This document shows, in pieces, positions 1 through 64,000 of a DNA stretch of 64,000 nucleotides (position 1 is the stretch's first letter; each line of letters opens with the position of its first letter). The translations under genes were made by a program, and so were the position numbers. This DNA comes from Tieghemostelium lacteum (Eukaryota > Evosea > Eumycetozoa > Dictyosteliales > Raperosteliaceae): contig LODT01000042.1 of assembly GCA_001606155.1 (NCBI GenBank), positions 476,963 through 540,962 of the forward strand, in the 5' to 3' direction. The notes below the pieces were generated by a model. That model saw only the letters and a program-made list of their open reading frames with translations, ran no database searches and was not told the origin of the DNA.

Positions 1-172
1 TCATCTGACATATTTCACATTCATTATACTGTTCATTACCAATTCTGATAATTTCTTTTTCATAATCATTAAAATGGTCTTTATCTACATTCTTATTCTT
101 ATTGGTTTTGATAGCACCACAATAACATATGGCTAATGAAATAATGAATAAAGTTAAAAATAGTGATTTCAT
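1..172 (-). CDS. Secreted protein, N-terminal part only
   Basis: The reading frame starts at the ATG at 172-170 on the minus strand and runs off the left edge, so only about 57 residues are present. The first 18 or so residues (MKSLFLTLFIISLAICYC) form a clear signal peptide. A Lys/Asn-rich stretch follows, then a C-x-x-C pair (NECEIC) near residue 55. A paired cysteine soon after the signal peptide is how many dictyostelid saposin-B-like secreted proteins begin, but the domain itself lies outside the window, so that assignment is a guess. It may equally be another Cys-rich secreted protein. Confidence 0.6.
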   Translation of the reverse strand, partial: MKSLFLTLFIISLAICYCGAIKTNKNKNVDKDHFNDYEKEIIRIGNEQYNECEICQM

Positions 173-458
173 TCTAACTTTGTATTTCTATCTAATAATA
201 TAGATAATTTATATTTAAATTTAATAATAAAGTGGTACAAGAAAAAAAAAATATAATATTAATATTTTCTACACTTATCACTAACACACTTTCTCCATCT
301 ACCAATTGAAATTACCACAAACACACCATTTCAAATAAATAACAATATAACTCAAAATATATAAAATTGAGTGATAGATGTTTTTAAAGAAAAGAGAGTG
401 GGTAGGGGTTACCACTACAACAAAATTTAAATAATATATTATTTGAATCAGAGTAAAT

Positions 459-1184
459 TTATTTAGATTCTAATTCAGCGAGAGCTTCTTTGATAAACTT
501 TGTGACTTGTTTATCTTGGGAAAGAATTGATGCGTGGCTTGCTGGTAAATGCACAACTTTAGCATTAACCATAGTAGACATTGCAGTTTGAGCTGCCAAT
601 GGTAAAATTCTATCTTCATCAGAAATTTGATACCAACATGGTAGATTTTTGTAACCCAGAGAGGTAACCTTTTCATAGACACAATTTAGAGAGAGTGGTT
701 TTTGAGATTGACACCAAACGTTACTGTCTTCATCAGTTGTATCCTGGGCTAAAACAGTTTTAAATAATTTTGGATTCAACCATAGATCACCATAGGTATC
801 TTTTAACATTAAACCGTCATCTGGGAATTGTAAATTACCTCCTAAAGCAGCGTCTAGATCTTGACCTTCACTTGGAATAATACCATTAACATAGAGCAAA
901 CCAACAACTTTATTTTGTAATTTATGTACAGCTTCAGTAATTACAAAACCACCGTATGAGTAACCTACTAATAAGATTTTACCTTCAATTCTTTCAACTA
1001 GTCTTCTGAGGGCTTCAACATCGTTGCTCAAAGATGTTAATGGTAATTGAGCAGCATAAACTTCCTTTTTCTTTGCAAGTCTTGCAAGTACTTTTCTCCA
1101 GATGTTAGCATCACACCATGATCCATGTACTAATACAACTTTAATAGTGTTATTGGTAGATATATTGTTTAAAATTGGTTCCAT
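459..1184 (-). CDS. Alpha/beta hydrolase, EstC-like
   Basis: This is a single-exon 241-residue protein with a complete alpha/beta hydrolase fold of the small esterase type. HGSW at residues 20-23 is the oxyanion-hole region. GYSYGG at 74-79 is the nucleophile elbow with Ser76. The SDED segment near 190 can supply the acid, and the His in LPASHASIL near 217 completes the triad. Length and motif order fit the AB_hydrolase_6 family of salicylate and pyrethroid-type esterases. There is no signal peptide, so it is probably cytosolic. The substrate cannot be read from sequence. It is transcribed divergently from the nuclease/phosphatase-type gene to its right across a 417 bp promoter region rich in palindromes. 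Confidence 0.85.
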   Translation of the reverse strand: MEPILNNISTNNTIKVVLVHGSWCDANIWRKVLARLAKKKEVYAAQLPLTSLSNDVEALRRLVERIEGKILLVGYSYGGFVITEAVHKLQNKVVGLLYVNGIIPSEGQDLDAALGGNLQFPDDGLMLKDTYGDLWLNPKLFKTVLAQDTTDEDSNVWCQSQKPLSLNCVYEKVTSLGYKNLPCWYQISDEDRILPLAAQTAMSTMVNAKVVHLPASHASILSQDKQVTKFIKEALAELESK

Positions 1185-1601
1185 GTTTTCTTTAAGCGTT
1201 GGTATTTAATTTAGACTAAATGAACCGAAAGATCTTTCGTTTTAATAATTTTTATACCAAAATGTCTTAGAGTGGCCCGGTTCTAATTTATTTCCACTTT
1301 CTAAACGTTTTTTTGTAAAAATCATGATATTTATTAAGATGGGTCACATCAATATTAACGAATTCATTATTTTAAAAATCAATTTGATTAATGAAGAAGA
1401 TATTTTTAATTAAAAAATAAATATATTTATTACTAGTAATGTAAAAAATAAAAATAAATTAATGATTTGATGATCATCAAATTATAATTTTTACATTTTT
1501 TTTTATGAGAAATTATTATTAATAGGAATAAATTTCTATTTATTAATAATAGTATATAAAAAAAAACTTTTAAAAGTTTTTTAATATTAAAAGAAATCAA
1601 C
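1185..1601. promoter_or_regulatory. Divergent promoter region with three inverted repeats
   Basis: This 417 bp gap separates two divergently transcribed genes. It holds a perfect 18 bp palindrome at 1465-1482 (ATTTGATGATCATCAAAT), which sits inside a pair of 10 bp inverted arms at 1438-1447 and 1488-1497 (AATGTAAAAA and its complement). A second inverted repeat has 11 bp arms at 1514-1524 and 1541-1551. A 22 bp perfect palindrome of A/T runs with a central CTTTTAAAAG lies at 1561-1582, just before the start codon of the right-hand gene. AT-rich DNA gives palindromes by chance, but four nested or adjacent ones in 150 bp is more than usual. Any regulatory role is inferred. Confidence 0.4.
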
Positions 1602-2608
1602 ATGCATGTTTTAACATATAATATAAGATATGATACAACTTATGATAAACATAATGAATGGAAATATAGAAAGAATCTTGTAATTTCAAATATTCAACAA
1701 TCAAAAGGTAATAAAATAATTATAGTAATTAATATGAAGTTATTATAATATTAATTTATATTAAAATTTTAAACATAAACACAGCACAAATTATTGGATT
1801 ACAAGAATGTCTACATAATCAAATTGAAGATATTTTAGAGGGACTAGGTGGTAGATATTCATATATTGGAAAAGGTAGAGATGATGGAATAAAGGCCGGA
1901 GAATACTCACCAATAATCTATGATAATCAATCTATAAAATTGGAACATCATCATCAATTTTGGATTAGTGAAAAATGTTATGAACCAGGTTCAAAAAGTT
2001 GGAATACAACTTGTTGTCGTATATTAACGTGGGGTTATTTCCGTGAACTTAGCGCTAACAAAACATTTTATTTCCTAAATACACATTTGGATCACCAATC
2101 TAAAGAAGCTAGAGCACAAGGTGCAATGTTGATTAAAACATTTATCTCCACATTAGATAAAACCATTCCAGTATGTTTAGTTGGTGATTTTAATGATTAC
2201 ACACATTCAGTAACTCTAAAGAATCTATTAACTGATACTAATCCCGATGTGGCTATTAGTTATCTTAACTATTTACAAATTCAGAGAGATCAATCAACAT
2301 TTTCTTATCAAAATTTGTATAATAGTAGAGATATCTCTGCTATACCTGTAACTGGTCCAAAAAGTAGGTTATAAATATTATAAACAAGAAAAGATATTTT
2401 ACTAACACTAAAGATTCACACCATTACAATAGGAACATTCACTGGTTTTACTGATGAATTTAATGAAGAAATTGATTATATCATTGTAAATAGTGCATTC
2501 AAAGTTGATCAATTTCAAATTGTAAATAATAATCCACAAAAGTTTGGCATTGGTCAAACTATAGCTTCAGATCATCTACCTGTTACTGCTATTTTATCAT
2601 TCAAATAA
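1602..2608 (+). CDS. Endonuclease/exonuclease/phosphatase family protein
   Basis: The gene reads as three exons, 1602-1707, 1785-2363 and 2433-2608, giving 286 residues. The joins restore family motifs: exon 1 to 2 gives IIGLQE, and exon 2 to 3 gives TFTGF. Motifs of the EEP fold appear in order: YNIR at the N-terminus, LQE with the metal-binding Glu, GRDDG, NTHLDH, LVGDFND, and a C-terminal ASDHLPV with the catalytic Asp-His. Length matches the small EEP hydrolases of amoebae and bacteria, which act on DNA, phosphoinositides or other phosphodiesters; the substrate is unknown. No signal peptide is present. The second intron could use a nearer AG at 2412-2413, but only the AG at 2431-2432 keeps the frame. 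Confidence 0.85.
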
Positions 2609-2746
2609 ATACACACTTTGTTTTCATATCAATAAATGATTATAATAATAAGCAATTACAAAATATAAATAAAAAAAAAGAGTATAGTTATATATATATA
2701 TTAATTACCAGATCATTTAAATTATATTTTGTAAAAAATTAACTGT

Positions 2747-3251
2747 TTATTTTCTGTCAGTAGTGGTTGGCTTTTTCAATCCAGGTCTGACTGGTCTGGT
2801 TCTGATCTTACGATCTTCACGTGATCTGACACGAACAATGTGAGAGTGGATGGCACATGAAATACAGTATTGGGATTTAACGTAGGTTTTTGGGAATTTG
2901 TAACCTTTTTCAACAAAGATGTTCATATCTGAGATATCTTTAGTGGCGGCATTTTCAACAATTGGACGAATGTAGAATCTCTTTACAGCTTTATCCTATT
3001 ATTGTTTAGTTGATTCTTGTGATTAGTAAAAAGAATACTTAAAAAAAATAAACCATCAAAAACACATCTGATCCACTTCTGAATTTACGTAAAATTTTTT
3101 TTCTCTCTTTTGTGTGTGATGATGAGGTGTGGTTTAAATATTAAATAATATCTACCTTTGGGACAACTCTAGCACAGTTGGTGCATCTGATGTTTTGGAC
3201 GCTTCCACGACCGTGTTTGGATCTACCATGATTACGTCTCTTTTGTGTCAT
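2747..3251 (-). CDS. rps26: 40S ribosomal protein S26
   Basis: Two exons on the minus strand, 3251-3156 and 2995-2747, join in phase 0 to give 114 residues, the usual eS26 length. The N-terminus [19 protein letters not shown] is diagnostic, followed by the zinc-binding [17 protein letters not shown] segment and a second Cys pair in [12 protein letters not shown]. The protein sits at the mRNA exit channel of the small ribosomal subunit. The 160 bp intron (3155-2996) begins GTAGAT and ends AATAG and is long for this genome. The gene faces away from the ZC3HC1-like gene, and the 660 bp between them should hold both promoters. Confidence 0.97.
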
Positions 3252-3914
3252 TCTCTATTAAATTACAATAATTATGTTTATATTAGTCTCCATAATTTGT
3301 AAATGTACTGTCATCTATTGTCTACAATGATTATGAGTATCCAAATTATCAAATAAACCATTCAATAAAGTTGCATCCAAAAGTATTGTATTTTATAAAG
3401 TCATCAGAATTCTCTAATATTTTCCACATTAGATCCGCTCCTTAATTTAATGGTAATTAAAGTGTAATTGGATAAACATTTTCTATGTTTTTAAAAGACA
3501 GTAAGTAGTGATATTAAAGTAACATACTCTCTAATGTTGTTGACTAAAAATCGTAAGAGGGGAAAAAGAAAAAAAAAAAACTCAAAAAAATTTTTCGTCT
3601 TTCAAAAAAAATTTTGATTTTTTTACACAAAGGTCTCTTTTTTGTTACAAAATATTTACAAAAAATCAAATATAAAATCATACAAATAATAAAATATAAA
3701 ATTTGATTTGTAGAATTTACATTTAAAAATCTTATGAATATTGAATATTTAATAAATTGATAATATAATATTATAAAAATATAATATATTAAGTTTAAGG
3801 CAACAACAAAAAAAATGAGATAAGATTATAGTCACACTTTTACAAATTTAAGTAAATTTAATTTTTTTATTTTTTTTTTTTTAATTTAGTTTATTGTGAT
3901 GTTCCATACATAGG
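3252..3914. promoter_or_regulatory. Divergent intergenic region between rps26 and the ZC3HC1-like gene
   Basis: I see no gene in these 663 bp. The block at 3540-3680 has long A and T runs and carries, at 3615-3660, a T-run followed by ACACAAAGG and then two TTACAAA-type words. A closely similar block occurs upstream of rps13 and sda1 (about 8095-8125) and upstream of the Rab-like gene (about 25422-25450). It may be a shared promoter element; this is inference from visual similarity in very AT-rich DNA. Confidence 0.35.
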
Positions 3915-4973
3915 ATGGACAATAGGATAAAACAAATATTGGGAAATTTAGATAATGCCACTTTAAACCAATTGACATTACTATCTAATGATTTAATAAA
4001 GAATACTGATTCAAACAACCAAACTAGTAGCAGTAGTAATAATAGTAAAAGTACCAACCCATGGAATAGTTCAGATTATTATAAACGAGTTCAAACCTAT
4101 AGTGTATTGAATTGGTTTGCAAAACCTTCATGTATAGATCCTTTAGAATGCTCTAGATTTGGTTGGGTAAATTGTGATTTTGATATGTTAGAATGTGAAA
4201 ATTGCCAAAAACAGCTGTACTACAAGATACCATCTAATCTCAGTTTAGATGTTCAATCACAGCGTATATCGGATTTTAAAATATCTGTACAAAGTAGTGG
4301 ACACAGGGAAACATGTCTATGGAAAGACAATGGATGTCCACCATATTTTGCTAGACTTAAAGGTATACCAAGTCAGACCCAAATGGAGTCATTTAAAAAG
4401 AGATCACAAAATCTATTTAAGAATTTAAACCCTCTTCCTGAACTTTCAGTTGAATACCAAGCGGTTTGGAATCACAAGCAACTCAAGCAAAAAGAGCCAC
4501 AAACAAACATCCTCAATGGAATAATGACAGTGGCTGAGTTTAAGGATTTTAGTAATATAAAATCCCAAGCATCATGCTTAATTGCATTATGTGGTTGGGA
4601 TTATTTTGAACCATCTATTTTACCTCTAAATGTAGATATTCATGATTCAGTACCACTATCAGAGGAACAACAAAAGGATCATCAACACATTTACTGTTCC
4701 TATTGCCAAAGAGTATGTGGCCTATGGAATTTTATGGAATTACAAGAGAATGCAATTTCACCATTTCACAAAGATACTGAACAGATAAGGTATCAGTTCA
4801 GAGAGAATGACATTAATCAACAAACTAACAATAATAAGAGAAAGAGAAAAAAATTTGAAGAATCTAGAAAGAAAATTAATTTTGAAAGAGTGTTAACTCA
4901 AACTATTGGAAATAGTCAGAGTTATAAACACTTTAAATCAGATACTAATAATAATAATAATATCTTTATTCAA

Positions 4974-5019
<46 letters not shown>

Positions 5020-5509
5020 CTAGTAGTATAAATAGTAATAGTAAATATTCAGGAACATTTGGTTGTAACAATACAAATAATGATTCATTTACATCTAAAG
5101 TTGGATGGACCTGGGGTACTTCATTTATACATGAAGAACAATCAAAAATTTCCATAAAAGATGCAGTTCAATCACAGGTGAAAAAAAGAGCATTTTCACC
5201 AGTTACCGAACATAGATGGTTTTGCCCTTGGATGCTTAGAAATTTAGAAAATAGCGAACAAATACAACAGCACCAAAATGTAGATGATAATAATAATAAT
5301 AATAATAATATTAGTCAAAATTCACATAAAACAGGATGGGAGAATTTATTAAATTTACTTTTAAACCAATCATCTTCTTCCTACCAAAATTCAAATTTAA
5401 CAAAGGTATGTAAGATAATACTATTACCACACCAAATCAATATTTTATTGACAATCATCTTTTAAAATAGGAGAATAGTAATATTCTAGCCATTTTAAAT
5501 TCCATATAA
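3915..5509 (+). CDS. C3HC-type zinc finger protein, ZC3HC1/NIPA-like
   Basis: Exons 3915-5405 and 5471-5509 join in phase 0 and give 509 residues; without the 65 bp intron the frame would end a little later in non-coding-like sequence. Residues about 57-150 form a zf-C3HC domain: WFAKPS, CARFGW-like C-x-R-x-GW (CSRFGWVNC), CENC, and a late SGHRETCLW with His and Cys. Residues about 260-290 (IYCSYCQRVCGLW) match the second, Rsm1-like half, and HRWFCPWML near 435 is the final conserved block. Poly-Asn tracts interrupt it. NIPA/ZC3HC1 proteins are nuclear; the vertebrate member is an F-box-like protein and a nuclear-basket component. A nuclear role here is inferred from that family. Confidence 0.88.
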
Positions 5510-5837
5510 AAATAATAAAAAGTACAACACTAATTTTGTGTATAAATGTATATATAAAAACAATAAATTCAAAATATGCCATACTAAACCCCCAATAATG
5601 TTCAATTCATTTCGGGGAGATTTGTGGAAATTAAAAAAAATTGTAAACTCTAAAAATAACAAAAAGTTAATTTGGGACACATTTGCTCCAAATTAAAAAC
5701 ATTTAGTAGAAATGTTGATTGAAAGTTTCCTAAAAAAAGCAGAACCTCTTCAAAATTTAACATTCAAAACAAAGAAAATTTATTCATTATAAAATAGTTT
5801 CAAATAATTTGAATATTAAATATTAGATAAATTAAAA
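5510..5837. other. Intergenic, no gene seen
   Basis: These 328 AT-rich bases lie between two genes on the plus strand. They should hold the 3' end of the zinc-finger gene transcript and the promoter of the G-alpha-like gene. I see no RNA gene or repeat. Confidence 0.4.
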
Positions 5838-6953
5838 ATGGGGTCAAATTACAGTGCATTAAATCATTGGAGTATTGAGAGATCAATACTCAAAGATAAA
5901 AAAACCAAATATGTTCAAAATTGTAATACTATATTGATTTTTGGGTCGGAGAATAGTAGTAAAAATAAATTTATTAGTTTGGCAAAGTTTCTATTCCCTC
6001 TGGAGAATGATCATAAGGAAACTAAATATACTACACAATTGATTGTAAACCATTTACACAACTCGGTAAAAGAGATTATTGTATTTATTCAACATACTTG
6101 GCATCAACTGTATTCCACCGATAAAGGAGAAGAAGCTTGGTATCAATTAAAGTCAGTTGACTACAATAACTTTGATTTAAGAAAACTAAAAGAAATATCA
6201 AAATATGTAAATGATCTATATCAAGATAGTTCTTTTAAAGAGTACTATTTTTCTGAAAATTTTGTAAAAAAGGAAAAAAACTCGATATAGTATGTTATTA
6301 TACTGTTAATATAATTTCACAATTTATGATATTCTAATAATTCACTTGAAATTAGTTTAATAGAAAATTGTCAGAGAATTTCAAGCTCAGTATATATACC
6401 CTCTCCAGAAGATATAATCAAAAGTCAAATCAATTTAAATTTAAATTGTACCACAGATACAAATATCCGATGTGGAAAGATAAATTATAATTTAGTGGAT
6501 ACATGTGGTCAAAAGAATCAAATTAACAAATGGATACATCAATTTGAATCAGCAGAGTTACTTTTATTCTTTATATCATTGAGTGATTATGATCAGTCTC
6601 CTGATAGACCATCAGCCAATTGTAGTAATAAGTTACAAGAATGTTTAAATACTTTTGATGAAGTTGTAAATAACAAATACTTTCAAGATAGACCTGTTTT
6701 ACTGCTAGTTGACTGTAAAGAAACTTTTGGAGAAACACTATTATCTAAACCATTGGTAAATTATTTCCCTGATTTTAACAAAAAAAATGAACTTAATGAT
6801 GCCAGAAGTTTTCTTATACAACAATTTAGAGAAAAAGATCAATTTAATAGAAAGAACAAAAGATTGTTCATTCACTCTGTAAATACATCAGACCACAATC
6901 AAGTAATTGAATTTTTTAGTTATTTTAAAATTATTACAAATGAAATAAATTAA
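5838..6953 (+). CDS. Divergent G-alpha-like protein
   Basis: Exons 5838-6289 and 6356-6953 give 349 residues, the normal G-alpha length. Hallmarks show in order: MGS at the N-terminus (possible myristoylation), a P-loop position GSENSSKNK at 36-44, the helical domain, then after the splice CQRISSSVYIPSPEDI (family: the RISSxxYxPTxxDIL block), DTCGQK in place of DVGGQR, and LFFISLSDYDQ. Several nucleotide-contact motifs are altered: the P-loop lacks the last Gly and the Ser/Thr, the switch I Arg is not visible, the NKxD motif is replaced by VDCKE, and TCAT by VNTSD. It resembles the G-alpha-like, probably non-switching, members in Dictyostelium such as the alpha-11-like protein, but I cannot confirm orthology. 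Confidence 0.82.
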
Positions 6954-7259
6954 ATAAACAACTAATAGAAATGTACACTAGAATCTAAAAAATATACAAT
7001 GAAATTTATTTATATATTTATTTATGACTGTCTAAAAGAAAAAAAAGATGGTTAGTAGAAGTGTTAGTAAAAAATATAAAATAAGAGAAATAAAAAAAAA
7101 AAAAAAAGAAAGCCCATTCCAAGGTAACAGCGAGAATCCAGCATGAGGTGGTATATCTCGGAAGATAAACTTGAAATAGTAAGGGTCAGAAAATTAATTG
7201 GTTTAATTTAAAGTGTTGTCCAAACACCCCGAATCCTTCTATTTTATTGATCAAGTTTT
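6954..7259. other. Convergent intergenic region with a GC-richer hairpin
   Basis: The two flanking genes converge here. Most of the region is AT-rich, but 7110-7240 is clearly less so. It holds a possible hairpin at 7129-7159 (CGAGA at one end, TCTCG at the other, with CCA/TGG inside). Read on the minus strand the segment ends in a long T run at 7091-7106. It could be the rps13 3' UTR or a small RNA; neither is proven. Confidence 0.3.
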
Positions 7260-8000
7260 TTAAGCAACTAAAGTAGAGGCAGTGGCTGATTCGCTAATAG
7301 TTGAGAAAAGAAGAGTAAAGAAAATTAGTATACTAAGAGAATATATATTTGTTTGAATTGCCAAATACTTACTATTTCCAGGTTGGTGGGAGAGAACCGT
7401 TCTTTCTGTATGGACGGGATAATCTGTGAATACGAGATTCAACTAAACGGAGATGGAATTTACCGTCTAGATCGTTTCTGTTTCTTTGTAAATGTTTGTT
7501 GATGGTAACGGCTTTCTTGATCAAGTTGAACAAATCTTCTGGGATCTTTGGAGCAATACCGTTGACCTTTAAGATTCTTAAAATTTTGCTACCAGTGATG
7601 TTTTTGACTTGAGCAACACCTTGTGAATCTCTTAATTGAGCACCAATTTGGGATGGAGTGAAACCTCTTTTGGCTAATTTGCAAACTTGTTCACAAACAT
7701 CAGTGGAGGTCATTTTGGACCATGAGTGTGGTTTTCTGTTGTATGGCAGGGCTGAACCTGAGATACCTTTTCCGTTTGAATGCATACGACCCTAAATAGT
7801 AATATTATTTTTATATTAACATTTGTATTATATTATTTTGAAAATTGTCTAATCATAAAATCATTTAAATCAATATTGTTTTAGCTACACTGAATTTATC
7901 TTTTAGTCTGTATTTCTTTTTGAACTACATCTAGAAGGAAATTTGTATTGATCGAGAAATAATTTTAATGTATGATTAGATTGAAAATATGACATACCAT
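7260..8000 (-). CDS. rps13: 40S ribosomal protein S13
   Basis: Three exons on the minus strand: 8000-7998 (the ATG alone), 7791-7373 and 7293-7260. Together they encode 151 residues, exactly the uS15 (eukaryotic S13) length. The start [18 protein letters not shown] is only complete if the ATG-only exon is joined to GGTCGT at 7791. The end [16 protein letters not shown] needs the third exon; without it the frame stops right after PPTWK. Donors are GTATGT and GTAAGT. The protein binds helix 22 region rRNA in the small subunit. The gene diverges from sda1, a ribosome-assembly gene, across 465 bp. Confidence 0.97.
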
Positions 8001-8465
8001 CTTGTTATGTTCTTTTGGCTTTCGAGTTAAAACGATTAGAGGAAGAGAAAAAAAAATTCGTAAAATCAAGAATTTTTATTTTTAAAAAAAATTGGATTTT
8101 TTACATAGGTTTTTACAAAATAATTACCAAAAAGATCTACATATCTAACATATTTAATTTATATGTTAAAGTCATTAAATAAATTAAAATGAATAATAAC
8201 TTTTGATATCCATGGCACTATTATTAAAAGCCAATAACAATTATCTAAAATTTTATAGATTTAAAAAATTCAAATTTCAATCAAACAAAAATTTTTACAT
8301 TATTTATATATACCAAAATACTAAGATAAATATTTTTTAACAGTAATAAATTGAAAATATGTGATATAAATATTAATAAATTTAAAATTAAAATTTTCAT
8401 ACAAATTTTCCTCGTTCGTTTTTTTTTTTTATGTAAAAAAATCCGGAAAGTGATTAAATATAAAG
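8001..8465. promoter_or_regulatory. Divergent promoter region of rps13 and sda1
   Basis: These 465 bp separate two ribosome-related genes transcribed away from each other, so shared control is plausible. A purine-rich tract with AGAGGAAGAGAAAA lies at 8037-8051, which reads as a pyrimidine tract close to the rps13 transcript start. The T-run/ACATAGG/TTTTACAAAA block at 8095-8120 resembles the ones near rps26 and the Rab-like gene. No other gene is visible. Confidence 0.35.
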
Positions 8466-10811
8466 ATGGCCTCTGGTAGAATATTAGATTTATTACAATT
8501 ACAGAATTTGACCAAGAGAGATCCATCAGCATACAAAGATGAGTTTTTACAACAATTTAATCACTACAAGACCCAATTGAATATATTTCAATTGAAACCA
8601 ACTAAAGATTATAAACATTTTGCACAACTTGTCAGTTATCTAAGTCATGTTTGTAAATGTTATCCTAAAGAGTTATCAGAATTCCCAAAACAGATATCCG
8701 ATCTACTAGAACATTCATGTAATAATTTAGAGCCTGATCTCAGAAGAATTCTAGCAAAATCACTCATTCTCATGAGAAATAGAGATCTATTACCACAAAT
8801 CACTCTATTATCACTATTTTTTAAACTATTTAGAGTACATGATAAACCACTTAGATCATTGCTCTACAGTTATATAGTCTCCGATATCAAAAACACCAAT
8901 TTAAAATCAAAAAATGTAAAATTAAACAAATCTCTACAGAATTTTATGTTTACCATGATGAATGATGACTCAGAGATTGCTTCTAAGATGTCTCTAAAGG
9001 TTATGGTTGAATTATTTAGAAAAAAAGTTTGGTAAGTACTATTTTTTTATATAAAATTACAAAATATATTAACAATTTATTGGTGTATATATAGGCATGA
9101 TACTAAAACAGTAAATGTAATAAGTAATGGTGTCTTTAGTAAGAATTCAAAGATTATAATTACAACATTGAATTTCTTTTTACACATTGATAATCCAGAT
9201 AGAGTTGATTCAGATGATGAAAATGAGGCATCAAAGAAGGATAAAGCTAAGGAGAAATATAGAAAATCTTCACTCTCTCTAAAAGTAGGAAAGAAAACTA
9301 AATCTAGACAGACTAGATTAAACAAAACCAAATCGGATTTCAAGAAAGCCAAAGAAGAGGAACTAAAGAAACTGAATCCAAATTTTCCAGCCATTGAATT
9401 GATTCATGATCCACAAGGTTATTGTGAGAAATTATTTAATTTATTACAAAAGACCACAGAGACCTTTGAAACTAGAATCCTAATGATGAATTTTATCAGT
9501 CGTCTCATTTTCACACACAAATTAATGATCTATAATTTCTATCCATTTTTACAAAAATATTTGCAACCACACCAAAAAGAGATAACCTATATTCTAGCTG
9601 TTTTGGCACAATCTTGTCACGAATTGGTTGATCCTGATGTACTTAAACCAATTATATCAACTATTGCAAAATACTTTGTAAATGATGGTTGTAATCCAGA
9701 GGTTATTGCCATTGGTTTAAATACTATAAGAGCTATCGCCAGTAGATGTCCACTCTCTATGGATAAGGTATTACTTGCTGATCTCATTCAGTACAAGGAT
9801 AAAAAAGAAAAAGGTGTAAAAATGGCTTCAACCTCTTTACTACATTTCTTTAGAGAGAATTATCCTTCACTTTTACCAAAAAAAGAAAGAGGTAAAAAGA
9901 AAACTGATATTCAACCATTGGAGTTTGGTGCTCAAAAAATACATACCGCTATTGATGGTGTTGAATTACTCTATGATGAAGAGTTAAATAGAGAATTGGA
10001 TCAACATGAAAATGCTGATGATGATGATGATGAATTTATGGATATAGAAGATGATGAGGAAATGAATGACATCCAAGATGATGATGGTTGGGAGTCTGCT
10101 TCTGATGAGGAAGATGAAGAAGAAAAACAAAATAATTGGAAAGAAGTTAAAGATGGCGAGGAAATTGAAGTCTCTGATGATGAGGAAGATGATGACGAAG
10201 AAGAAGATGAAGAGGATGATGGTGAATGGGAGGAGGTTTCTGATGATGAAGATGATGAAAATGAGGAAGAATGGGAAGAGGTTTCAGATGATGAACAAGA
10301 AGAAGAGGAGGAAGAGGAAGAAGATAAAGAAACAACAGAACAACAAAAAGTAGTTCAAAAGAAGACAATACCTGAACCTGACGATTTAGGTTTAAAGATT
10401 CTATCAGATCAAGATATTGAGAGAATTAAGAAGCTTAAAGCTCTTCGTGATAGTAAGAGTCTAAAGAGACCATTGGAGGCAATTTCACAAGATGACGATG
10501 ATGAAAATGTGAATGGTTACATTGATCCAATGGATCTTAGAGGTGAACACAAAAAGAGAAAAGCTTCTCTCGAAGAAAGAATTGCTCTAGTTAAAGAAGG
10601 TAGAAAAGATAGAGACTATGGCAGTAAAACTTCTAGAAAGAAGAGAGGAAAGATGACATCAACAACCAATGAACAAAAAGAAAAAACTACTAAACCGTTC
10701 ATGTTAATGAAGAAATCCAATAAGGTTAGATCAAAACAAACGATGTCCATTAGAGATAGACAAATTAAAAAATCAAAACATATTGCCAAGCAAGCTAAAG
10801 GTCGTCATTAG
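8466..10811 (+). CDS. sda1: SDA1 homologue, 60S ribosome assembly
   Basis: Exons 8466-9031 and 9095-10811 give 760 residues. The splice joins ...FRKKVW to HDTKTVNVIS, which is continuous in the SDA1 family. The N-terminal half is the NUC130/SDA1 helical domain (LLQLQNLTKRDPSAYKDEFLQQ, then an ILAKSLILMRNRDLL block). Residues about 190-260 are highly charged, about 470-570 is a long Glu/Asp tract, and the last 150 residues are Lys/Arg-rich (MSIRDRQIKKSKHIAKQAKGRH), the usual SDA1 C-terminus. SDA1 works in the nucleolus and nucleus on pre-60S maturation and export. It lies back to back with rps13. Confidence 0.95.
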
Positions 10812-11133
10812 TCTGTTAATTTTTGATTTACAAATAAATAACAATTTACAATCAAAAAAAAAAAAACCTCATTTCTCATCTCTTTTCCAGATTTCTTTGA
10901 ATTGGTTGTATCCATTATTAGTTGTTGGAAAGGTAACATCATAAATTTTTTTTTTTTGAATTTTTTTTTTAATTATTTTTTGAGATTCCAAGTCACACAT
11001 TTACACTTATTTTAAGTTATACATATTTAAATGTTATTTCAATAAATTGAAATTTGTAGGTGTTTAAAATAGAATAGGTTAGATAGATATTATATCCAAG
11101 AATTTAAAGAAAAAAAAACATAGTCAAGAAATA
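10812..11133. other. Intergenic, no gene seen
   Basis: This 322 bp stretch lies between two plus-strand genes. It contains an A13 run just past sda1 and several T runs. It should hold the end of sda1 and the promoter of the WD40 gene. No repeat or RNA gene was recognised. Confidence 0.4.
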
Positions 11134-12441
11134 ATGTATGAAATCAACCAACTATTGCTAAACAGAGAACTAAAAAACCTGAACTTCAAAGATTCATTTG
11201 GAAGGTCGGACTACAATATTCAATCTCTCAAAAAAACTGGTGAACTTAGAGGACATGAGGTGGGTAATAGTAACTTTTAATTTTCTAAAAGGGTTGCTAA
11301 TTTAAACTTTAAACTTACAGGAGTGTGTAAATACAATTAATTTTAATAAAGATGGTAGTTTATTGGTATCGGGATCTGATGATGAAACTGTAAAAATATG
11401 GGATTTTAATAGAAGAACATGTATAGAGACATTGTATGGTCATAGCACCAATATTTTTGCAGCCAATTTTCTACCACATAAAGCGGATAAAGAGATTATA
11501 ACAGGTGGCAATGATGCCGATATTAGACATTATGATTTAGTTTCAAAGAGTTGTACTGTATATAGCCATCATCAAATGAAAGTACTCAAATTATCTGTTA
11601 ATCCCCGTTCTCCCGATTGTTTTTTAAGTTGCTCTGGTGATGGTACTGTCAGAATGTTTGATATACGAATGAAATACTCAAATTCCTATCAGGAGCCCAC
11701 TCAGACTCAACCTGGTCCAAGACCACCACAACAAATGCAGGACTCAATTCTACCCCAAATGTTTGGTGGTGGTAGACAAAATCTAACATCTAGTCAACAA
11801 CAACAGCAGACTAACCATAACCAATCAACTAGCACTGGTAGTACAATGTCAAGTCTACTAGTAAACTTTAACCAAGGTGCGCCATTGAGAAGAAGTCTTA
11901 GACTATCTATCACTCTACCTGAAATAAGTGTCTTTTCTTTGGATTTTCATCCAACAGATGGACATTCATTTATAGCTGGACTCTCAGATGGTACCGTTAG
12001 ATTATTTGAGTATGTTTAGAATCTAAATATCAAAATTCAAAATTAATATATTAACTTTTGAAATAGTCTCAGAAATATTCAAGATTTTTCAGGATCATCT
12101 TATGTAAATATTTATAGAAATTTAGAACTACCTTGGCCTTCACCTTGTGAGGTAACAGGTTGCGTATTTAGTAAGGATGGAAAAGAAATTTTAGCTACAT
12201 ATTTAGCAGATCTCATCTATCTATTTGATGTACATAAAGACTATAGTAAAGAGTTGGTATTATTTATTAATAATCAAACAAAAAAAAAAGAACACTAACA
12301 TTTTAATATCACCTTAGGTTTAAATTAGATTATTTTAAAGATCATTCTTCAAAACCAAAAAAGAAAAGAAGAGCAATTCATCACCACACAAAAAGAAAAA
12401 AGTTTTCAAAATCTACAACATCCAACACTTCTGAACAATTA

Positions 12442-12500
<59 letters not shown>

Positions 12501-13380
12501 TAATAATAATAGTAGTCAAAATATATCACTAAGAAAATCACAAGTCAATATAAGTCCAATTATTTTAGATGATGAACTTATTATCAATAATAATGGTGAA
12601 ACTGAAAATCAACCTATAATAACTATAAATGAATCTACATCTGAAGAAGATATATCGTCTGAAGAAAGTGAAATGGATTTTAATGATATGATGGCAATGG
12701 ATTTTTATCAAGAGATATTTAAAAAATTTGTGGAAGATGGTGTTAAAAATGCTTCTGAAGAAGAGGATGAAGACGATGATGAGGATAATGATAGTTACTA
12801 TGGTGATGACAATGAAAGTGATCAATTTACTTATTCATTTGATTCAAGTGACGATTATAAAGAAGATAATGAAGAAGAAGAAGAGGAATTTAGAAATATG
12901 AATTCCCAAAACAACAATAATAATAATATTTATACATCATCATCGAGTTCTGGTACTTCTGTAGTTGCAGAACTAAATATACCAACAACATACAAGGCTA
13001 AGTATGATGGGCATATCAGTGCTGCAACTATTAAATCTTGCAACTTCTATGGACCAAATGACGAATACGTTATGAGTGGTTCTGATGATGCCAAAATTTA
13101 TATATGGGAAAAAAAGTCACAAAAGTTGGTTAGATTACTGGAGGGTCATGAATCTTTTATTAATTGTATCATTCAACACCCTCAAGAACCAACAATAGTA
13201 TCTAGTGGAATAGATTCTGAAGCATTTATTTGGGAACCAGAGGGTCAATTCCCAACTAAACTTCAGACTATTAAGAGATCACACCAAATTGAAGAATTGA
13301 CAAAAAACAAAAATAGAAGAAAACAATTCCTCAATGAAACTAGTGATAATATTATATCAAGCCGATGTTCTCCACAATAA
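11134..13380 (+). CDS. WD40 protein, DCAF6/DCAF8-type CUL4-DDB1 adaptor
   Basis: Four exons, 11134-11259, 11321-12009, 12067-12252 and 12318-13380, give 687 residues. WD repeats lie at both ends: GHEECVNTINFNKDGSLLVSG and TVKIWD near residue 40-70, HHQMKVLKL and SCSGDGTVRMFDIR, PCEVTGCVFSKDGKEILATYLADLIYLFD, then after a long acidic and poly-Asn insert, DEYVMSGSDDAKIYIWEK and PTIVSSGIDSEAFIWEPEG. The split propeller with a low-complexity insert and the DxR motif (FDIR) match DCAF6/DCAF8 substrate receptors of CUL4-DDB1 ubiquitin ligases. The third donor is uncertain: the good GTATTA site at 12257 leads to a stop, so the frame requires GTTGGT at 12253. Confidence 0.85.
12441..12511 (+). repeat. 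AAT microsatellite coding poly-Asn
   Basis: A nearly pure AAT repeat inside exon 4 of the WD40 gene encodes about 20 asparagines between the halves of the propeller. Similar tracts occur at 4948-5019 (zinc-finger gene), 5289-5310 and 54351-54390. Such tracts are typical of Dictyostelium coding DNA. Confidence 0.9.
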
Positions 13381-13536
13381 CAATAAATAGTAAGTAATTA
13401 GATTTTTTTTTTTTTGTAGTAACCTTATACAATTTGATGGTTTATTCTATTAAAATAACAAAATCTTTTACAAATTAATTGATAATAATAGTGATTAAAA
13501 CTTGTGCATATACATTTATATATATATATATATAAT

Positions 13537-14736
13537 TTACAATATTAGTTGGGATGGAGTTCTTGGGTGATGAATCTTCTTTTGAGTTCGAACTGGTGAG
13601 AGTGGTTCTCTATGTGTAATCTTTGGAGTGAGTTTTGGTGTAAGTGGTTGTGATATAATTCCATTCAAATTATTATGTGATAATTGTTTCTTTGGTGTGA
13701 GGACAGTGGTTGTTTGTTCATTTACAAAAATATTTAACAAGTTAATATTCTCTTGTTGGTTTGACATTACTTTTGAATTTCTGTTACTAGTAGAGGGTGA
13801 TGTTTTACTACTGTTCATTGGTGACATTCTGTTTTGGTGCAATCCACTAAGCGAAACCCTCTTTGGTGATGACAGTGATGGTGAGGATCTAAATTGATCT
13901 TTTGATTTTTGTAGTTTACTGAGTCTAGATGGGGTTCCATTGACAGTTGGTTTCAAAATTTCTGATGATCTTGAAATTTCTTTTGTAATTGAGTTGTCAC
14001 TATTAGTTATTTCATTAGCTAATTTTAACTGGCCAAAGTTATCAGATAAAATAGAATCAATAAATTCACCATTTAAATCCTTTTGGATAATTGAATTTAA
14101 ATCTTCTTCTTCTTCTCTATTGGCTTGATTGGTTGTACTTGGTTTCATTGGTGTTACTTCTATAGTTTCCTGAATTTCATTTTCTTTAGTCTCTATTAAT
14201 TGATGTTGTTGTTGTGGTGAGAGTCTCTTTATACTAGGTGATCTTGGGTCCAAAAATGAATTATTAATTCTCTTGTTTCTCAAAGATATTGGAGTTCTTT
14301 TTTTGAGATTAGGTGATCTTGGGTCAAATAGTAATGTATTGTTAGTGGAATTTTTTTGAATTGGTGATCTTTTAAATTTCATTGATGGTGATCTTGGATC
14401 AAATGTTAATGTATTAGTGAGGATTTTTTGAATTGGAGATCTTTTAAGTTTCATAGATGGTGATCTTGGATCAAATACATTTTGTGACATTTGAGTCTTA
14501 TTGATTGGTGATCTTTTAATTTTCATTGATGGTGATCTTGGATCAATGAATGATATTGTGGTGCTGGTGCTGGTGGTGGTGGTGGTTGTTGTTGTTGTTG
14601 TGCAAATATCTTTAATTGGTGTTCTCATTTTTATGCTTGGGGATCTAGGGTCTAGTTTAACTTTTGATTTAAAAGGTGATCTTTTTATTTTGTATGATGG
14701 GGATCTGGGATCAAATATATTATTGTTATTATTCAT
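13537..14736 (-). CDS. CDCA3-like protein with seven DPRSP motifs
   Basis: This is a single exon of 399 residues with no globular domain. Its N-terminal 175 residues carry seven copies of a motif DPRSPS-x-K-x-K-R-S/T-P-I, starting at residues 9, 29 and then roughly every 22-37 residues. A KEN box (ETKENE) follows near residue 185, then EVTPMKP, and about a dozen further SP or TP sites, ending LSPVRTQKK. Animal CDCA3 (Tome-1) has two DPRSP-x5-RTP-I/M motifs and a KEN box; it is an APC/C-Cdh1 substrate that promotes mitotic entry. From that match I infer a cell-cycle protein phosphorylated by CDK. The repeats number more than in the animal protein. The downstream gap to the convergent WD40 gene is 156 bp with a short TA repeat. 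Confidence 0.75.
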   Translation of the reverse strand: MNNNNNIFDPRSPSYKIKRSPFKSKVKLDPRSPSIKMRTPIKDICTTTTTTTTTTSTSTTISFIDPRSPSMKIKRSPINKTQMSQNVFDPRSPSMKLKRSPIQKILTNTLTFDPRSPSMKFKRSPIQKNSTNNTLLFDPRSPNLKKRTPISLRNKRINNSFLDPRSPSIKRLSPQQQHQLIETKENEIQETIEVTPMKPSTTNQANREEEEDLNSIIQKDLNGEFIDSILSDNFGQLKLANEITNSDNSITKEISRSSEILKPTVNGTPSRLSKLQKSKDQFRSSPSLSSPKRVSLSGLHQNRMSPMNSSKTSPSTSNRNSKVMSNQQENINLLNIFVNEQTTTVLTPKKQLSHNNLNGIISQPLTPKLTPKITHREPLSPVRTQKKIHHPRTPSQLIL

Positions 14737-14848
14737 TTTAATTTTTGTATATTAATTGAAATTAAAAAAAAATTGAAAAAATTGAAATTATTTAAATCTT
14801 ATAACGGTAAAAATATTCAAATTTTATTTTTCAAAAAAGAGGGAATAT

Positions 14849-15751
14849 TTATAAAAGTTGGAAATTGGATTGTTTAAGAAAATCATCAAAAGTGTGAAGT
14901 TTAGTGATAGAAGGAGCTATTGATTTATCAAGCTTGTAAAAGGCACCATATTCATTATAGAAACCAAACATTTGAGCCATTTCACCGGCACCAGGGAATG
15001 GTAATTTAGCGAATTCATTTGGTGGGACAAAGCAATAGTTTACAGTTTTTCCAGTGTAATTGGATAATTTCTTTGCTATTTCTTCTCCAGTAAGATAGGA
15101 ACCAGTAAATGGTACAATCATACCGGAATATTTCTGTGGATTATTAAATTGTGCCAATACAATTTCACCTATATCATCTATATCTCCCATATCCAAAGGA
15201 ACATTTGGATCTTGTGGCATTGAAAGATTATAAGTACCATGTTCATTTTTTTTTGGCATGAAGGCGGTACTAAAATTTTGCATATAGAATGGAGCATAAA
15301 CAAAAGAGCTGACAAAATTTGGATTTTGTTTGCTTAGTTGTCTAATGTAATCTTCAATTTTGTGTTTTAAATCAAAATGTGGAACATTATATTTTCCTTT
15401 TGAAATTTCTTTACAAGCTGATAATCCACTAAAAACAATATGTTTAATATTGGCTTTAAGTGCAGCATTAACTACTTTTTTACCATACTCTTCCTCTTTT
15501 TCAAAAAATGACCAAAAATTGGTTACCAAAAACAAACCATCACTGTTTTCAAGTGCTTTTTGAATATCACATTCTGGTTGGTCCATATCAATTTTATATA
15601 ATTCAGCACCTAGTTTTTTTAATTCCAAGGAAGAAGCAGAATCAATATTTCTTGAGAATGCTCTAACCTTATATCCATTTTTTAATAAAGCTCTAGCTAC
15701 ACTACCACCTTGTGCTCCAGTTGCACCAAATACTGAAATTAATTTTGTCAT
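14849..15751 (-). CDS. NmrA-like NAD(P)-binding protein
   Basis: The 300-residue single-exon protein starts with a dinucleotide-binding Rossmann motif, SVFGATGAQGGSVARALL (glycines at about 9, 12 and 15-16), followed by VRAFSRN, where the Arg favours NADP(H). ELYKIDMDQP, LFLVTNFW and HIVFSGLSACKE follow the order seen in NmrA and HSCARG-type redox sensors, which lack a catalytic Tyr-Lys pair and act as NADPH-dependent regulators. The size matches the family. A regulatory rather than enzymatic role is inferred. The gene lies on the same strand as the CDCA3-like gene, 112 bp upstream of it. Confidence 0.9.
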   Translation of the reverse strand: MTKLISVFGATGAQGGSVARALLKNGYKVRAFSRNIDSASSLELKKLGAELYKIDMDQPECDIQKALENSDGLFLVTNFWSFFEKEEEYGKKVVNAALKANIKHIVFSGLSACKEISKGKYNVPHFDLKHKIEDYIRQLSKQNPNFVSSFVYAPFYMQNFSTAFMPKKNEHGTYNLSMPQDPNVPLDMGDIDDIGEIVLAQFNNPQKYSGMIVPFTGSYLTGEEIAKKLSNYTGKTVNYCFVPPNEFAKLPFPGAGEMAQMFGFYNEYGAFYKLDKSIAPSITKLHTFDDFLKQSNFQLL

Positions 15752-15942
15752 TTTGTTATTATAAATAAATAATATAAATAAAAATAAAAATTTAAATCTA
15801 ATTTATACAATGAACAAACACACACACACTATAAAAAAATAACAATGATTTTTACAAAAATAGAAATTTACAAATATGTATTCTTATTGCTATATCTGCA
15901 AACAGTTCAGTTTGAGGAAAAAAAAAATTATAATAAGATAGT

Positions 15943-18900
15943 TTATTCTAAAAGTAATTTCTTTTTTGGGATGTTGATCTTCTTTGAGGTGTGTAAAATC
16001 TTAAAACTACCAGTACCCAATTGAACATTTACACCCATAATAATACACTCAGATACACCAACAATATCATCTTGTCTCTTGTGTACAGAGGCATCAAATA
16101 GATGATCAGTTGTCTTTTCAAAAGAGGCAAGCATCAGCACGGATTCCTTCATCTTTGCAATACCAAATCTAGTGATACCAAGAATCTCACCTTTAAAAGA
16201 CATTAAATCAGCCAATAACATAACATGTCTGCTGTCTATAGACATACCATGGCCAGCCATAATCATTTGAATCTCTGACATGATACCTTGACGAGCACTC
16301 TCAATACCTAGACATTTCTCTACCTCCATAATATGATTACTTGTGGTATGAGTACCTTTAATACCAGGAGTTGACATTACACCCTGTAGATTGTAACCTT
16401 CTACAAGTAATTGATACTTTTTATCCTTGTCCTGACTGATTACCACTCTGTTTATAGAAGGTATACCACAAACAATAACATTACCCAAATTATTTTTGAG
16501 GAATTGCAAATTATATAGAGTGTGATCACGAGCATTTGATAGAGGTTTAATGAGTATTTTAGTGTCACCTTTACACTCAATTTGCTCTGGTTTCAATTTT
16601 AGTACTTTTGAGTTGGTCATTGCAATCTTTATGGATTCTGGTGTTATATCCAGCTGAAGAGATTGTACAAATTTAATATCAATCTTTACTGAGATATAAC
16701 AACCTCCTGGTTTAATGACCTCCTTTATAAACTCACTAATCTGACCTAGTGTAGTTTTCTCTATACGACCAGTAACAATTCTAGCAGAACGTATATCATT
16801 GTCACAGTTCAAACTAGCTGTAATAATAGGTGTTGAAATTGTCTTTGCAGCATTGATAATCTCTTTAATTCTAGGTACACCAAGAGTTACATTCATACTA
16901 GCTACACCAGCAAAATGGAAAGTTTTTAAAGTCATTTGTGTACCAGGCTCACCAATACTCTGAGCACCAACAGCTCCTACAGCTGTACCAGGCTCAATTT
17001 TTGCTCTATTATATTTATCCAGACATATATTAAGGAATGATGCCAATTGACTACGAGTAATTCTATGAATCTGATCTAAAATATGCTCTGATTGTTTCTT
17101 TGTCATTGTATTATCAATTTCATTATTATTGTTATCAGAGTTAATTGAAATTGTTGATTCACCCATTACAATATCAGGTTTAGTTAAATAGGGTTCTAAT
17201 TTAAAAGAAAGTCTTAGTTCAACCAATTCTTCAATGTAACCTTTTAATTTTGGAGGTTGTCCATTGAAAAAGTCTCTAATCTCTTGTTTAAACAAATCAG
17301 TGCAATCTTCAAATTTTGCAGAGTTTAGAATTGACTCTAGAATCTCTAAGATTTGATAGGGTTTTAAGGAGGGTTCAGAGTAGTGACGTTCTCTTGATTT
17401 GACAGCCATCATTGCACGAATGAAATCAACAGGTCTTTCTTTTGCCTCCATGCCAGCTGGATCAAGACCATCATCTCCATATGTAAACTGAACAATACCA
17501 TTAAGACTGTCACGTACTGTATAATCATAGTGACTAGAAAGATCTTCTAGTGCCTTCATTAGACGTCTTTGCATATACCCAGTTTCGGCAGTTTTTACAG
17601 CAGTATCAACAAGACCTTCTCTACCACCCATAGTGTGGAAAAAGAATTCAGTTGGTAACATTCCAGTAAAGAAACTATTGGAAACGAAACCTTTGGCTTT
17701 TGGTACCTTTGATTGTAATGGGAAATGTGGTGTTGTTCTATTTGTAAAACCATTTGGAATTCTAGTACCATTTACAATTTGTTGTCCTACACAAGCAATC
17801 ATCTGAGCAATGTTAATATTAGAACCTTTTGAACCAGATAATGCCATAATTAATGGACTGTTGTAGTGTGGAAGTTCTTTAACGCAAAGTTTACCACAGT
17901 CATCACGAATTCCAGAGAGAGTTGAATTCATTTTTGCCTCAAAAGTTTGTTCCATTGTACAACCAGATTGTGGTGGTAGTCTACCACTTTCATAATCAGA
18001 GAGAAAAGCATCACATTTCTTATAGGCACTATCAATGATTGCATTCTTTTTCTTGTCAAGATCAAGACTTGGTTGCACATCAGGTATACCAATAGAGAAA
18101 CCTTGGTCACCTAAAAATCTAGCACATAGTTTTGCCAATCTAGTCATACAATTGGCTGCAATAGCTGGTGTGAAATCTCTCATGAGAATGTGGAATAGTG
18201 AATTCTTATTACCACCACCAATAATAGATTTATCAATGCAACCAGTCATCAATTCTGAATTTCTAAAGTAGATATAACCATCTTTTGGACACAGGAATTT
18301 GTTCTTTTCATAGTTTTTAGATGGTGTCTCTAAATTGACCAACACATGTGATTTGGTACTGGGACGAAGTAAAACCTCAAAAATCTGTTTACCAGTCCAC
18401 AATTCAATAGGTTTAATAATGGCTGGTGGTGGTAATTCAATGTGCTCATTTGCATCGGCAAAATGAGTACACATAAGAGCAAAACGTGAACGGTCATAAA
18501 AAGAATCTCTTCTCGTGATCAGGTAGCTAGAGGTAAGAAAATCTTGTGTGGCTGCAACTAATGGTTCACCATTCTTTGGTGTAATAAGATTATTAGTTAC
18601 ACCCATGAGAATTAGTGCCTCTGTTCTTGCCTCTTCAGTTTGAGGTAAATGAATATTCATTTCATCACCATCAAAATCGGCATTGTATGGTGTACAAACA
18701 CATTCATTGAAACGAAGAGTTCTCCATGGCATTACTCTGGCTTTATGAGCCATAATAGAGAGTTTATGAAGTGATGGTTGACGATTGAACAGCATAACAT
18801 CACCATCAATAATATGTCTCTCAACTATGTCACCAACTTTTAATTCAGCAGCAAATTTCTCACGATTACCATACTTTAGCCATTTCTTTTCACCGTCTTG

Positions 18901-20301
18901 ATAGATTATATAATTGGCACCAGGGTGAACATCAGGACCATTAGTTACATATTTTTGTAATCTCTGGATATTGTGATCGGTAACTCTTTCTGGATAGGAC
19001 ATGGTGAGTGCAATTAATTGAGGTACACCAACTTCATCAATACACAAATTGGGATCTGGTGAAATTACAGTACGTCCTGAGAAATCAACTCTCTTACCAG
19101 AGAGATTACCTCTGAAACGACCAGTTTTACCTTTTAATCTCTGTGATAAACCACGTACTGGTTTTGATGGTTTAAGTAGTAGAGGTAAACCTGGAACATC
19201 AGCATTGATGTATAGTGCACATATCGCTTGAAGATATTCCCAATCTTCCATTATTGCACTCATTTCTACTCTGTCTACATTCGATCTAATATTTTCATTA
19301 ATGTGTAACATTTCAGATAATTTCATTGTGAGATCGTCTTCGTTGGTACCGGAACCACCGTCCATGGGTACAGATGGTCTTATACAAACTGGTGGTACTA
19401 AAATGTGTGTGAGTATAAGTCTATCAGGTCTACCATTAATTGGATCCATATCAAGTATTTCAATATCCTGATAAGGTATCTTTTTAAACAAATTCAAAAC
19501 TACCAATGGATTTAAATCTTCTTGTGCTTTTTTTAAATGAGATTTCATCTCTGGGTTGAATTTTACTGCTTCTTCAAAAAGATCATAATAACTTCTGAGA
19601 TCCTCTGCTGTACCCTTATAACGTTCGTGTATTAATTTAAATGCACCTTGTTTCTTTACTAAACCATTAGCTGATCCGCAATGTATACACTCCTTCTTTT
19701 TTCTACATTCCAAATAGATCTTTTTCAATAGCGCTCTTCTGTGAAGTACATCTAATTTCTTATTTCTCATCTTTCTAAGGTATACTAATTTTTTATCTTC
19801 GTCTAATAATAATTTTGAACAACACTATATAGAATATTATTGTCGTCTTAGACATTGAATATTGTATATGGATTTTAAAATGTACTGTATTCTACCTACT
19901 TTACAAATCATTTGAAGAATATTTTGTATATTTTTTAAATAACCAATGTGAAATACTGGTAGCTGTAATTTTATATATCCAAAATGACCAACACAATCTA
20001 CAATATTAAGACCACATGTTTGACAATTTATCATTTTATCTGAAGTACCAAGTTTATTATCTAAACAACCATAAGGTACTGGTACTTTTTTCTCTGTATC
20101 TATTAATTCTCTATTTATAATTTGAACATGTGATAATCTAATCATATCCTCTGGTGACAATAAACCAAATTGAATATGACCACTGCAATGAAAAGAAATT
20201 TAAAATTGTTAGAAATTGAATTGAATTCTTTATCAAAATATTAATCATTTGAGGAGTTACATTTTCTTTGGTCCATCATCTTCTTTAATTAGTTCCTTCA
20301 T
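15943..20301 (-). CDS. rpc1: RNA polymerase III largest subunit
   Basis: Three minus-strand exons, 20301-20261, 20182-19900 and 19824-15943, encode 1401 residues, as expected for RPC1. Exon joins give KKIGHIQFGLLSPEDM and MICKCCSKLLLDED, both family-typical; the first holds the start of the clamp zinc region (CQTCGLNIVDCVGHFGYI follows). The catalytic NADFDGDEMN loop with its three Asp lies near residue 500. SGSKGSNINIAQMIACVGQQ marks the funnel, and EPGTAVGAVGAQSIGEPGTQMTLKTFH the trigger loop. It transcribes tRNA, 5S rRNA and other small RNAs in the nucleus. It shares a 292 bp divergent promoter with ola1. Confidence 0.97.
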
Positions 20302-20593
20302 TTTAATAATTTGGTTTTATATACAATTGAGAGATCTCTCTCTTCTGATTTTTTGATCAAAAAAAAACTGTAAAAAAAATTTGAAAATAAAAAGTTGAAA
20401 ATTGAAAATTATACTGTTATAAAATGTATTTGATATTAATATGAGTTTAAAATTAAATTTCTAGTTTAAACTTTCTTATATCTTTACAAAAATTGTGATC
20501 CGAGTAATTTTTTTTTTTTTTTTTTAAATTTTCTTTATTTTTTTCATTTGTTGTTCTCTTCAAAACATTCGATTTTTTTTGTAAAAATAGATA

Positions 20594-21849
20594 ATGGCAA
20601 CTAAAGGAAAGGAAGTACAAGTTGACAATACAGTCATCCTCGGTAAAGTTGGTAACAACTTACAAATTGGTGTTGTTGGCTTACCAAATGTTGGTAAAAG
20701 TAGTTTATTCAATATTTTGACCAATATGTCAATTCCAGGTAAGAGAAGCCAAATGAACATCCCTACAACTATAATTTATAAATATTAATTTAATAATTAA
20801 TAATAATAGCTGAAAATTTCCCATTTTGCACTATCGATCCTAATGTCAGTAGATGTGCAGTACCAGATGACAGATATGATTGGTTATGTTCAGTTCATAA
20901 CCCAAAAAGTAGAGTACCTGCTTATTTATCAATTACAGATATTGCAGGTCTTGTTAAAGGTGCATCTGAAGGTGCTGGTCTTGGTAACGCATTCCTTTCA
21001 CACATTCAAGCAGTTGATGGTATTTTTCACATGATCAGAGCCTTTGACAATCCAGAGATTATTCATGTTGAGGATACAGTCGATCCAGTTAGAGATTTAC
21101 AAATTATCTCTGGTGAATTGTTAGCAAAAGATATTGATTTCACACAGAAAGCATTGGACACATTAACCAAGTCTCTTCGTGGAAAACCTCAAACCAAAGC
21201 TCAACAATTGGAAATAGATACCTATCAAAAGGTTATCGACTTGTTAAAGAGTGGTAAACACGCTAGATTTGGTGTCTACACTAACGCTGAAGTCGAGTTT
21301 GTCAGAGAATTGAGATTACTCACTGCCAAACCAGCATTGTATTTGGTCAATCTCTCTCAAGATGATTACATCAAAAAGAAGAATAAGTTTTTACCAAAGA
21401 TTAAACAATGGATTGACGAAAATGGTGGTGGTCCTTTAATCCCAGTCTCTGTTGCTTTTGAATCTCATTATGCCTCTCTACAGACTCCAGAAGAGAAGAA
21501 GAAATTTGAAACTGAATCTGGTGCTACTACTAATCTTCCAAAGATTATCAAACAGGGTTACCATCACTTGCAACTCTGCCACTACTTTACTTGTGGTCCT
21601 GATGAAGTCAGATGTTGGACTTTCCAAAAAGGTTACAAAGCTCCACAATGTGCCGGTATCATCCACACTGATTTTGAAAATAACTTCATTATGGCTGAGG
21701 TAATGTCCTATGAAGATTTTGCAAAATATAAATCTGAATCTGAATGTAAAGCTGCTGGAAGATACAGACAAGAGGGTAAAAACTATTTGGTAGCCGATGG
21801 TGATATTATATTTTTCAAATTTGGTACTGGTGGTGCCAAAAAGAAATAA
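20594..21849 (+). CDS. ola1: Obg-like ATPase OLA1
   Basis: Exons 20594-20738 and 20810-21849 give 394 residues, the normal YchF/OLA1 length. The join reads [16 protein letters not shown], unbroken in the family. GLPNVGKSS at 29-37 is the P-loop, [17 protein letters not shown] is switch II, and NLSQDDY occupies the base-specificity loop where OLA1 proteins depart from NKxD and so prefer ATP. The C-terminal TGS domain runs from about 290 ([14 protein letters not shown]...GDIIFFKF). OLA1 is a cytosolic ATPase tied to translation and stress. The 71 bp intron begins GTAAGA and splits an Ala codon. Confidence 0.97.
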
Positions 21850-21985
21850 ACATCTTCCTCTCATCAATTTATACTATTACTTTTATTAAATAATATTATT
21901 ACATTGTTGAAGGTCAAAAACAACCTAGATGTATTTTACCTATTTATATTTATTTACATTTCGTTATTTAACATTTCAAATATAT

Positions 21986-23443
21986 TTAATGATTAATTTT
22001 TGGCCAAGGAGGTAACACTAAAGATTTTTGTTTTGTTGTTGAAGCATTATCATCAACCACTTGATGACAAGTTTCTATTATTGTTCTTATTCTAAATTGG
22101 TTTGTAAATTCTCTAGAGCCTATAACAAATTTCTCTTCTGTGGAGAGAAGCTTCATAAGTTCCATTTTATGTCTCTCTAAATGTTCAATGTAATCCTCAA
22201 AGGCTTCAAAAACCTCTCTGTTAACTTTAATCTGATTATTTAGATCTGGAGTAAAAATCTGTCTGGCACAATTACATATTGGACACACTAGAAAAGGAAA
22301 AACATCAAAATTAAATTCTGATGCTGATAAAGAGTTGAGTTCAGGTAAATTAATAGGTTTGAATTCATTTTGGAATAAAATAAAAGGTCCGTGGGGATAG
22401 AACCTAATACATCCTTTGGGTAGTTCGTTTAGTGAAATTTTCAAACGGTCATTGTAACAATGAGTAATCTCTTTTCTGATTTCTTTAAGTTCTCTCTGTA
22501 AAGACTGTATTGTGACAGGATCATGTATTGATGTATTAGCATGACTATCAAACACTGCAATTTTTTTTTCCAACAGTTCAACATTACCACGTTTTTTTCT
22601 TTCTACTCCAGTCAACTCTGCAATGGATTCAGAGACTATAGCTTTATAGATTTTTTCTCTATCCTCCAGTTCTCTCTCTACACCCTTTGTAATATGTTTA
22701 TCTTTGAGGAACTCTGGTACATGATGGAAAATGAAGCTTTTTTTTGTTGTTAGATCCATTTCATTGAAGTTTGGTAGTACATTTTGAAGATATGATTCCA
22801 GATTCTGGAGTGATCTCTCTTGTTTATCAGTTGCTGTTTTTTTTTCCTCAAAAAATGCAGTGGTATGCATTGCTAATAAGAAGAGATAATGGTCAACTGC
22901 ATGAATTGATTTATAATCTTTAAATGCATTTTTTAATTTCAACCATGCATCCTCTGGTGTTTTTACCCAAATGGACCACTCTTGTGTGACACCATATTGT
23001 AAACAATAATCTAAAATTCTTGTACAAACTAAATAACGACTAGTACCATCTGAATTACTATTTCGATGAGAAGTAGTATTATTTGCATTCCCATTACTGT
23101 GGTTGTCTATATCCATTGGTATTTTTAATTTTCCATTGTAGGTCATATAACCTTGAATAAATGTATTCTTGTTATCTACTTTTGAAAGATCGACATATCT
23201 ATTTATACTAGATAGACCTTTACTCCCTTTTGGGACTTGGTGGTGGAATATTTCAAAATCATCTATATCTGCTTGTTCATCTGCTTCTAAGCTATTGAAA
23301 GCCATTGATCTTTCATTTCTCGTTATAATATCACTATTTACACTGTCAGTAGGCAATAATGATATTGATGGGTGGTGTGATTTATGTTTTTTATTTGATT
23401 TATAATCATTATCCTCTGATTTATGCTTTTTACTCTTTGTCAT
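21986..23443 (-). CDS. Uncharacterised Lys-rich protein with a C-terminal C-C-H-H motif
   Basis: I do not recognise this 485-residue single-exon protein. The first 25 residues are Lys/Ser/His-rich and look like a nuclear signal. A helical region follows at about 130-330 (RYLVCTRILDYCLQYGVTQEW, then MHTTAFFEEKKTATDKQ and a coiled-coil-like ERELEDREKIYKAI). From about 390 the chain has CPICNC then, some 40 residues later, HLERHK, which could make a Cys2-His2 zinc site with an unusually long loop. The long region without stops and even codon use support a real gene. It ends 136 bp from convergent ola1. A nuclear role is only inferred. Confidence 0.75.
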   Translation of the reverse strand: MTKSKKHKSEDNDYKSNKKHKSHHPSISLLPTDSVNSDIITRNERSMAFNSLEADEQADIDDFEIFHHQVPKGSKGLSSINRYVDLSKVDNKNTFIQGYMTYNGKLKIPMDIDNHSNGNANNTTSHRNSNSDGTSRYLVCTRILDYCLQYGVTQEWSIWVKTPEDAWLKLKNAFKDYKSIHAVDHYLFLLAMHTTAFFEEKKTATDKQERSLQNLESYLQNVLPNFNEMDLTTKKSFIFHHVPEFLKDKHITKGVERELEDREKIYKAIVSESIAELTGVERKKRGNVELLEKKIAVFDSHANTSIHDPVTIQSLQRELKEIRKEITHCYNDRLKISLNELPKGCIRFYPHGPFILFQNEFKPINLPELNSLSASEFNFDVFPFLVCPICNCARQIFTPDLNNQIKVNREVFEAFEDYIEHLERHKMELMKLLSTEEKFVIGSREFTNQFRIRTIIETCHQVVDDNASTTKQKSLVLPPWPKINH

Positions 23444-23601
23444 TTAACCGATTTATTTGAATATGAAAAAAAAAACTAAACTTAAAAATAAAGGGAAATT
23501 TAGGTTTCTCAAATTGTTTACAGCTATATTTTATTTAAACAATTTGATATGGTGTTTGAATTAGAATAGAAGAATTGTTATTTGAATTATCTATTACTTG
23601 T

Positions 23602-23762
23602 TCATAGTGTGAGAATTGTAAATTTACAGAAGTTGAATCTTGAGATTTTTTTTAATAGATTTGAAGCAGGTGTTGGTATTGTTGTAAATAAATTATTCAC
23701 ATTATTATTACTTTTTATATTATTAATAACATTTAAATTACAAATATCTGGTGAAGTTAGTG

Positions 23763-23824
<62 letters not shown>

Positions 23825-24879
23825 GGTTGTTGTTGTGGTTTTATATCTACACTATTTAATAATAGGGAATGTAATGATTTTGAAGCTGATTCATAGAAAT
23901 TATCACGGTTATCACCTTTTACAAGTGTCCAACCATTTACATCACAAACAATAGAGCTACCATTTGTACGTAATATATCATAACCACAAATGAATTGTTT
24001 GAAAACTCTAGATATTTTTTGAGAAATTTCATTTTCTTTTGTAGTTAATGGTGTTGATTGTCTCTTTTCTTTTCCACCTGAAACTCTTTCAACATGACCA
24101 TCAACAGATGGGGACTTTCTTAACTCAGCATAGGAAAATGAATTTGTTGAGTAGACTTTAACATCTTTTGATTCATCTGTTTGTACAAATTCCTCATAGA
24201 GATAGGAACCCTCTCTTCTGATGCTATTTAAGTGAGGATAGAAATCCGAAGAGTTGTTTCCAACTTTTCGATAGAGTTTTCTACAACCACCACCTTGTTT
24301 GGTTGAGTAGTATATATAAATATTATGGTCTTCAGAATCGAAAGGTTTCTCTATAAATGGTTTATAAATTCTTTTTCCATCAATCTCCAGATAATCCTCA
24401 TGTTCAATGAGGGAATTTTCACTATTAGATGATCCAGAGGCACCACTTCTGTTTACCAATAAATATTTTGGTAAGGGTACTTGAGCTGATTCTAATAATT
24501 TATATACCTTTCTTCTATCTAATAATGCTTTTTGTGTATTGAGATCATTTATCATAAAAGGTGTTCTTAAATCACAATACTTTATCACCTTTTCCAATGG
24601 AAAACCATTGGAAAAAAATGCTAAAAAGGCATCACATATTGGCCATTCTTCTATGGGTTTAGATCCCAAAATAATATCATTGCTTATCAATATTATTTCC
24701 AAATCTGAATAACATTTTAATTTTCTAATAAAACATTCCATTGCTGGATTTCTGATAAAATAATTAATTAATCAAATAATTGATCAACCTAAAAAACTGT
24801 GAATGTGGGTGTGGGTGGGCACTTACTTCATTTTTTCATTTATACAGCATATTCCTAATCTAATAATTCTTCCTCCCAT
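23602..24879 (-). CDS. PPIP5K/VIP1-like inositol pyrophosphate kinase domain, no phosphatase domain
   Basis: Exons 24879-24827 and 24751-23602 encode about 400 residues. They follow the PPIP5K ATP-grasp kinase closely: RLGICC, EEWPICDAFLAFFSNGFPL, RTPFMINDLN, DRRKVYKLL, KPFIEKPFDSEDHNIYIYY, GSYLYEEF, DVKVYS, ARKSP-like LRKSPSVDGHVER and CGYDILRTNG...CDVNGW. These enzymes make IP7 and IP8 from IP6. Full-length VIP1 proteins continue with a histidine-phosphatase domain; here the chain passes into a poly-Gln tract and stops. An A8 run at 23646-23653 appears one base too long: in the next frame a plausible tail of about 40 residues continues to a stop at 23535-23537. The truncated tail may be a sequencing error or a real frameshift. 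Confidence 0.85.
23762..23840 (-). repeat. CAA repeat coding poly-Gln
   Basis: On the minus strand this is an almost pure CAA repeat encoding more than 20 glutamines, downstream of the kinase domain of the VIP1-like gene. The opposite-strand frames across it are meaningless Cys or Val runs. Confidence 0.9.
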
Positions 24880-25499
24880 TTTTGTTATTGTTTTTTTTTT
24901 AAATAATTATAATCTGTTGTTTTATATAAATATATATGGGTAATCGATAATTTAATCTATGTTTCTTGATGTGTTTTGTTCTATTTGTGTTGGATAAAAT
25001 AAATAAATTTCTCTTCTTTGATAATATATGTGAAAATAACTCAGTACAATGTTAATAATTATTTGATCAAAAAGTCTGTTTGTCCAATTAATACATTTGT
25101 AAAAAGAATAAATAAATAAAAAAACCCTATCAATAAAATATAAATAAAATTGTTTGTGTGTGAGACTGTAAGATAGAGATAGTAAAAAATATCTAAAAAA
25201 TACAAAAAAAAAAAAAAGACAAAAAAAATTTTAGTATTGTTGTTTTAAGTTGTTCAGGTAGTAAATAATGATATAACATGGTATAATAAACTTACATTTC
25301 TAACCTGGTGCGATGAATTAATTTTAAAAAATAAAAAAAATTTTATGAAATTTTAAAATTTCATCTTTTTAAAAATAGAGGCATCTTATTACCCAGATAA
25401 ATTTCACAAAACTAATTTAAGTTTTTTTACACAGGCTATTTTACAAATTTTACATCACCATCAAATACAGAATCAATTTAAAAATTATAAATATTCTCT
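24880..25499. promoter_or_regulatory. Divergent intergenic region, no gene seen
   Basis: These 620 bp separate the VIP1-like gene from the Rab-like gene, transcribed in opposite directions. The sequence is AT-rich with A runs at 25200-25240. At 25422-25452 is a T-run, ACACAGG, then TTTTACAAATTTTACA, much like blocks near the two ribosomal protein genes. It lies about 50-80 bp before the Rab-like start codon, a reasonable promoter position. Confidence 0.35.
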
Positions 25500-26357
25500 A
25501 TGAGCAATAGTACAGAGAATTACTTTAAATTTGTATTGTGTGGAGATTGTGCAGTTGGGAAATCAAGTTTTATACATAGACTTGTATTCAATAAATATAA
25601 TGATACATACAAACAAACGATAGGCAGTGATTTTTTATCAAAAAAGTTTTATCACAATGATAAAGTTATTAATGTTCAAGTATGTGTTGTTGCTGTTGTA
25701 TAGATAAATACATATAAATATACATGTTGTTGGATAACATATGTTAACAAAAAGGTTTTGAAAAGCTTTGGGATACAGCAGGTAAAGAGAATAATTGGTG
25801 TCTTACAGAGGTATTTTGGTCAACAGCAGATTCATTAATTCTGGTTTATGATGCATCAGTGGCGAATACATTTAAAAGTTTAGATTTTTGGTACAAACAA
25901 TTTAAAGATAAATGTTCAAAGAGTGATTTACCAGTACTAGTATTGGCAAACAAATCAGAACTTGCTGATAAACAAGTACGTCTAGAAGATGCAAAGAAAT
26001 GGTGTCAAGAAAATAACATTACATTACTCTTTGAGGTTTCAGCAGCTGAATCACTCAATATCAAAGAATCTATTTTAGCGCTAGTTGAGAAAACAATAGA
26101 ATATAAAAATGAAAAGTATGAAAAGTCTGTGATATCACTTCCCTCCATTATCACCTATATTATAATATACTAACATTCTTTTTCACATATATAGATCTTT
26201 TAATGAGGGAGATGATTATGATGATTCAAATCAAATATATATAAATAAGAATCAATTAAATAATCATTTCTTAGAGAAATCATTCAAAAATGAAACTGTA
26301 CATACAAATCCACCAATATTTTCTTGTTTTAGTAATGTTTTTAATTGTTTTAAATAA
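25500..26357 (+). CDS. Atypical Rab-family small GTPase
   Basis: Exons 25500-25679, 25766-26115 and 26195-26357 give 230 residues. The first join gives NVQLWDTAGKE, matching Rab KLQIWDTAGQE; the next AG upstream would break the frame. The P-loop GDCAVGKSS is at 15-23, and effector-loop Thr is in YKQTIGSDF. Departures from the family: DTAGKENN for DTAGQER, so the catalytic Gln is Lys; NKSE for NKxD; SAAE for SAK. The C-terminus ends CFSNVFNCFK with no CaaX, CC or CxC prenylation motif, though internal cysteines are present. It is most like the divergent RabX group of Dictyostelium. The second donor could be GTATGA (26116) or GTCTGT (26125). Confidence 0.82.
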
Positions 26358-26529
26358 TATAATAATATAATAATATATATTTATTGGAAGGTATATATAT
26401 AATCTTCCAGCTAAAACTTAGGTAATAAATCAGAAATAATTAGATTTAATATATTCAATACAAATTCAACTTTGAAGGTTATTATTAAAATAAAAAAAAA
26501 ATATAGAGGAGTGGGAGGGTTTATTATTT

Positions 26530-29040
26530 TTAAGGTTGGATAGTTTGAATTGGATGTCCTTTGGAGCAAAAGAGTCCAGTGTTTTCAGGAGAGAAAACAT
26601 ATTCTAAAATATTCCAATTTTTACATTTACCACAAGTTACCTTATGTTGTTTGATTCTAATGAGATCAGTATCAAGTTGACTAACAGTTTCATTCAAAGA
26701 GATAAACTGTTCAGTTAGAATTCTCATTTGTTGATCATAGTTTACTCTAGTAACTTCAAGTTCATCTTTAGTGTCTTTTAATTCTTTTTTAGAGTTATCC
26801 AATTCCAATTGCAGACTATCAGATGACAAACCATTCTTTAGCAATTGTTGATATTGCTCATAGTATCTCATTGCTTTGGTATCAATATTTGAAATCTTAT
26901 TCAATAATTGAGTAATTTTCTTTTCATAGTATTGTTTCATTTCATTTTCTCTTTCTTTATCAGTTTGTGAGAAATTCAATGAATCGGATTCTTCACCCAT
27001 ATCATCTAATACTGTTAATTTAAATCTATCAGTATTTTACCACATTTGGTATTGGTGTAGTTGTAGAAGTGCTAGTGGTGGTAGTGGTAGTTGTAGTACT
27101 CATTAAAATATTTTCATTTGTAGATTTTTGTGGTGTTAAGGTAGGTGAAGGTTCATCACCAACAATAATATCACTACCCGATTGGGTTCTAGGTAATGTT
27201 GGGGATACACTGTCTATTAAATTATTTTCAATGTTATTATTGTATGTACTTTCATTATTATTATTATTATTACTATTGGTAGTTGTATCAAGGAATGATA
27301 AGTCTATTAGATTATTAGAAGATGTATTATTACTATTTGAACTGGTGTTGTAACCCAAATCCAAGAGAGGTTGATCATTACTATTAATATTTTTACTATT
27401 ACTTGATATCAGTTGATTTTGTTTAAGTTCACTAATTGACTTTTCAAGTTGAGTAATTATTAATATTTTTTCTTCTAATTTCGAATTTAATAGATGTTTT
27501 TGATGTTTAAGAAGACCTTGGTGTTGATCTTTGGCTTGTTTCATTTCCGTTTCAAAGTTTATGGTTAAAGTTTTAATTTCTTGTTCTAATTTGGATTTAG
27601 TTGTACTATACAATTCTTTTTGTTTTTCAATTTCTTTTTCGTAAACCATGTTAGAATCATTCTAAATTAAAATGAATAACCTAGGTTAGTATTAATAGGA
27701 TTTAGAAATTTATGGAAATTTTGATAAATACTAATTGTTCTATAATTTCTTTTTGATTGTTAATTTCACTATTGTTTAGTTGAATAGTTTGTTCTCTTTG
27801 TAGTAAATCATCTTTTAGGTTTTTAATTACAAATGCATTTTCCTCATTTTGTAAAGTCAATCTATTAATTTCCTCATTCAATTTTCCCATATCGATTTGG
27901 TATCTCTCCGTTGTTGACTTTAGTTTTTGAGAATGACTACTGAGAAGTGTTGAAACCTGCGAGAGATGATAAGAGAGTAGTGATTGAAAATTACCAATTA
28001 AACTCTTTATATTAGGAGTCCAACTATTTTGATCAATTATAGTATCATTATCATTATTGGTATTCTTAAATTGTTTATCCAAAACCAATGATTCAAAACT
28101 AAATCTTTCATTACTTGGTGTTACATTTTCAATTGGATAATCCTAATAATGAGTGATGTTAGTGTGATATTTCATTTAGAATATATTGAAATACAAATAC
28201 ATACTATTGTAATAGAGGGTAAGCTATGTATATTAGATCTAAATAGATCATTTAATTGTTGTAAAACATCATCACGTAGTTTGGTACTAGAGTATAGCGT
28301 TGAAATATCTTTTTCTAAATGAACTACTTTATCACGAAGTGATTGTGTTTGTTGTTTTAGACGTGATTCATTTTCCAACTGCTCTTGTAATAATTGTTCA
28401 ATTTTCTTTGTTTTCTCCTGTAATTCATTATTTTGTTTTTCAATCTCACTCTTGAAATAGGATTCCATAGATTTAAACGCATTCTCTTTTTCAGAGGTAA
28501 CAGAATGTAATGATTCATTATCATCAATTTTCTCTTGTAACTCCACTTTTAATAGATTAATCTCATCATCCTTTTTCTGTAATTCTACTTTACTATTAAA
28601 TCCAAATCCCCAACCACTTCCACCTTCTTTTTTCTATATAGATAATGATTTTAAATAACATGTTAGATTAAATATTTATATATATATAAAATTTAAAGAA
28701 CAGAAGTGGTAGTGTAGTTATTACATACCTCATTCATTTGTTCTTGTAGTTGAGTAATTCTTTTGGTTAATCTTTGATTGTTAAAATCCAATACATCATG
28801 TTCTTGAATAGCAGTTGTTAATGCTTGTTCTTTAACTTTTAATTCTTTAGATAGATCCTCTGTCTTTTGTTGCTCTTGTACTATTGCTTTCTTTAATATA
28901 GCATTCTGTGATTTAATCTTTTGATAATTTAATGCTAGTTTTTGAAATTTTTCAATATCAATAGGACTATTTATAGTACTACTGCTATTCATTGATCCTA
29001 AACTAGTTGTACTTGAGCTCAATGGATTATTATTTTCCAT
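26530..29040 (-). CDS. PPP1R21 homologue, KLRAQ coiled-coil protein
   Basis: Minus-strand exons 29040-28729, 28633-28205, 28142-27732 and 27661 onward join in phase 0. The N-terminal block FQKLALNYQKIKSQNAILKK is the KLRAQ motif, followed by LDFNNQRLTKRITQLQ, both specific for PPP1R21. Long coiled coils follow, then Asn/Ser/Thr-rich linkers. Near the end DQQMRILTEQFISLNETVSQ matches the TTKRSYEDQ domain. Human PPP1R21 is the scaffold of the FERRY complex, which links early endosomes to mRNA. The chain ends with CGKCKNWN and CSKGHP, a possible zinc site not typical of animals. Around 27022-27045 the frame changes: one extra A in an AAAA run would explain it, or a C-rich intron. Confidence 0.85.
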
Positions 29041-29150
29041 GTGTTCATCAAAAAATAAAAAAATTTATATAAATTGAAAACTTAAAAATTTAGAACTGAA
29101 ACTGTTTTTGTTCTGTTGTAACTCATTTTTAAAATTCCAATAATATTTTT

Positions 29151-32100
29151 TTATTTCTTTAAATAGAATTCTAAAATTGGTCTATAGGATTGTGTTTTTA
29201 ATGTGACATTTTTAGGTAATTGATTTGTTGATTTTAGATATTTGAATACATTTACACAACCATTTTCTAGAGAATCTTGAATTAAAGTAGGTGACAAGTA
29301 ACAGTGTTTTGGGTATCTAGAAAGCAAGAATAATGCAATTGGTAAATGTCCACTAGTAAACGTTGTATTAAACTGCCAAGTAACTTGTGAATCATCTAAT
29401 TTTATCAATGATTCATGATGAATATACAGATACTGAATCATTTGCAAATGTCCCTTATATATTAAAGTTTTTATATCCAGTGCTTTTAGAGTCTTTCTAA
29501 TATCATTATCACCCAACAGATATTTTAGAACCTCTAATTTACCTTTTTTAACAATAACAGGTAATATTGAATTATAATTGATATGAACTTCCAATTCTCT
29601 AAGAAGTTTCAACATGTCCACAGTTGCATATTTTGCCAGTGATCTATGTGATCTGCTATCCAACTGTACTGTTCTAGTTCGAATGTATATTCTCTCCTTT
29701 TTCAAGACGTTTACAAATTGTTGAAAAGCACCAGAAACTAGTAGTCTATTGTAATCCTTTTTTTCAATGGCATCACCCAAATTACAAGGTTTTCTTGTGG
29801 CATTGGCTTTCTGAATGATATTTAATTTTTTTGCACTATAAACTGCATAGAGTTTAGTAAAATCTTCTTGTATATATTTTTTACCTTCATATAGAGCAAC
29901 ATGCTCTAAAACTCTTTCATCCCACCAAAATAATCTGAAATTTTCTACCAATACCTCAAATGATATAGGTAGATTATGAATTAGTGTAATACCAACAGCA
30001 CTATTTGAAATTCTCAATTCTTGATCAAAAGTAATCAGATTTGGCTGTCCCGATGTTGATACAGTTCCTAGATACAATGAATTTTTAATAAAGATTGCCA
30101 AGACAGTCTCTATAAGCACCCTATTATTACTTTTTAGGTAATAATCAAATATATTTGACCAACCTTTAGCCATAGAATATAATCTCTGATTTTCAACTAA
30201 ATATAATAACATATCGAGATTCCATTGTGTATCGTTTGTTGTTGAAGAAGGAAGAGAGGAAGAAGAAGGTAAAGTGATATTTTTGGAATAGAATTCTAAA
30301 TATTCATTATGAATAAATTGAAAATTTGGGAAATTGGAATTTACAAATTTTAATAGTGAAAGGTTAGCATACCCCAAAGCATGCTTTACCAAATTTTTTT
30401 GTGAACTATGACAGAATGTGAAATATCTACTATAACCTTCAATCAAAGTTGTTAGATGGTTGGATGGTATATAGTCGAGTAACAGTGTAGTAGATAGAAA
30501 TTCTCTATTTAATGGTTCTTTACTATCTATACCCTCTAATTTAGAAAGTAAATGGTAATGGAAATCCACTATATTAGGACAATTTGATATTGTCAATGGT
30601 TGTATATATATATAATGTGTTTTTACCCAACCATATAAATCATTTTTAGAGAATATATCCATTAGAGGTATACTAGACAATTCAATGGACTTTTTAAATA
30701 TCAATTCACTAAAGATATTCACTAATTGAGCATGGTGAATTGAAGAATCTAAAGAGCTTTTCGAAACAATTTCAAAAATTTCTTTAATTTGATCAGCCTG
30801 AGAGAAATCAAATTCCAAGCATTCTACAATTATAGACATACTAATATGTGTACCAAGATTAATTGGGCACAATTTAATGAACTTCTCAATGAACTGAAAT
30901 TTCATTTGATTACTCTTCAATAGGTAACATTGATTAGCAGTTTTTTTAATCAACATGGTAGCAAATAGAATTGTAGTTTCACATTGATTAGCAGTGAAAA
31001 ACTGATGAAAATATTCTAACTTTTCAATATCCATGGAGTTATAGATACCAGAGTGTATAATTGGTCTGTAGAGAGGATCCTTTACCATGTGAACTGGAAA
31101 ATTTGGTAGATTAAAAACTGTAAATATAGTCTGTTTATCTCCCAATAGTAGTAATCTCTTTATAGGAATTACCCAACCAGCACCTAATGTAACATTTGGG
31201 CTCTTTATGAGTGTTTGAAAGAATTGAATAATTTCATTTTTTCTTTCTTCATCAAAATGAATGACACGGTTTTCCAGTGGGTAAATGGGATCAGTAGAAG
31301 CATCCAAAATACGCGCTGATTTATAATCATTGTAGGGAATATGAGCAATCATATTCAAGAACTTTACAGACATTAGATTATAGGATGTTTTAAAAATGGC
31401 AAGACAAAATGAATTAAAATCACCTTTATCTTTTTTCTTGCTAAAGAGGCTATAGAGCATAGTGATTAATTCAAAATCTCTAAATTTAATAGCCACTCTA
31501 GTGCAAATGGTATTAAATTTATAGTATAATAGTACATGAGGAAATAATATAATTTTACAGAGAATATCAACTATTAGTTTTTTATGTACATCTCGATCAT
31601 TCAAACTACCATCACCACCACCACTAGTACTATTGTTTAAACTCTCTTGAACCTGTGATGGAATATCTTTACCTTGACAATAATAGATTGTTTTAATTAA
31701 ACATTGTAAATCTCTAACAGAATAGCTTTCAACAATCATCTTTGTTTCCATGACTGATATAAGTGAATCTAGTGACTTTTGAGCAACTAGATCATATTTC
31801 ATTAACAGTTCTCTATTTTCATGATTCATTTGGTAAAAATTACCAAAGAGGACTTTAGAATTCTCTTGTTGAGCAAATTTAATCGATAGTTGTGATAAAT
31901 CTACTGATAGTTTATCAATAACTAATCTGAATACTTTATCTCTATTAGAATTAGAAATACAAGCATTTCTAATTATTAATGATTCTGAATAACCATCATG
32001 TTTTCTGTGAGTGTGAAGATATTCAATAGCTTGAATATTACCATTAATCAATGCAACATCCATTGCATAGTTTGAAGCTGGTACTCCAATTTCAGTGAAT

Positions 32101-32495
32101 GTCTCTAAGGCAACCAATGAGTTACGTTCAGCAGCACATTCCACTAGATTGATAATCTCCATCTCATCTTTTCTCTTTTGATATAATAACTTAAGTGTTT
32201 CTTTACAAGTACAAATCTTTATACACTCTATTACTGCTTTTTTAGTCATTGTGAGATATCTATTGTTTACAAGTATATCTTTTAATATTGGCCATGCTTT
32301 GTGTTTACATATCCATCTAAGTGAAGAGACATCACTAATCTTAACTCTATTACCAAGATTAAAATATGAAGTTGATACAAATTCTATTGTATGGTTTTTG
32401 ACATGAAATAATATCAAATTTAAAAGATATTTATCTCTCCAAACTCTCCAAAATATTGTTTCTAAATCTAATTGATTATCTATTATTTCAATCAT
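29151..32495 (-). CDS. Large dictyostelid ankyrin-type repeat protein
   Basis: This is an uninterrupted 1114-residue protein. Its start, LETIFWRVWRDKYLLNLILFHV, matches the N-terminal block shared by a large dictyostelid family of ankyrin-repeat proteins (IFRNVFRNKYLFKKIF-like). Degenerate ankyrin-like helices recur along the chain: LRWICKHKAWPILKDIL, ALINGNIQAIEYLHTH, and near the C-terminus KGKLEVLKYLLGDND, KGHLQMIQYLYIHH, TSGHLPIALFLLSR and ENGCVNVFKYLKS. The middle is less regular. There is no membrane segment. These proteins probably act in protein-protein contacts; no specific role is known to me. The promoter is shared with the gene on its 5' side only across 67 bp. Confidence 0.85.
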   Translation of the reverse strand: MIEIIDNQLDLETIFWRVWRDKYLLNLILFHVKNHTIEFVSTSYFNLGNRVKISDVSSLRWICKHKAWPILKDILVNNRYLTMTKKAVIECIKICTCKETLKLLYQKRKDEMEIINLVECAAERNSLVALETFTEIGVPASNYAMDVALINGNIQAIEYLHTHRKHDGYSESLIIRNACISNSNRDKVFRLVIDKLSVDLSQLSIKFAQQENSKVLFGNFYQMNHENRELLMKYDLVAQKSLDSLISVMETKMIVESYSVRDLQCLIKTIYYCQGKDIPSQVQESLNNSTSGGGDGSLNDRDVHKKLIVDILCKIILFPHVLLYYKFNTICTRVAIKFRDFELITMLYSLFSKKKDKGDFNSFCLAIFKTSYNLMSVKFLNMIAHIPYNDYKSARILDASTDPIYPLENRVIHFDEERKNEIIQFFQTLIKSPNVTLGAGWVIPIKRLLLLGDKQTIFTVFNLPNFPVHMVKDPLYRPIIHSGIYNSMDIEKLEYFHQFFTANQCETTILFATMLIKKTANQCYLLKSNQMKFQFIEKFIKLCPINLGTHISMSIIVECLEFDFSQADQIKEIFEIVSKSSLDSSIHHAQLVNIFSELIFKKSIELSSIPLMDIFSKNDLYGWVKTHYIYIQPLTISNCPNIVDFHYHLLSKLEGIDSKEPLNREFLSTTLLLDYIPSNHLTTLIEGYSRYFTFCHSSQKNLVKHALGYANLSLLKFVNSNFPNFQFIHNEYLEFYSKNITLPSSSSLPSSTTNDTQWNLDMLLYLVENQRLYSMAKGWSNIFDYYLKSNNRVLIETVLAIFIKNSLYLGTVSTSGQPNLITFDQELRISNSAVGITLIHNLPISFEVLVENFRLFWWDERVLEHVALYEGKKYIQEDFTKLYAVYSAKKLNIIQKANATRKPCNLGDAIEKKDYNRLLVSGAFQQFVNVLKKERIYIRTRTVQLDSRSHRSLAKYATVDMLKLLRELEVHINYNSILPVIVKKGKLEVLKYLLGDNDIRKTLKALDIKTLIYKGHLQMIQYLYIHHESLIKLDDSQVTWQFNTTFTSGHLPIALFLLSRYPKHCYLSPTLIQDSLENGCVNVFKYLKSTNQLPKNVTLKTQSYRPILEFYLKK

Positions 32496-32562
32496 CGAAT
32501 TTATTTAAAAAAAAAAAAATTTACACCAGATATTTTGCAATTGGCTTAACTATTTAATACAT

Positions 32563-34149
32563 TTAATTTTCATTATTGTTATTATTATTATTATTAATAG
32601 CAACTTGTGAAAATGATTTTCTTTTTTTAATTTCAGGATTTTGATTAAAGTCATTACTTGATTGTAATGCTAATTGATTTAATAAAATGTTAGTTTCATC
32701 CACTAAAACTCTCTTTTTTATATTTTTTAAATTATTATTATTATTATTATTATCATCGCTATTTAAAATCCAAGGGTGATTAATTGCTTGTTCAACAGTT
32801 AATCTTTGAGAAGGGTCTACAGTTAAAAGTTTTTTAACTAAATCAGTTGCTACAGATGAGATGTTTGACCAAATTTCTAGAGGGAATTGAATATCACCAC
32901 TAACAATTTGTTCGAATAGTTGAGGTGTTGAAATAAGATCATCTTGATCATCATGAAATGGGGGAGAACCACTGAGTATAATATAGAGTATTGCACCTAA
33001 AGACCAAGCATCACAAGTCATACCATAACCATTTGGAGATAATAACTCCTTATTTTGTATTTGATGTTTGGTTTTTGAGACTATAACTTCAGGAGCCACA
33101 TATAATGGTGAACCACAAAGAGTTTTTGCTAATTCACCTTCATTAATAAATCTAGCTAAACCAAAATCAGATATCTTTATAGATAGATCATAGTTATTTA
33201 CAAAGAGGATGTTTTCAGGTTTCAAATCACGATGTGCAATTCCCATATAATGAAGATAACTCACACCATTGAGTAATTGTTTGAATATATATTTAGCCTC
33301 TTGTTCATTTAGCATTGGAGAATCATAACCAATACGATCATAAAGTTCTCCACCATCAGCCAACTCTAATATAAAGAAGAGATGTTGATCATCTTTACTA
33401 TAGAAAATATCCTTAATCGAAATGATATTTGGGTGATTTGTTTTCTTTAGTATTTCAATCTCTCTATTTAACTGTACCTGTAGTTTAGCACCTTCCGATT
33501 GTTGATACTTTGACAGATTTACAAATTTAATAGCAACTCTCTGGCCTGTACTCTTTTGCACACCTTCATAAACCACTGAGAAATTTCCACTTCCTAGTTC
33601 TTTAATGAAATCGTATTCTTGAAGTACCTCTTTTTTTATACCTTTACTCTCCCAATAATATGATTGTGTTTGTGATGGGTTCAGTAGTAGATACTGTTTA
33701 CTGGCATTGAAAAGATAGGTCAAATCTACATCTTTACTAACTCTTCCAAAACCCAGTAGATCCTTATTCTTTAGTATTTGAAACTTCCCTTTTCCAATAA
33801 GTTTACCATTGAGGTAAGTTCCATTCGTTGATAAATCCTCTATCAATAATGATTCAGATTTCTTAATGATTCTACAATGCTGTCCAGATACAATAACCTC
33901 TGTGAATACAAAATGACATGTTTTCAATCTACCAAACAATAATGGTTCACTACCATCCATTCTAATTTGTATTTTAATTGGTGTTTTATTATTACTTTCA
34001 TTTAAAGGTAGTAAATCGCCACAATAAATATGTTCATTTACTATATATTGTTGTGAATTACCTCCATTTGGTGTAACAGATGTTTGTGTTAAGTTTATAT
34101 CATCTTCCTCTCTAATTTTCTTTGGAGTTATATTTTCTTCGATTTCCAT
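32563..34149 (-). CDS. FHA-domain serine/threonine kinase, Chk2/Rad53 group
   Basis: I start it at the second Met (34149) because the 17 upstream codons are hydrophobic and unlike the family; this gives 528 residues. An FHA domain covers about 70-150: FGRLKTCHF, SGQHCRI, DLSTNGTYLNG, with the Arg, Ser and Asn that hold phosphothreonine. The kinase domain runs from about 185 to 455: GSGNFSVVYEG, VAIKFV with the ATP-site Lys, HRDLKPEN, DFGLA and APE (VAPEVI). An FHA followed by a kinase is the layout of Chk2/Rad53 DNA-damage kinases and of the Dictyostelium fhk family; which fhk this is cannot be told. Poly-Asn follows the kinase. Confidence 0.95.
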   Translation of the reverse strand: MEIEENITPKKIREEDDINLTQTSVTPNGGNSQQYIVNEHIYCGDLLPLNESNNKTPIKIQIRMDGSEPLLFGRLKTCHFVFTEVIVSGQHCRIIKKSESLLIEDLSTNGTYLNGKLIGKGKFQILKNKDLLGFGRVSKDVDLTYLFNASKQYLLLNPSQTQSYYWESKGIKKEVLQEYDFIKELGSGNFSVVYEGVQKSTGQRVAIKFVNLSKYQQSEGAKLQVQLNREIEILKKTNHPNIISIKDIFYSKDDQHLFFILELADGGELYDRIGYDSPMLNEQEAKYIFKQLLNGVSYLHYMGIAHRDLKPENILFVNNYDLSIKISDFGLARFINEGELAKTLCGSPLYVAPEVIVSKTKHQIQNKELLSPNGYGMTCDAWSLGAILYIILSGSPPFHDDQDDLISTPQLFEQIVSGDIQFPLEIWSNISSVATDLVKKLLTVDPSQRLTVEQAINHPWILNSDDNNNNNNNLKNIKKRVLVDETNILLNQLALQSSNDFNQNPEIKKRKSFSQVAINNNNNNNNEN

Positions 34150-34267
34150 TATAAAAGAAATAGGAAATAGGTAAATGAAAAATAAGGAAGTAAAGATCAA
34201 TTTTAAAAATAAAAAAAAGGCGGGTTGGAGATTTGGTGAAGTTGTTTTTTTTTTTTTGGGATATTTT

Positions 34268-36079
34268 TTATATTTGGAAGTCCCATTGAATAACTAAAGA
34301 ACCATCTTGATTAATTTTATTTTCTTTACCAACAATTAATTTAATATTATGAAGATATGGTAAAAATGGTTGATGATTATAAAGTAAACGTTTACAACAT
34401 GATACCATATCCGACATTGAAATATCATCATGTTTCTTTAGTCTACTTAGTCTAAATTGTCTCTTTACAGTTAATTCCAATTGAGATAAATTCCTTTGAT
34501 TAATTTTAAATCTATTCCAATCCATTTCAATTTGAGGAGAATAGTTTTCTAAAAATGATGTAATTTCACGATAATTGGTATCTACTGGTATATTTATATG
34601 TCCTGATTTTTTATCGAATATCCATGGATCTAATATTTCTTCCTTTGCTTTCAATACTCTAATTGTTTGATTTTCAAATGAAAATTGTTTATTATTAGAG
34701 TTTTTTTCATCTGTTAGTGGTTGTACTGGTTCCTTATGTATTTCATCAATAATGTTATTTAATAACTTTAAATATTCTGGTGAATTTTGTGCAAAATAAT
34801 CTGTATGAATATTTAATATTTTCAATCTATTTGCAATTTCTTTTTCCTAAAAAATGTTTTAACATTAATATAGATTATTAGGTGGATAAATATGTAATTG
34901 AAACATACCAAAGTTAACCTTTTTCTTGCATTTTGTAAATTTTGAATAATCTCAGAGATTTTAAATTGTTTAAGAGTTGATTTCCAAGTTTTTGGTTTAT
35001 CAATATTTAGCATTAATCTACCTTCTAGATCAATCCCATTTTGTTTACAAAAAACTATAGATACACCTTCTAATCTTGAATTTACAGGTGAATCATCAGT
35101 CTTTGGATTAGTTTCTGGTGTTACATAACCTGATTTAATTTTATGCCAACCTTTCCATTGTTCTCTATGTGCACCACTAAAAGGACCATGAGGTTCAAAT
35201 ATCTCAGATTGTAAAGAATCAAAAGCTACATTTCCTTTTGGTTGTTGATCATTAAAAATTCTATCGACTAAAGAGATATTATGATTCTTCTCAGAGAATT
35301 GACTTAACAATTTCTCTAAATTTCTCAATAGTGATTTTCTAGTGGAAATTGCTAGATTATGATCTTCAAATAAAACTCTAACTTGATGTTCCATATAAAA
35401 ATAAGTAATCATTATATCCAAAGATCTCTCTTCTTGAACAATTTCTTTTGCTCTTTCTCTTGCCAAATGTGAAAATGTCTGTACAAATACTAATAAATTT
35501 TCCTGTTCAACTATTGTTGTTGATGATGATGCTGATGAAGATGTACTGCTCTCTAAAAGTGAAGATAGAAGGAATTCATCTTTAATTCCAACAGTTTTAA
35601 AAAGTAGTTGAATTTGTTCTTCTGCTTTTTTTAAATGAGGATATATTAACTCCATTTGACCACTTGATGAGTTAATATCAAATTGAATAGATATACTAGG
35701 TATCTCATGTTCATGTTCAAATGTTGAATCCTCTTCCAAATAAAAAAAGTTTAGTTGATAAGACTTATTACTAATCTGTTGACCCTTTAATTCTCCAAAA
35801 AATTGTTGCAATTGTCTAAGAGATTGATCATTGGTCTATAAATTTCATTTAAACACAATTGTCAATAAATCATTCTAATGTATCTCTTGAAAAAAAGACT
35901 AAAATTGAGAACATTACATTTTTTACATTATTATATTGAAAAAATAAATCTGGGTGAACTTTGAGGAAAAATTGTTTTAATATATTCTTATAGTTATTAT
36001 TAGTACTTTTATTACTACTACAAAAATATCTGTGATATGGATATCTAATAAAAATATCTGAATTTAATCGTCTAAACAT
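34268..36079 (-). CDS. TCAIM-like mitochondrial protein
   Basis: Three minus-strand exons, 36079-35918, 35835-34909 and 34846-34268, all joined in phase 0, give 555 residues. The first 30 residues (MFRRLNSDIFIRYPYHRYFC) are Arg/Tyr-rich without acids, a good mitochondrial presequence. FFLKVHPDLF then TNDQSLRQLQQFF is the J-domain-like DUF4460 start with its HPD. DUF4461 occupies most of the rest (EPHGPFSGAHREQWKGWHKI, SGYVTPETN, and a late VSCCKRLL...LIVGKENKINQDGSLVIQWDF). The human relative TCAIM is a mitochondrial chaperone-like protein. The start lies 50 bp from a divergent gene. Confidence 0.88.
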
Positions 36080-36129
36080 AAGAGTTGTAAAATTAAAAAA
36101 ATGAAAATTTTTATTTTCATTTCATTTGT
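36080..36129. promoter_or_regulatory. Very short bidirectional promoter
   Basis: Only 50 bp separate the TCAIM-like and Mrr-like start codons, which face away from each other. The sequence includes AAATGAAAATTTTTATTTTCATTT, an inverted repeat (arms AAATGAAAAT and its complement). If 36154 rather than 36130 is the true start of the right-hand gene, the gap is 74 bp. Confidence 0.45.
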
Positions 36130-36639
36130 TTGATCAAACAACTACATATACATATGATTATAAAATATAGTAAAAAAATAACACAACTCTTTAGGAGAAG
36201 AGCTAGTAGGTCACAAAAAGCTGGAAAAGAATTAGAGAATCTTGTAGAAAATATGTTTAAAAAAAGGTTAATGTTAAATGTTAAAACTAATGTTAGACTA
36301 AAAGATAAGAATGGTGACTACTCTGAGATTGATGTTGTCTATGGTCTATTTTTAAAGACCTATGTGGAATGTAAAAACTATAGTAATCAACCTGTGCCTC
36401 TTAAAGATGTTGCAAAATTCAAAGAGGTTTTAATTCTTAATGGAATACATCCACATCGTGGATTATTTATAACTACATCAGATTATGTACCAAGAGCTAG
36501 AAAAATTGGTGTTAAAACTATTGATGGTAAACAATTAAAAACCATGCAACGTTTATCTTTACCAATAGGTATAACTAAATGTTTTTTATATATAACAGGA
36601 ACATTATTAGCATTTCAATATTTAGCTGAAAATTATTAA
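36130..36639 (+). CDS. Mrr-like restriction-endonuclease-fold protein, possibly mitochondrial
   Basis: The 169-residue protein has a basic N-terminus (KKITQLFRRRASRSQKAGK) that could be a mitochondrial presequence. The core reads KELENLVENMFKK, then SEIDVVYGLFLKTYVECKNY with an Asp and, after about 12 residues, E-x-K: the PD-(D/E)xK metal site of Mrr/Rrg7-type nucleases. PVPLKDVAKF, HPHRGLFITTSDYVPRAR and a C-terminal hydrophobic stretch (ITKCFLYITGTLLAFQYLA) complete it. Fungal Rrg7 is needed for respiratory growth. DNA or RNA cleavage is inferred from the fold. An internal Met at 36154 is an alternative start. Confidence 0.75.
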   Translation: MIKQLHIHMIIKYSKKITQLFRRRASRSQKAGKELENLVENMFKKRLMLNVKTNVRLKDKNGDYSEIDVVYGLFLKTYVECKNYSNQPVPLKDVAKFKEVLILNGIHPHRGLFITTSDYVPRARKIGVKTIDGKQLKTMQRLSLPIGITKCFLYITGTLLAFQYLAENY

Positions 36640-36783
36640 TCAGAAACACCAATATAAATATTTATGATAAATAATTAATTTAATTTATTATAATAATAAT
36701 AATTCACCATGCATGCAAATGTAATTCTATTTTAATTTAATTATAAAAAAATATCTTAAATTTAAAGATATATTTATATATGT

Positions 36784-38127
36784 TTAAGCAGAATTAACAG
36801 CAACTTGATATCTCTTTTTTTCATCATCAGAGATTTTACATTCATCAGCCCAATTATCAGGAATTAGTTTTTGGGAGATTTCCAAAAATTCTTTGAGAGG
36901 ACACATTCCATTGACCTCTTTAGATTTACATTCGGCAATGTGAGTAACTTTTTGATTAAAGATTACTTTAACATATTGATTATCGAGTGGATCTGGTTTT
37001 TGTGATTTTTTATCTTCCAATAGAAGGAACTCTAGAGTACTTGAGGTAACTGGATGATAAATATCCTCATACATATCGTAAGCTACTAAAAGTGCAGCTA
37101 ATGTGGTATCATGTCCAGAATAGTAAGCCAATTTGAGATCATTAACGGAGGGATCATCTTTGACCTTAAGTTTTAATTGGTCTTGAAGATCTTTTATAAA
37201 TCTACCAATACCCAATCTTGGGATTTCTTTAAACAAACCTTCGGATTTAAATTCTTTTGCAGATTCTTTGTACATTCTATCTATGACTTCTGGGGTGAAG
37301 CCTTTTGGTAGAGGTAGACCATGATTCTTGAAACAATCAAAACTATTAACCAAACCAGCATAAGATCTAAATGAAGGTACGTAGAATGGTGAATCAAAAC
37401 CTTTGCTCTCTTCGAATATATCCTTTACCTTTTGAGTGAACTGGTCCAAACCACTATCTTTATTCTGTTGAATCACTTCTTTTCTCTTTTTTACAAGAGA
37501 TCTTAAAAAGAGATATCTATCGCATGTACGTGGATACATATTCTCCTTTTCAACTGGTAATACAAAAAAGCTTGTATGATGAGGTGACTTCTCTTCATTG
37601 TCACTGAATGAACCTCCATACATACCATGTAACAGTGATCTTGCTGAACTTATAGTTCTCTCTCTATCAGTTGATCTTACATAAACCTGATTTGGATTAA
37701 AGTTCTTATCCAAAAACCCAAGACGTTCTATAAAAATACCTTTATAGGCATTTCCAACATTAATTAAATCTTGAACACCCAACACAGTCAATTGACCATT
37801 CTCACAAGATGGTCTATTTTCAATATCCTTATTGGTAATGAGATTCTCTTTACTGTTACAAGTCCACAATGAAAATGGATATTTTGATGACTCTGGAGTT
37901 CTACGACCATGTCTTGTAACCAATTGTACAAATTTAAGTTTGTATCTATCATCTCCATATTCTTCAACTGGTATTGTCACATCTCTAAATTTATTTTGAA
38001 TGTGTCTATCAGAGGTACTATTTAAATTTATTGGATGATCTTTTAATTTATCACCAATATTTCGTTTATTACTTTTAATTTCATCACATTTACTTTCATT
38101 TTTAAAGAATTGAATTAAATTAAACAT
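36784..38127 (-). CDS. Histidine acid phosphatase
   Basis: The 447-residue single-exon protein has the histidine phosphatase signature RHGRRTP at 72-78, with His73 as the phospho-acceptor, and the distal HD pair in YYSGHDTTLAAL near 340. VRSTDRERTISSARSLLHG carries the second conserved Arg. The family includes lysosomal and prostatic acid phosphatases and Dictyostelium counting factor 60. Unlike secreted members it begins MFNLIQFFKNESKCDE with no convincing signal peptide, so it may be cytosolic or the true start may be missed. An ACP6-like lipid phosphatase role is one option. It has no link in sequence with the VIP1-like gene, which lacks this kind of domain. Confidence 0.88.
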   Translation of the reverse strand: MFNLIQFFKNESKCDEIKSNKRNIGDKLKDHPINLNSTSDRHIQNKFRDVTIPVEEYGDDRYKLKFVQLVTRHGRRTPESSKYPFSLWTCNSKENLITNKDIENRPSCENGQLTVLGVQDLINVGNAYKGIFIERLGFLDKNFNPNQVYVRSTDRERTISSARSLLHGMYGGSFSDNEEKSPHHTSFFVLPVEKENMYPRTCDRYLFLRSLVKKRKEVIQQNKDSGLDQFTQKVKDIFEESKGFDSPFYVPSFRSYAGLVNSFDCFKNHGLPLPKGFTPEVIDRMYKESAKEFKSEGLFKEIPRLGIGRFIKDLQDQLKLKVKDDPSVNDLKLAYYSGHDTTLAALLVAYDMYEDIYHPVTSSTLEFLLLEDKKSQKPDPLDNQYVKVIFNQKVTHIAECKSKEVNGMCPLKEFLEISQKLIPDNWADECKISDDEKKRYQVAVNSA

Positions 38128-38556
38128 ATCTTGTAATTATTGAATAATTAAAAAAAAAATTTTTTTTTTTAGTGTGATTTTACAAATTTTATTCATTTCC
38201 AGAAAATAAGTTTAGATTCCATGTGACTAAATGCATATTCCAAATTCTTTTTTTAAGATTTAGATTTAAATTTTAATTAATATAGAATGTCTTTTAGTAT
38301 CGAATAGTTTCAATGAAGATCTTAGAAATATATTCTGGAGTTCAAATATAACCTGATCAAATGTTTTAACAAAATTAATTTGATTAATAAATGGTTTGGT
38401 ACATCAACTAATTTGAGTTCAATTATAAACATTCTTTTTTTTAAATATTTTTTTATAGAATAGATTGAGAATATATTGAATATTTAAAATAAATAAATTA
38501 GAAGGTATTATTATTCATTTATTACTATTTAAAAAAATGTTATAAAAGAATGATGA
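38128..38556. other. Intergenic, no gene seen
   Basis: These 429 bp lie between two minus-strand genes, so they hold the end of the copper ATPase transcript and the promoter of the acid phosphatase. I see A and T runs near 38150-38170 and no repeat or RNA gene. Confidence 0.4.
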
Positions 38557-41553
38557 TTAATCATCTTCTTGTGAGGAAGAGAGTAATGATTGTTTTTCAA
38601 TTTGAATTGAAATGTGATTTGATGATGTTGATGATGTAGATGATGATAAAGATGGTGAAGGTTTAGAAGGTAAATCAAAATGAATTTTTGATCTTTTGAA
38701 TTCCATTTGTCTATCAGTTGCCAGAGGTATTCTTGGTTTTTTATAGGTTTTTAAATGTAGTGATGATAATACAACGGATATGGAAGAGAATGCCATTGCC
38801 ATACCAGCAATCATTGGTGGAATACTGATACCAAATGGAATTAGAACACCGGCAGCTAATGGAATACCCAAAATATTATAAAGAGTTGCCCATAGATAAT
38901 TTAGACGAATACGATTAAATGTTGTTTTACTCAGTGAGATGGCTGTAATGACATCACGTAAATCAGATTTTACCAAAACAATATCAGCAGCTTCAATGGC
39001 AATATCAGTACCAGCACCAATGGCAATACCAATATCAGCTTCGGCCAATGCTGGTGAATCATTTATACCATCACCAATCATTGCAACAATGTGTCCTTGT
39101 TGTTTAAGTTCTTGTACTTTTTTGGATTTATTCGATGGTAAAACCTCTGCAAAAACCTGTGTGATACCAACTTGTGATGCAATGGCATTGGCAGTTCTTT
39201 GGTTGTCACCAGTTACCATCCATGGGAAAATACCAAGTTTTTTTAGTTCAGTTATAGTAGCTCTAGCCTCTGGTTTAAGTTGATCTGAAATTGCAATATA
39301 ACCTGTAATCTCTTGATTCATGACTACAAATACAACAGTATTTCCTTCATTTTCTAATTTTCGAATATGAGACTCTTGTTCAGTCTTATCAGCACTATTA
39401 AAAGATATACCTTCCTCTTGAATCCATTTCATATTACCAATCATAACGTCAATGTCTTTGATGGTGCATCGAATACCCGAACCAGTAACAGACTCAAAAT
39501 TAGTTGGAACATGTGTAGAATTTACATCACAAACTGTAAATGCATAATTTACAATAGCACCAGCTAGTGGATGTTCAGAAGCAGCCTCGGCACTTGCAAC
39601 AATTTCAAAAAATGATTTTTTATCCATGTGGTGTTTGGTAGCTGAACTTCCTATAATGGTACTGTGAGTGACTGTTGGTTTACCACTGGTTAATGTACCA
39701 GTTTTATCAAATATTACAGCACTGATCTTGTGAGCTGTCTCTAAATGTGCACCACCTTTTATAAGAATACCACATTGTGCACCTATACCAGTACCGACCA
39801 TTACAGCAGTTGGTGTTGCTAAACCAAGTGCACAAGGACATGCAATTACAATAACTGAAATTGCATTTCTTAGTGCAAATTGAAATACACTAGAGTTTGA
39901 AGCTACGATATAGTCATGTGCCCACCCGGAAGCACCTGCAATGATCCAAACTACAAATGTAAGTACACCTAATGTTATAACTGTTGGAACAAATATACCA
40001 GATACTCTGTCGGCTAATGATTGAATAGGTGCTCTTTCAGTTTGTGCTTTCTCAACTAACTTTATAATCTGAGCTAATGAAGTGTCGCCACCTACTCTAG
40101 TGGCTTTAATATGTAATGTTCCTTTCTGATTAAGAGTACCACCAATAACCTGGTCACCTTGTTTCTTTGTAACTGGTAATGATTCACCAGTGATTATAGA
40201 CTCATCAATACTAGAGACACCACTAACAACCTGTCCATCAGTAGGTATTTTACTACCAGGTAAAACCTTTAAAGTGTCACCTCTCTGTACCAACTCTATA
40301 CTAATCTCCTTTTCATCAATAACCATACCCTCTTCATCAAACTCCAATAATATAGCATTGGTAACTTGTAAACTAATTAACTTTTTAATAGCCTCTGATG
40401 TCTTTCCTTTAGCTATTATCTCAAGGTATTTACCCAAGAGAATAAATGTAATTAAACTAGCAGAGGTATCAAAGAAGGTTTTCATTGCAATTTGATCACT
40501 CATGATTGGTCCCATTGGACTAACATAGGCAAGTAACAATACCATTACACTATAAAAATAGGCGCATGATGTACCTAATGCTACTAAAACATCCATATTT
40601 GCACCACCATGTTTAATTGATTTCCAACCATTTATATAAAATCTCTTTCCAATGACAAATTGAACTGGTGTTGTCAATGAAAACATTAGAAAATCTGCTA
40701 TACTAATACCATTAAATATATATGATGTAAATAGGAAATGACATACTAGAAATATTTTTATAGAATTTGTTAATATTATTATAATTTTAATTATTTTATA
40801 ATAAAAACTTACTTTTAACTTTATGTAAAATCATTCCAATTAAAAATACAGGTACAGTTAGACAAACACTATAGAATAGAGTCTTTTTCAATTTTTCAAT
40901 TTCTTCTCTTTGCATATTTTTAGATTCGTCTGGTTTATAGGATGAGATTCTTGCTGTGAAACCAACATCCTCTATATTCTTTATAATATCTCTGACACCA
41001 ATTTGATCAGGATCATAGAGTACTCTAGCATTTTCCAATGCTAAATTAACTTTAATATCTAAAACACCATCTACAGTCGACATGAAACTCTCTATAATAC
41101 CAACACAAGATGAACATGTCATACCACCTATATCCAATGACAATGTATTTCTTTCACTCTGTTTAATTAATTTTGCTTCAAAACCTACACAACTTATTTG
41201 TTCTATAATTTCATCTTCCTAATTATTACATCAATAAATAATCAATATGATGATCGATGATAATAATAATAATAACTGGACTAGATAAGAAGGTAACTTA
41301 CATCAATTATTTTTGGATTAAATTTAATATCAGCAGTTTCTTGTAGTAATGCTACCTGAACTGAAATGATACCATCGGTGTTCGATAAAAAGTTTTCTAT
41401 AATGCCTACACAGGATGAACATGTCATACCGTGTATTGTAAATTTTGATCTCTTAATTGGTATATCATTACTGTCTGTAGTGGAAACTGACGAACCACTG
41501 TTGTCTAAAACCTCTAATTTAATATAATCATCTGGCATTCTATGTTTGATCAA
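38557..41553 (-). CDS. atp7a: Copper-transporting P1B-type ATPase
   Basis: Three minus-strand exons, 41553-41302, 41218-40813 and 40745-38557, encode 948 residues. Two heavy-metal-binding domains come first, each with GMTCSSC (near 44 and 117). Eight membrane spans surround the pump core: TGES (actuator), IACPCALGLATPTA with the CPC copper site, DKTGT with the phosphorylated Asp, HPLAGA (the P1B His-Pro), and GDGINDSPAL. The second join gives HKVKICHFLF, keeping the first span intact. ATP7/CopA pumps move Cu(I) into the secretory path or out of the cell; in Dictyostelium copper pumping has been linked to bacterial killing. Animal ATP7s have six metal-binding domains; two is nearer fungal CCC2. 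Confidence 0.95.
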
Positions 41554-42031
41554 AAATTTTTACTATTTTGTGGAATATGTGGTTCTGTAGAATTTTTTAT
41601 AATATTCTTAAAAATAAAAAAATAATCAATAATTCTGTACAGATAGAACTTATAAATTTTAAAAAAAAATTAAACAAACTATACAATAACAATAACCACT
41701 TAAAAGCCAATGTATATTAAAAAAAATCTGAAACCCAAAAAAAAAAAAAACAAAAAAAAGTAAGTGTAATTAATTGTGGACTTACCGTTTTTCAAAAAAA
41801 AAACAAAATAATTAATGTGTTGTTGTTATCGAATAGCGACAAAAAATCAATTTAAAAGATCTGATTCAAATTTATAAATGAAATTGATTTTTTTGAAAAT
41901 GATTTTGTTTTAATTTGATTTATTTACAATTATTTGGTGTGTTATTTATATGAATACTGGTAAAACATTTTTAATTTTTAATTTGATGATTTAGATTCAA
42001 TCCAAAACATAAATATTATTATTTTTCATTT
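41554..42031. other. Intergenic, no gene seen
   Basis: These 478 bp lie upstream of the copper ATPase and downstream of the small orphan gene. They contain several A runs (41729-41760) and nothing coding. A copper-responsive site was not recognisable by eye. Confidence 0.4.
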
Positions 42032-42477
42032 TTATATTACAGTTGCTTGTTGTAGTTCATTATGAAGATATAATTTAAGATCTTTTGATTGATAGTCTTT
42101 ATCATAGAGTTTTTTGACATCAAAAGATATTACATCTCCAAATTCACTAGTTTGAAATTCTAGTACCCAAAAACATGATATTCCATAAAATGAATGTGCA
42201 GGAACTTTAATTTTGATAGAATAGAGTCCAAATTCATTGTCATAAGACATCTCTGTGCATGACATTAGATGGTGTGTAGAAATCAATGTGAGAATATCAA
42301 ATCTCTTCATTTGAATTTCATCTTTTAAATCTCTGTCTGTCCAATCCAAAATTGCATCCTATTTAAACAATATATAAGTATTTATGCAATGAACATTACC
42401 CCCCCTAACTAATAACATACTTTAACTTCTTTTGCAGTTTGAAAAGAACAAAAATTTAATTTTATTAAATTTTCCAT
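42032..42477 (-). CDS. Small uncharacterised protein
   Basis: Exons 42477-42421 and 42358-42032 join in phase 0 to give 127 residues: MENLIKLNFCSFQTAKEVK then DAILDWTDRDLKDEIQMKRF. The donor GTATGT and acceptor AATAG are standard. The second half alternates beta-like segments (LYSIKIKVPAHSFYGISCFWVLEFQ, then FGDVISFDVKKLYDKDY) and ends in a helix. No family was recognised. It is open and compact with good splice signals, so probably a real gene. It diverges from the ankyrin-TPR gene across 434 bp. Confidence 0.65.
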
Positions 42478-42911
42478 TATTTATTATAATAATTATTTAA
42501 TTAGTATTTATGATTCTAAAAGATACAACAGAAAACCTTTCTAAAACTAAAATGATTATTAAACGACTATTGAAATTTAAAATAAAAAAAAAAAACAAAA
42601 AAGGAAATAACAATTAAAAAAAACAAATTAATGTTTTCTAATTGATAGTTTCACTCTATCCAATGGGTATCCAAATTAAATTTCAATGTTGTTTTAAACA
42701 TTTAAAATACACATTTAAGAGGATGTTGACAATATTTTGATGGGTAAATCTAGATTAAATTTCCCCCTTCAAATTTCATATTTTAATTAAACACACATTC
42801 AAAGGTGTTAATTTCATTTAGGGTATGAGAGATTTCTCAAAAAAAAATAAGCACTTAAAATATGGAAATAGAGATAAAAAAAAAAAAAAAAAATAGTTTA
42901 AAAAGACGACA
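42478..42911. promoter_or_regulatory. Divergent promoter region, no gene seen
   Basis: The small orphan and the ankyrin-TPR gene diverge from these 434 AT-rich bp. An A17 run lies at 42875-42892 just before the right-hand start codon, a common feature ahead of dictyostelid start codons. Nothing else stands out. Confidence 0.4.
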
Positions 42912-44298
42912 ATGAGCAGTAAAAAACAACAACTTAGTAAAGCAGAAAACGATGAAATTCAAAAATTAATTTCAACAGGTAAATTAAAGAGAACCAAGAT
43001 TGACGATGATATTCAAAAGTTTTTAGAAGATGCACAAAATAATCGTAGTAATCAAATGAGAGTTATTTTAGAAGACCCCGAAAAGAAAAAGAAATTATTA
43101 AATTCATTTGATGCCAATCACAGAACACCATTACATTTCTCTGCCTACTATGGTAGTAAAGATTGTATTGATTTACTTTTATCTGAAGGTTCTGATTTAA
43201 ACATTACTGATTTTGTAAGAGTTCCCACCACCATCTTCAAAGAATCCTTATCAATTTCATTTTCTAATAATTGTATATTATAATAAATAATAGGATGGAT
43301 ATACAGCATTAATGTTAGCAATTAAAGTTGGAAATCAAGCTATTGCAGAGAAATTAATAAATTCAGGAGCAGATTTAAATGTAAAGAGTAAAGAAGGATT
43401 CTCAGCATTACATTTAGCAGTATTGAGTAGTGATAGAACTCTATCAAAATTAATTTTATCAAAAGAGAATATAGAGATTCCATGCCAAAAATCTGAATCT
43501 GGTAGTATATTACATGCAGCTTATGGTCTTAAAGATATGGAAATTATTCAGGATTTGGTAAAGAAAGAACCAAAGTTATTGCAATCATTGGATGAGAATG
43601 ATATGACACCATTACATATTGCCTGTGCATATGGTAACAAGGTTTTGGCATTAGAACTCATTAAATTAGGTGCTAATGTTAATGCTGTTGCACGTGGTGG
43701 TTGTACTCCATTGCATATTGTAGCTGATAGTGGTGATTTAGAAGTTGCAAAATCATTAGCTGACGGTGGTGCTTTATTGAAAATGGATGATGATGCTACA
43801 ACTCCAATTTCATTGGCATTATTAAAAAAGAATAAAGCAATGGAAGATATTCTATCAAAATGTAAAATTGATAATGAATCTTATAAAAATCAACAACAGA
43901 ACAAATCTAAGCAAAAGTCATCTAGTAGTTATAATGATAAAGCTTCACCAGAGACTCTAAAGAAACAAGGAAACAAAGCTTTCCATGATGGTGACTACGA
44001 ATTGGCATTACATTGGTATCAGTTAGCTATTGATGTTGAAGATGTCCTATCAGAAGTATCATCAAGTAAAAGCGAATCAATTCAATATCTATTATATTCA
44101 AACAAATCAGCCTGTCATTACAATATGAAAAACTTTAAAGAGGCTTTAGAAGATGCTGAAAAATGTATTCAACTATCTCCAAATTGGCCAAAAGGATATC
44201 TAAGAAAATCTCAAGCACTCGAATCTCTAAACAGAAAAGATGAAGCTAAATTAGCAACTGATAAAATGAATGAATTAACTCAACAAGGTTTCAAATAA
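42912..44298 (+). CDS. Ankyrin-repeat and TPR protein
   Basis: Exons 42912-43214 and 43294-44298 join in phase 0 (NITDF then DGYTALMLA) for 435 residues. About seven ankyrin repeats cover 70-300: NHRTPLHFSAYYGSKDC, DGYTALMLAIKVGNQAI, EGFSALHLAVLSSD, NDMTPLHIACAYGNK, GGCTPLHIVADSGDL and DATTPISLALLKKNKAM. After a Ser/Gln linker, TPR repeats start near 310: LKKQGNKAFHDGDYELALHWYQLAI and YLLYSNKSACHYNMKNFKEAL, then WPKGYLRKSQALESL. The TPR set resembles HSP70/90 co-chaperone clamps, so a chaperone adaptor role is possible. Its last 47 coding bases and 3' flank are copied at 58014-58127. Confidence 0.92.
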
Positions 44299-44363
44299 AT
44301 ATTAAATTAAATATTTATATACAACTGTTCACCCATTTTTCTTATTTTTGTATTAGTACCATG
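44251..44363 (+). repeat. Source copy of a 113 bp segmental duplication
   Basis: This segment covers the last codons of the ankyrin-TPR gene, its stop and 65 bp of 3' flank, ending at TACCATG. A copy with about five differences and small indels lies at 58014-58127 in the same orientation. The copy here is in an intact gene and is therefore the likely source. Confidence 0.85.
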
Positions 44364-45381
44364 TTGAAAATCAAAATTCTGCTGAAAACAATTCGAAGAA
44401 GCTCTGTGATTACAAAAATTGGAGCTCCTGGTAGTTACAATTCTGATAGTCCTTCAAGTTTTGGTGACTGGGCAACTACAAAAACCAGTACCAATAGAAT
44501 ACAGTTTAGGTCTAATTGGTAATATTATTCCTCAATATTGGAAAAATTTCGACAACTCTGGTAATCTCAAGGATTTGTGGTTTGAGGCTTATGAGTTTTA
44601 TATTCTAAAACAAAACTTAAATTTATTTGCCCAAACTCTTTCTGTTACTATCTTAAGTAATAGTATATTAGTTTTTAATGGAAATTTTACCCTACTTTTA
44701 CACAAAGGATCATTTTCTGAAGTGCATCAAATCAACGCCTCAGTAGATTATAATATTCTTGATACACCAATAGTCTTCAACATCTCAACATCCATTGATG
44801 AAATTACATCTTTCTCCATTGAAAATTTTGTACCTATACAAAATATATCCTTTATCGTAATGCAAAGTTCTATAAACAATAGAGGATACCTTTATAATGG
44901 CGAAAATAATCCTACCGGTCAAACTTCAAATGTAACATTTGAATATTTTGATGATATGGGTCTAGCATTTATATTGGGTATATAAGGAACATTTGTTGAT
45001 ATGTCTGATTATCATAATCTTTATTATATTCAAACTAATGGTGCCAATGGCACATATACTGATATAATAGAAATACCCCAGGTTCCAGAAAAAATAACTT
45101 ATCTATATTTTAAACAATACCCAACGTTTATATATGATATTCAGAGTATTTCCATTGTTAACTATCAAAACCCCTTGGAACCAAGTTTATACGAATTTGA
45201 ATCTATTTTTGCCTTCCAAAACTGTGGATCTGTTGAGAATTATTATTTATTCTATTCCACTTGCACTAATGGAGGAATTTACCCAAATGGTTATATGACA
45301 GCTTTAAGCTTTTCTTTTAATTATAGTTATAGTTATTTTTTTAATAATTTATACATCAATATAAATGGATTCACCCAATAA
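44361..45381 (+). pseudogene. Broken gene for a secreted or membrane-anchored protein
   Basis: A long plus-strand frame runs from about 44410 to 45381 but has no in-frame ATG at its start and one in-frame TAA at 44983-44985, after which the same frame continues for 126 codons. Near the start is a hydrophobic stretch (LLVVTILIVLQVLVTG) like a signal peptide; an ATG at 44361 lies in a different frame, so a frameshift probably separated them. The rest is beta-rich with many NxS/T sites and few cysteines (NCGS, STCTNGG near the end). I do not know the family. Two or more lesions make a decayed gene more likely than a missed intron. Confidence 0.6.
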
Positions 45382-45426
45382 AATAAAAGACTTTAAATTA
45401 CAAGAATATTATAAATTAAATAAGTT

Positions 45427-48400
45427 TCATTTAATTTGTAAATTAAATGAGAATTTATTATACTGATTTTTGAATGATTGACATTGGGTTTTGATATTTT
45501 CAATTAGATGTGAGTGATTTTTCATTGTATAATAATAGTAACTTAAATCAATATAGCAAATTGAGTTTTTAGTAGCAACAAATATCTCTTCAAATAGTGT
45601 TGTGATTTGTGGACAAAATTCTTTTATCAATGACAATTTGATTTTCTCAAGAATTGGACAATATAAAATTAAATTTCTTAACATTGTAATGTTGTTATTA
45701 GTGAGATTCACTGTTAATTTCAAGAGATTGGGGAGTTCTCTTTCAACAATATAAATAAATGAAGTGTTGATTTCAAGTGATGTCAATTGATAGAATATAG
45801 TTTCAATAGATTGATAATGAAAACTAAAGAGTCTTTGTGTTGATAGATGGTAGATACCCGAATTCAAAATTGAATATTTTGAATGAATATCAATTAATTT
45901 ACCAATATTATTTGGTGATATTTCTAATTGTTCATCCAATGTTTTCTTCAATTTAAAGTTTTTAATCAAATGACAAACTACACTGAAGAATGATTTTGAT
46001 GCCATTGCAATGGAATACAAATCATTCATTCCAAATGGATAGAATCTTATCATTTGTCTGAGAATGTGATGAAAAATAGTATTTGGAAGGACTGGAATTT
46101 CTGTCTGTTGATGAGTTGGATGATTTGTATCAATAGGATCATTGAAATAAAACCCATGATGGGAAGAATAACAAAGATCTTTTAATATTTTGATTTTCTC
46201 TTGCCAAATAGTTTCTATAATGTGATTTACTTCGGAAGGTGGTTGAGCATTAAGATATCCCAATATGACCTTTTTCAATTCTGGGTCCAACTGATTTAAC
46301 ATGTTAATGAGTTTCATCATTTGCCTTATTTGAAGATCACTCGTAAAATTTATCAAGATAAAACGGCTGCAGAAATGGGATTCACTAGAGCTTTTTAGGT
46401 CTGAAATGAAAATACCAGAATGGATTACCACCTTTTCCAAATTTTCAAAATCATTACTCTTTAACATTTCATTTAATATTGTAGTAAATTTAAATCCAGG
46501 ATAAAGAAGAGTTTCAAAAAGTGCTCTGATTGTTTTGTTTTCTGGAGCCACAGACAAAAAGTCATCTATAGTGTTGTTGATTTTTGGTGTTTCAATATCA
46601 ATCTTGAGTTCAGATTCCAAAATATATTCACGACATTCGAATTCATACAAGTAATGCCAAGTCTGAGAAGATTTCTTTAGCCATTCCAATCCATGACCAC
46701 CATTACTTTTTTCTACATATATCTGCTGTTGGAAAATTGTCATAATCTTCCCATGCACCATACCTACTTTATTGAGATACTCAATCAATCTCAAATAATA
46801 TGAACAATCAACAGTTCGCTTTCTCATAATTTCTAATAGTGTTTCCAATTCAATTGTAGTTGGTGATTCTGTTAGGATCATTTCTAAAGGTAACAAACTT
46901 ACATTAAAATAGTCTACAAGTAAATGTGATACCAGATACATTAAGCGGTTATTAACTATATTTAGGATTGGGGGATGTTTACATAATTCGAATAAAAGTT
47001 TGATCGATCTATCTCCATATTGGATATTGATACAATCTACTGTTACATGAATTAACTGATAAAGATGATCACTTGATGTTATTTTCATCAAGAATTCTGT
47101 TATTAAGAGAGTTTGTCTAGTTTTTTCACAATAATCATATACCAAATTACAATATCGTTGATAGACTTCTTTTGGACAGGTATCCAATAAATGGAGGAAA
47201 CCTGGTAGGTTTAGATAATCATTTAAAATTTCAGTTACATTTATGTAATGAACCAATTGATTACTGTGAATATACATGTATTTTAAACTGCCTATGATAT
47301 TTTCAAAATTATCAAAGAGTATCTGAGGGTGTGATAAATAGAGTTTAAAGTGAAATTCTTGAAAATTCACAATAGGTAGATTGTTGGTTGTCATTTCCAA
47401 TTGATCTATTGTTGCTGTGAATTCAAATTCTATCAATTTAGATATTCCTTTTCCAAATTGTTCTTTTGGATAAACTAGACAAACATGTTCTGAGTTTATG
47501 TCCTTAACTTGTATACACAACTCATTAAATATTTCAATAAATTTTGGTTTGAAGTTTTGTATATCCATCACCTCAAGATGTTCAATGATCAATGCAAATC
47601 TATATAAATCAAATTTTGATTTATAATCAATTGATTGCATTAGAGAATGAAAGTGTTTTAATATTTCATTTCTTATCAAATCATCACCAAAGTTTTGTTT
47701 GAGAATTAATATTTCTCTGTTGTTATGAATGGTGAGAAAAGGTATCAATTTACTGTAATGACCAAAGATTGTAATTGAATCTTGATATTTCATCTTTTCC
47801 AAAGATGAAACAATTATTTCAAGAGCTAACTTCCAATTTTTGTTACTTTTTGGTAAACACCATAAATTGAGACCTAATATAAAATCAATGTATTCTGAAA
47901 CTATAGTTGGATTGGTTTCTTTACCTATGAAAGTTGCTAATATAATTTGTTCTATAATGAAATGAAAATCGATAGAATCAATGTTCTTTTCAATTGCCTA
48001 ATATTAGTTAGTATGTGTTGATGAAAAAGCTAAATATTATAATATAATATTTACCTTTTTTAAAACACCTAAGAGCCCAGGTGAATAAAAAACATCACTG
48101 CCAATAATAATATGGAGAAAATCATATGGAATAATTATATTGTTGAAAAAACTTTGAGTTTTTTGGGGAAATGACAATAATAGATTGTAGTGTAACCCAT
48201 TTTTAAGCATTTGTAGTTTAATGATAGCTTTGTGAAGTATTATATCGTATAAGACCATTTGAGTTGGTGAATATACTTCTTTAGAATTATTATTTACTTC
48301 AAAACATTTTAAAAATGTATTGAGAAATAGATAATCATCTGGTGCAAATTTTATCAAAACAGATATAGTTTTTTCTAAATCTTCCCTAGCATCTGCATTA

Positions 48401-48483
48401 TTTAAATACTGTTTAAATTCTTTTTCAAAATATTGTTTGAATTGATTTGGGTTGCCAAAGAGGGTTTGGATTGGGGAATTCAT
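45427..48483 (-). CDS. F-box/LRR-type protein
   Basis: Exons 48483-48055 and 47997-45427 join in phase 0 for 999 residues. The first 750 residues are helical without a known domain. Near residue 785, ILRQMIRFYPFGMNDLYSIAMASKSFFSVVCHLI is F-box-like in spacing, followed by leucine-rich segments (LTSLEINTSF, LPNLLKLTVNLTNNNI, LEKIKLSL). F-box proteins recruit substrates to SCF ubiquitin ligases; dictyostelids have many of this sort. Two related but shorter proteins lie at 59011-60714 and 61278-62921, with the F-box at the N-terminus instead. An LTR element is inserted 234 bp upstream of the start codon. Confidence 0.7.
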
Positions 48484-48711
48484 TGTGATTCCTTAAACTA
48501 AAAATAATTTTTAAATTTAAAATAAAAAAAGGTTCACCTGATTTTGATTTAAGATATCTTCTTAGAAAATATTAGAGATATTTATTTGAAAGTTCAACAA
48601 TTTAAATTGTGTCTAGATTCATTTTTAAAAGTGACAGAGATCTCGATTTTTTTTAATTTTACAATAAATGGGTTACTTTCTGAAATTTCCACATCCTGAA
48701 AATCTAGAAAT

Positions 48712-48717
48712 CTTTCG
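48712..48717 (+). repeat. Target-site duplication, left copy
   Basis: CTTTCG directly precedes the left LTR, and the same six bases directly follow the right LTR (50863-50868). Five bases (TTTCG) would also fit, since many LTR integrases make 5 bp duplications. Confidence 0.85.
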
Positions 48718-48881
48718 TGTTACTATGATAAGTTATAATACATAACATCATAGTATGAAGTATAAACCCGGTTAAATATAACAACGAATTTGTAGAACAA
48801 ACATTATTACACACAACAAACAAATATATAAAAACATATATTAAATTAATTATCTCTAGACTATTAGTTACAATAGTTACA
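48718..48881 (+). repeat. Left LTR, 164 bp
   Basis: It starts TGTTACTATGATAAG and ends AATAGTTACA. Compared with the right LTR it lacks a 15 bp block after ATTATTAC and a 45 bp AT-rich block after TATTAAATTAA, plus 2 bp. Otherwise the two match nearly base for base. Confidence 0.9.
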
Positions 48882-48893
48882 TGGCGATAACTG
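48882..48893 (+). other. Primer-binding site candidate
   Basis: TGGCGATAACTG begins immediately after the left LTR. TGG pairs with the CCA end of a tRNA, and its position is standard for minus-strand priming. The tRNA would end CAGTTATCGCCA; which tRNA this is was not determined. Confidence 0.6.
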
Positions 48894-48975
48894 TAGGATT
48901 TTAAAACCTCATATTATTTATCTATTAAAAATAATTTTTCAAAAGTCATTTAATTTATTAAAAATGGGTATGTAA

Positions 48976-49332
48976 AAAAGGGTTGTTTGTATACCTGACT
49001 ATGACAAGAGATTTTACATAGAAGCTGATGCTTCGCTAGATAGAGTTTGGTACGAAGAGATTAGGGTAGATGTGCCTATTAATGATGTGGAGTCGGTGGT
49101 TAGACCTGAAGGTCTGGATAGGAATACCGATAAGGGTATTGAGATTGATGAATCTCTGCAGATTGACATGGATGTCAATAGTAATAGTAATATACCATAT
49201 GATATGGAGGTTGATGAACCTTTGAAGATTGGCAAGGAGGCCAATAGAGAATTATGGAATAAATATATTACGAGAACCACTGATATTGTACTGACAGACC
49301 TGAGTCCTACTAAAAGCAATGGGAGAACATAG
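48976..49332 (+). pseudogene. RNase-H-like remnant of a Ty3/gypsy pol
   Basis: A frame open from just after a TAA at 48973-48975 to a TAG at 49330-49332 encodes 118 residues. Its start, VVCIPDYDKRFYIEADASLD, resembles the RT-RNase H boundary of Ty3/gypsy elements (PDF-K-F-x-x-x-TDAS), including the Asp of the first RNase H acidic residue. After that the similarity ends and the chain becomes acidic (IEIDESLQIDMDVNSNSN). I read this as a pol fragment joined by deletion to other sequence. Confidence 0.5.
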
Positions 49333-49379
49333 ATGCTGTGTTGGACTGTAGTGATGGGACCGATGGTGCTGCAACACGA

Positions 49380-49725
49380 GATATAACGTTAGTAGATGGG
49401 TTGATGGTCTCAACCGGGTACTCTACAGGATATAACGTTAGTAGATGGGTTGATGGTCTCAACTGGGCACTCTACAAGATAACGTTAGTAGATGGGTTGA
49501 TGGTCTCAACCGGGCACTCTACAGGATATAACGTTGTAGATAGGGTTGATGGTCTTCAACCGGGTACGCTACAGGATATAACGTTAGTAGATAGGGTTGA
49601 TGGTCTTCAACCGGCACACTACAAGATGAAACGTTAGTAGATGGGGTTGATGGTCTTCAACCGGGTCCACTACAGGATATAACGTTGGTAGAAGGGGTTG
49701 TAGGTCAACAACCTGTACTTCACAA
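49380..49725 (+). repeat. Seven-copy internal tandem repeat, 47-51 bp units
   Basis: Units start near 49380, 49429, 49478, 49525, 49575, 49625 and 49676, each beginning GATATAACGTTAGTAGAT or close. The 51 bp form encodes 17 residues, DITLVDGVDGLQPGTLQ. Units of 47, 49 and 50 bp have lost bases and shift the frame, so only the last two read in the frame of the following protein. Confidence 0.9.
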
Positions 49726-50194
49726 TGATCAAATGCAAGTAGATCTACAAGGAAAAATGGATAATGCTGGTAAAAGGGTAGTAAATGAGGTTGTAAATCA
49801 ACAACTGGTAAGTTTACTGCCGGAGGACAGGGCTAAAAGGGTGACTGATATGCTCGTAGACGAGGTTGATGGTGACGATTATCAATCTGGGACTTTACAA
49901 CATGTAGTGCACCAAGAGTTAGCAGGGGTCCAAGGTAAAAGCATAATGGGATCATTGGATAGTAGTGTCTCTACAGAATCTGAAAATACCAAAGGAAAAA
50001 GGTGGGTGGAGTATCTTCAACGAAATTCCAGAAATGGTGATGAAGAAGCTGCTCACAGAATATTGGATGAGTTACTCATGGATATTGAGAAGTCCAAAAA
50101 GATTGAACTTGAGTCTTACATAGATATCAAGAACTCAAATCATCTGAAAGATTGGATAGAAATCTTCAGGAAAGAGAAGGATGAGAACCAATAA
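49685..50194 (+). CDS. Putative element-encoded acidic protein
   Basis: This 169-residue frame starts within the last tandem unit (VEGVVGQQPVLHND) and may be the 3' part of a longer protein that once included all repeats. It is hydrophilic and helical: QGKMDNAGKRVVNE, DRAKRVTDMLVDEVDGDD, GKRWVEYLQRNSRNGDEEAAHRIL, ending NHLKDWIEIFRKEKDENQ. No zinc knuckle or other Gag hallmark is present. The function is unknown, and the frame may be decayed. Confidence 0.45.
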   Translation: MVEGVVGQQPVLHNDQMQVDLQGKMDNAGKRVVNEVVNQQLVSLLPEDRAKRVTDMLVDEVDGDDYQSGTLQHVVHQELAGVQGKSIMGSLDSSVSTESENTKGKRWVEYLQRNSRNGDEEAAHRILDELLMDIEKSKKIELESYIDIKNSNHLKDWIEIFRKEKDENQ

Positions 50195-50620
50195 ATGGAG
50201 AAATAATGTTATAGAACTGTTTGAATTAGAAAAGGAGCCAACCAAGACCAAGGAAATTGCTAGTCTACAGTAGTCGAAAAGATACTTAATTCTAGAATGG
50301 GTGTTGGTATGTTACGTATAATGGCTAAAAGATGGGTAACTGGTAAGAGAAAGAGCTAAGAAACATGTAGAATATTCTAATATCTAACCAAAAAAAGTGG
50401 ATCAGCTCAGAAGATATATTAAAGACAAAGGTTATACCAAGGATAGTGCCAATTACAATCAAGAGAAATCAAATGTCTCACAAATTTGGTTATAACAAAG
50501 ATATCGTGAAGGAATGTCTCAAGATAAATACAAAGATCAAGTAGTATCGTCTCTATCTTATCTGTTAAAAAATTATTCGCATCCAAAGGTATTAAAATTC
50601 CCACTTACCTTCAAAATCCT

Positions 50621-50636
50621 AGTAAAGAAGGGGGAA
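50621..50636 (+). other. Polypurine tract
   Basis: AGTAAAGAAGGGGGAA lies directly upstream of the right LTR, where plus-strand DNA synthesis is primed in LTR retrotransposons. Such a G-rich purine run is rare in this genome. Confidence 0.8.
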
Positions 50637-50862
50637 TGTTACTATGATAAGTTATAATACATATAACATCATAGTATGAAGTATAAACCCGGTTAAATAT
50701 AACAACGAATTTGTAGAACAAACATTATTACAAATTCGTTGGCAACACACAACAAACAAATATATAAAAACATATATTAAATTAAATAAACATCATTCTT
50801 AATATATATATAATTCTATATATATATTAATTATCTCTAGACTATTAGTTACAATAGTTACA
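50637..50862 (+). repeat. Right LTR, 226 bp
   Basis: This copy is the more complete. It holds a hairpin at its left end (TACTATGAT with ATCATAGTA, and GTTATA with TATAAC inside), a perfect 12 bp inverted repeat at 50704-50715 and 50729-50740 (AACGAATTTGTA), and an AT-rich palindromic stretch near 50800-50830. Confidence 0.9.
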
Positions 50863-51175
50863 CTTTCGTCTACTTGGTTGGTCTTTAACCTTTATGTATA
50901 CCTTGGAATAGCATATGGCTCCAATTTTAAAAAGACCATTGCATACTTAGGTGGTTTTTTATAATAAAAGTTAAATAAATTAATTTAATTTTTCCATAGT
51001 TTTGGAAACCAATAAATACCTTTGGAATTTGATTTTAAATTTCCATCAATTCAAAATATCATTATTAAATAACAATTTTAACTATTTCAAAAACAATTTA
51101 CACAAATATATATAATTCTCTTTCCAAAACTACTTAATTTTCAAAATTAATAATCAACTCTAATTCAAAAAAAAA
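50863..51175. other. Intergenic; target-site copy, no gene seen
   Basis: The first six bases (CTTTCG) are the right target-site duplication. The remaining 307 bp are AT-rich and should include the old promoter of the broken GPI-protein gene. No repeat was recognised. Confidence 0.5.
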
Positions 51176-51614
51176 ATGAAATTTATTTTATTATCAATTG
51201 TAGTTCTTGCTCTTTAAACCAATTCAATTAAGGCTAATACTGATGCTGCTATTACTAGTGCCAGTGTTTGTTTTGCATGTAAATCAACAACTGATTGTAC
51301 AGGTGAAAAGACTTGTAATGATTATGATTTGGATAAATGTTTACCATTAATTAAATGCTGGTTCAACTGCCGCTGATCAATTCATTAAAGTTACTTTAGA
51401 TACCAAAAAAGATATTTACACCTACTCTGTATTCTCTGATAATAAATGTGCCACCCAAGTTTCTACAGTCCACTGCAATGGTAAATGTTCCACTTGTTTC
51501 AAATCATCAAATATTCAAATTTCATGTCCAGCCGAAGGTAGTGGTGCTTCAAGATTTGCTGCTGTTTCTTCAATTTTAGGTGTTTCAGTTTTAGCTGTTG
51601 CCACTTTCATTTAA
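51176..51614 (+). pseudogene. Broken gene for a small Cys-rich GPI-anchored protein
   Basis: The frame opens MKFILLSIVVLAL, a signal peptide, then hits TAA at codon 14 (51215-51217), where CAA would read through. It continues with CFACKSTTDCTGEKTCNDYDLDKC until one extra base near 51352-51356 moves the frame. The rest reads AGSTAADQFIKVTL, then CATQVSTVHCNGKCSTCFKSSN and ends in a hydrophobic tail (ISSILGVSVLAVATFI-like) typical of GPI attachment. Nonsense plus frameshift in an otherwise well-kept protein points to recent loss. Small Cys-rich GPI proteins of this build are common in Dictyostelium. Confidence 0.75.
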
Positions 51615-51768
51615 ATGTATTTAATTTTATATTTCCAGTTTACATAAATTTTTTATAGTTTCAATTTTACATTTTAATTTCAATAAAATATTATTTATAG
51701 AATTTGTACATTCTGAACAAATTTAATAGAATCAAAAAGATTTACTATTTTTGTGATTTATTTATTTA

Positions 51769-53366
51769 TTATTGTTCAACATACCATATACCAAATTGCA
51801 TAATATTGCACATATTCTTACCTCTTGCAATTTTACCGTATCCACCCATTGCCCATGATGTTCCCCATGAACTATAAATAAATTAAAAAATAAATAAAGT
51901 TTAGATTATTATATAATTGGGTAAAAAATATCCAAATCACAATATATATTTACTTTTTAATGATCCAATATGGTTTACCATTTTCAATTCCATATCCAAC
52001 CAATAATACTGCATGACTATAAATGAATATATATTAAAAAATTAATATTTATGGAATGATATCAATAATCTATAATCTATAATCCATTTATAATAAATAA
52101 ATAATAATTACTTTGGCTGGGCTGTAATGGTATGTTCCATATCAAAAATACCGGTTCCAAGATCTTGGAAATTAGCTTTATACTCATTATCTGCAACCAT
52201 TGCTATTATTATAGGACCTTTTGAAAGTAAAACATCAGCAAGTTGATCTTCACTTCTCACACGAACGTTAGTAACTCTTAACTTTCCTCTAACGATGTTT
52301 GATGTTGGAAAAGGCTTTAGACAATAACCATGAGTTTCGGATATTCCAGAAGTATAAGGATACTCTGATTCCATTACAATATCCATATCGTTAAAATAAT
52401 CCAATACTGCAGTTGGCCATCCACCTGTATTTATAAAAATTATTGTTTGGGTCATTTTTTTTTTGTTAATTTTAATTCATACATGTATTTATCAATTTTT
52501 ATATTAAAAAAAATCATACCTTGACATCCACTATTATGTTGACCATACATATACTTTCTATAAGAACAATCTATAACACTTTGTTCTGAAATGTCATAGG
52601 CTCCTCCAGTTTTCCTTTTGATGTAACTTTCAAGTAAAGCAGTTCCGGCAAATGCATAACATGATCCACAATATTGTTGATTTCTAACTGGAGTTAGTAT
52701 TCCTTGTGATCTCCAATCAAATGAAGCTGGTGCTCTCAATAAATTTGTATTTGGCATTGTTTCATTTGATGATGATGGTGAATAATAACTAATTCTATTC
52801 TTTTTACATTTTCCTTTTCCTTTATCTGAATCTGAATCTGAATCTGAATCTGAATCTGAATCTGAATCTGATGAATCAGTATCACAATGATCAACAGGTG
52901 GAGTTAAAGTTGATAAATTTGAAAGTTCATCTTCAGTCCAATCAGACATTTCATTCAATTGTAATGTAAATGATGCATTTGGATTATTTAAATTGAATTC
53001 TTTGAAAATTTCAAGTTTTTGTTTTATAATTTTAAATCTATTTTTAAATTCAATTGGATCTTTATATGTTTTATTGAATTTAAACATCCATTCATTAAAT
53101 GTAAAAAATACTGATTCACATTCATTCTCTTTTGAAATAAAATATTAATTATCAAAAAAAATATTTGGAAAATTTTATGAATAAAATTAATAATTACCTG
53201 GATTTGGAGTTGGTGATGATGTTGGTGTTTCTGTAATATTTGGTGTTTGACTTGGAGTTGGTGATGATGATGGAGTTTTAGTAGGATGAGAAATTACAAT
53301 TTGAATACTAAAAGTAATTAGTACAAGAAATACTAATAATTTAAAATTAATATTTTTTCTATACAT
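51769..53366 (-). CDS. Papain-family cysteine protease
   Basis: Five minus-strand exons, 53366-53198, 53128-52520, 52424-52112, 52016-51954 and 51871-51769, give 418 residues. A signal or anchor segment (FKLLVFLVLITFSIQIVIS) is followed by a Ser/Thr/Pro-rich stretch, an I29 inhibitor propeptide (FNEWMFKFNKTY, LQLNEMSDWTEDEL) and a Ser-Asp dipeptide run near 142-160. The mature enzyme starts at about APASFDWRSQGILTPV. The catalytic Cys is in QQYCGSCYAFAG, the His in NHAVLLVGYG, and the Asn in WIIKNSWGTSW, restored only by the last two joins. It is therefore intact. A lysosomal or secreted role is expected. Confidence 0.92.
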
Positions 53367-53682
53367 CTTTTTGTTTATTTAAATATTGTTTTAGATTAAT
53401 AAAAAATTAATGAAGAAACTCATTTGATTTACTTTTTATGGGATATATATGATTGGTACTTGAGTTTATACTAAAACCAAAACTTTTAATTTTTTTTTTT
53501 AGTTTGAACGAATTTCATGGAAAATAAACAATTATTGGGGAAATTAATTAGAAAATTAATTAATTACAATAATAACAAAGGGATCTTAACCCATTTATAG
53601 ATCTACTGGTTAAGATATTTAAATTTTGGGTCTAATCAGAGAATTAAACATTTACTATTTTTGTTTTAACATACGATCCGAA
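53367..53682. other. Intergenic with a 9 bp hairpin
   Basis: This is the protease promoter side and the far end of the transposon-like gene. A perfect inverted repeat, ATCTTAACC at 53583-53591 and GGTTAAGAT at 53608-53616, encloses 16 bases. No terminal inverted repeat that matches it was seen at the other end of the transposon-like region. Confidence 0.4.
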
Positions 53683-54349
53683 TTAAAAATTGGTGGGTTT
53701 ATTATTTATGTTGATGTTGGTTTGACACAAATAAAGAGATTTATAATCTACCAAATCATTAAATGAATATGGTTTTGGAATATAAATATTGTCATTTTCA
53801 ATTCTTGATATTTTTAATTGTATAGTCTCATTCAGAGAAGACTGAATTACTACTTCTGTTACTAATTCTATTACCCTTGAATGTTCGTCTTTAGCTTTAA
53901 TTATAGTACACTCTGTAATATATCCTGATTGCCAAATGTTTGTTCCTAAATTGAATGATACTAGAGTTTTTTGTTCTTTTATTTTCCTAAATTCTTCAAC
54001 AGTTATATAAGGTATTTCTTTAATAATGTGGAATATAGAGCAAATAGGGTAGTGTGATCAACATAATTCTTATTAATTTTCAATAACTGATAGGTTTTAA
54101 TTTTCTCTATGAACCTAATTGTAATTAATTTTGTGATCAAATTGATATTTAGTATAATTGCTCTCCAAAATGTTTTATTGAACGCTCCAGGTTCATCTGA
54201 TAATACTTCTACGAATGGTATATCTGTATTACTAAAATCTTTAATATGAGAAATGAAAATAATATTATCACTGTTTTTTGATTGTTTAATTGTTCTTTTC
54301 TTCAAATTTGCAGATCCAACAGATGGTTTAGAATCTACTATATCCATAA

Positions 54350-54389
<40 letters not shown>

Positions 54390-57145
54390 GTAATTTGTTA
54401 ATATTAATTTGATTTGTGTTCTCTGATATTTTGAAATTAAATGTTGTGATTGCAATGAATGATATAATGGGTCAATATGATTTTCTAAGTCTACGTTTTT
54501 TACAATATATTCTATAAAAAATAACATATATACTCCACAATCTATAAGGTTATCTTGTTGTGGGGGGATGGATATTGTTCCACGTAATAAATGAAGTATC
54601 AATTCCCCAGTGTTCAAATGCAATTTGGGTAAAGACGTTCAAATATATATTTGGTATCTGTGATTTATACATTGAGTCAATATATGCTATCTTACATGTT
54701 TCTTTTAACAATGTAATTACAATTAAACTCCAATGATTCTCTTGATGGTTTGTGGGGAAAATGAGTATAGATTTTCCTTCCATTTTTGATCTAATGTTAT
54801 ATACATTGTTCTTGTATATAGAATTATCCTCATTGGAATTAATTATACGGGTAGTTAATAGAGGATCGCAAATAAAAATTTTATCATTTATGGCTGGAAA
54901 GAAATGAGTTAGATTATTTTTTTTTTTTTTTTTTTTTTTTAGATATTTCATTCTTACTTTGTATAACACCAAACAACAGCGTCATTTAAATATTTTCCAT
55001 CATCTAAACAATTTATATCATAATCGGTCAAAATATTTCCTTTTTCATCGTTATAAACAATTTTGGGTTTAGCATCCATTTCTAAAGTTTGAAAATCATT
55101 TTGGTCTAAAGATGTTAAACAGAGATCTATTACTGTATCCTCATAAGTATCCATTGGTTGGACTAGAACAGTCATGGTCAGTCTTTTCAAAAAATATTGT
55201 ACTGGAATTAAATACATTTGTTGATTGATTATTAACCAATTGGTCAATTACTGGATTCAAAGTATTGGTATATATTGGTTGGTACTGACTAGAACGTTCT
55301 GAGATTGAACTAGAAAAGTACTGATGGTCTTGATTATTACTATTTTGGAATTGATCAAATTCAATGATACTTGGTTGGTGAATTGGAGTAGAATCATTTG
55401 GTGGTGGTGGTGGTGGAGGTACTCCATTGTCAACATGAAGAGGAAAAACTATTGAATCTCTATGACAGTCGAATGATACCTCATCTGAGTCTGTGGATAA
55501 AGCTGGTGATGATATTTGATCGATTGATAAAGAGTTACTAACTAAATAAGTTAATATTCTCTCAAGTTTATCAAGATCAAAATTAAAATTATCAGAATTT
55601 CTTTTAAAATAAATTTTAAATGAATCAATTGACCACCCATAATTCTTTAAAATAAACAATATATGTTTACAGGCTTTTTTTTGATAAATTGTCTTAAAGG
55701 CTCCACAACCACATGTTATTGTATTGTTGGAAATAAGAATTTTATAAAGACCTCTGGTACCTTGAATTTTAACAACCAAATCAGAACTTTCTTTCTCTAG
55801 AGAATGAATTGATAAACATTTCTCATCTTCATTATATTTATTAATAAGAGTATCTATTACTGACATATTTACCTCTGGGTACGAATATTCTTCATCTTGT
55901 TTTGTTTTTGATTCTTCAAATTCCATGTCTACGTTATCTTCAGGTATTGGAACATCAATAACTTCTTGTTGAAATAGAATATCAACTGTTGTTTTGGACA
56001 CTTGATCTTTGTTCCATTCATATTTATTGTAGGATCCTTTAATGTCTTGGAAAAACCCAGAGTTCTTTTCTTTTAATTTGCTGATACGAATAAATTTGCA
56101 TACCAATTGAAACAGTAAAGAATTGGGTCTGTTATTGGTTGAATGTATTCTATTTGATTTGGTAATTTTATGAGAACCTGTATTTAAATATAATTATATT
56201 TATTAAATAATTTAATTATAAATATATTGTGTAATAAAAGAATATAATGGGGAATTGTACTTACTTTCAATTGAGAAATTAGCATATCTCTCAATTGGTC
56301 CATATTGTTCTAAATAAAATCCATAATGACAAATGAATATATGGAGATATGTTGAAACATTTTGCTCTCCAAATACTCTATTGAAATTAGATCCAAAAGC
56401 CAATGATAACTTCTCCCATTCTTGTTTAGTTGTTTTTTTATTAATTGCTATATTGACAAGTGTTTCTAGTTGGTTGAATAAAAGTTTCCAATTTTGTATA
56501 ACCATAATGTCCACAACACCTTTATCTTGAAAATATTTGAACAAATGATCCCTATTTTGTAAAATTTTAATACATAGTTCGTGATTGAGTCTGGAGTTTC
56601 TAAAAACTTCTAATATTCCTATTGAAGATTTATCAGGATTTAAAGATACATTCATATTTTCTTTGAAAATAAAACTTATTTCTTTTTGATCTAAGTATTT
56701 ATTTTTGGATTTATAATAACTATTTGATTGTATCAATATCAATCTTATAAATAGTTTTATAATTGACATTGTACAATGTAAAGAATCTGGAATAATCCTT
56801 TCCATCTTAATGGATCTAAATATTGGAGGATACTAAAGTTAATGTTGTTTAATATTAGTATTGATTTAAACTTTAAATAAGCAATATTATAATATATACT
56901 TTATGTCCAAAGTTTAAAATGGCTCTATTACTACTATCAACTTTAAAATTTACATCTCTGAGTTGATTAGGCTTAGAAAAGTTATCAATACAATGTTCGT
57001 GATTATGTATATCATCTTTCTTAACATTGCACCAACTACATCTGAATGTTGATGAGCCTCGAAAGACTTCATATAAACCTAATGAAACCAATAGGAAAGC
57101 CATGTCACACACCATAACTATATTAAATCTGTATTTCAAATATCC
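53683..57145 (-). pseudogene. Transposon-like gene: transposase-like core, SWIM finger and Ulp1 protease, frameshifted
   Basis: On the minus strand, from 57145: VMVCDMAFLLVSLGLYEVF, CSWCNV, HEHCID, then after an intron (56867-56846) YPPIFRSIKMERIIPDSLHCTM, which resembles a core found in uncharacterised transposase-like proteins of several eukaryotes. After a second intron (56255-56180) comes a SWIM finger, TCGCGAF...KKACKHILFIL, a Pro run, and a Ulp1 protease: GKYLNDAVVWCY, HWSLIV, YIDSM, and QQDNLIDCGVYML with the catalytic His, Asp, Gln and Cys. A further domain continues to 53683. The frame breaks near 55180, at a C6 run at 54562-54567 and near 54050, so it is inactive. Its 5' end is cut by an LRR fragment. 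Confidence 0.6.
54917..54940. repeat. T24 homopolymer
   Basis: A run of 24 T lies between the SWIM and Ulp1 parts of the transposon-like gene, apparently within an intron that starts GTAAGA and ends CTTTCCAG on the minus strand. Length of such a run is uncertain in any assembly. Confidence 0.85.
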
Positions 57146-57698
57146 CTATTAAAGTCTTTAATTTACAATTCTTTAAATCACCAACCATTTCATTTGTAAT
57201 TCTCGGACTTTTTAATTTTAAATTGGTGATACAATCAGCAAAGTATCGATAAGATCTAACAGTTTCAGATACATTTCTTAAAAAATAACTAAATTTTTCT
57301 AAGTTTTTTATTAATCCTTTGAACAAATGGATCAAATATCGATTCGAATACCTGATTAATTTCAGTCATCTCCAATGACCTTAAATTATAGTTCTCTACC
57401 AATGTACCAACACTATTTAATATAAATGCAATATCAAATTCTTGAACTGAATCTAAAACCAATTTTCTTAAATTTGGTAACCAATATTCATACTGACATT
57501 TAATATCTCTAAATATATTTATATTACTATTATTTGGTGAATATGATATCTTTATCTTTTTAGTATTACTAGTTAAATAATGATAAGATTTAATTCTATT
57601 TTCAAGTTGTTTATCTGTTATCTGTTGTTTTTGTTGTTGCTGATATTCTATAAATGATTGTACTTTAAAATATTTATCTAATGGCCAAAATATTTTTT
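57120..57698 (-). pseudogene. Fragment of an LRR (F-box/LRR-like) protein
   Basis: A minus-strand frame starting WPLDKYFKVQSFIEY has no ATG and follows a stop, so its 5' end is lost. It holds LRR-like text (YEYWLPNLRKLVLDSV, NYNLRSLEMTE) until a stop after INKKLRKI; dropping one A from an A6 run near 57310-57315 continues it as NLEKFSYFLRNVSETV and VRSYRYFADCITNLKLKSP, ending at 57123. It meets the transposon-like gene at 57120-57145. Wording and Leu spacing resemble the F-box/LRR genes nearby. Confidence 0.5.
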
Positions 57699-58283
57699 AT
57701 TTTACTTTCCTCACAATATACATTTCTTCTCCATCTTATTTATAATTCTTTTTGTTTGTTCATCTAACTCACAAAATTTATTTCCACACACTCCCCGAAT
57801 CAGTGATAATAAATAATGTGACATACTTCAGTGATAAAAATGTAGCTTATGTTGTTGAGCAATGTTTACTCTCAATGTTATGTACAAACCAATTAAAACC
57901 TTTAACTTTACCATTCAATAAAGATGGTAACACTTACATGTAGGGATTAATGAAAATTGGAATCCCAACCCAATTCCAAATCCAATCCAACCTATAAATA
58001 TCTTGTAGTTGATTTAGCAACTGATAAAATGAATGAATTAACTCAACAAGGTTCAAATAAATATTAAATTAAATATTTTTATATACAATTGTTCACCTAT
58101 TTTTCTTATTTTTGTTTTAGTACCATGAAAGACTTGAACTGTTAAATACAACAAATTTTTGTGCAAAAAAAACATAATTGTGTTGGATAGATATTTTTAT
58201 TTAATCAATTTTCAGAGTCTTTGGAAAAATTTTTTTTAAATATATCAAATCATTTCAATTGCAGTTAATTAATATCTCTAAAA
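57699..58283. other. Intergenic with gene debris
   Basis: A 63-codon plus-strand frame at 57752-57943 (LPESVIINNVTYFSDKNVAYV) looks protein-like but has no recognised family and is followed by the copied piece at 58014-58127. No intact gene is visible. Confidence 0.4.
58014..58127 (+). repeat. Second copy of the ankyrin-TPR gene 3' end
   Basis: It matches 44251-44363 over its full length: TTAGCAACTGATAAAATGAA, the stop region and 65 bp of 3' flank to TACCATG. Differences are a one-base loss that breaks the coding frame (GGTTTCAAA to GGTTCAAA), two extra T and about three substitutions. Confidence 0.85.
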
Positions 58284-58898
58284 ATGTTGTTGTCGACTAC
58301 TGGTAAAGCTCTATCATTAACAAGTAAATTGTTATTTCAAAAATTGAAAATGGATGTCAATTCATTGATTCCAACTTCAGATAACAGTGACTATGATGAA
58401 AAAAAGTTTGTTGGTAGAAAGATTCTATTAATATCAATGTAATTATTCAATTCACTATTCAATTTTAACTTTATGAATAATCTTCAAGTTTTTAACACTC
58501 TTCTTTTAAATAAATACAGAACTAGAGCAACTGTATTTGATGCATATGATTCAAACGGTTTAGCTGATCCATATGTAAGAGTAAAGAATAATGAAGGTAA
58601 ATTATTATTTAGTACACCAGTTGTCTCAAAGACACTTGAACCAAAATGGACAGAAACCTATGAAATTTCATTACAAGATACTGTTGATTCTTTGACTATT
58701 GAAATTTTAGATAAAGATATGTTGGTTGATGATTTTATTGGTAAAGGTACATTCGATTACTACCAAATCAGAAAAGAGCCACTCAGATACAAATTAGAAA
58801 AAGATATTCTCACCTACAAAAAAGATGGTGACCATGATCCAAGTGCTTCTGTCCATGTGACTATAATTGAACCATGTTATTATAACCCTGATATTTAA
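58284..58898 (+). CDS. C2-domain protein
   Basis: Exons 58284-58438 and 58520-58898 give 177 residues. The join makes GRKILLISITRATVFDAYDSNG from a split Ile codon. One C2 domain fills residues about 42-165: DAYDSNGLADPYVRVKN, TPVVSKTLEPKWTETYE and IEILDKDMLVDDFIGKG, with the Asp residues of the calcium loops (DSNGLADP, DKDMLVDD) present. Small single-C2 proteins bind membranes in a calcium-dependent way. The N-terminal 40 residues (LLSTTGKALSLTSKLLFQKLK) are unlike the family; a Met at 58350 is an alternative start. Confidence 0.88.
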
Positions 58899-59010
58899 TA
58901 AAGCACACCGATTTGTACAATTAATTTTATCTAAACTAAAACTAAAATCTTTTTTTTTTCATTTCTTGGTCCAAACTTTTGATCCCTTCACTTGCAGAAC
59001 AAAGATAATA

Positions 59011-60714
59011 ATGAAAATTGATATTCTACCAAATATTATTATCGTAAAGATTTTAAATGAATTTGTTAAAAGTGATTTTAATATAGACAATAAATTAGCT
59101 AGACTAGAGATTGTATCAAAAAATTGGAGAGAAAACATTCTACCAAAGTTAACATTACCATTTACACCAAAAATCTATATAAATAGTATTGGACATGATC
59201 CTAATGAAGTAGTTGATATATTAGGTAATCTAAAGTTAATCCATGAATCTGATCAATTAATTCATAAATACAAAAACCTAACATTTTCTGGAAATTTAAA
59301 GTGTTATTACAAATCTCTAGATTCAATAGAAAGTTATTGTGTATCTGATTTTATAACAAAAAGTGAAAAAGACACAGAGACACAATCAGTATTGTCTATT
59401 TATAGACAATTACTGCTACCAATGAAAAATCTAACTACATTAACCCTTTCAAGGATAAGTAACTTTCACTTGTTCTCTACAATTGATCAGGAATTTACAG
59501 AATGGTTTCAGAAATTGAAAAGAGTGACATTAATACTCAACAATGGTACTGATTTTGAAGGAATTATATCATTGTTAAAAATCACTAATTTGAAATCATT
59601 ATCTTTGGTATCTTTAGATGGAGTAAATAGTAACCCACTACAACTATCTCAATTAAAGTCACTAGAATCACTACATTTATCATCGATATCTATAAGTAAC
59701 TCAGAATTAAATGAGATTATAACTAATCTGCCTAAACTGAATGATTTATCACTGTTTTTCTCTGTAAATTTAGGTGATGATATGGAGATTCATGATATAA
59801 TTACCTTACTAGCACCTAATGAAACATTAGAGACAATTACATTGTGTTATCCAGTGAATAGAATGAATAATAATAAGTTTACCAATTTAGTAAATTTCCT
59901 CAACCAGAACAAAAGTTGTAAATTACTTAGTATCAGCTATGGTAACATAATTCCAAATGAGTACTATCATTGTACACCAAATTGCCAAACCTCAATACAA
60001 AACAAAACTATTAACAAACTGATAATCAATGATGAATCACTCTATATGTCATTAGTAAAACTCTGGAGAGAATTTCCATTGTCTGCGTTTACTGTAAATA
60101 GAATTACTGATCTTCCTATAAATCCAATCAATATAACTCGTCTAACTATCACTGATCAAGGTAAAGATGGTTTTATATTACTAGATACCACCGTGAATAT
60201 GTTTGCTCCAAAACTACAATACCTTAAATGTACCACCAATGACAAGAAAATTGTAAAAACTATAGAATCATCTTGTAAAATATTAGAAGAATTTGAAATC
60301 TTCAGTAACTCATTGGATATACTCAGAAAGATTTTAAAAATGAATCATCCAACACTAAAAAGTTACATACATAATGGTTTATCAGAATTCCAATTAAGTA
60401 AGATAAAGAGTGAATTGTCCAAAAATCGAAATCTAACCAACTTGCAAATACGTTTTGCAAATACATCACATTTCTCATTGCCATCTTATTGTACTACACT
60501 ATTTCTAATATTAGAAACCACAAGATTAAAATCCCTCTCCATTGAAAACATTCAATTCTCCTCTGTTGAACCTAATATAAAAAGATTGATAGAACAATTT
60601 AGATTTTTCCTTTCAAGAAAGTCAAATTGTTTTATAAAATTAAATCTATTTGGCAATTCTATAATTGCTCAACAAATCAATAAGATATTAATAAATTATG
60701 ATATTCAAACTTAG
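59011..60714 (+). CDS. F-box/LRR protein
   Basis: The open frame extends further left, into the end of the C2 gene, but the first Met in a sensible position is 59011: MKIDILPNIIIVKILNEFV...LARLEIVSKNWRENILPKL is an F-box (LP at the start, sKxW at the end). The 567-residue protein then has irregular leucine-rich repeats: MKNLTTLTLSRISNF, LKSLSLVSLDGV, LKSLESLHLSSISIS and LPKLNDLSLF. It is probably an SCF substrate receptor; the target is unknown. It starts 112 bp after the C2 gene stop and is followed by a sister gene. Confidence 0.78.
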   Translation: MKIDILPNIIIVKILNEFVKSDFNIDNKLARLEIVSKNWRENILPKLTLPFTPKIYINSIGHDPNEVVDILGNLKLIHESDQLIHKYKNLTFSGNLKCYYKSLDSIESYCVSDFITKSEKDTETQSVLSIYRQLLLPMKNLTTLTLSRISNFHLFSTIDQEFTEWFQKLKRVTLILNNGTDFEGIISLLKITNLKSLSLVSLDGVNSNPLQLSQLKSLESLHLSSISISNSELNEIITNLPKLNDLSLFFSVNLGDDMEIHDIITLLAPNETLETITLCYPVNRMNNNKFTNLVNFLNQNKSCKLLSISYGNIIPNEYYHCTPNCQTSIQNKTINKLIINDESLYMSLVKLWREFPLSAFTVNRITDLPINPINITRLTITDQGKDGFILLDTTVNMFAPKLQYLKCTTNDKKIVKTIESSCKILEEFEIFSNSLDILRKILKMNHPTLKSYIHNGLSEFQLSKIKSELSKNRNLTNLQIRFANTSHFSLPSYCTTLFLILETTRLKSLSIENIQFSSVEPNIKRLIEQFRFFLSRKSNCFIKLNLFGNSIIAQQINKILINYDIQT

Positions 60715-61277
60715 ATCATGATTAAAAAAAACTTAAAAATCACGGATCAAGGGGATTAATTTATAAAATAATATATGTGAAATTCATTTTATCTTTAAAT
60801 AATATTTGATTATTATTATTATTCTGAATTGGTTTAGATTTATTTTTGTTGATATTAATTATTTCTAAGGTTTTCTCCTTTTTCATCTCATGAATTATTT
60901 CATTAAATATTAATTAAGTTATTTTTTTTTAAGGAGGCGGTTCTTTAAATATATAAGTAGACACCATCCCATAAACATTTATTAGACCATGTACATTTCC
61001 TTAATTTTTGTCATTTCAGTGAAAATTTGGCCCATTTAAACTCTCATTCTCCATTACTTTTATTTCTACAACACCTATAGCAACCATATTTGTATTTTTT
61101 TAACAACCAATCTTTTTGGTTATATCAATAGATAGCACTAAATTGTAATATTCATCAAAAAGAATATTTTTCCCATTTTACAGTTTAAAAAAAATATAGA
61201 GATTTTATTTCAAATTAAAGATAATTTAAATTGGTTTAATTATTATTCTTTTTGGAATTTTTAATTGTATTTAAGTA
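60715..61277. other. Intergenic, no gene seen
   Basis: These 563 bp lie between two tandem F-box/LRR genes. A locally GC-richer stretch (AAGGAGGCGGTTC, 60930-60942) stands out against the AT background, but no fold or coding frame supports an RNA or protein gene. Confidence 0.4.
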
Positions 61278-62921
61278 ATGCTTCCTCATTATTTAATTAA
61301 AAATATATTAGAAGAATATTTAAATTCAATATCTCTTCATACAGATTTTAAAAGAATAATTAGTGAAAAGTTATCTCTAATTTGTAAAGAGTGGAATAGT
61401 AAAATTCTACCACTGATTAATTGTAAAAAGAAAATGCAGTTATCATCTGTTGATCAATTGAAGTCACCTAAATTGGATTTGTTGGTTAGATATGGAATAG
61501 ATGTACCAGTAACACTACTTTGCAGAAAACAAGTATTAGATTTTAAAGAGATTACAAATGAGCACAGTCTATGCCTACACATGATCAGAGAGATATTGTG
61601 TCTAAATAACAGAGATCAAGCTTTTAAAGGTGAATTAAACTATGAAAATTCATTCTCACATTGGCTAGCACTTAAGAATCTAATAACTCTATCTATACAT
61701 TCTATAAAGATTGATTTTCATTGTATTAATGGGAATCAACAAATAGAGAATCTATTCCTGTCTTTAGAGAGTTTAAAATTGCATTCAAATTCTAATGGTT
61801 CAGAATTCAATGGGATAGATGAACTATTTGTTATTCTATCTAAGTCTGTGAAACTCAGAAACCTATCACTTATAAACAAATCTCATCCTTTTGGTCATAA
61901 GTGTTTACATCTAATTCCAATGTTTAAATCTATTTATTCACTGACACTATCTGCCTATGAACTGTCAAGTGAAACATTGATAAAAATCATCACACATTCT
62001 AGTGCACTTAAACAATTGATTTGTAGTGATTTATCATTTATTGATAACTCTATAGAAATTGCTTATCAGAAAATTTTCCAAACATTATCCACAGATAAGA
62101 AATTATCTACTATATATTTTAGGATATCAAGTTTGGGTATTGAAGTTGATGAATATATTGTTAATTTCTTTAACCAAAACAACTCATGTAAAGACTTTGG
62201 ATTTTATAATGGTTCCAACCCCGCTCCAAAACATTCACAAGATATCAAGTCTATCACAGATAGTAAAAACTATAAAATCATAAATAATAGTATAGAAAAG
62301 TTGGTTATAAGCACTATGGATTCTGTAACTATAGAAAACTATATACATTGGTGGCAATATAATTGTTCTATTAAAACATTAGTTTTAGAAAACCTTCATA
62401 GCCTCATTGAACACATTTTTGAAATGAAATCTCTTCAAGATATCCAATTACTAAATTTTAATAATTTAGAGAGTCTAGATAACATTGTCACATTAATTAC
62501 ATACAATATGAAATCACTAAAAAACCTACGATTCAGTTCACTATATGGTTTGGAGATATATGAAAGTCTAAAGTTAAATGACCATATTAAGGTTCTTCAT
62601 ATGAAATATACGGTTATAGAAATGTGGAACCCTATAATTTTAGAAACCTTGCAAAAACTTAATCATCTACAGATAATATTTACCCAAATTTCAAATTCTG
62701 CTAAAATATTTCCTCTACTCGTTCAATTATTAGAACAAAATCAAAATCTTAGTGCAATTGAGGTTGTTGGACTTGTATATTTTTCCAACCCAACTACTTA
62801 TCAGTTGATTGAATTGAATAATATTTTTAAGAGAAAATATACACAATTTCAGACCTTGAAAATAGGTTGTGATTGTAATAATTTTAAAAATTTATTACAA
62901 AGTTATGGTATTCAATTTTAG
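61278..62921 (+). CDS. F-box/LRR protein
   Basis: The 547-residue single-exon protein opens MLPHYLIKNILEEYLNSI...SLICKEWNSKILPLI, an F-box of the same build as in the gene before it. Leucine-rich repeats follow: LKNLITLSIHSIKID, LESLKLHSN, VKLRNLSLINKS, MKSLKNLRFSSLYGLEI and LNHLQIIFTQIS. Total length, F-box position and repeat style match the gene at 59011-60714, so the two are probably tandem duplicates that have diverged widely. A role as SCF receptor is inferred. Confidence 0.78.
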   Translation: MLPHYLIKNILEEYLNSISLHTDFKRIISEKLSLICKEWNSKILPLINCKKKMQLSSVDQLKSPKLDLLVRYGIDVPVTLLCRKQVLDFKEITNEHSLCLHMIREILCLNNRDQAFKGELNYENSFSHWLALKNLITLSIHSIKIDFHCINGNQQIENLFLSLESLKLHSNSNGSEFNGIDELFVILSKSVKLRNLSLINKSHPFGHKCLHLIPMFKSIYSLTLSAYELSSETLIKIITHSSALKQLICSDLSFIDNSIEIAYQKIFQTLSTDKKLSTIYFRISSLGIEVDEYIVNFFNQNNSCKDFGFYNGSNPAPKHSQDIKSITDSKNYKIINNSIEKLVISTMDSVTIENYIHWWQYNCSIKTLVLENLHSLIEHIFEMKSLQDIQLLNFNNLESLDNIVTLITYNMKSLKNLRFSSLYGLEIYESLKLNDHIKVLHMKYTVIEMWNPIILETLQKLNHLQIIFTQISNSAKIFPLLVQLLEQNQNLSAIEVVGLVYFSNPTTYQLIELNNIFKRKYTQFQTLKIGCDCNNFKNLLQSYGIQF

Positions 62922-62953
62922 TAATAAATAATACTCTTATATCTTTAGAATTA

Positions 62954-63814
62954 TTATTTAAATGAAAATTTATCATTTTTTGTATTGAATAAAGTTGGTA
63001 TTGAATTATCATCAATACCAAATCTCTTTAAAAATAATGTAGTTGCTCTATTTGAATTACCAATAGATTTAATTAACCAAGTGGCAAGTAATTTATCTCT
63101 TTCAAATTCTGATAAATTACCTAGTAGTTGTTTTTGAAAATTTAAATATGCTAATGTCATTCCTACAGCCACACTAACATTTAAACTTTGAACCATTCCA
63201 ACCATATCCAAATAAATTCTTTGATCTGAGTGTTTTAAAACTTCTTTTGAAACACCATTTTTTTCATTTCCAAAAACTATGGCAATCTTTTGATCTTTGG
63301 CAACCATTAATTTGTTATTACTATTGATGCTCTTGGATTCAACTATATCATTAAATATTATATCATTAGTGAATGACAATGCACCTGGTGATAAATCACT
63401 ACTCCAAATAGAGTATCCATTTGATTTTAAATCCTCTACACATTCCAGTGTATTTTTAAATCTTTTAATATCTAACCATCTATGACTACCTTTGGAGACT
63501 GCTGTTAAACCATTAGGTTCATATGTGGCATCCTCATCGATATCTTTATCATATTCATCGATAATTGATAGATTTTGAATACCCATAGCATCACAAGATC
63601 TTATAATTGCACTTATATTACCACCAGATCTTAAATTATCACATACAATAACAAATCTATTGCTTCTCTTTAGTGATACTTCTTTGAATTTTTTTACTCT
63701 TTTAACACTGACAACAGGCTCAATAATTTTTTGTAAACCTTTATAGAACTTATGTACTACATTATTTTTATAATAATTTAGATTTCCCAGTAATCTTATA
63801 TACTGATAATTCAT
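62954..63814 (-). CDS. SpoU/TrmH-type RNA 2'-O-methyltransferase
   Basis: The 286-residue protein has all three SPOUT motifs: NLRSGGNISAIIRSCDAMG (motif 1, Asn and Arg), IVFGNEKNGVS (motif 2) and LDMVGMVQSLNVSVAVGMTLAYL (motif 3), which form the trefoil-knot AdoMet site. The family methylates ribose 2'-OH in tRNA (G18 for TrmH) or rRNA. The layout, with a short basic N-terminus (KKFKEVSLKRSNRF) and a C-terminal helix, is closest to tRNA-type TrmH. Compartment and target nucleotide are not evident; the Tyr/Arg/Lys-rich first 25 residues could target mitochondria. It converges with the F-box gene, 32 bp apart. Confidence 0.92.
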   Translation of the reverse strand: MNYQYIRLLGNLNYYKNNVVHKFYKGLQKIIEPVVSVKRVKKFKEVSLKRSNRFVIVCDNLRSGGNISAIIRSCDAMGIQNLSIIDEYDKDIDEDATYEPNGLTAVSKGSHRWLDIKRFKNTLECVEDLKSNGYSIWSSDLSPGALSFTNDIIFNDIVESKSINSNNKLMVAKDQKIAIVFGNEKNGVSKEVLKHSDQRIYLDMVGMVQSLNVSVAVGMTLAYLNFQKQLLGNLSEFERDKLLATWLIKSIGNSNRATTLFLKRFGIDDNSIPTLFNTKNDKFSFK

Positions 63815-64000
63815 TACATCAGTTCAATTCGGATTCTGCCGATAATTTATAAAAAAAAAAAAAAATAAAAAAAAAAAAAAATATAATTAATACCCAGATT
63901 AGTTTAAAATAATCTTGATTTTTTCAATATAATATAAATTGATAATTTTATTTAATATTAATTGATAATTTTTGATTACTTTTTTCCAACGTATCTAAAA
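63815..64000. other. Right-edge intergenic sequence
   Basis: The promoter of the methyltransferase gene should lie here, with two long A runs at 63851-63880. No other gene can be seen before the window ends. Confidence 0.4.

Follow-up and report, generated by a model that had tools for sequence, protein, structure and literature searches.

A young non-autonomous LTR retrotransposon in Tieghemostelium lacteum, probably derived from a Ty3/gypsy element by internal deletion

Introduction

Three LTR retrotransposons of Dictyostelium lacteum, the older name of Tieghemostelium lacteum, are given in Table 1 of PMC5006619, with LTRs of 163, 206 and 251 bp. In the genome searched here (23,333,832 bases in 43 contigs, by which copies are named C23, C33 and so on), we located them with lengths identical to those of that table: Dl_DGLT-A.1 at C23:1752190-1757084 (4895 bp, LTR 163), Dl_DGLT-A.2 at C43:40315-45426 (5112 bp, LTR 206), and the chromovirus Dl_Skipper-1 at C9:40882-45644 (4763 bp, LTR 251). 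At C23:1752190-1757250 (L066, L050), a DGLT-A.1 copy has a third LTR, two of the three standing in tandem at its 3' end. Another element, absent from Table 1 of PMC5006619, lies at C35:143354-146898 (L070, L051, L071); it is 3.5 kb long with LTRs of ~286 bp and the target-site duplication (TSD) GTAAC. Its 869-aa frame starts near the RT thumb and continues through RNase H and integrase, and because of this late start we read the C35 element as itself deleted.

LTR elements with complete cis signals that contain neither RT nor integrase and need a helper are known from plants and animals as TRIM, LARD and TR-GAG. A TRIM has a very short internal domain without coding sequence, and a TR-GAG retains only the Gag ORF.

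We analyzed a 64,000-nucleotide stretch of T. lacteum DNA (hereafter the window; contig LODT01000042.1, positions 476,963 to 540,962), which contains a 2145-bp element. The first-pass annotation had not placed it among known listed elements (Skipper, DGLT, DIRS, TRE), and as regards the survey in PMC5006619 this was correct: judged by LTR length, the family is none of the three D. lacteum elements tabulated there. No report of the family was met in a literature search, and it is apparently undescribed, of a known general kind. The window element is like Dl_DGLT-A.1 and A.2 in that they reside in the same genome, belong to Ty3/gypsy, have the same primer-binding-site (PBS) letters and a G-rich polypurine tract (PPT), and have an RNase H start that aligns with a remnant in the window. 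It is unlike them in its LTRs, those of 163 and 206 bp being unrelated in sequence, in the position of TGG (2 bp after the left LTR in DGLT-A, 0 bp in the window family), in its TSD (4-5 bp against 6 bp) and in its deleted pol, which is full in DGLT-A. Moreover, DGLT-A inserts upstream of tRNA genes, and a tRNA gene was present in 3/3 of its flanks examined, whereas none was found at 18 loci of the window family. Dl_Skipper-1 is likewise a Ty3/gypsy element, and its integrase is 36% identical to a remnant in a relative of the window element on C38, a distant similarity; it differs in its 251-bp LTR, another PBS, a TSD of 5 bp and a full pol. The C35 element provides the best match of the window RNase H remnant but has another LTR, another PBS and a TSD of 5 bp. 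As the classes are generally defined, the window element is longer than TRIMs and shorter than LARDs, and it keeps post-integrase coding sequence where TR-GAG keeps Gag.

Results

The window element spans 48718-50862 and consists of a 164-nt LTR, a 1755-nt interior and a 226-nt LTR. Its features, in window coordinates, are as follows.

48712-48717, no strand: left TSD CTTTCG, directly outside the 5' LTR
48718-48881, plus strand: 5' LTR of type A, 164 nt
48882-48892, plus strand: PBS TGGCGATAACT, adjoining the 5' LTR with a gap of 0 bp
48976-49050, plus strand: putative RNase H start remnant KRVVCIPDYDKRFYIEADASLDRVW, fused by deletion to the acidic stretch; BLASTP E 1e-4 against the C35 element
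49051-49330, plus strand: acidic, apparently coding-derived stretch, by eye resembling the post-integrase stretch of the C38 relative
49383-49725, plus strand: array of 47-51-nt repeats with a 17-aa unit, e.g. DITLVDRVDGLQPGTLQ; frame broken in the window copy
49733-50194, plus strand: ORF of 153 aa, truncated counterpart of the 303-aa ORF (MQVDLQGK...YIPS) of type B copies
50546-50623, plus strand: type-A-specific 3' end of the interior, where type B ends in another sequence
50624-50636, plus strand: G-rich PPT AAAGAAGGGGGAA, adjoining the 3' LTR directly; same position in the C23 and C38 copies
50637-50862, plus strand: 3' LTR of type A, 226 nt
50799-50830, minus strand: predicted LTR hairpin with a 14-bp stem, z -3.6; centre of palindromic mini-insertions elsewhere
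50863-50868, no strand: right TSD CTTTCG, directly outside the 3' LTR

The first-pass annotation had described two TG..CA LTRs, a 6-bp TSD, a TGG-type PBS and a G-rich PPT around a 1755-bp interior lacking RT and integrase, and each of these was borne out: the LTRs agreed base for base with exact coordinates, the TSD directly flanks both LTR ends, the PBS and the PPT sit right at the LTR borders, and the longest ATG-started ORF of the interior is 153 aa. Both LTRs start with TGTTAC and end with GTTACA; the LTR ends are short imperfect inverted repeats. No match to RT or integrase fell at the element in genome searches with these proteins. Thus, it has the paired LTRs, TSD, PBS and PPT of an LTR retrotransposon but does not have the RT and integrase of an autonomous one.

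Further copies with different flanks, which the first-pass annotation had proposed to look for, were found. Five more complete copies with young LTRs were detected, making six: the window copy and a 2530-bp copy on C23, both with type A LTRs, and copies of 2191-2944 bp on C33, C42, C29 and C30, with type B LTRs. The type B LTRs (221-222 bp) are unrelated to those of type A, but the interior is common to both. Complete copies measure 2145-2944 bp overall, with interiors of 1749-2500 bp, and a seventh copy, on C38, is decayed and longer than the others. Solo LTRs of both types were also found, and the element is therefore not the single copy without related LTRs that would have spoken against a mobile family. 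Three other LTR loci were seen: an A-like solo LTR of 289 bp with the TSD CTCTGG (L023, C31:406198-406488), which is identical to LTR A over its final 70 nt and much diverged elsewhere, suggesting that the LTRs themselves are mosaic; an interior fragment directly after the first 10 nt of LTR B (L020:2926-3148, C11); and an interior fragment that terminates with the final 8 nt of LTR B (GTCTTACA; L027:2270-2331, C17), both fragments being small.

Each complete copy has different flanks and its own TSD, and the TSD was exactly 6 bp in 17/17 A- or B-type insertions compared (6 complete, 11 solo), a set that leaves out the truncated or diverged LTRs L021, L022, L024, L025 and L028, the C38 element, four of the 18 B LTR matches and several weak A matches. 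For C29, the left border was set 4 nt upstream because the first four bases, TGTC, are doubled there. The C38 element is flanked by AAGTAG and AAATAG (5/6 bases match), and the flanks of L024, a 71% LTR, fit 6 bp only when the LTR end is placed at an earlier TTACA. Five other LTR insertions have TSDs of 4 or 5 bp. A paralogous stretch of the C23 insertion site, beside another element (L047), is uninterrupted and contains a single TCTTAT. Across the 164 bases that can be aligned, the two LTRs of the window element are free of substitutions and are told apart only by deletions of 2, 15 and 45 nt in the 5' LTR, and LTR pairs are without substitution in 5/6 complete copies, the C29 pair having 2. 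The window element is a real, young, recent insertion of a mobile family.

Next we consider where the interior came from. The C35 element matches the remnant KRVVCIPDYDKRFYIEADASLDRVW with its RNase H start (11/24 identical), and three further gypsy elements align with it at the same place. In shuffle tests, the observed score was reached by 0/500 shuffles for L051, 0/500 for L035, 5/500 for L037 and 18/500 for L029, while the scores for L046 and L047 were at chance level. Pfam named no family for this piece, and tblastn with complete pol frames as queries gave no match in the window at E 0.1. L046 and L047 (C9:466 kb and 475 kb) carry integrase frames of 502 and 519 aa whose ends, judged by eye, resemble a chromodomain; in L046 a gag-like frame is joined to the RNase H end, with no RT in the frames read. 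In the C38 relative, an integrase core lies between the acidic stretch and the repeats, where the window copy has a junction; it is 38% identical to a C9 integrase over 105 aa (E 6e-17), and matches at 41-42% identity in the genome search. The order in this relative is RNase H start, integrase and C-terminal extension, and the coding region kept by the window family lies after the integrase. Pfam names no chromodomain in this post-integrase region; the C38 frame is decayed. As there is no RT in the family, its placement in Ty3/gypsy does not come from an RT tree. Three more relics of the C38-type integrase occur, on C27, at C9:261729 and on C40, the first two being short fragments; that on C27 (L077:1357-1632) is a short frame between host genes in which a DGLT-A-like RNase H start is fused to a C38-type integrase piece.

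When the same stretch was compared in seven copies, the junctions were nested, from C38 through C30 and then the window, C23 and C29 to C33 and C42. C30 has no integrase but keeps ~200 bp of its surroundings; the window, C23 and C29 have a shorter junction in common (GATATTGTACTGACAGACCTGA), and C33 and C42 the shortest (GATTCAAACAATGACTGTAGTGATGGG). We infer that this nesting reflects the temporal order of the deletions. The RNase H start and the C38 integrase indicate that gag, protease, RT and integrase, together with most of RNase H, have been lost from the window copy, which keeps the post-integrase region, and its interior appears, from sequence comparison, to be the remainder of a gypsy pol. 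The first-pass annotation had offered 'TRIM-like or deletion-derived'; the second description fits the pol-derived interior, and the first does not, because the copies are 2145-2944 bp long and the interior of 1749-2500 bp is neither very short nor of non-coding origin. Nor is the family a TR-GAG, which retains only the Gag ORF, since Pfam finds no Gag domain.

The C-terminal region is still open in type B. In all four B copies, a frame of 347-384 aa stays open at the 3' end and includes a common ATG-started part of 303 aa; neither complete A copy has this ORF intact. The dN/dS ratio was 0.08-0.11 in 8/8 complete A versus B pairs (264-267 codons) and 0.14-0.19 between C38 and B, with one stop codon dropped in each. 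The six ratios within B were 0.12, 0.16, 0.16, 0.21, 0.24 and 0.48, and Fisher tests on six pairs, which are not independent of each other, gave p values of 1e-14, 6e-12, 0.0003, 0.003, 0.05 and 1e-5. The low A versus B ratios argue that the region was under protein-level selection, which may have acted before or after pol was lost, because recombination can import constrained sequence. The best Pfam match of the protein was MrpR_C_cat (E 0.00028), a weak similarity whose 21.1 bits fall below the curated cut-off of 27, and the best PDB match was the related YopR/MrpR (E 0.022). An AlphaFold2 model of the 153-aa window ORF from the single sequence was unreliable (mean pLDDT 42.7). On C20, a genome match with 27% identity to the protein lies in another context.

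Could the protein be a working product that has been selected since pol was lost because it aids the element, perhaps in its packaging or targeting? The A versus B ratios and the frame open in 4/4 B copies are in line with this, as is the pair with the shortest junction, C33 and C42, which still differ mostly at synonymous sites (8 synonymous changes over 160.5 sites and 7 non-synonymous ones over 661.5; ratio 0.21, p 0.003 in a Fisher test). On the other hand, recombination may have brought in sequence that evolved in autonomous copies, the C42-C30 ratio is 0.48 on 6 changes and the C29-C42 p value is 0.05, both complete A copies have a disrupted ORF, and the ORF starts far from the 5' end of the element. 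We regard such a role as a tentative proposal, rather less likely than its absence.

The same data bear on a TRIM- or LARD-like origin, in which a non-coding interior never held proteins of its own. The short LTRs, the small size and the interior without RT or integrase look like such an element, but the RNase H start in the window, the integrase remnant in the C38 relative, the 303-aa ORF of the B copies and the synonymous bias of the divergence make this origin improbable. Still less probable is that a single autonomous insertion died and decayed at this site: frameshifts and the truncated ORF of the window copy would suit it, but the same junctions occur at different, unlinked sites, each with its own TSD, showing that the deleted form itself moved, and LTR pairs in five of the six copies are free of substitutions. 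The reading as a deleted but mobile gypsy derivative is thus retained.

The two LTR types have their interior in common as mosaics. Among complete copies, A versus B identity is 95.7-98.3% just after the repeats, 89.3-93.5% in the middle of the interior and 83.0-84.2% at its 3' end. In C29 the LTRs, the leader and the 3' end are of type B but the middle is of type A, and the window and C23 copies are 99.0, 94.8 and 100.0% identical in three successive segments. This pattern fits template switching between packaged RNAs of A and B: if the two RNAs were packaged together, switching would mix the interiors while the LTRs and 3' ends would stay lineage-specific.

The PBS directly follows the LTR in all complete copies, with C33 reading TGA. 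That of the window has the same 11 bases as Dl_DGLT-A.1 and A.2 (11/12 of TGGCGATAACTT), and in 4/5 of the other complete copies all 12 bases are the same, suggesting that the family uses the DGLT-A primer and perhaps DGLT-A-like helper proteins. A search for the primer tRNA by its acceptor-stem pattern gave 2 places, neither a tRNA, and by its T-arm pattern with one mismatch 4 places, as compared with 10 for the reversed control (one checked, no tRNA). For DGLT-A, PMC5006619 likewise states that no matching primer tRNA was found.

No helper with A or B LTRs was present among the matches listed in genome searches with the two LTRs, and a full-length partner with common LTR ends and primer site, which the first-pass annotation had suggested seeking, was not found. 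The genome search with RT gave 17 matches (L031-L034, L039, L041 and L045 left untranslated) and that with integrase 10, and the LTR-flanked pol elements examined (C9, C43, C23:1752190, C36 and C35:143354) have LTRs other than A or B. An orphan gypsy-like RT frame of 208 aa lies between host genes at C35:412259 (L036). TSDs of the helper candidates DGLT-A.1, DGLT-A.2, Skipper-1 and the C35 element are 4-5 bp. ARAGORN detected 0 tRNA genes in the window and in 18 loci of its family, and one in each of L064, L066 and L068 beside DGLT-A. The DGLT-A TSDs and flanking tRNA genes, unlike anything in the window family, indicate that the integrase serving this family probably belongs to a different lineage, perhaps that of the C38 remnant.

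A genome search with the final 70 nt of the LTR as query gave 26 matches, and in three places two matches lie close together in inverted orientation, with the U5 end at both ends of the unit. Two of these palindromic units are free-standing and have perfect 6-bp TSDs: one of 98 bp on C28 (L026:1992-2089, CTCCAT) and one of 81 bp on C36 (L073:674-754, CTAGTT). The third, on C38 (L014:2283-2374), replaces the 5' LTR of the longer element. The hairpin at 50799-50830 (-9.9 kcal/mol; 0/200 shuffles as good) falls within the region lost from the window 5' LTR. We favor a reading in which minus-strand strong-stop DNA would fold back at this hairpin, prime itself and be inserted by the integrase, and the two free-standing units suggest that self-primed strong-stop cDNA can be integrated. 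Recombination between a C38-like palindromic left end and a right LTR is the rival to this reading, as it would leave the same product. No report of U5-U5 palindromic insertions was met in the literature search. A DNA-transposon composite, in which the 'LTRs' would be MITE-like units, inverted at their termini, flanked by 6-bp TSDs and related to the palindromic units, would agree with the TSDs of the solo and mini-units and with the imperfect inverted repeats at the LTR ends, but is highly improbable, since LTRs are identical within copies and divergent between A and B, the PBS and PPT lie exactly at the LTR borders, and the pol remnants keep the gypsy order.

Discussion

Taken together, the data make it very probable that the element recently inserted in the window is a non-autonomous LTR retrotransposon of T. 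lacteum that arose from a Ty3/gypsy element by internal deletion. In the proposed cycle, RNA would be made from the 5' LTR and packaged by the Gag of a helper; the helper RT would copy it with the same primer as in DGLT-A elements, and an integrase leaving 6-bp TSDs would insert the product. A more speculative picture, which we think unlikely as a whole, is that of a two-headed non-autonomous element: one coding interior would move between two unrelated LTR sets by template switching, a post-integrase protein would still be selected after loss of every enzyme, and the 6-bp integrase would also insert hairpin-derived U5-U5 palindromes from self-primed minus-strand strong-stop DNA, giving rise to the 81-98 bp mini-elements.

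A well-surveyed compact genome gains an apparently undescribed Ty3/gypsy lineage. Its related copies point to a stepwise loss of pol and to an interior exchanged between two unrelated LTR sets, which is unusual. The palindromic units may be a readable record of failed reverse transcription that still got integrated. If the C-terminal protein is indeed selected without any enzyme, a retrotransposon parasite can live by supplying its own accessory protein.
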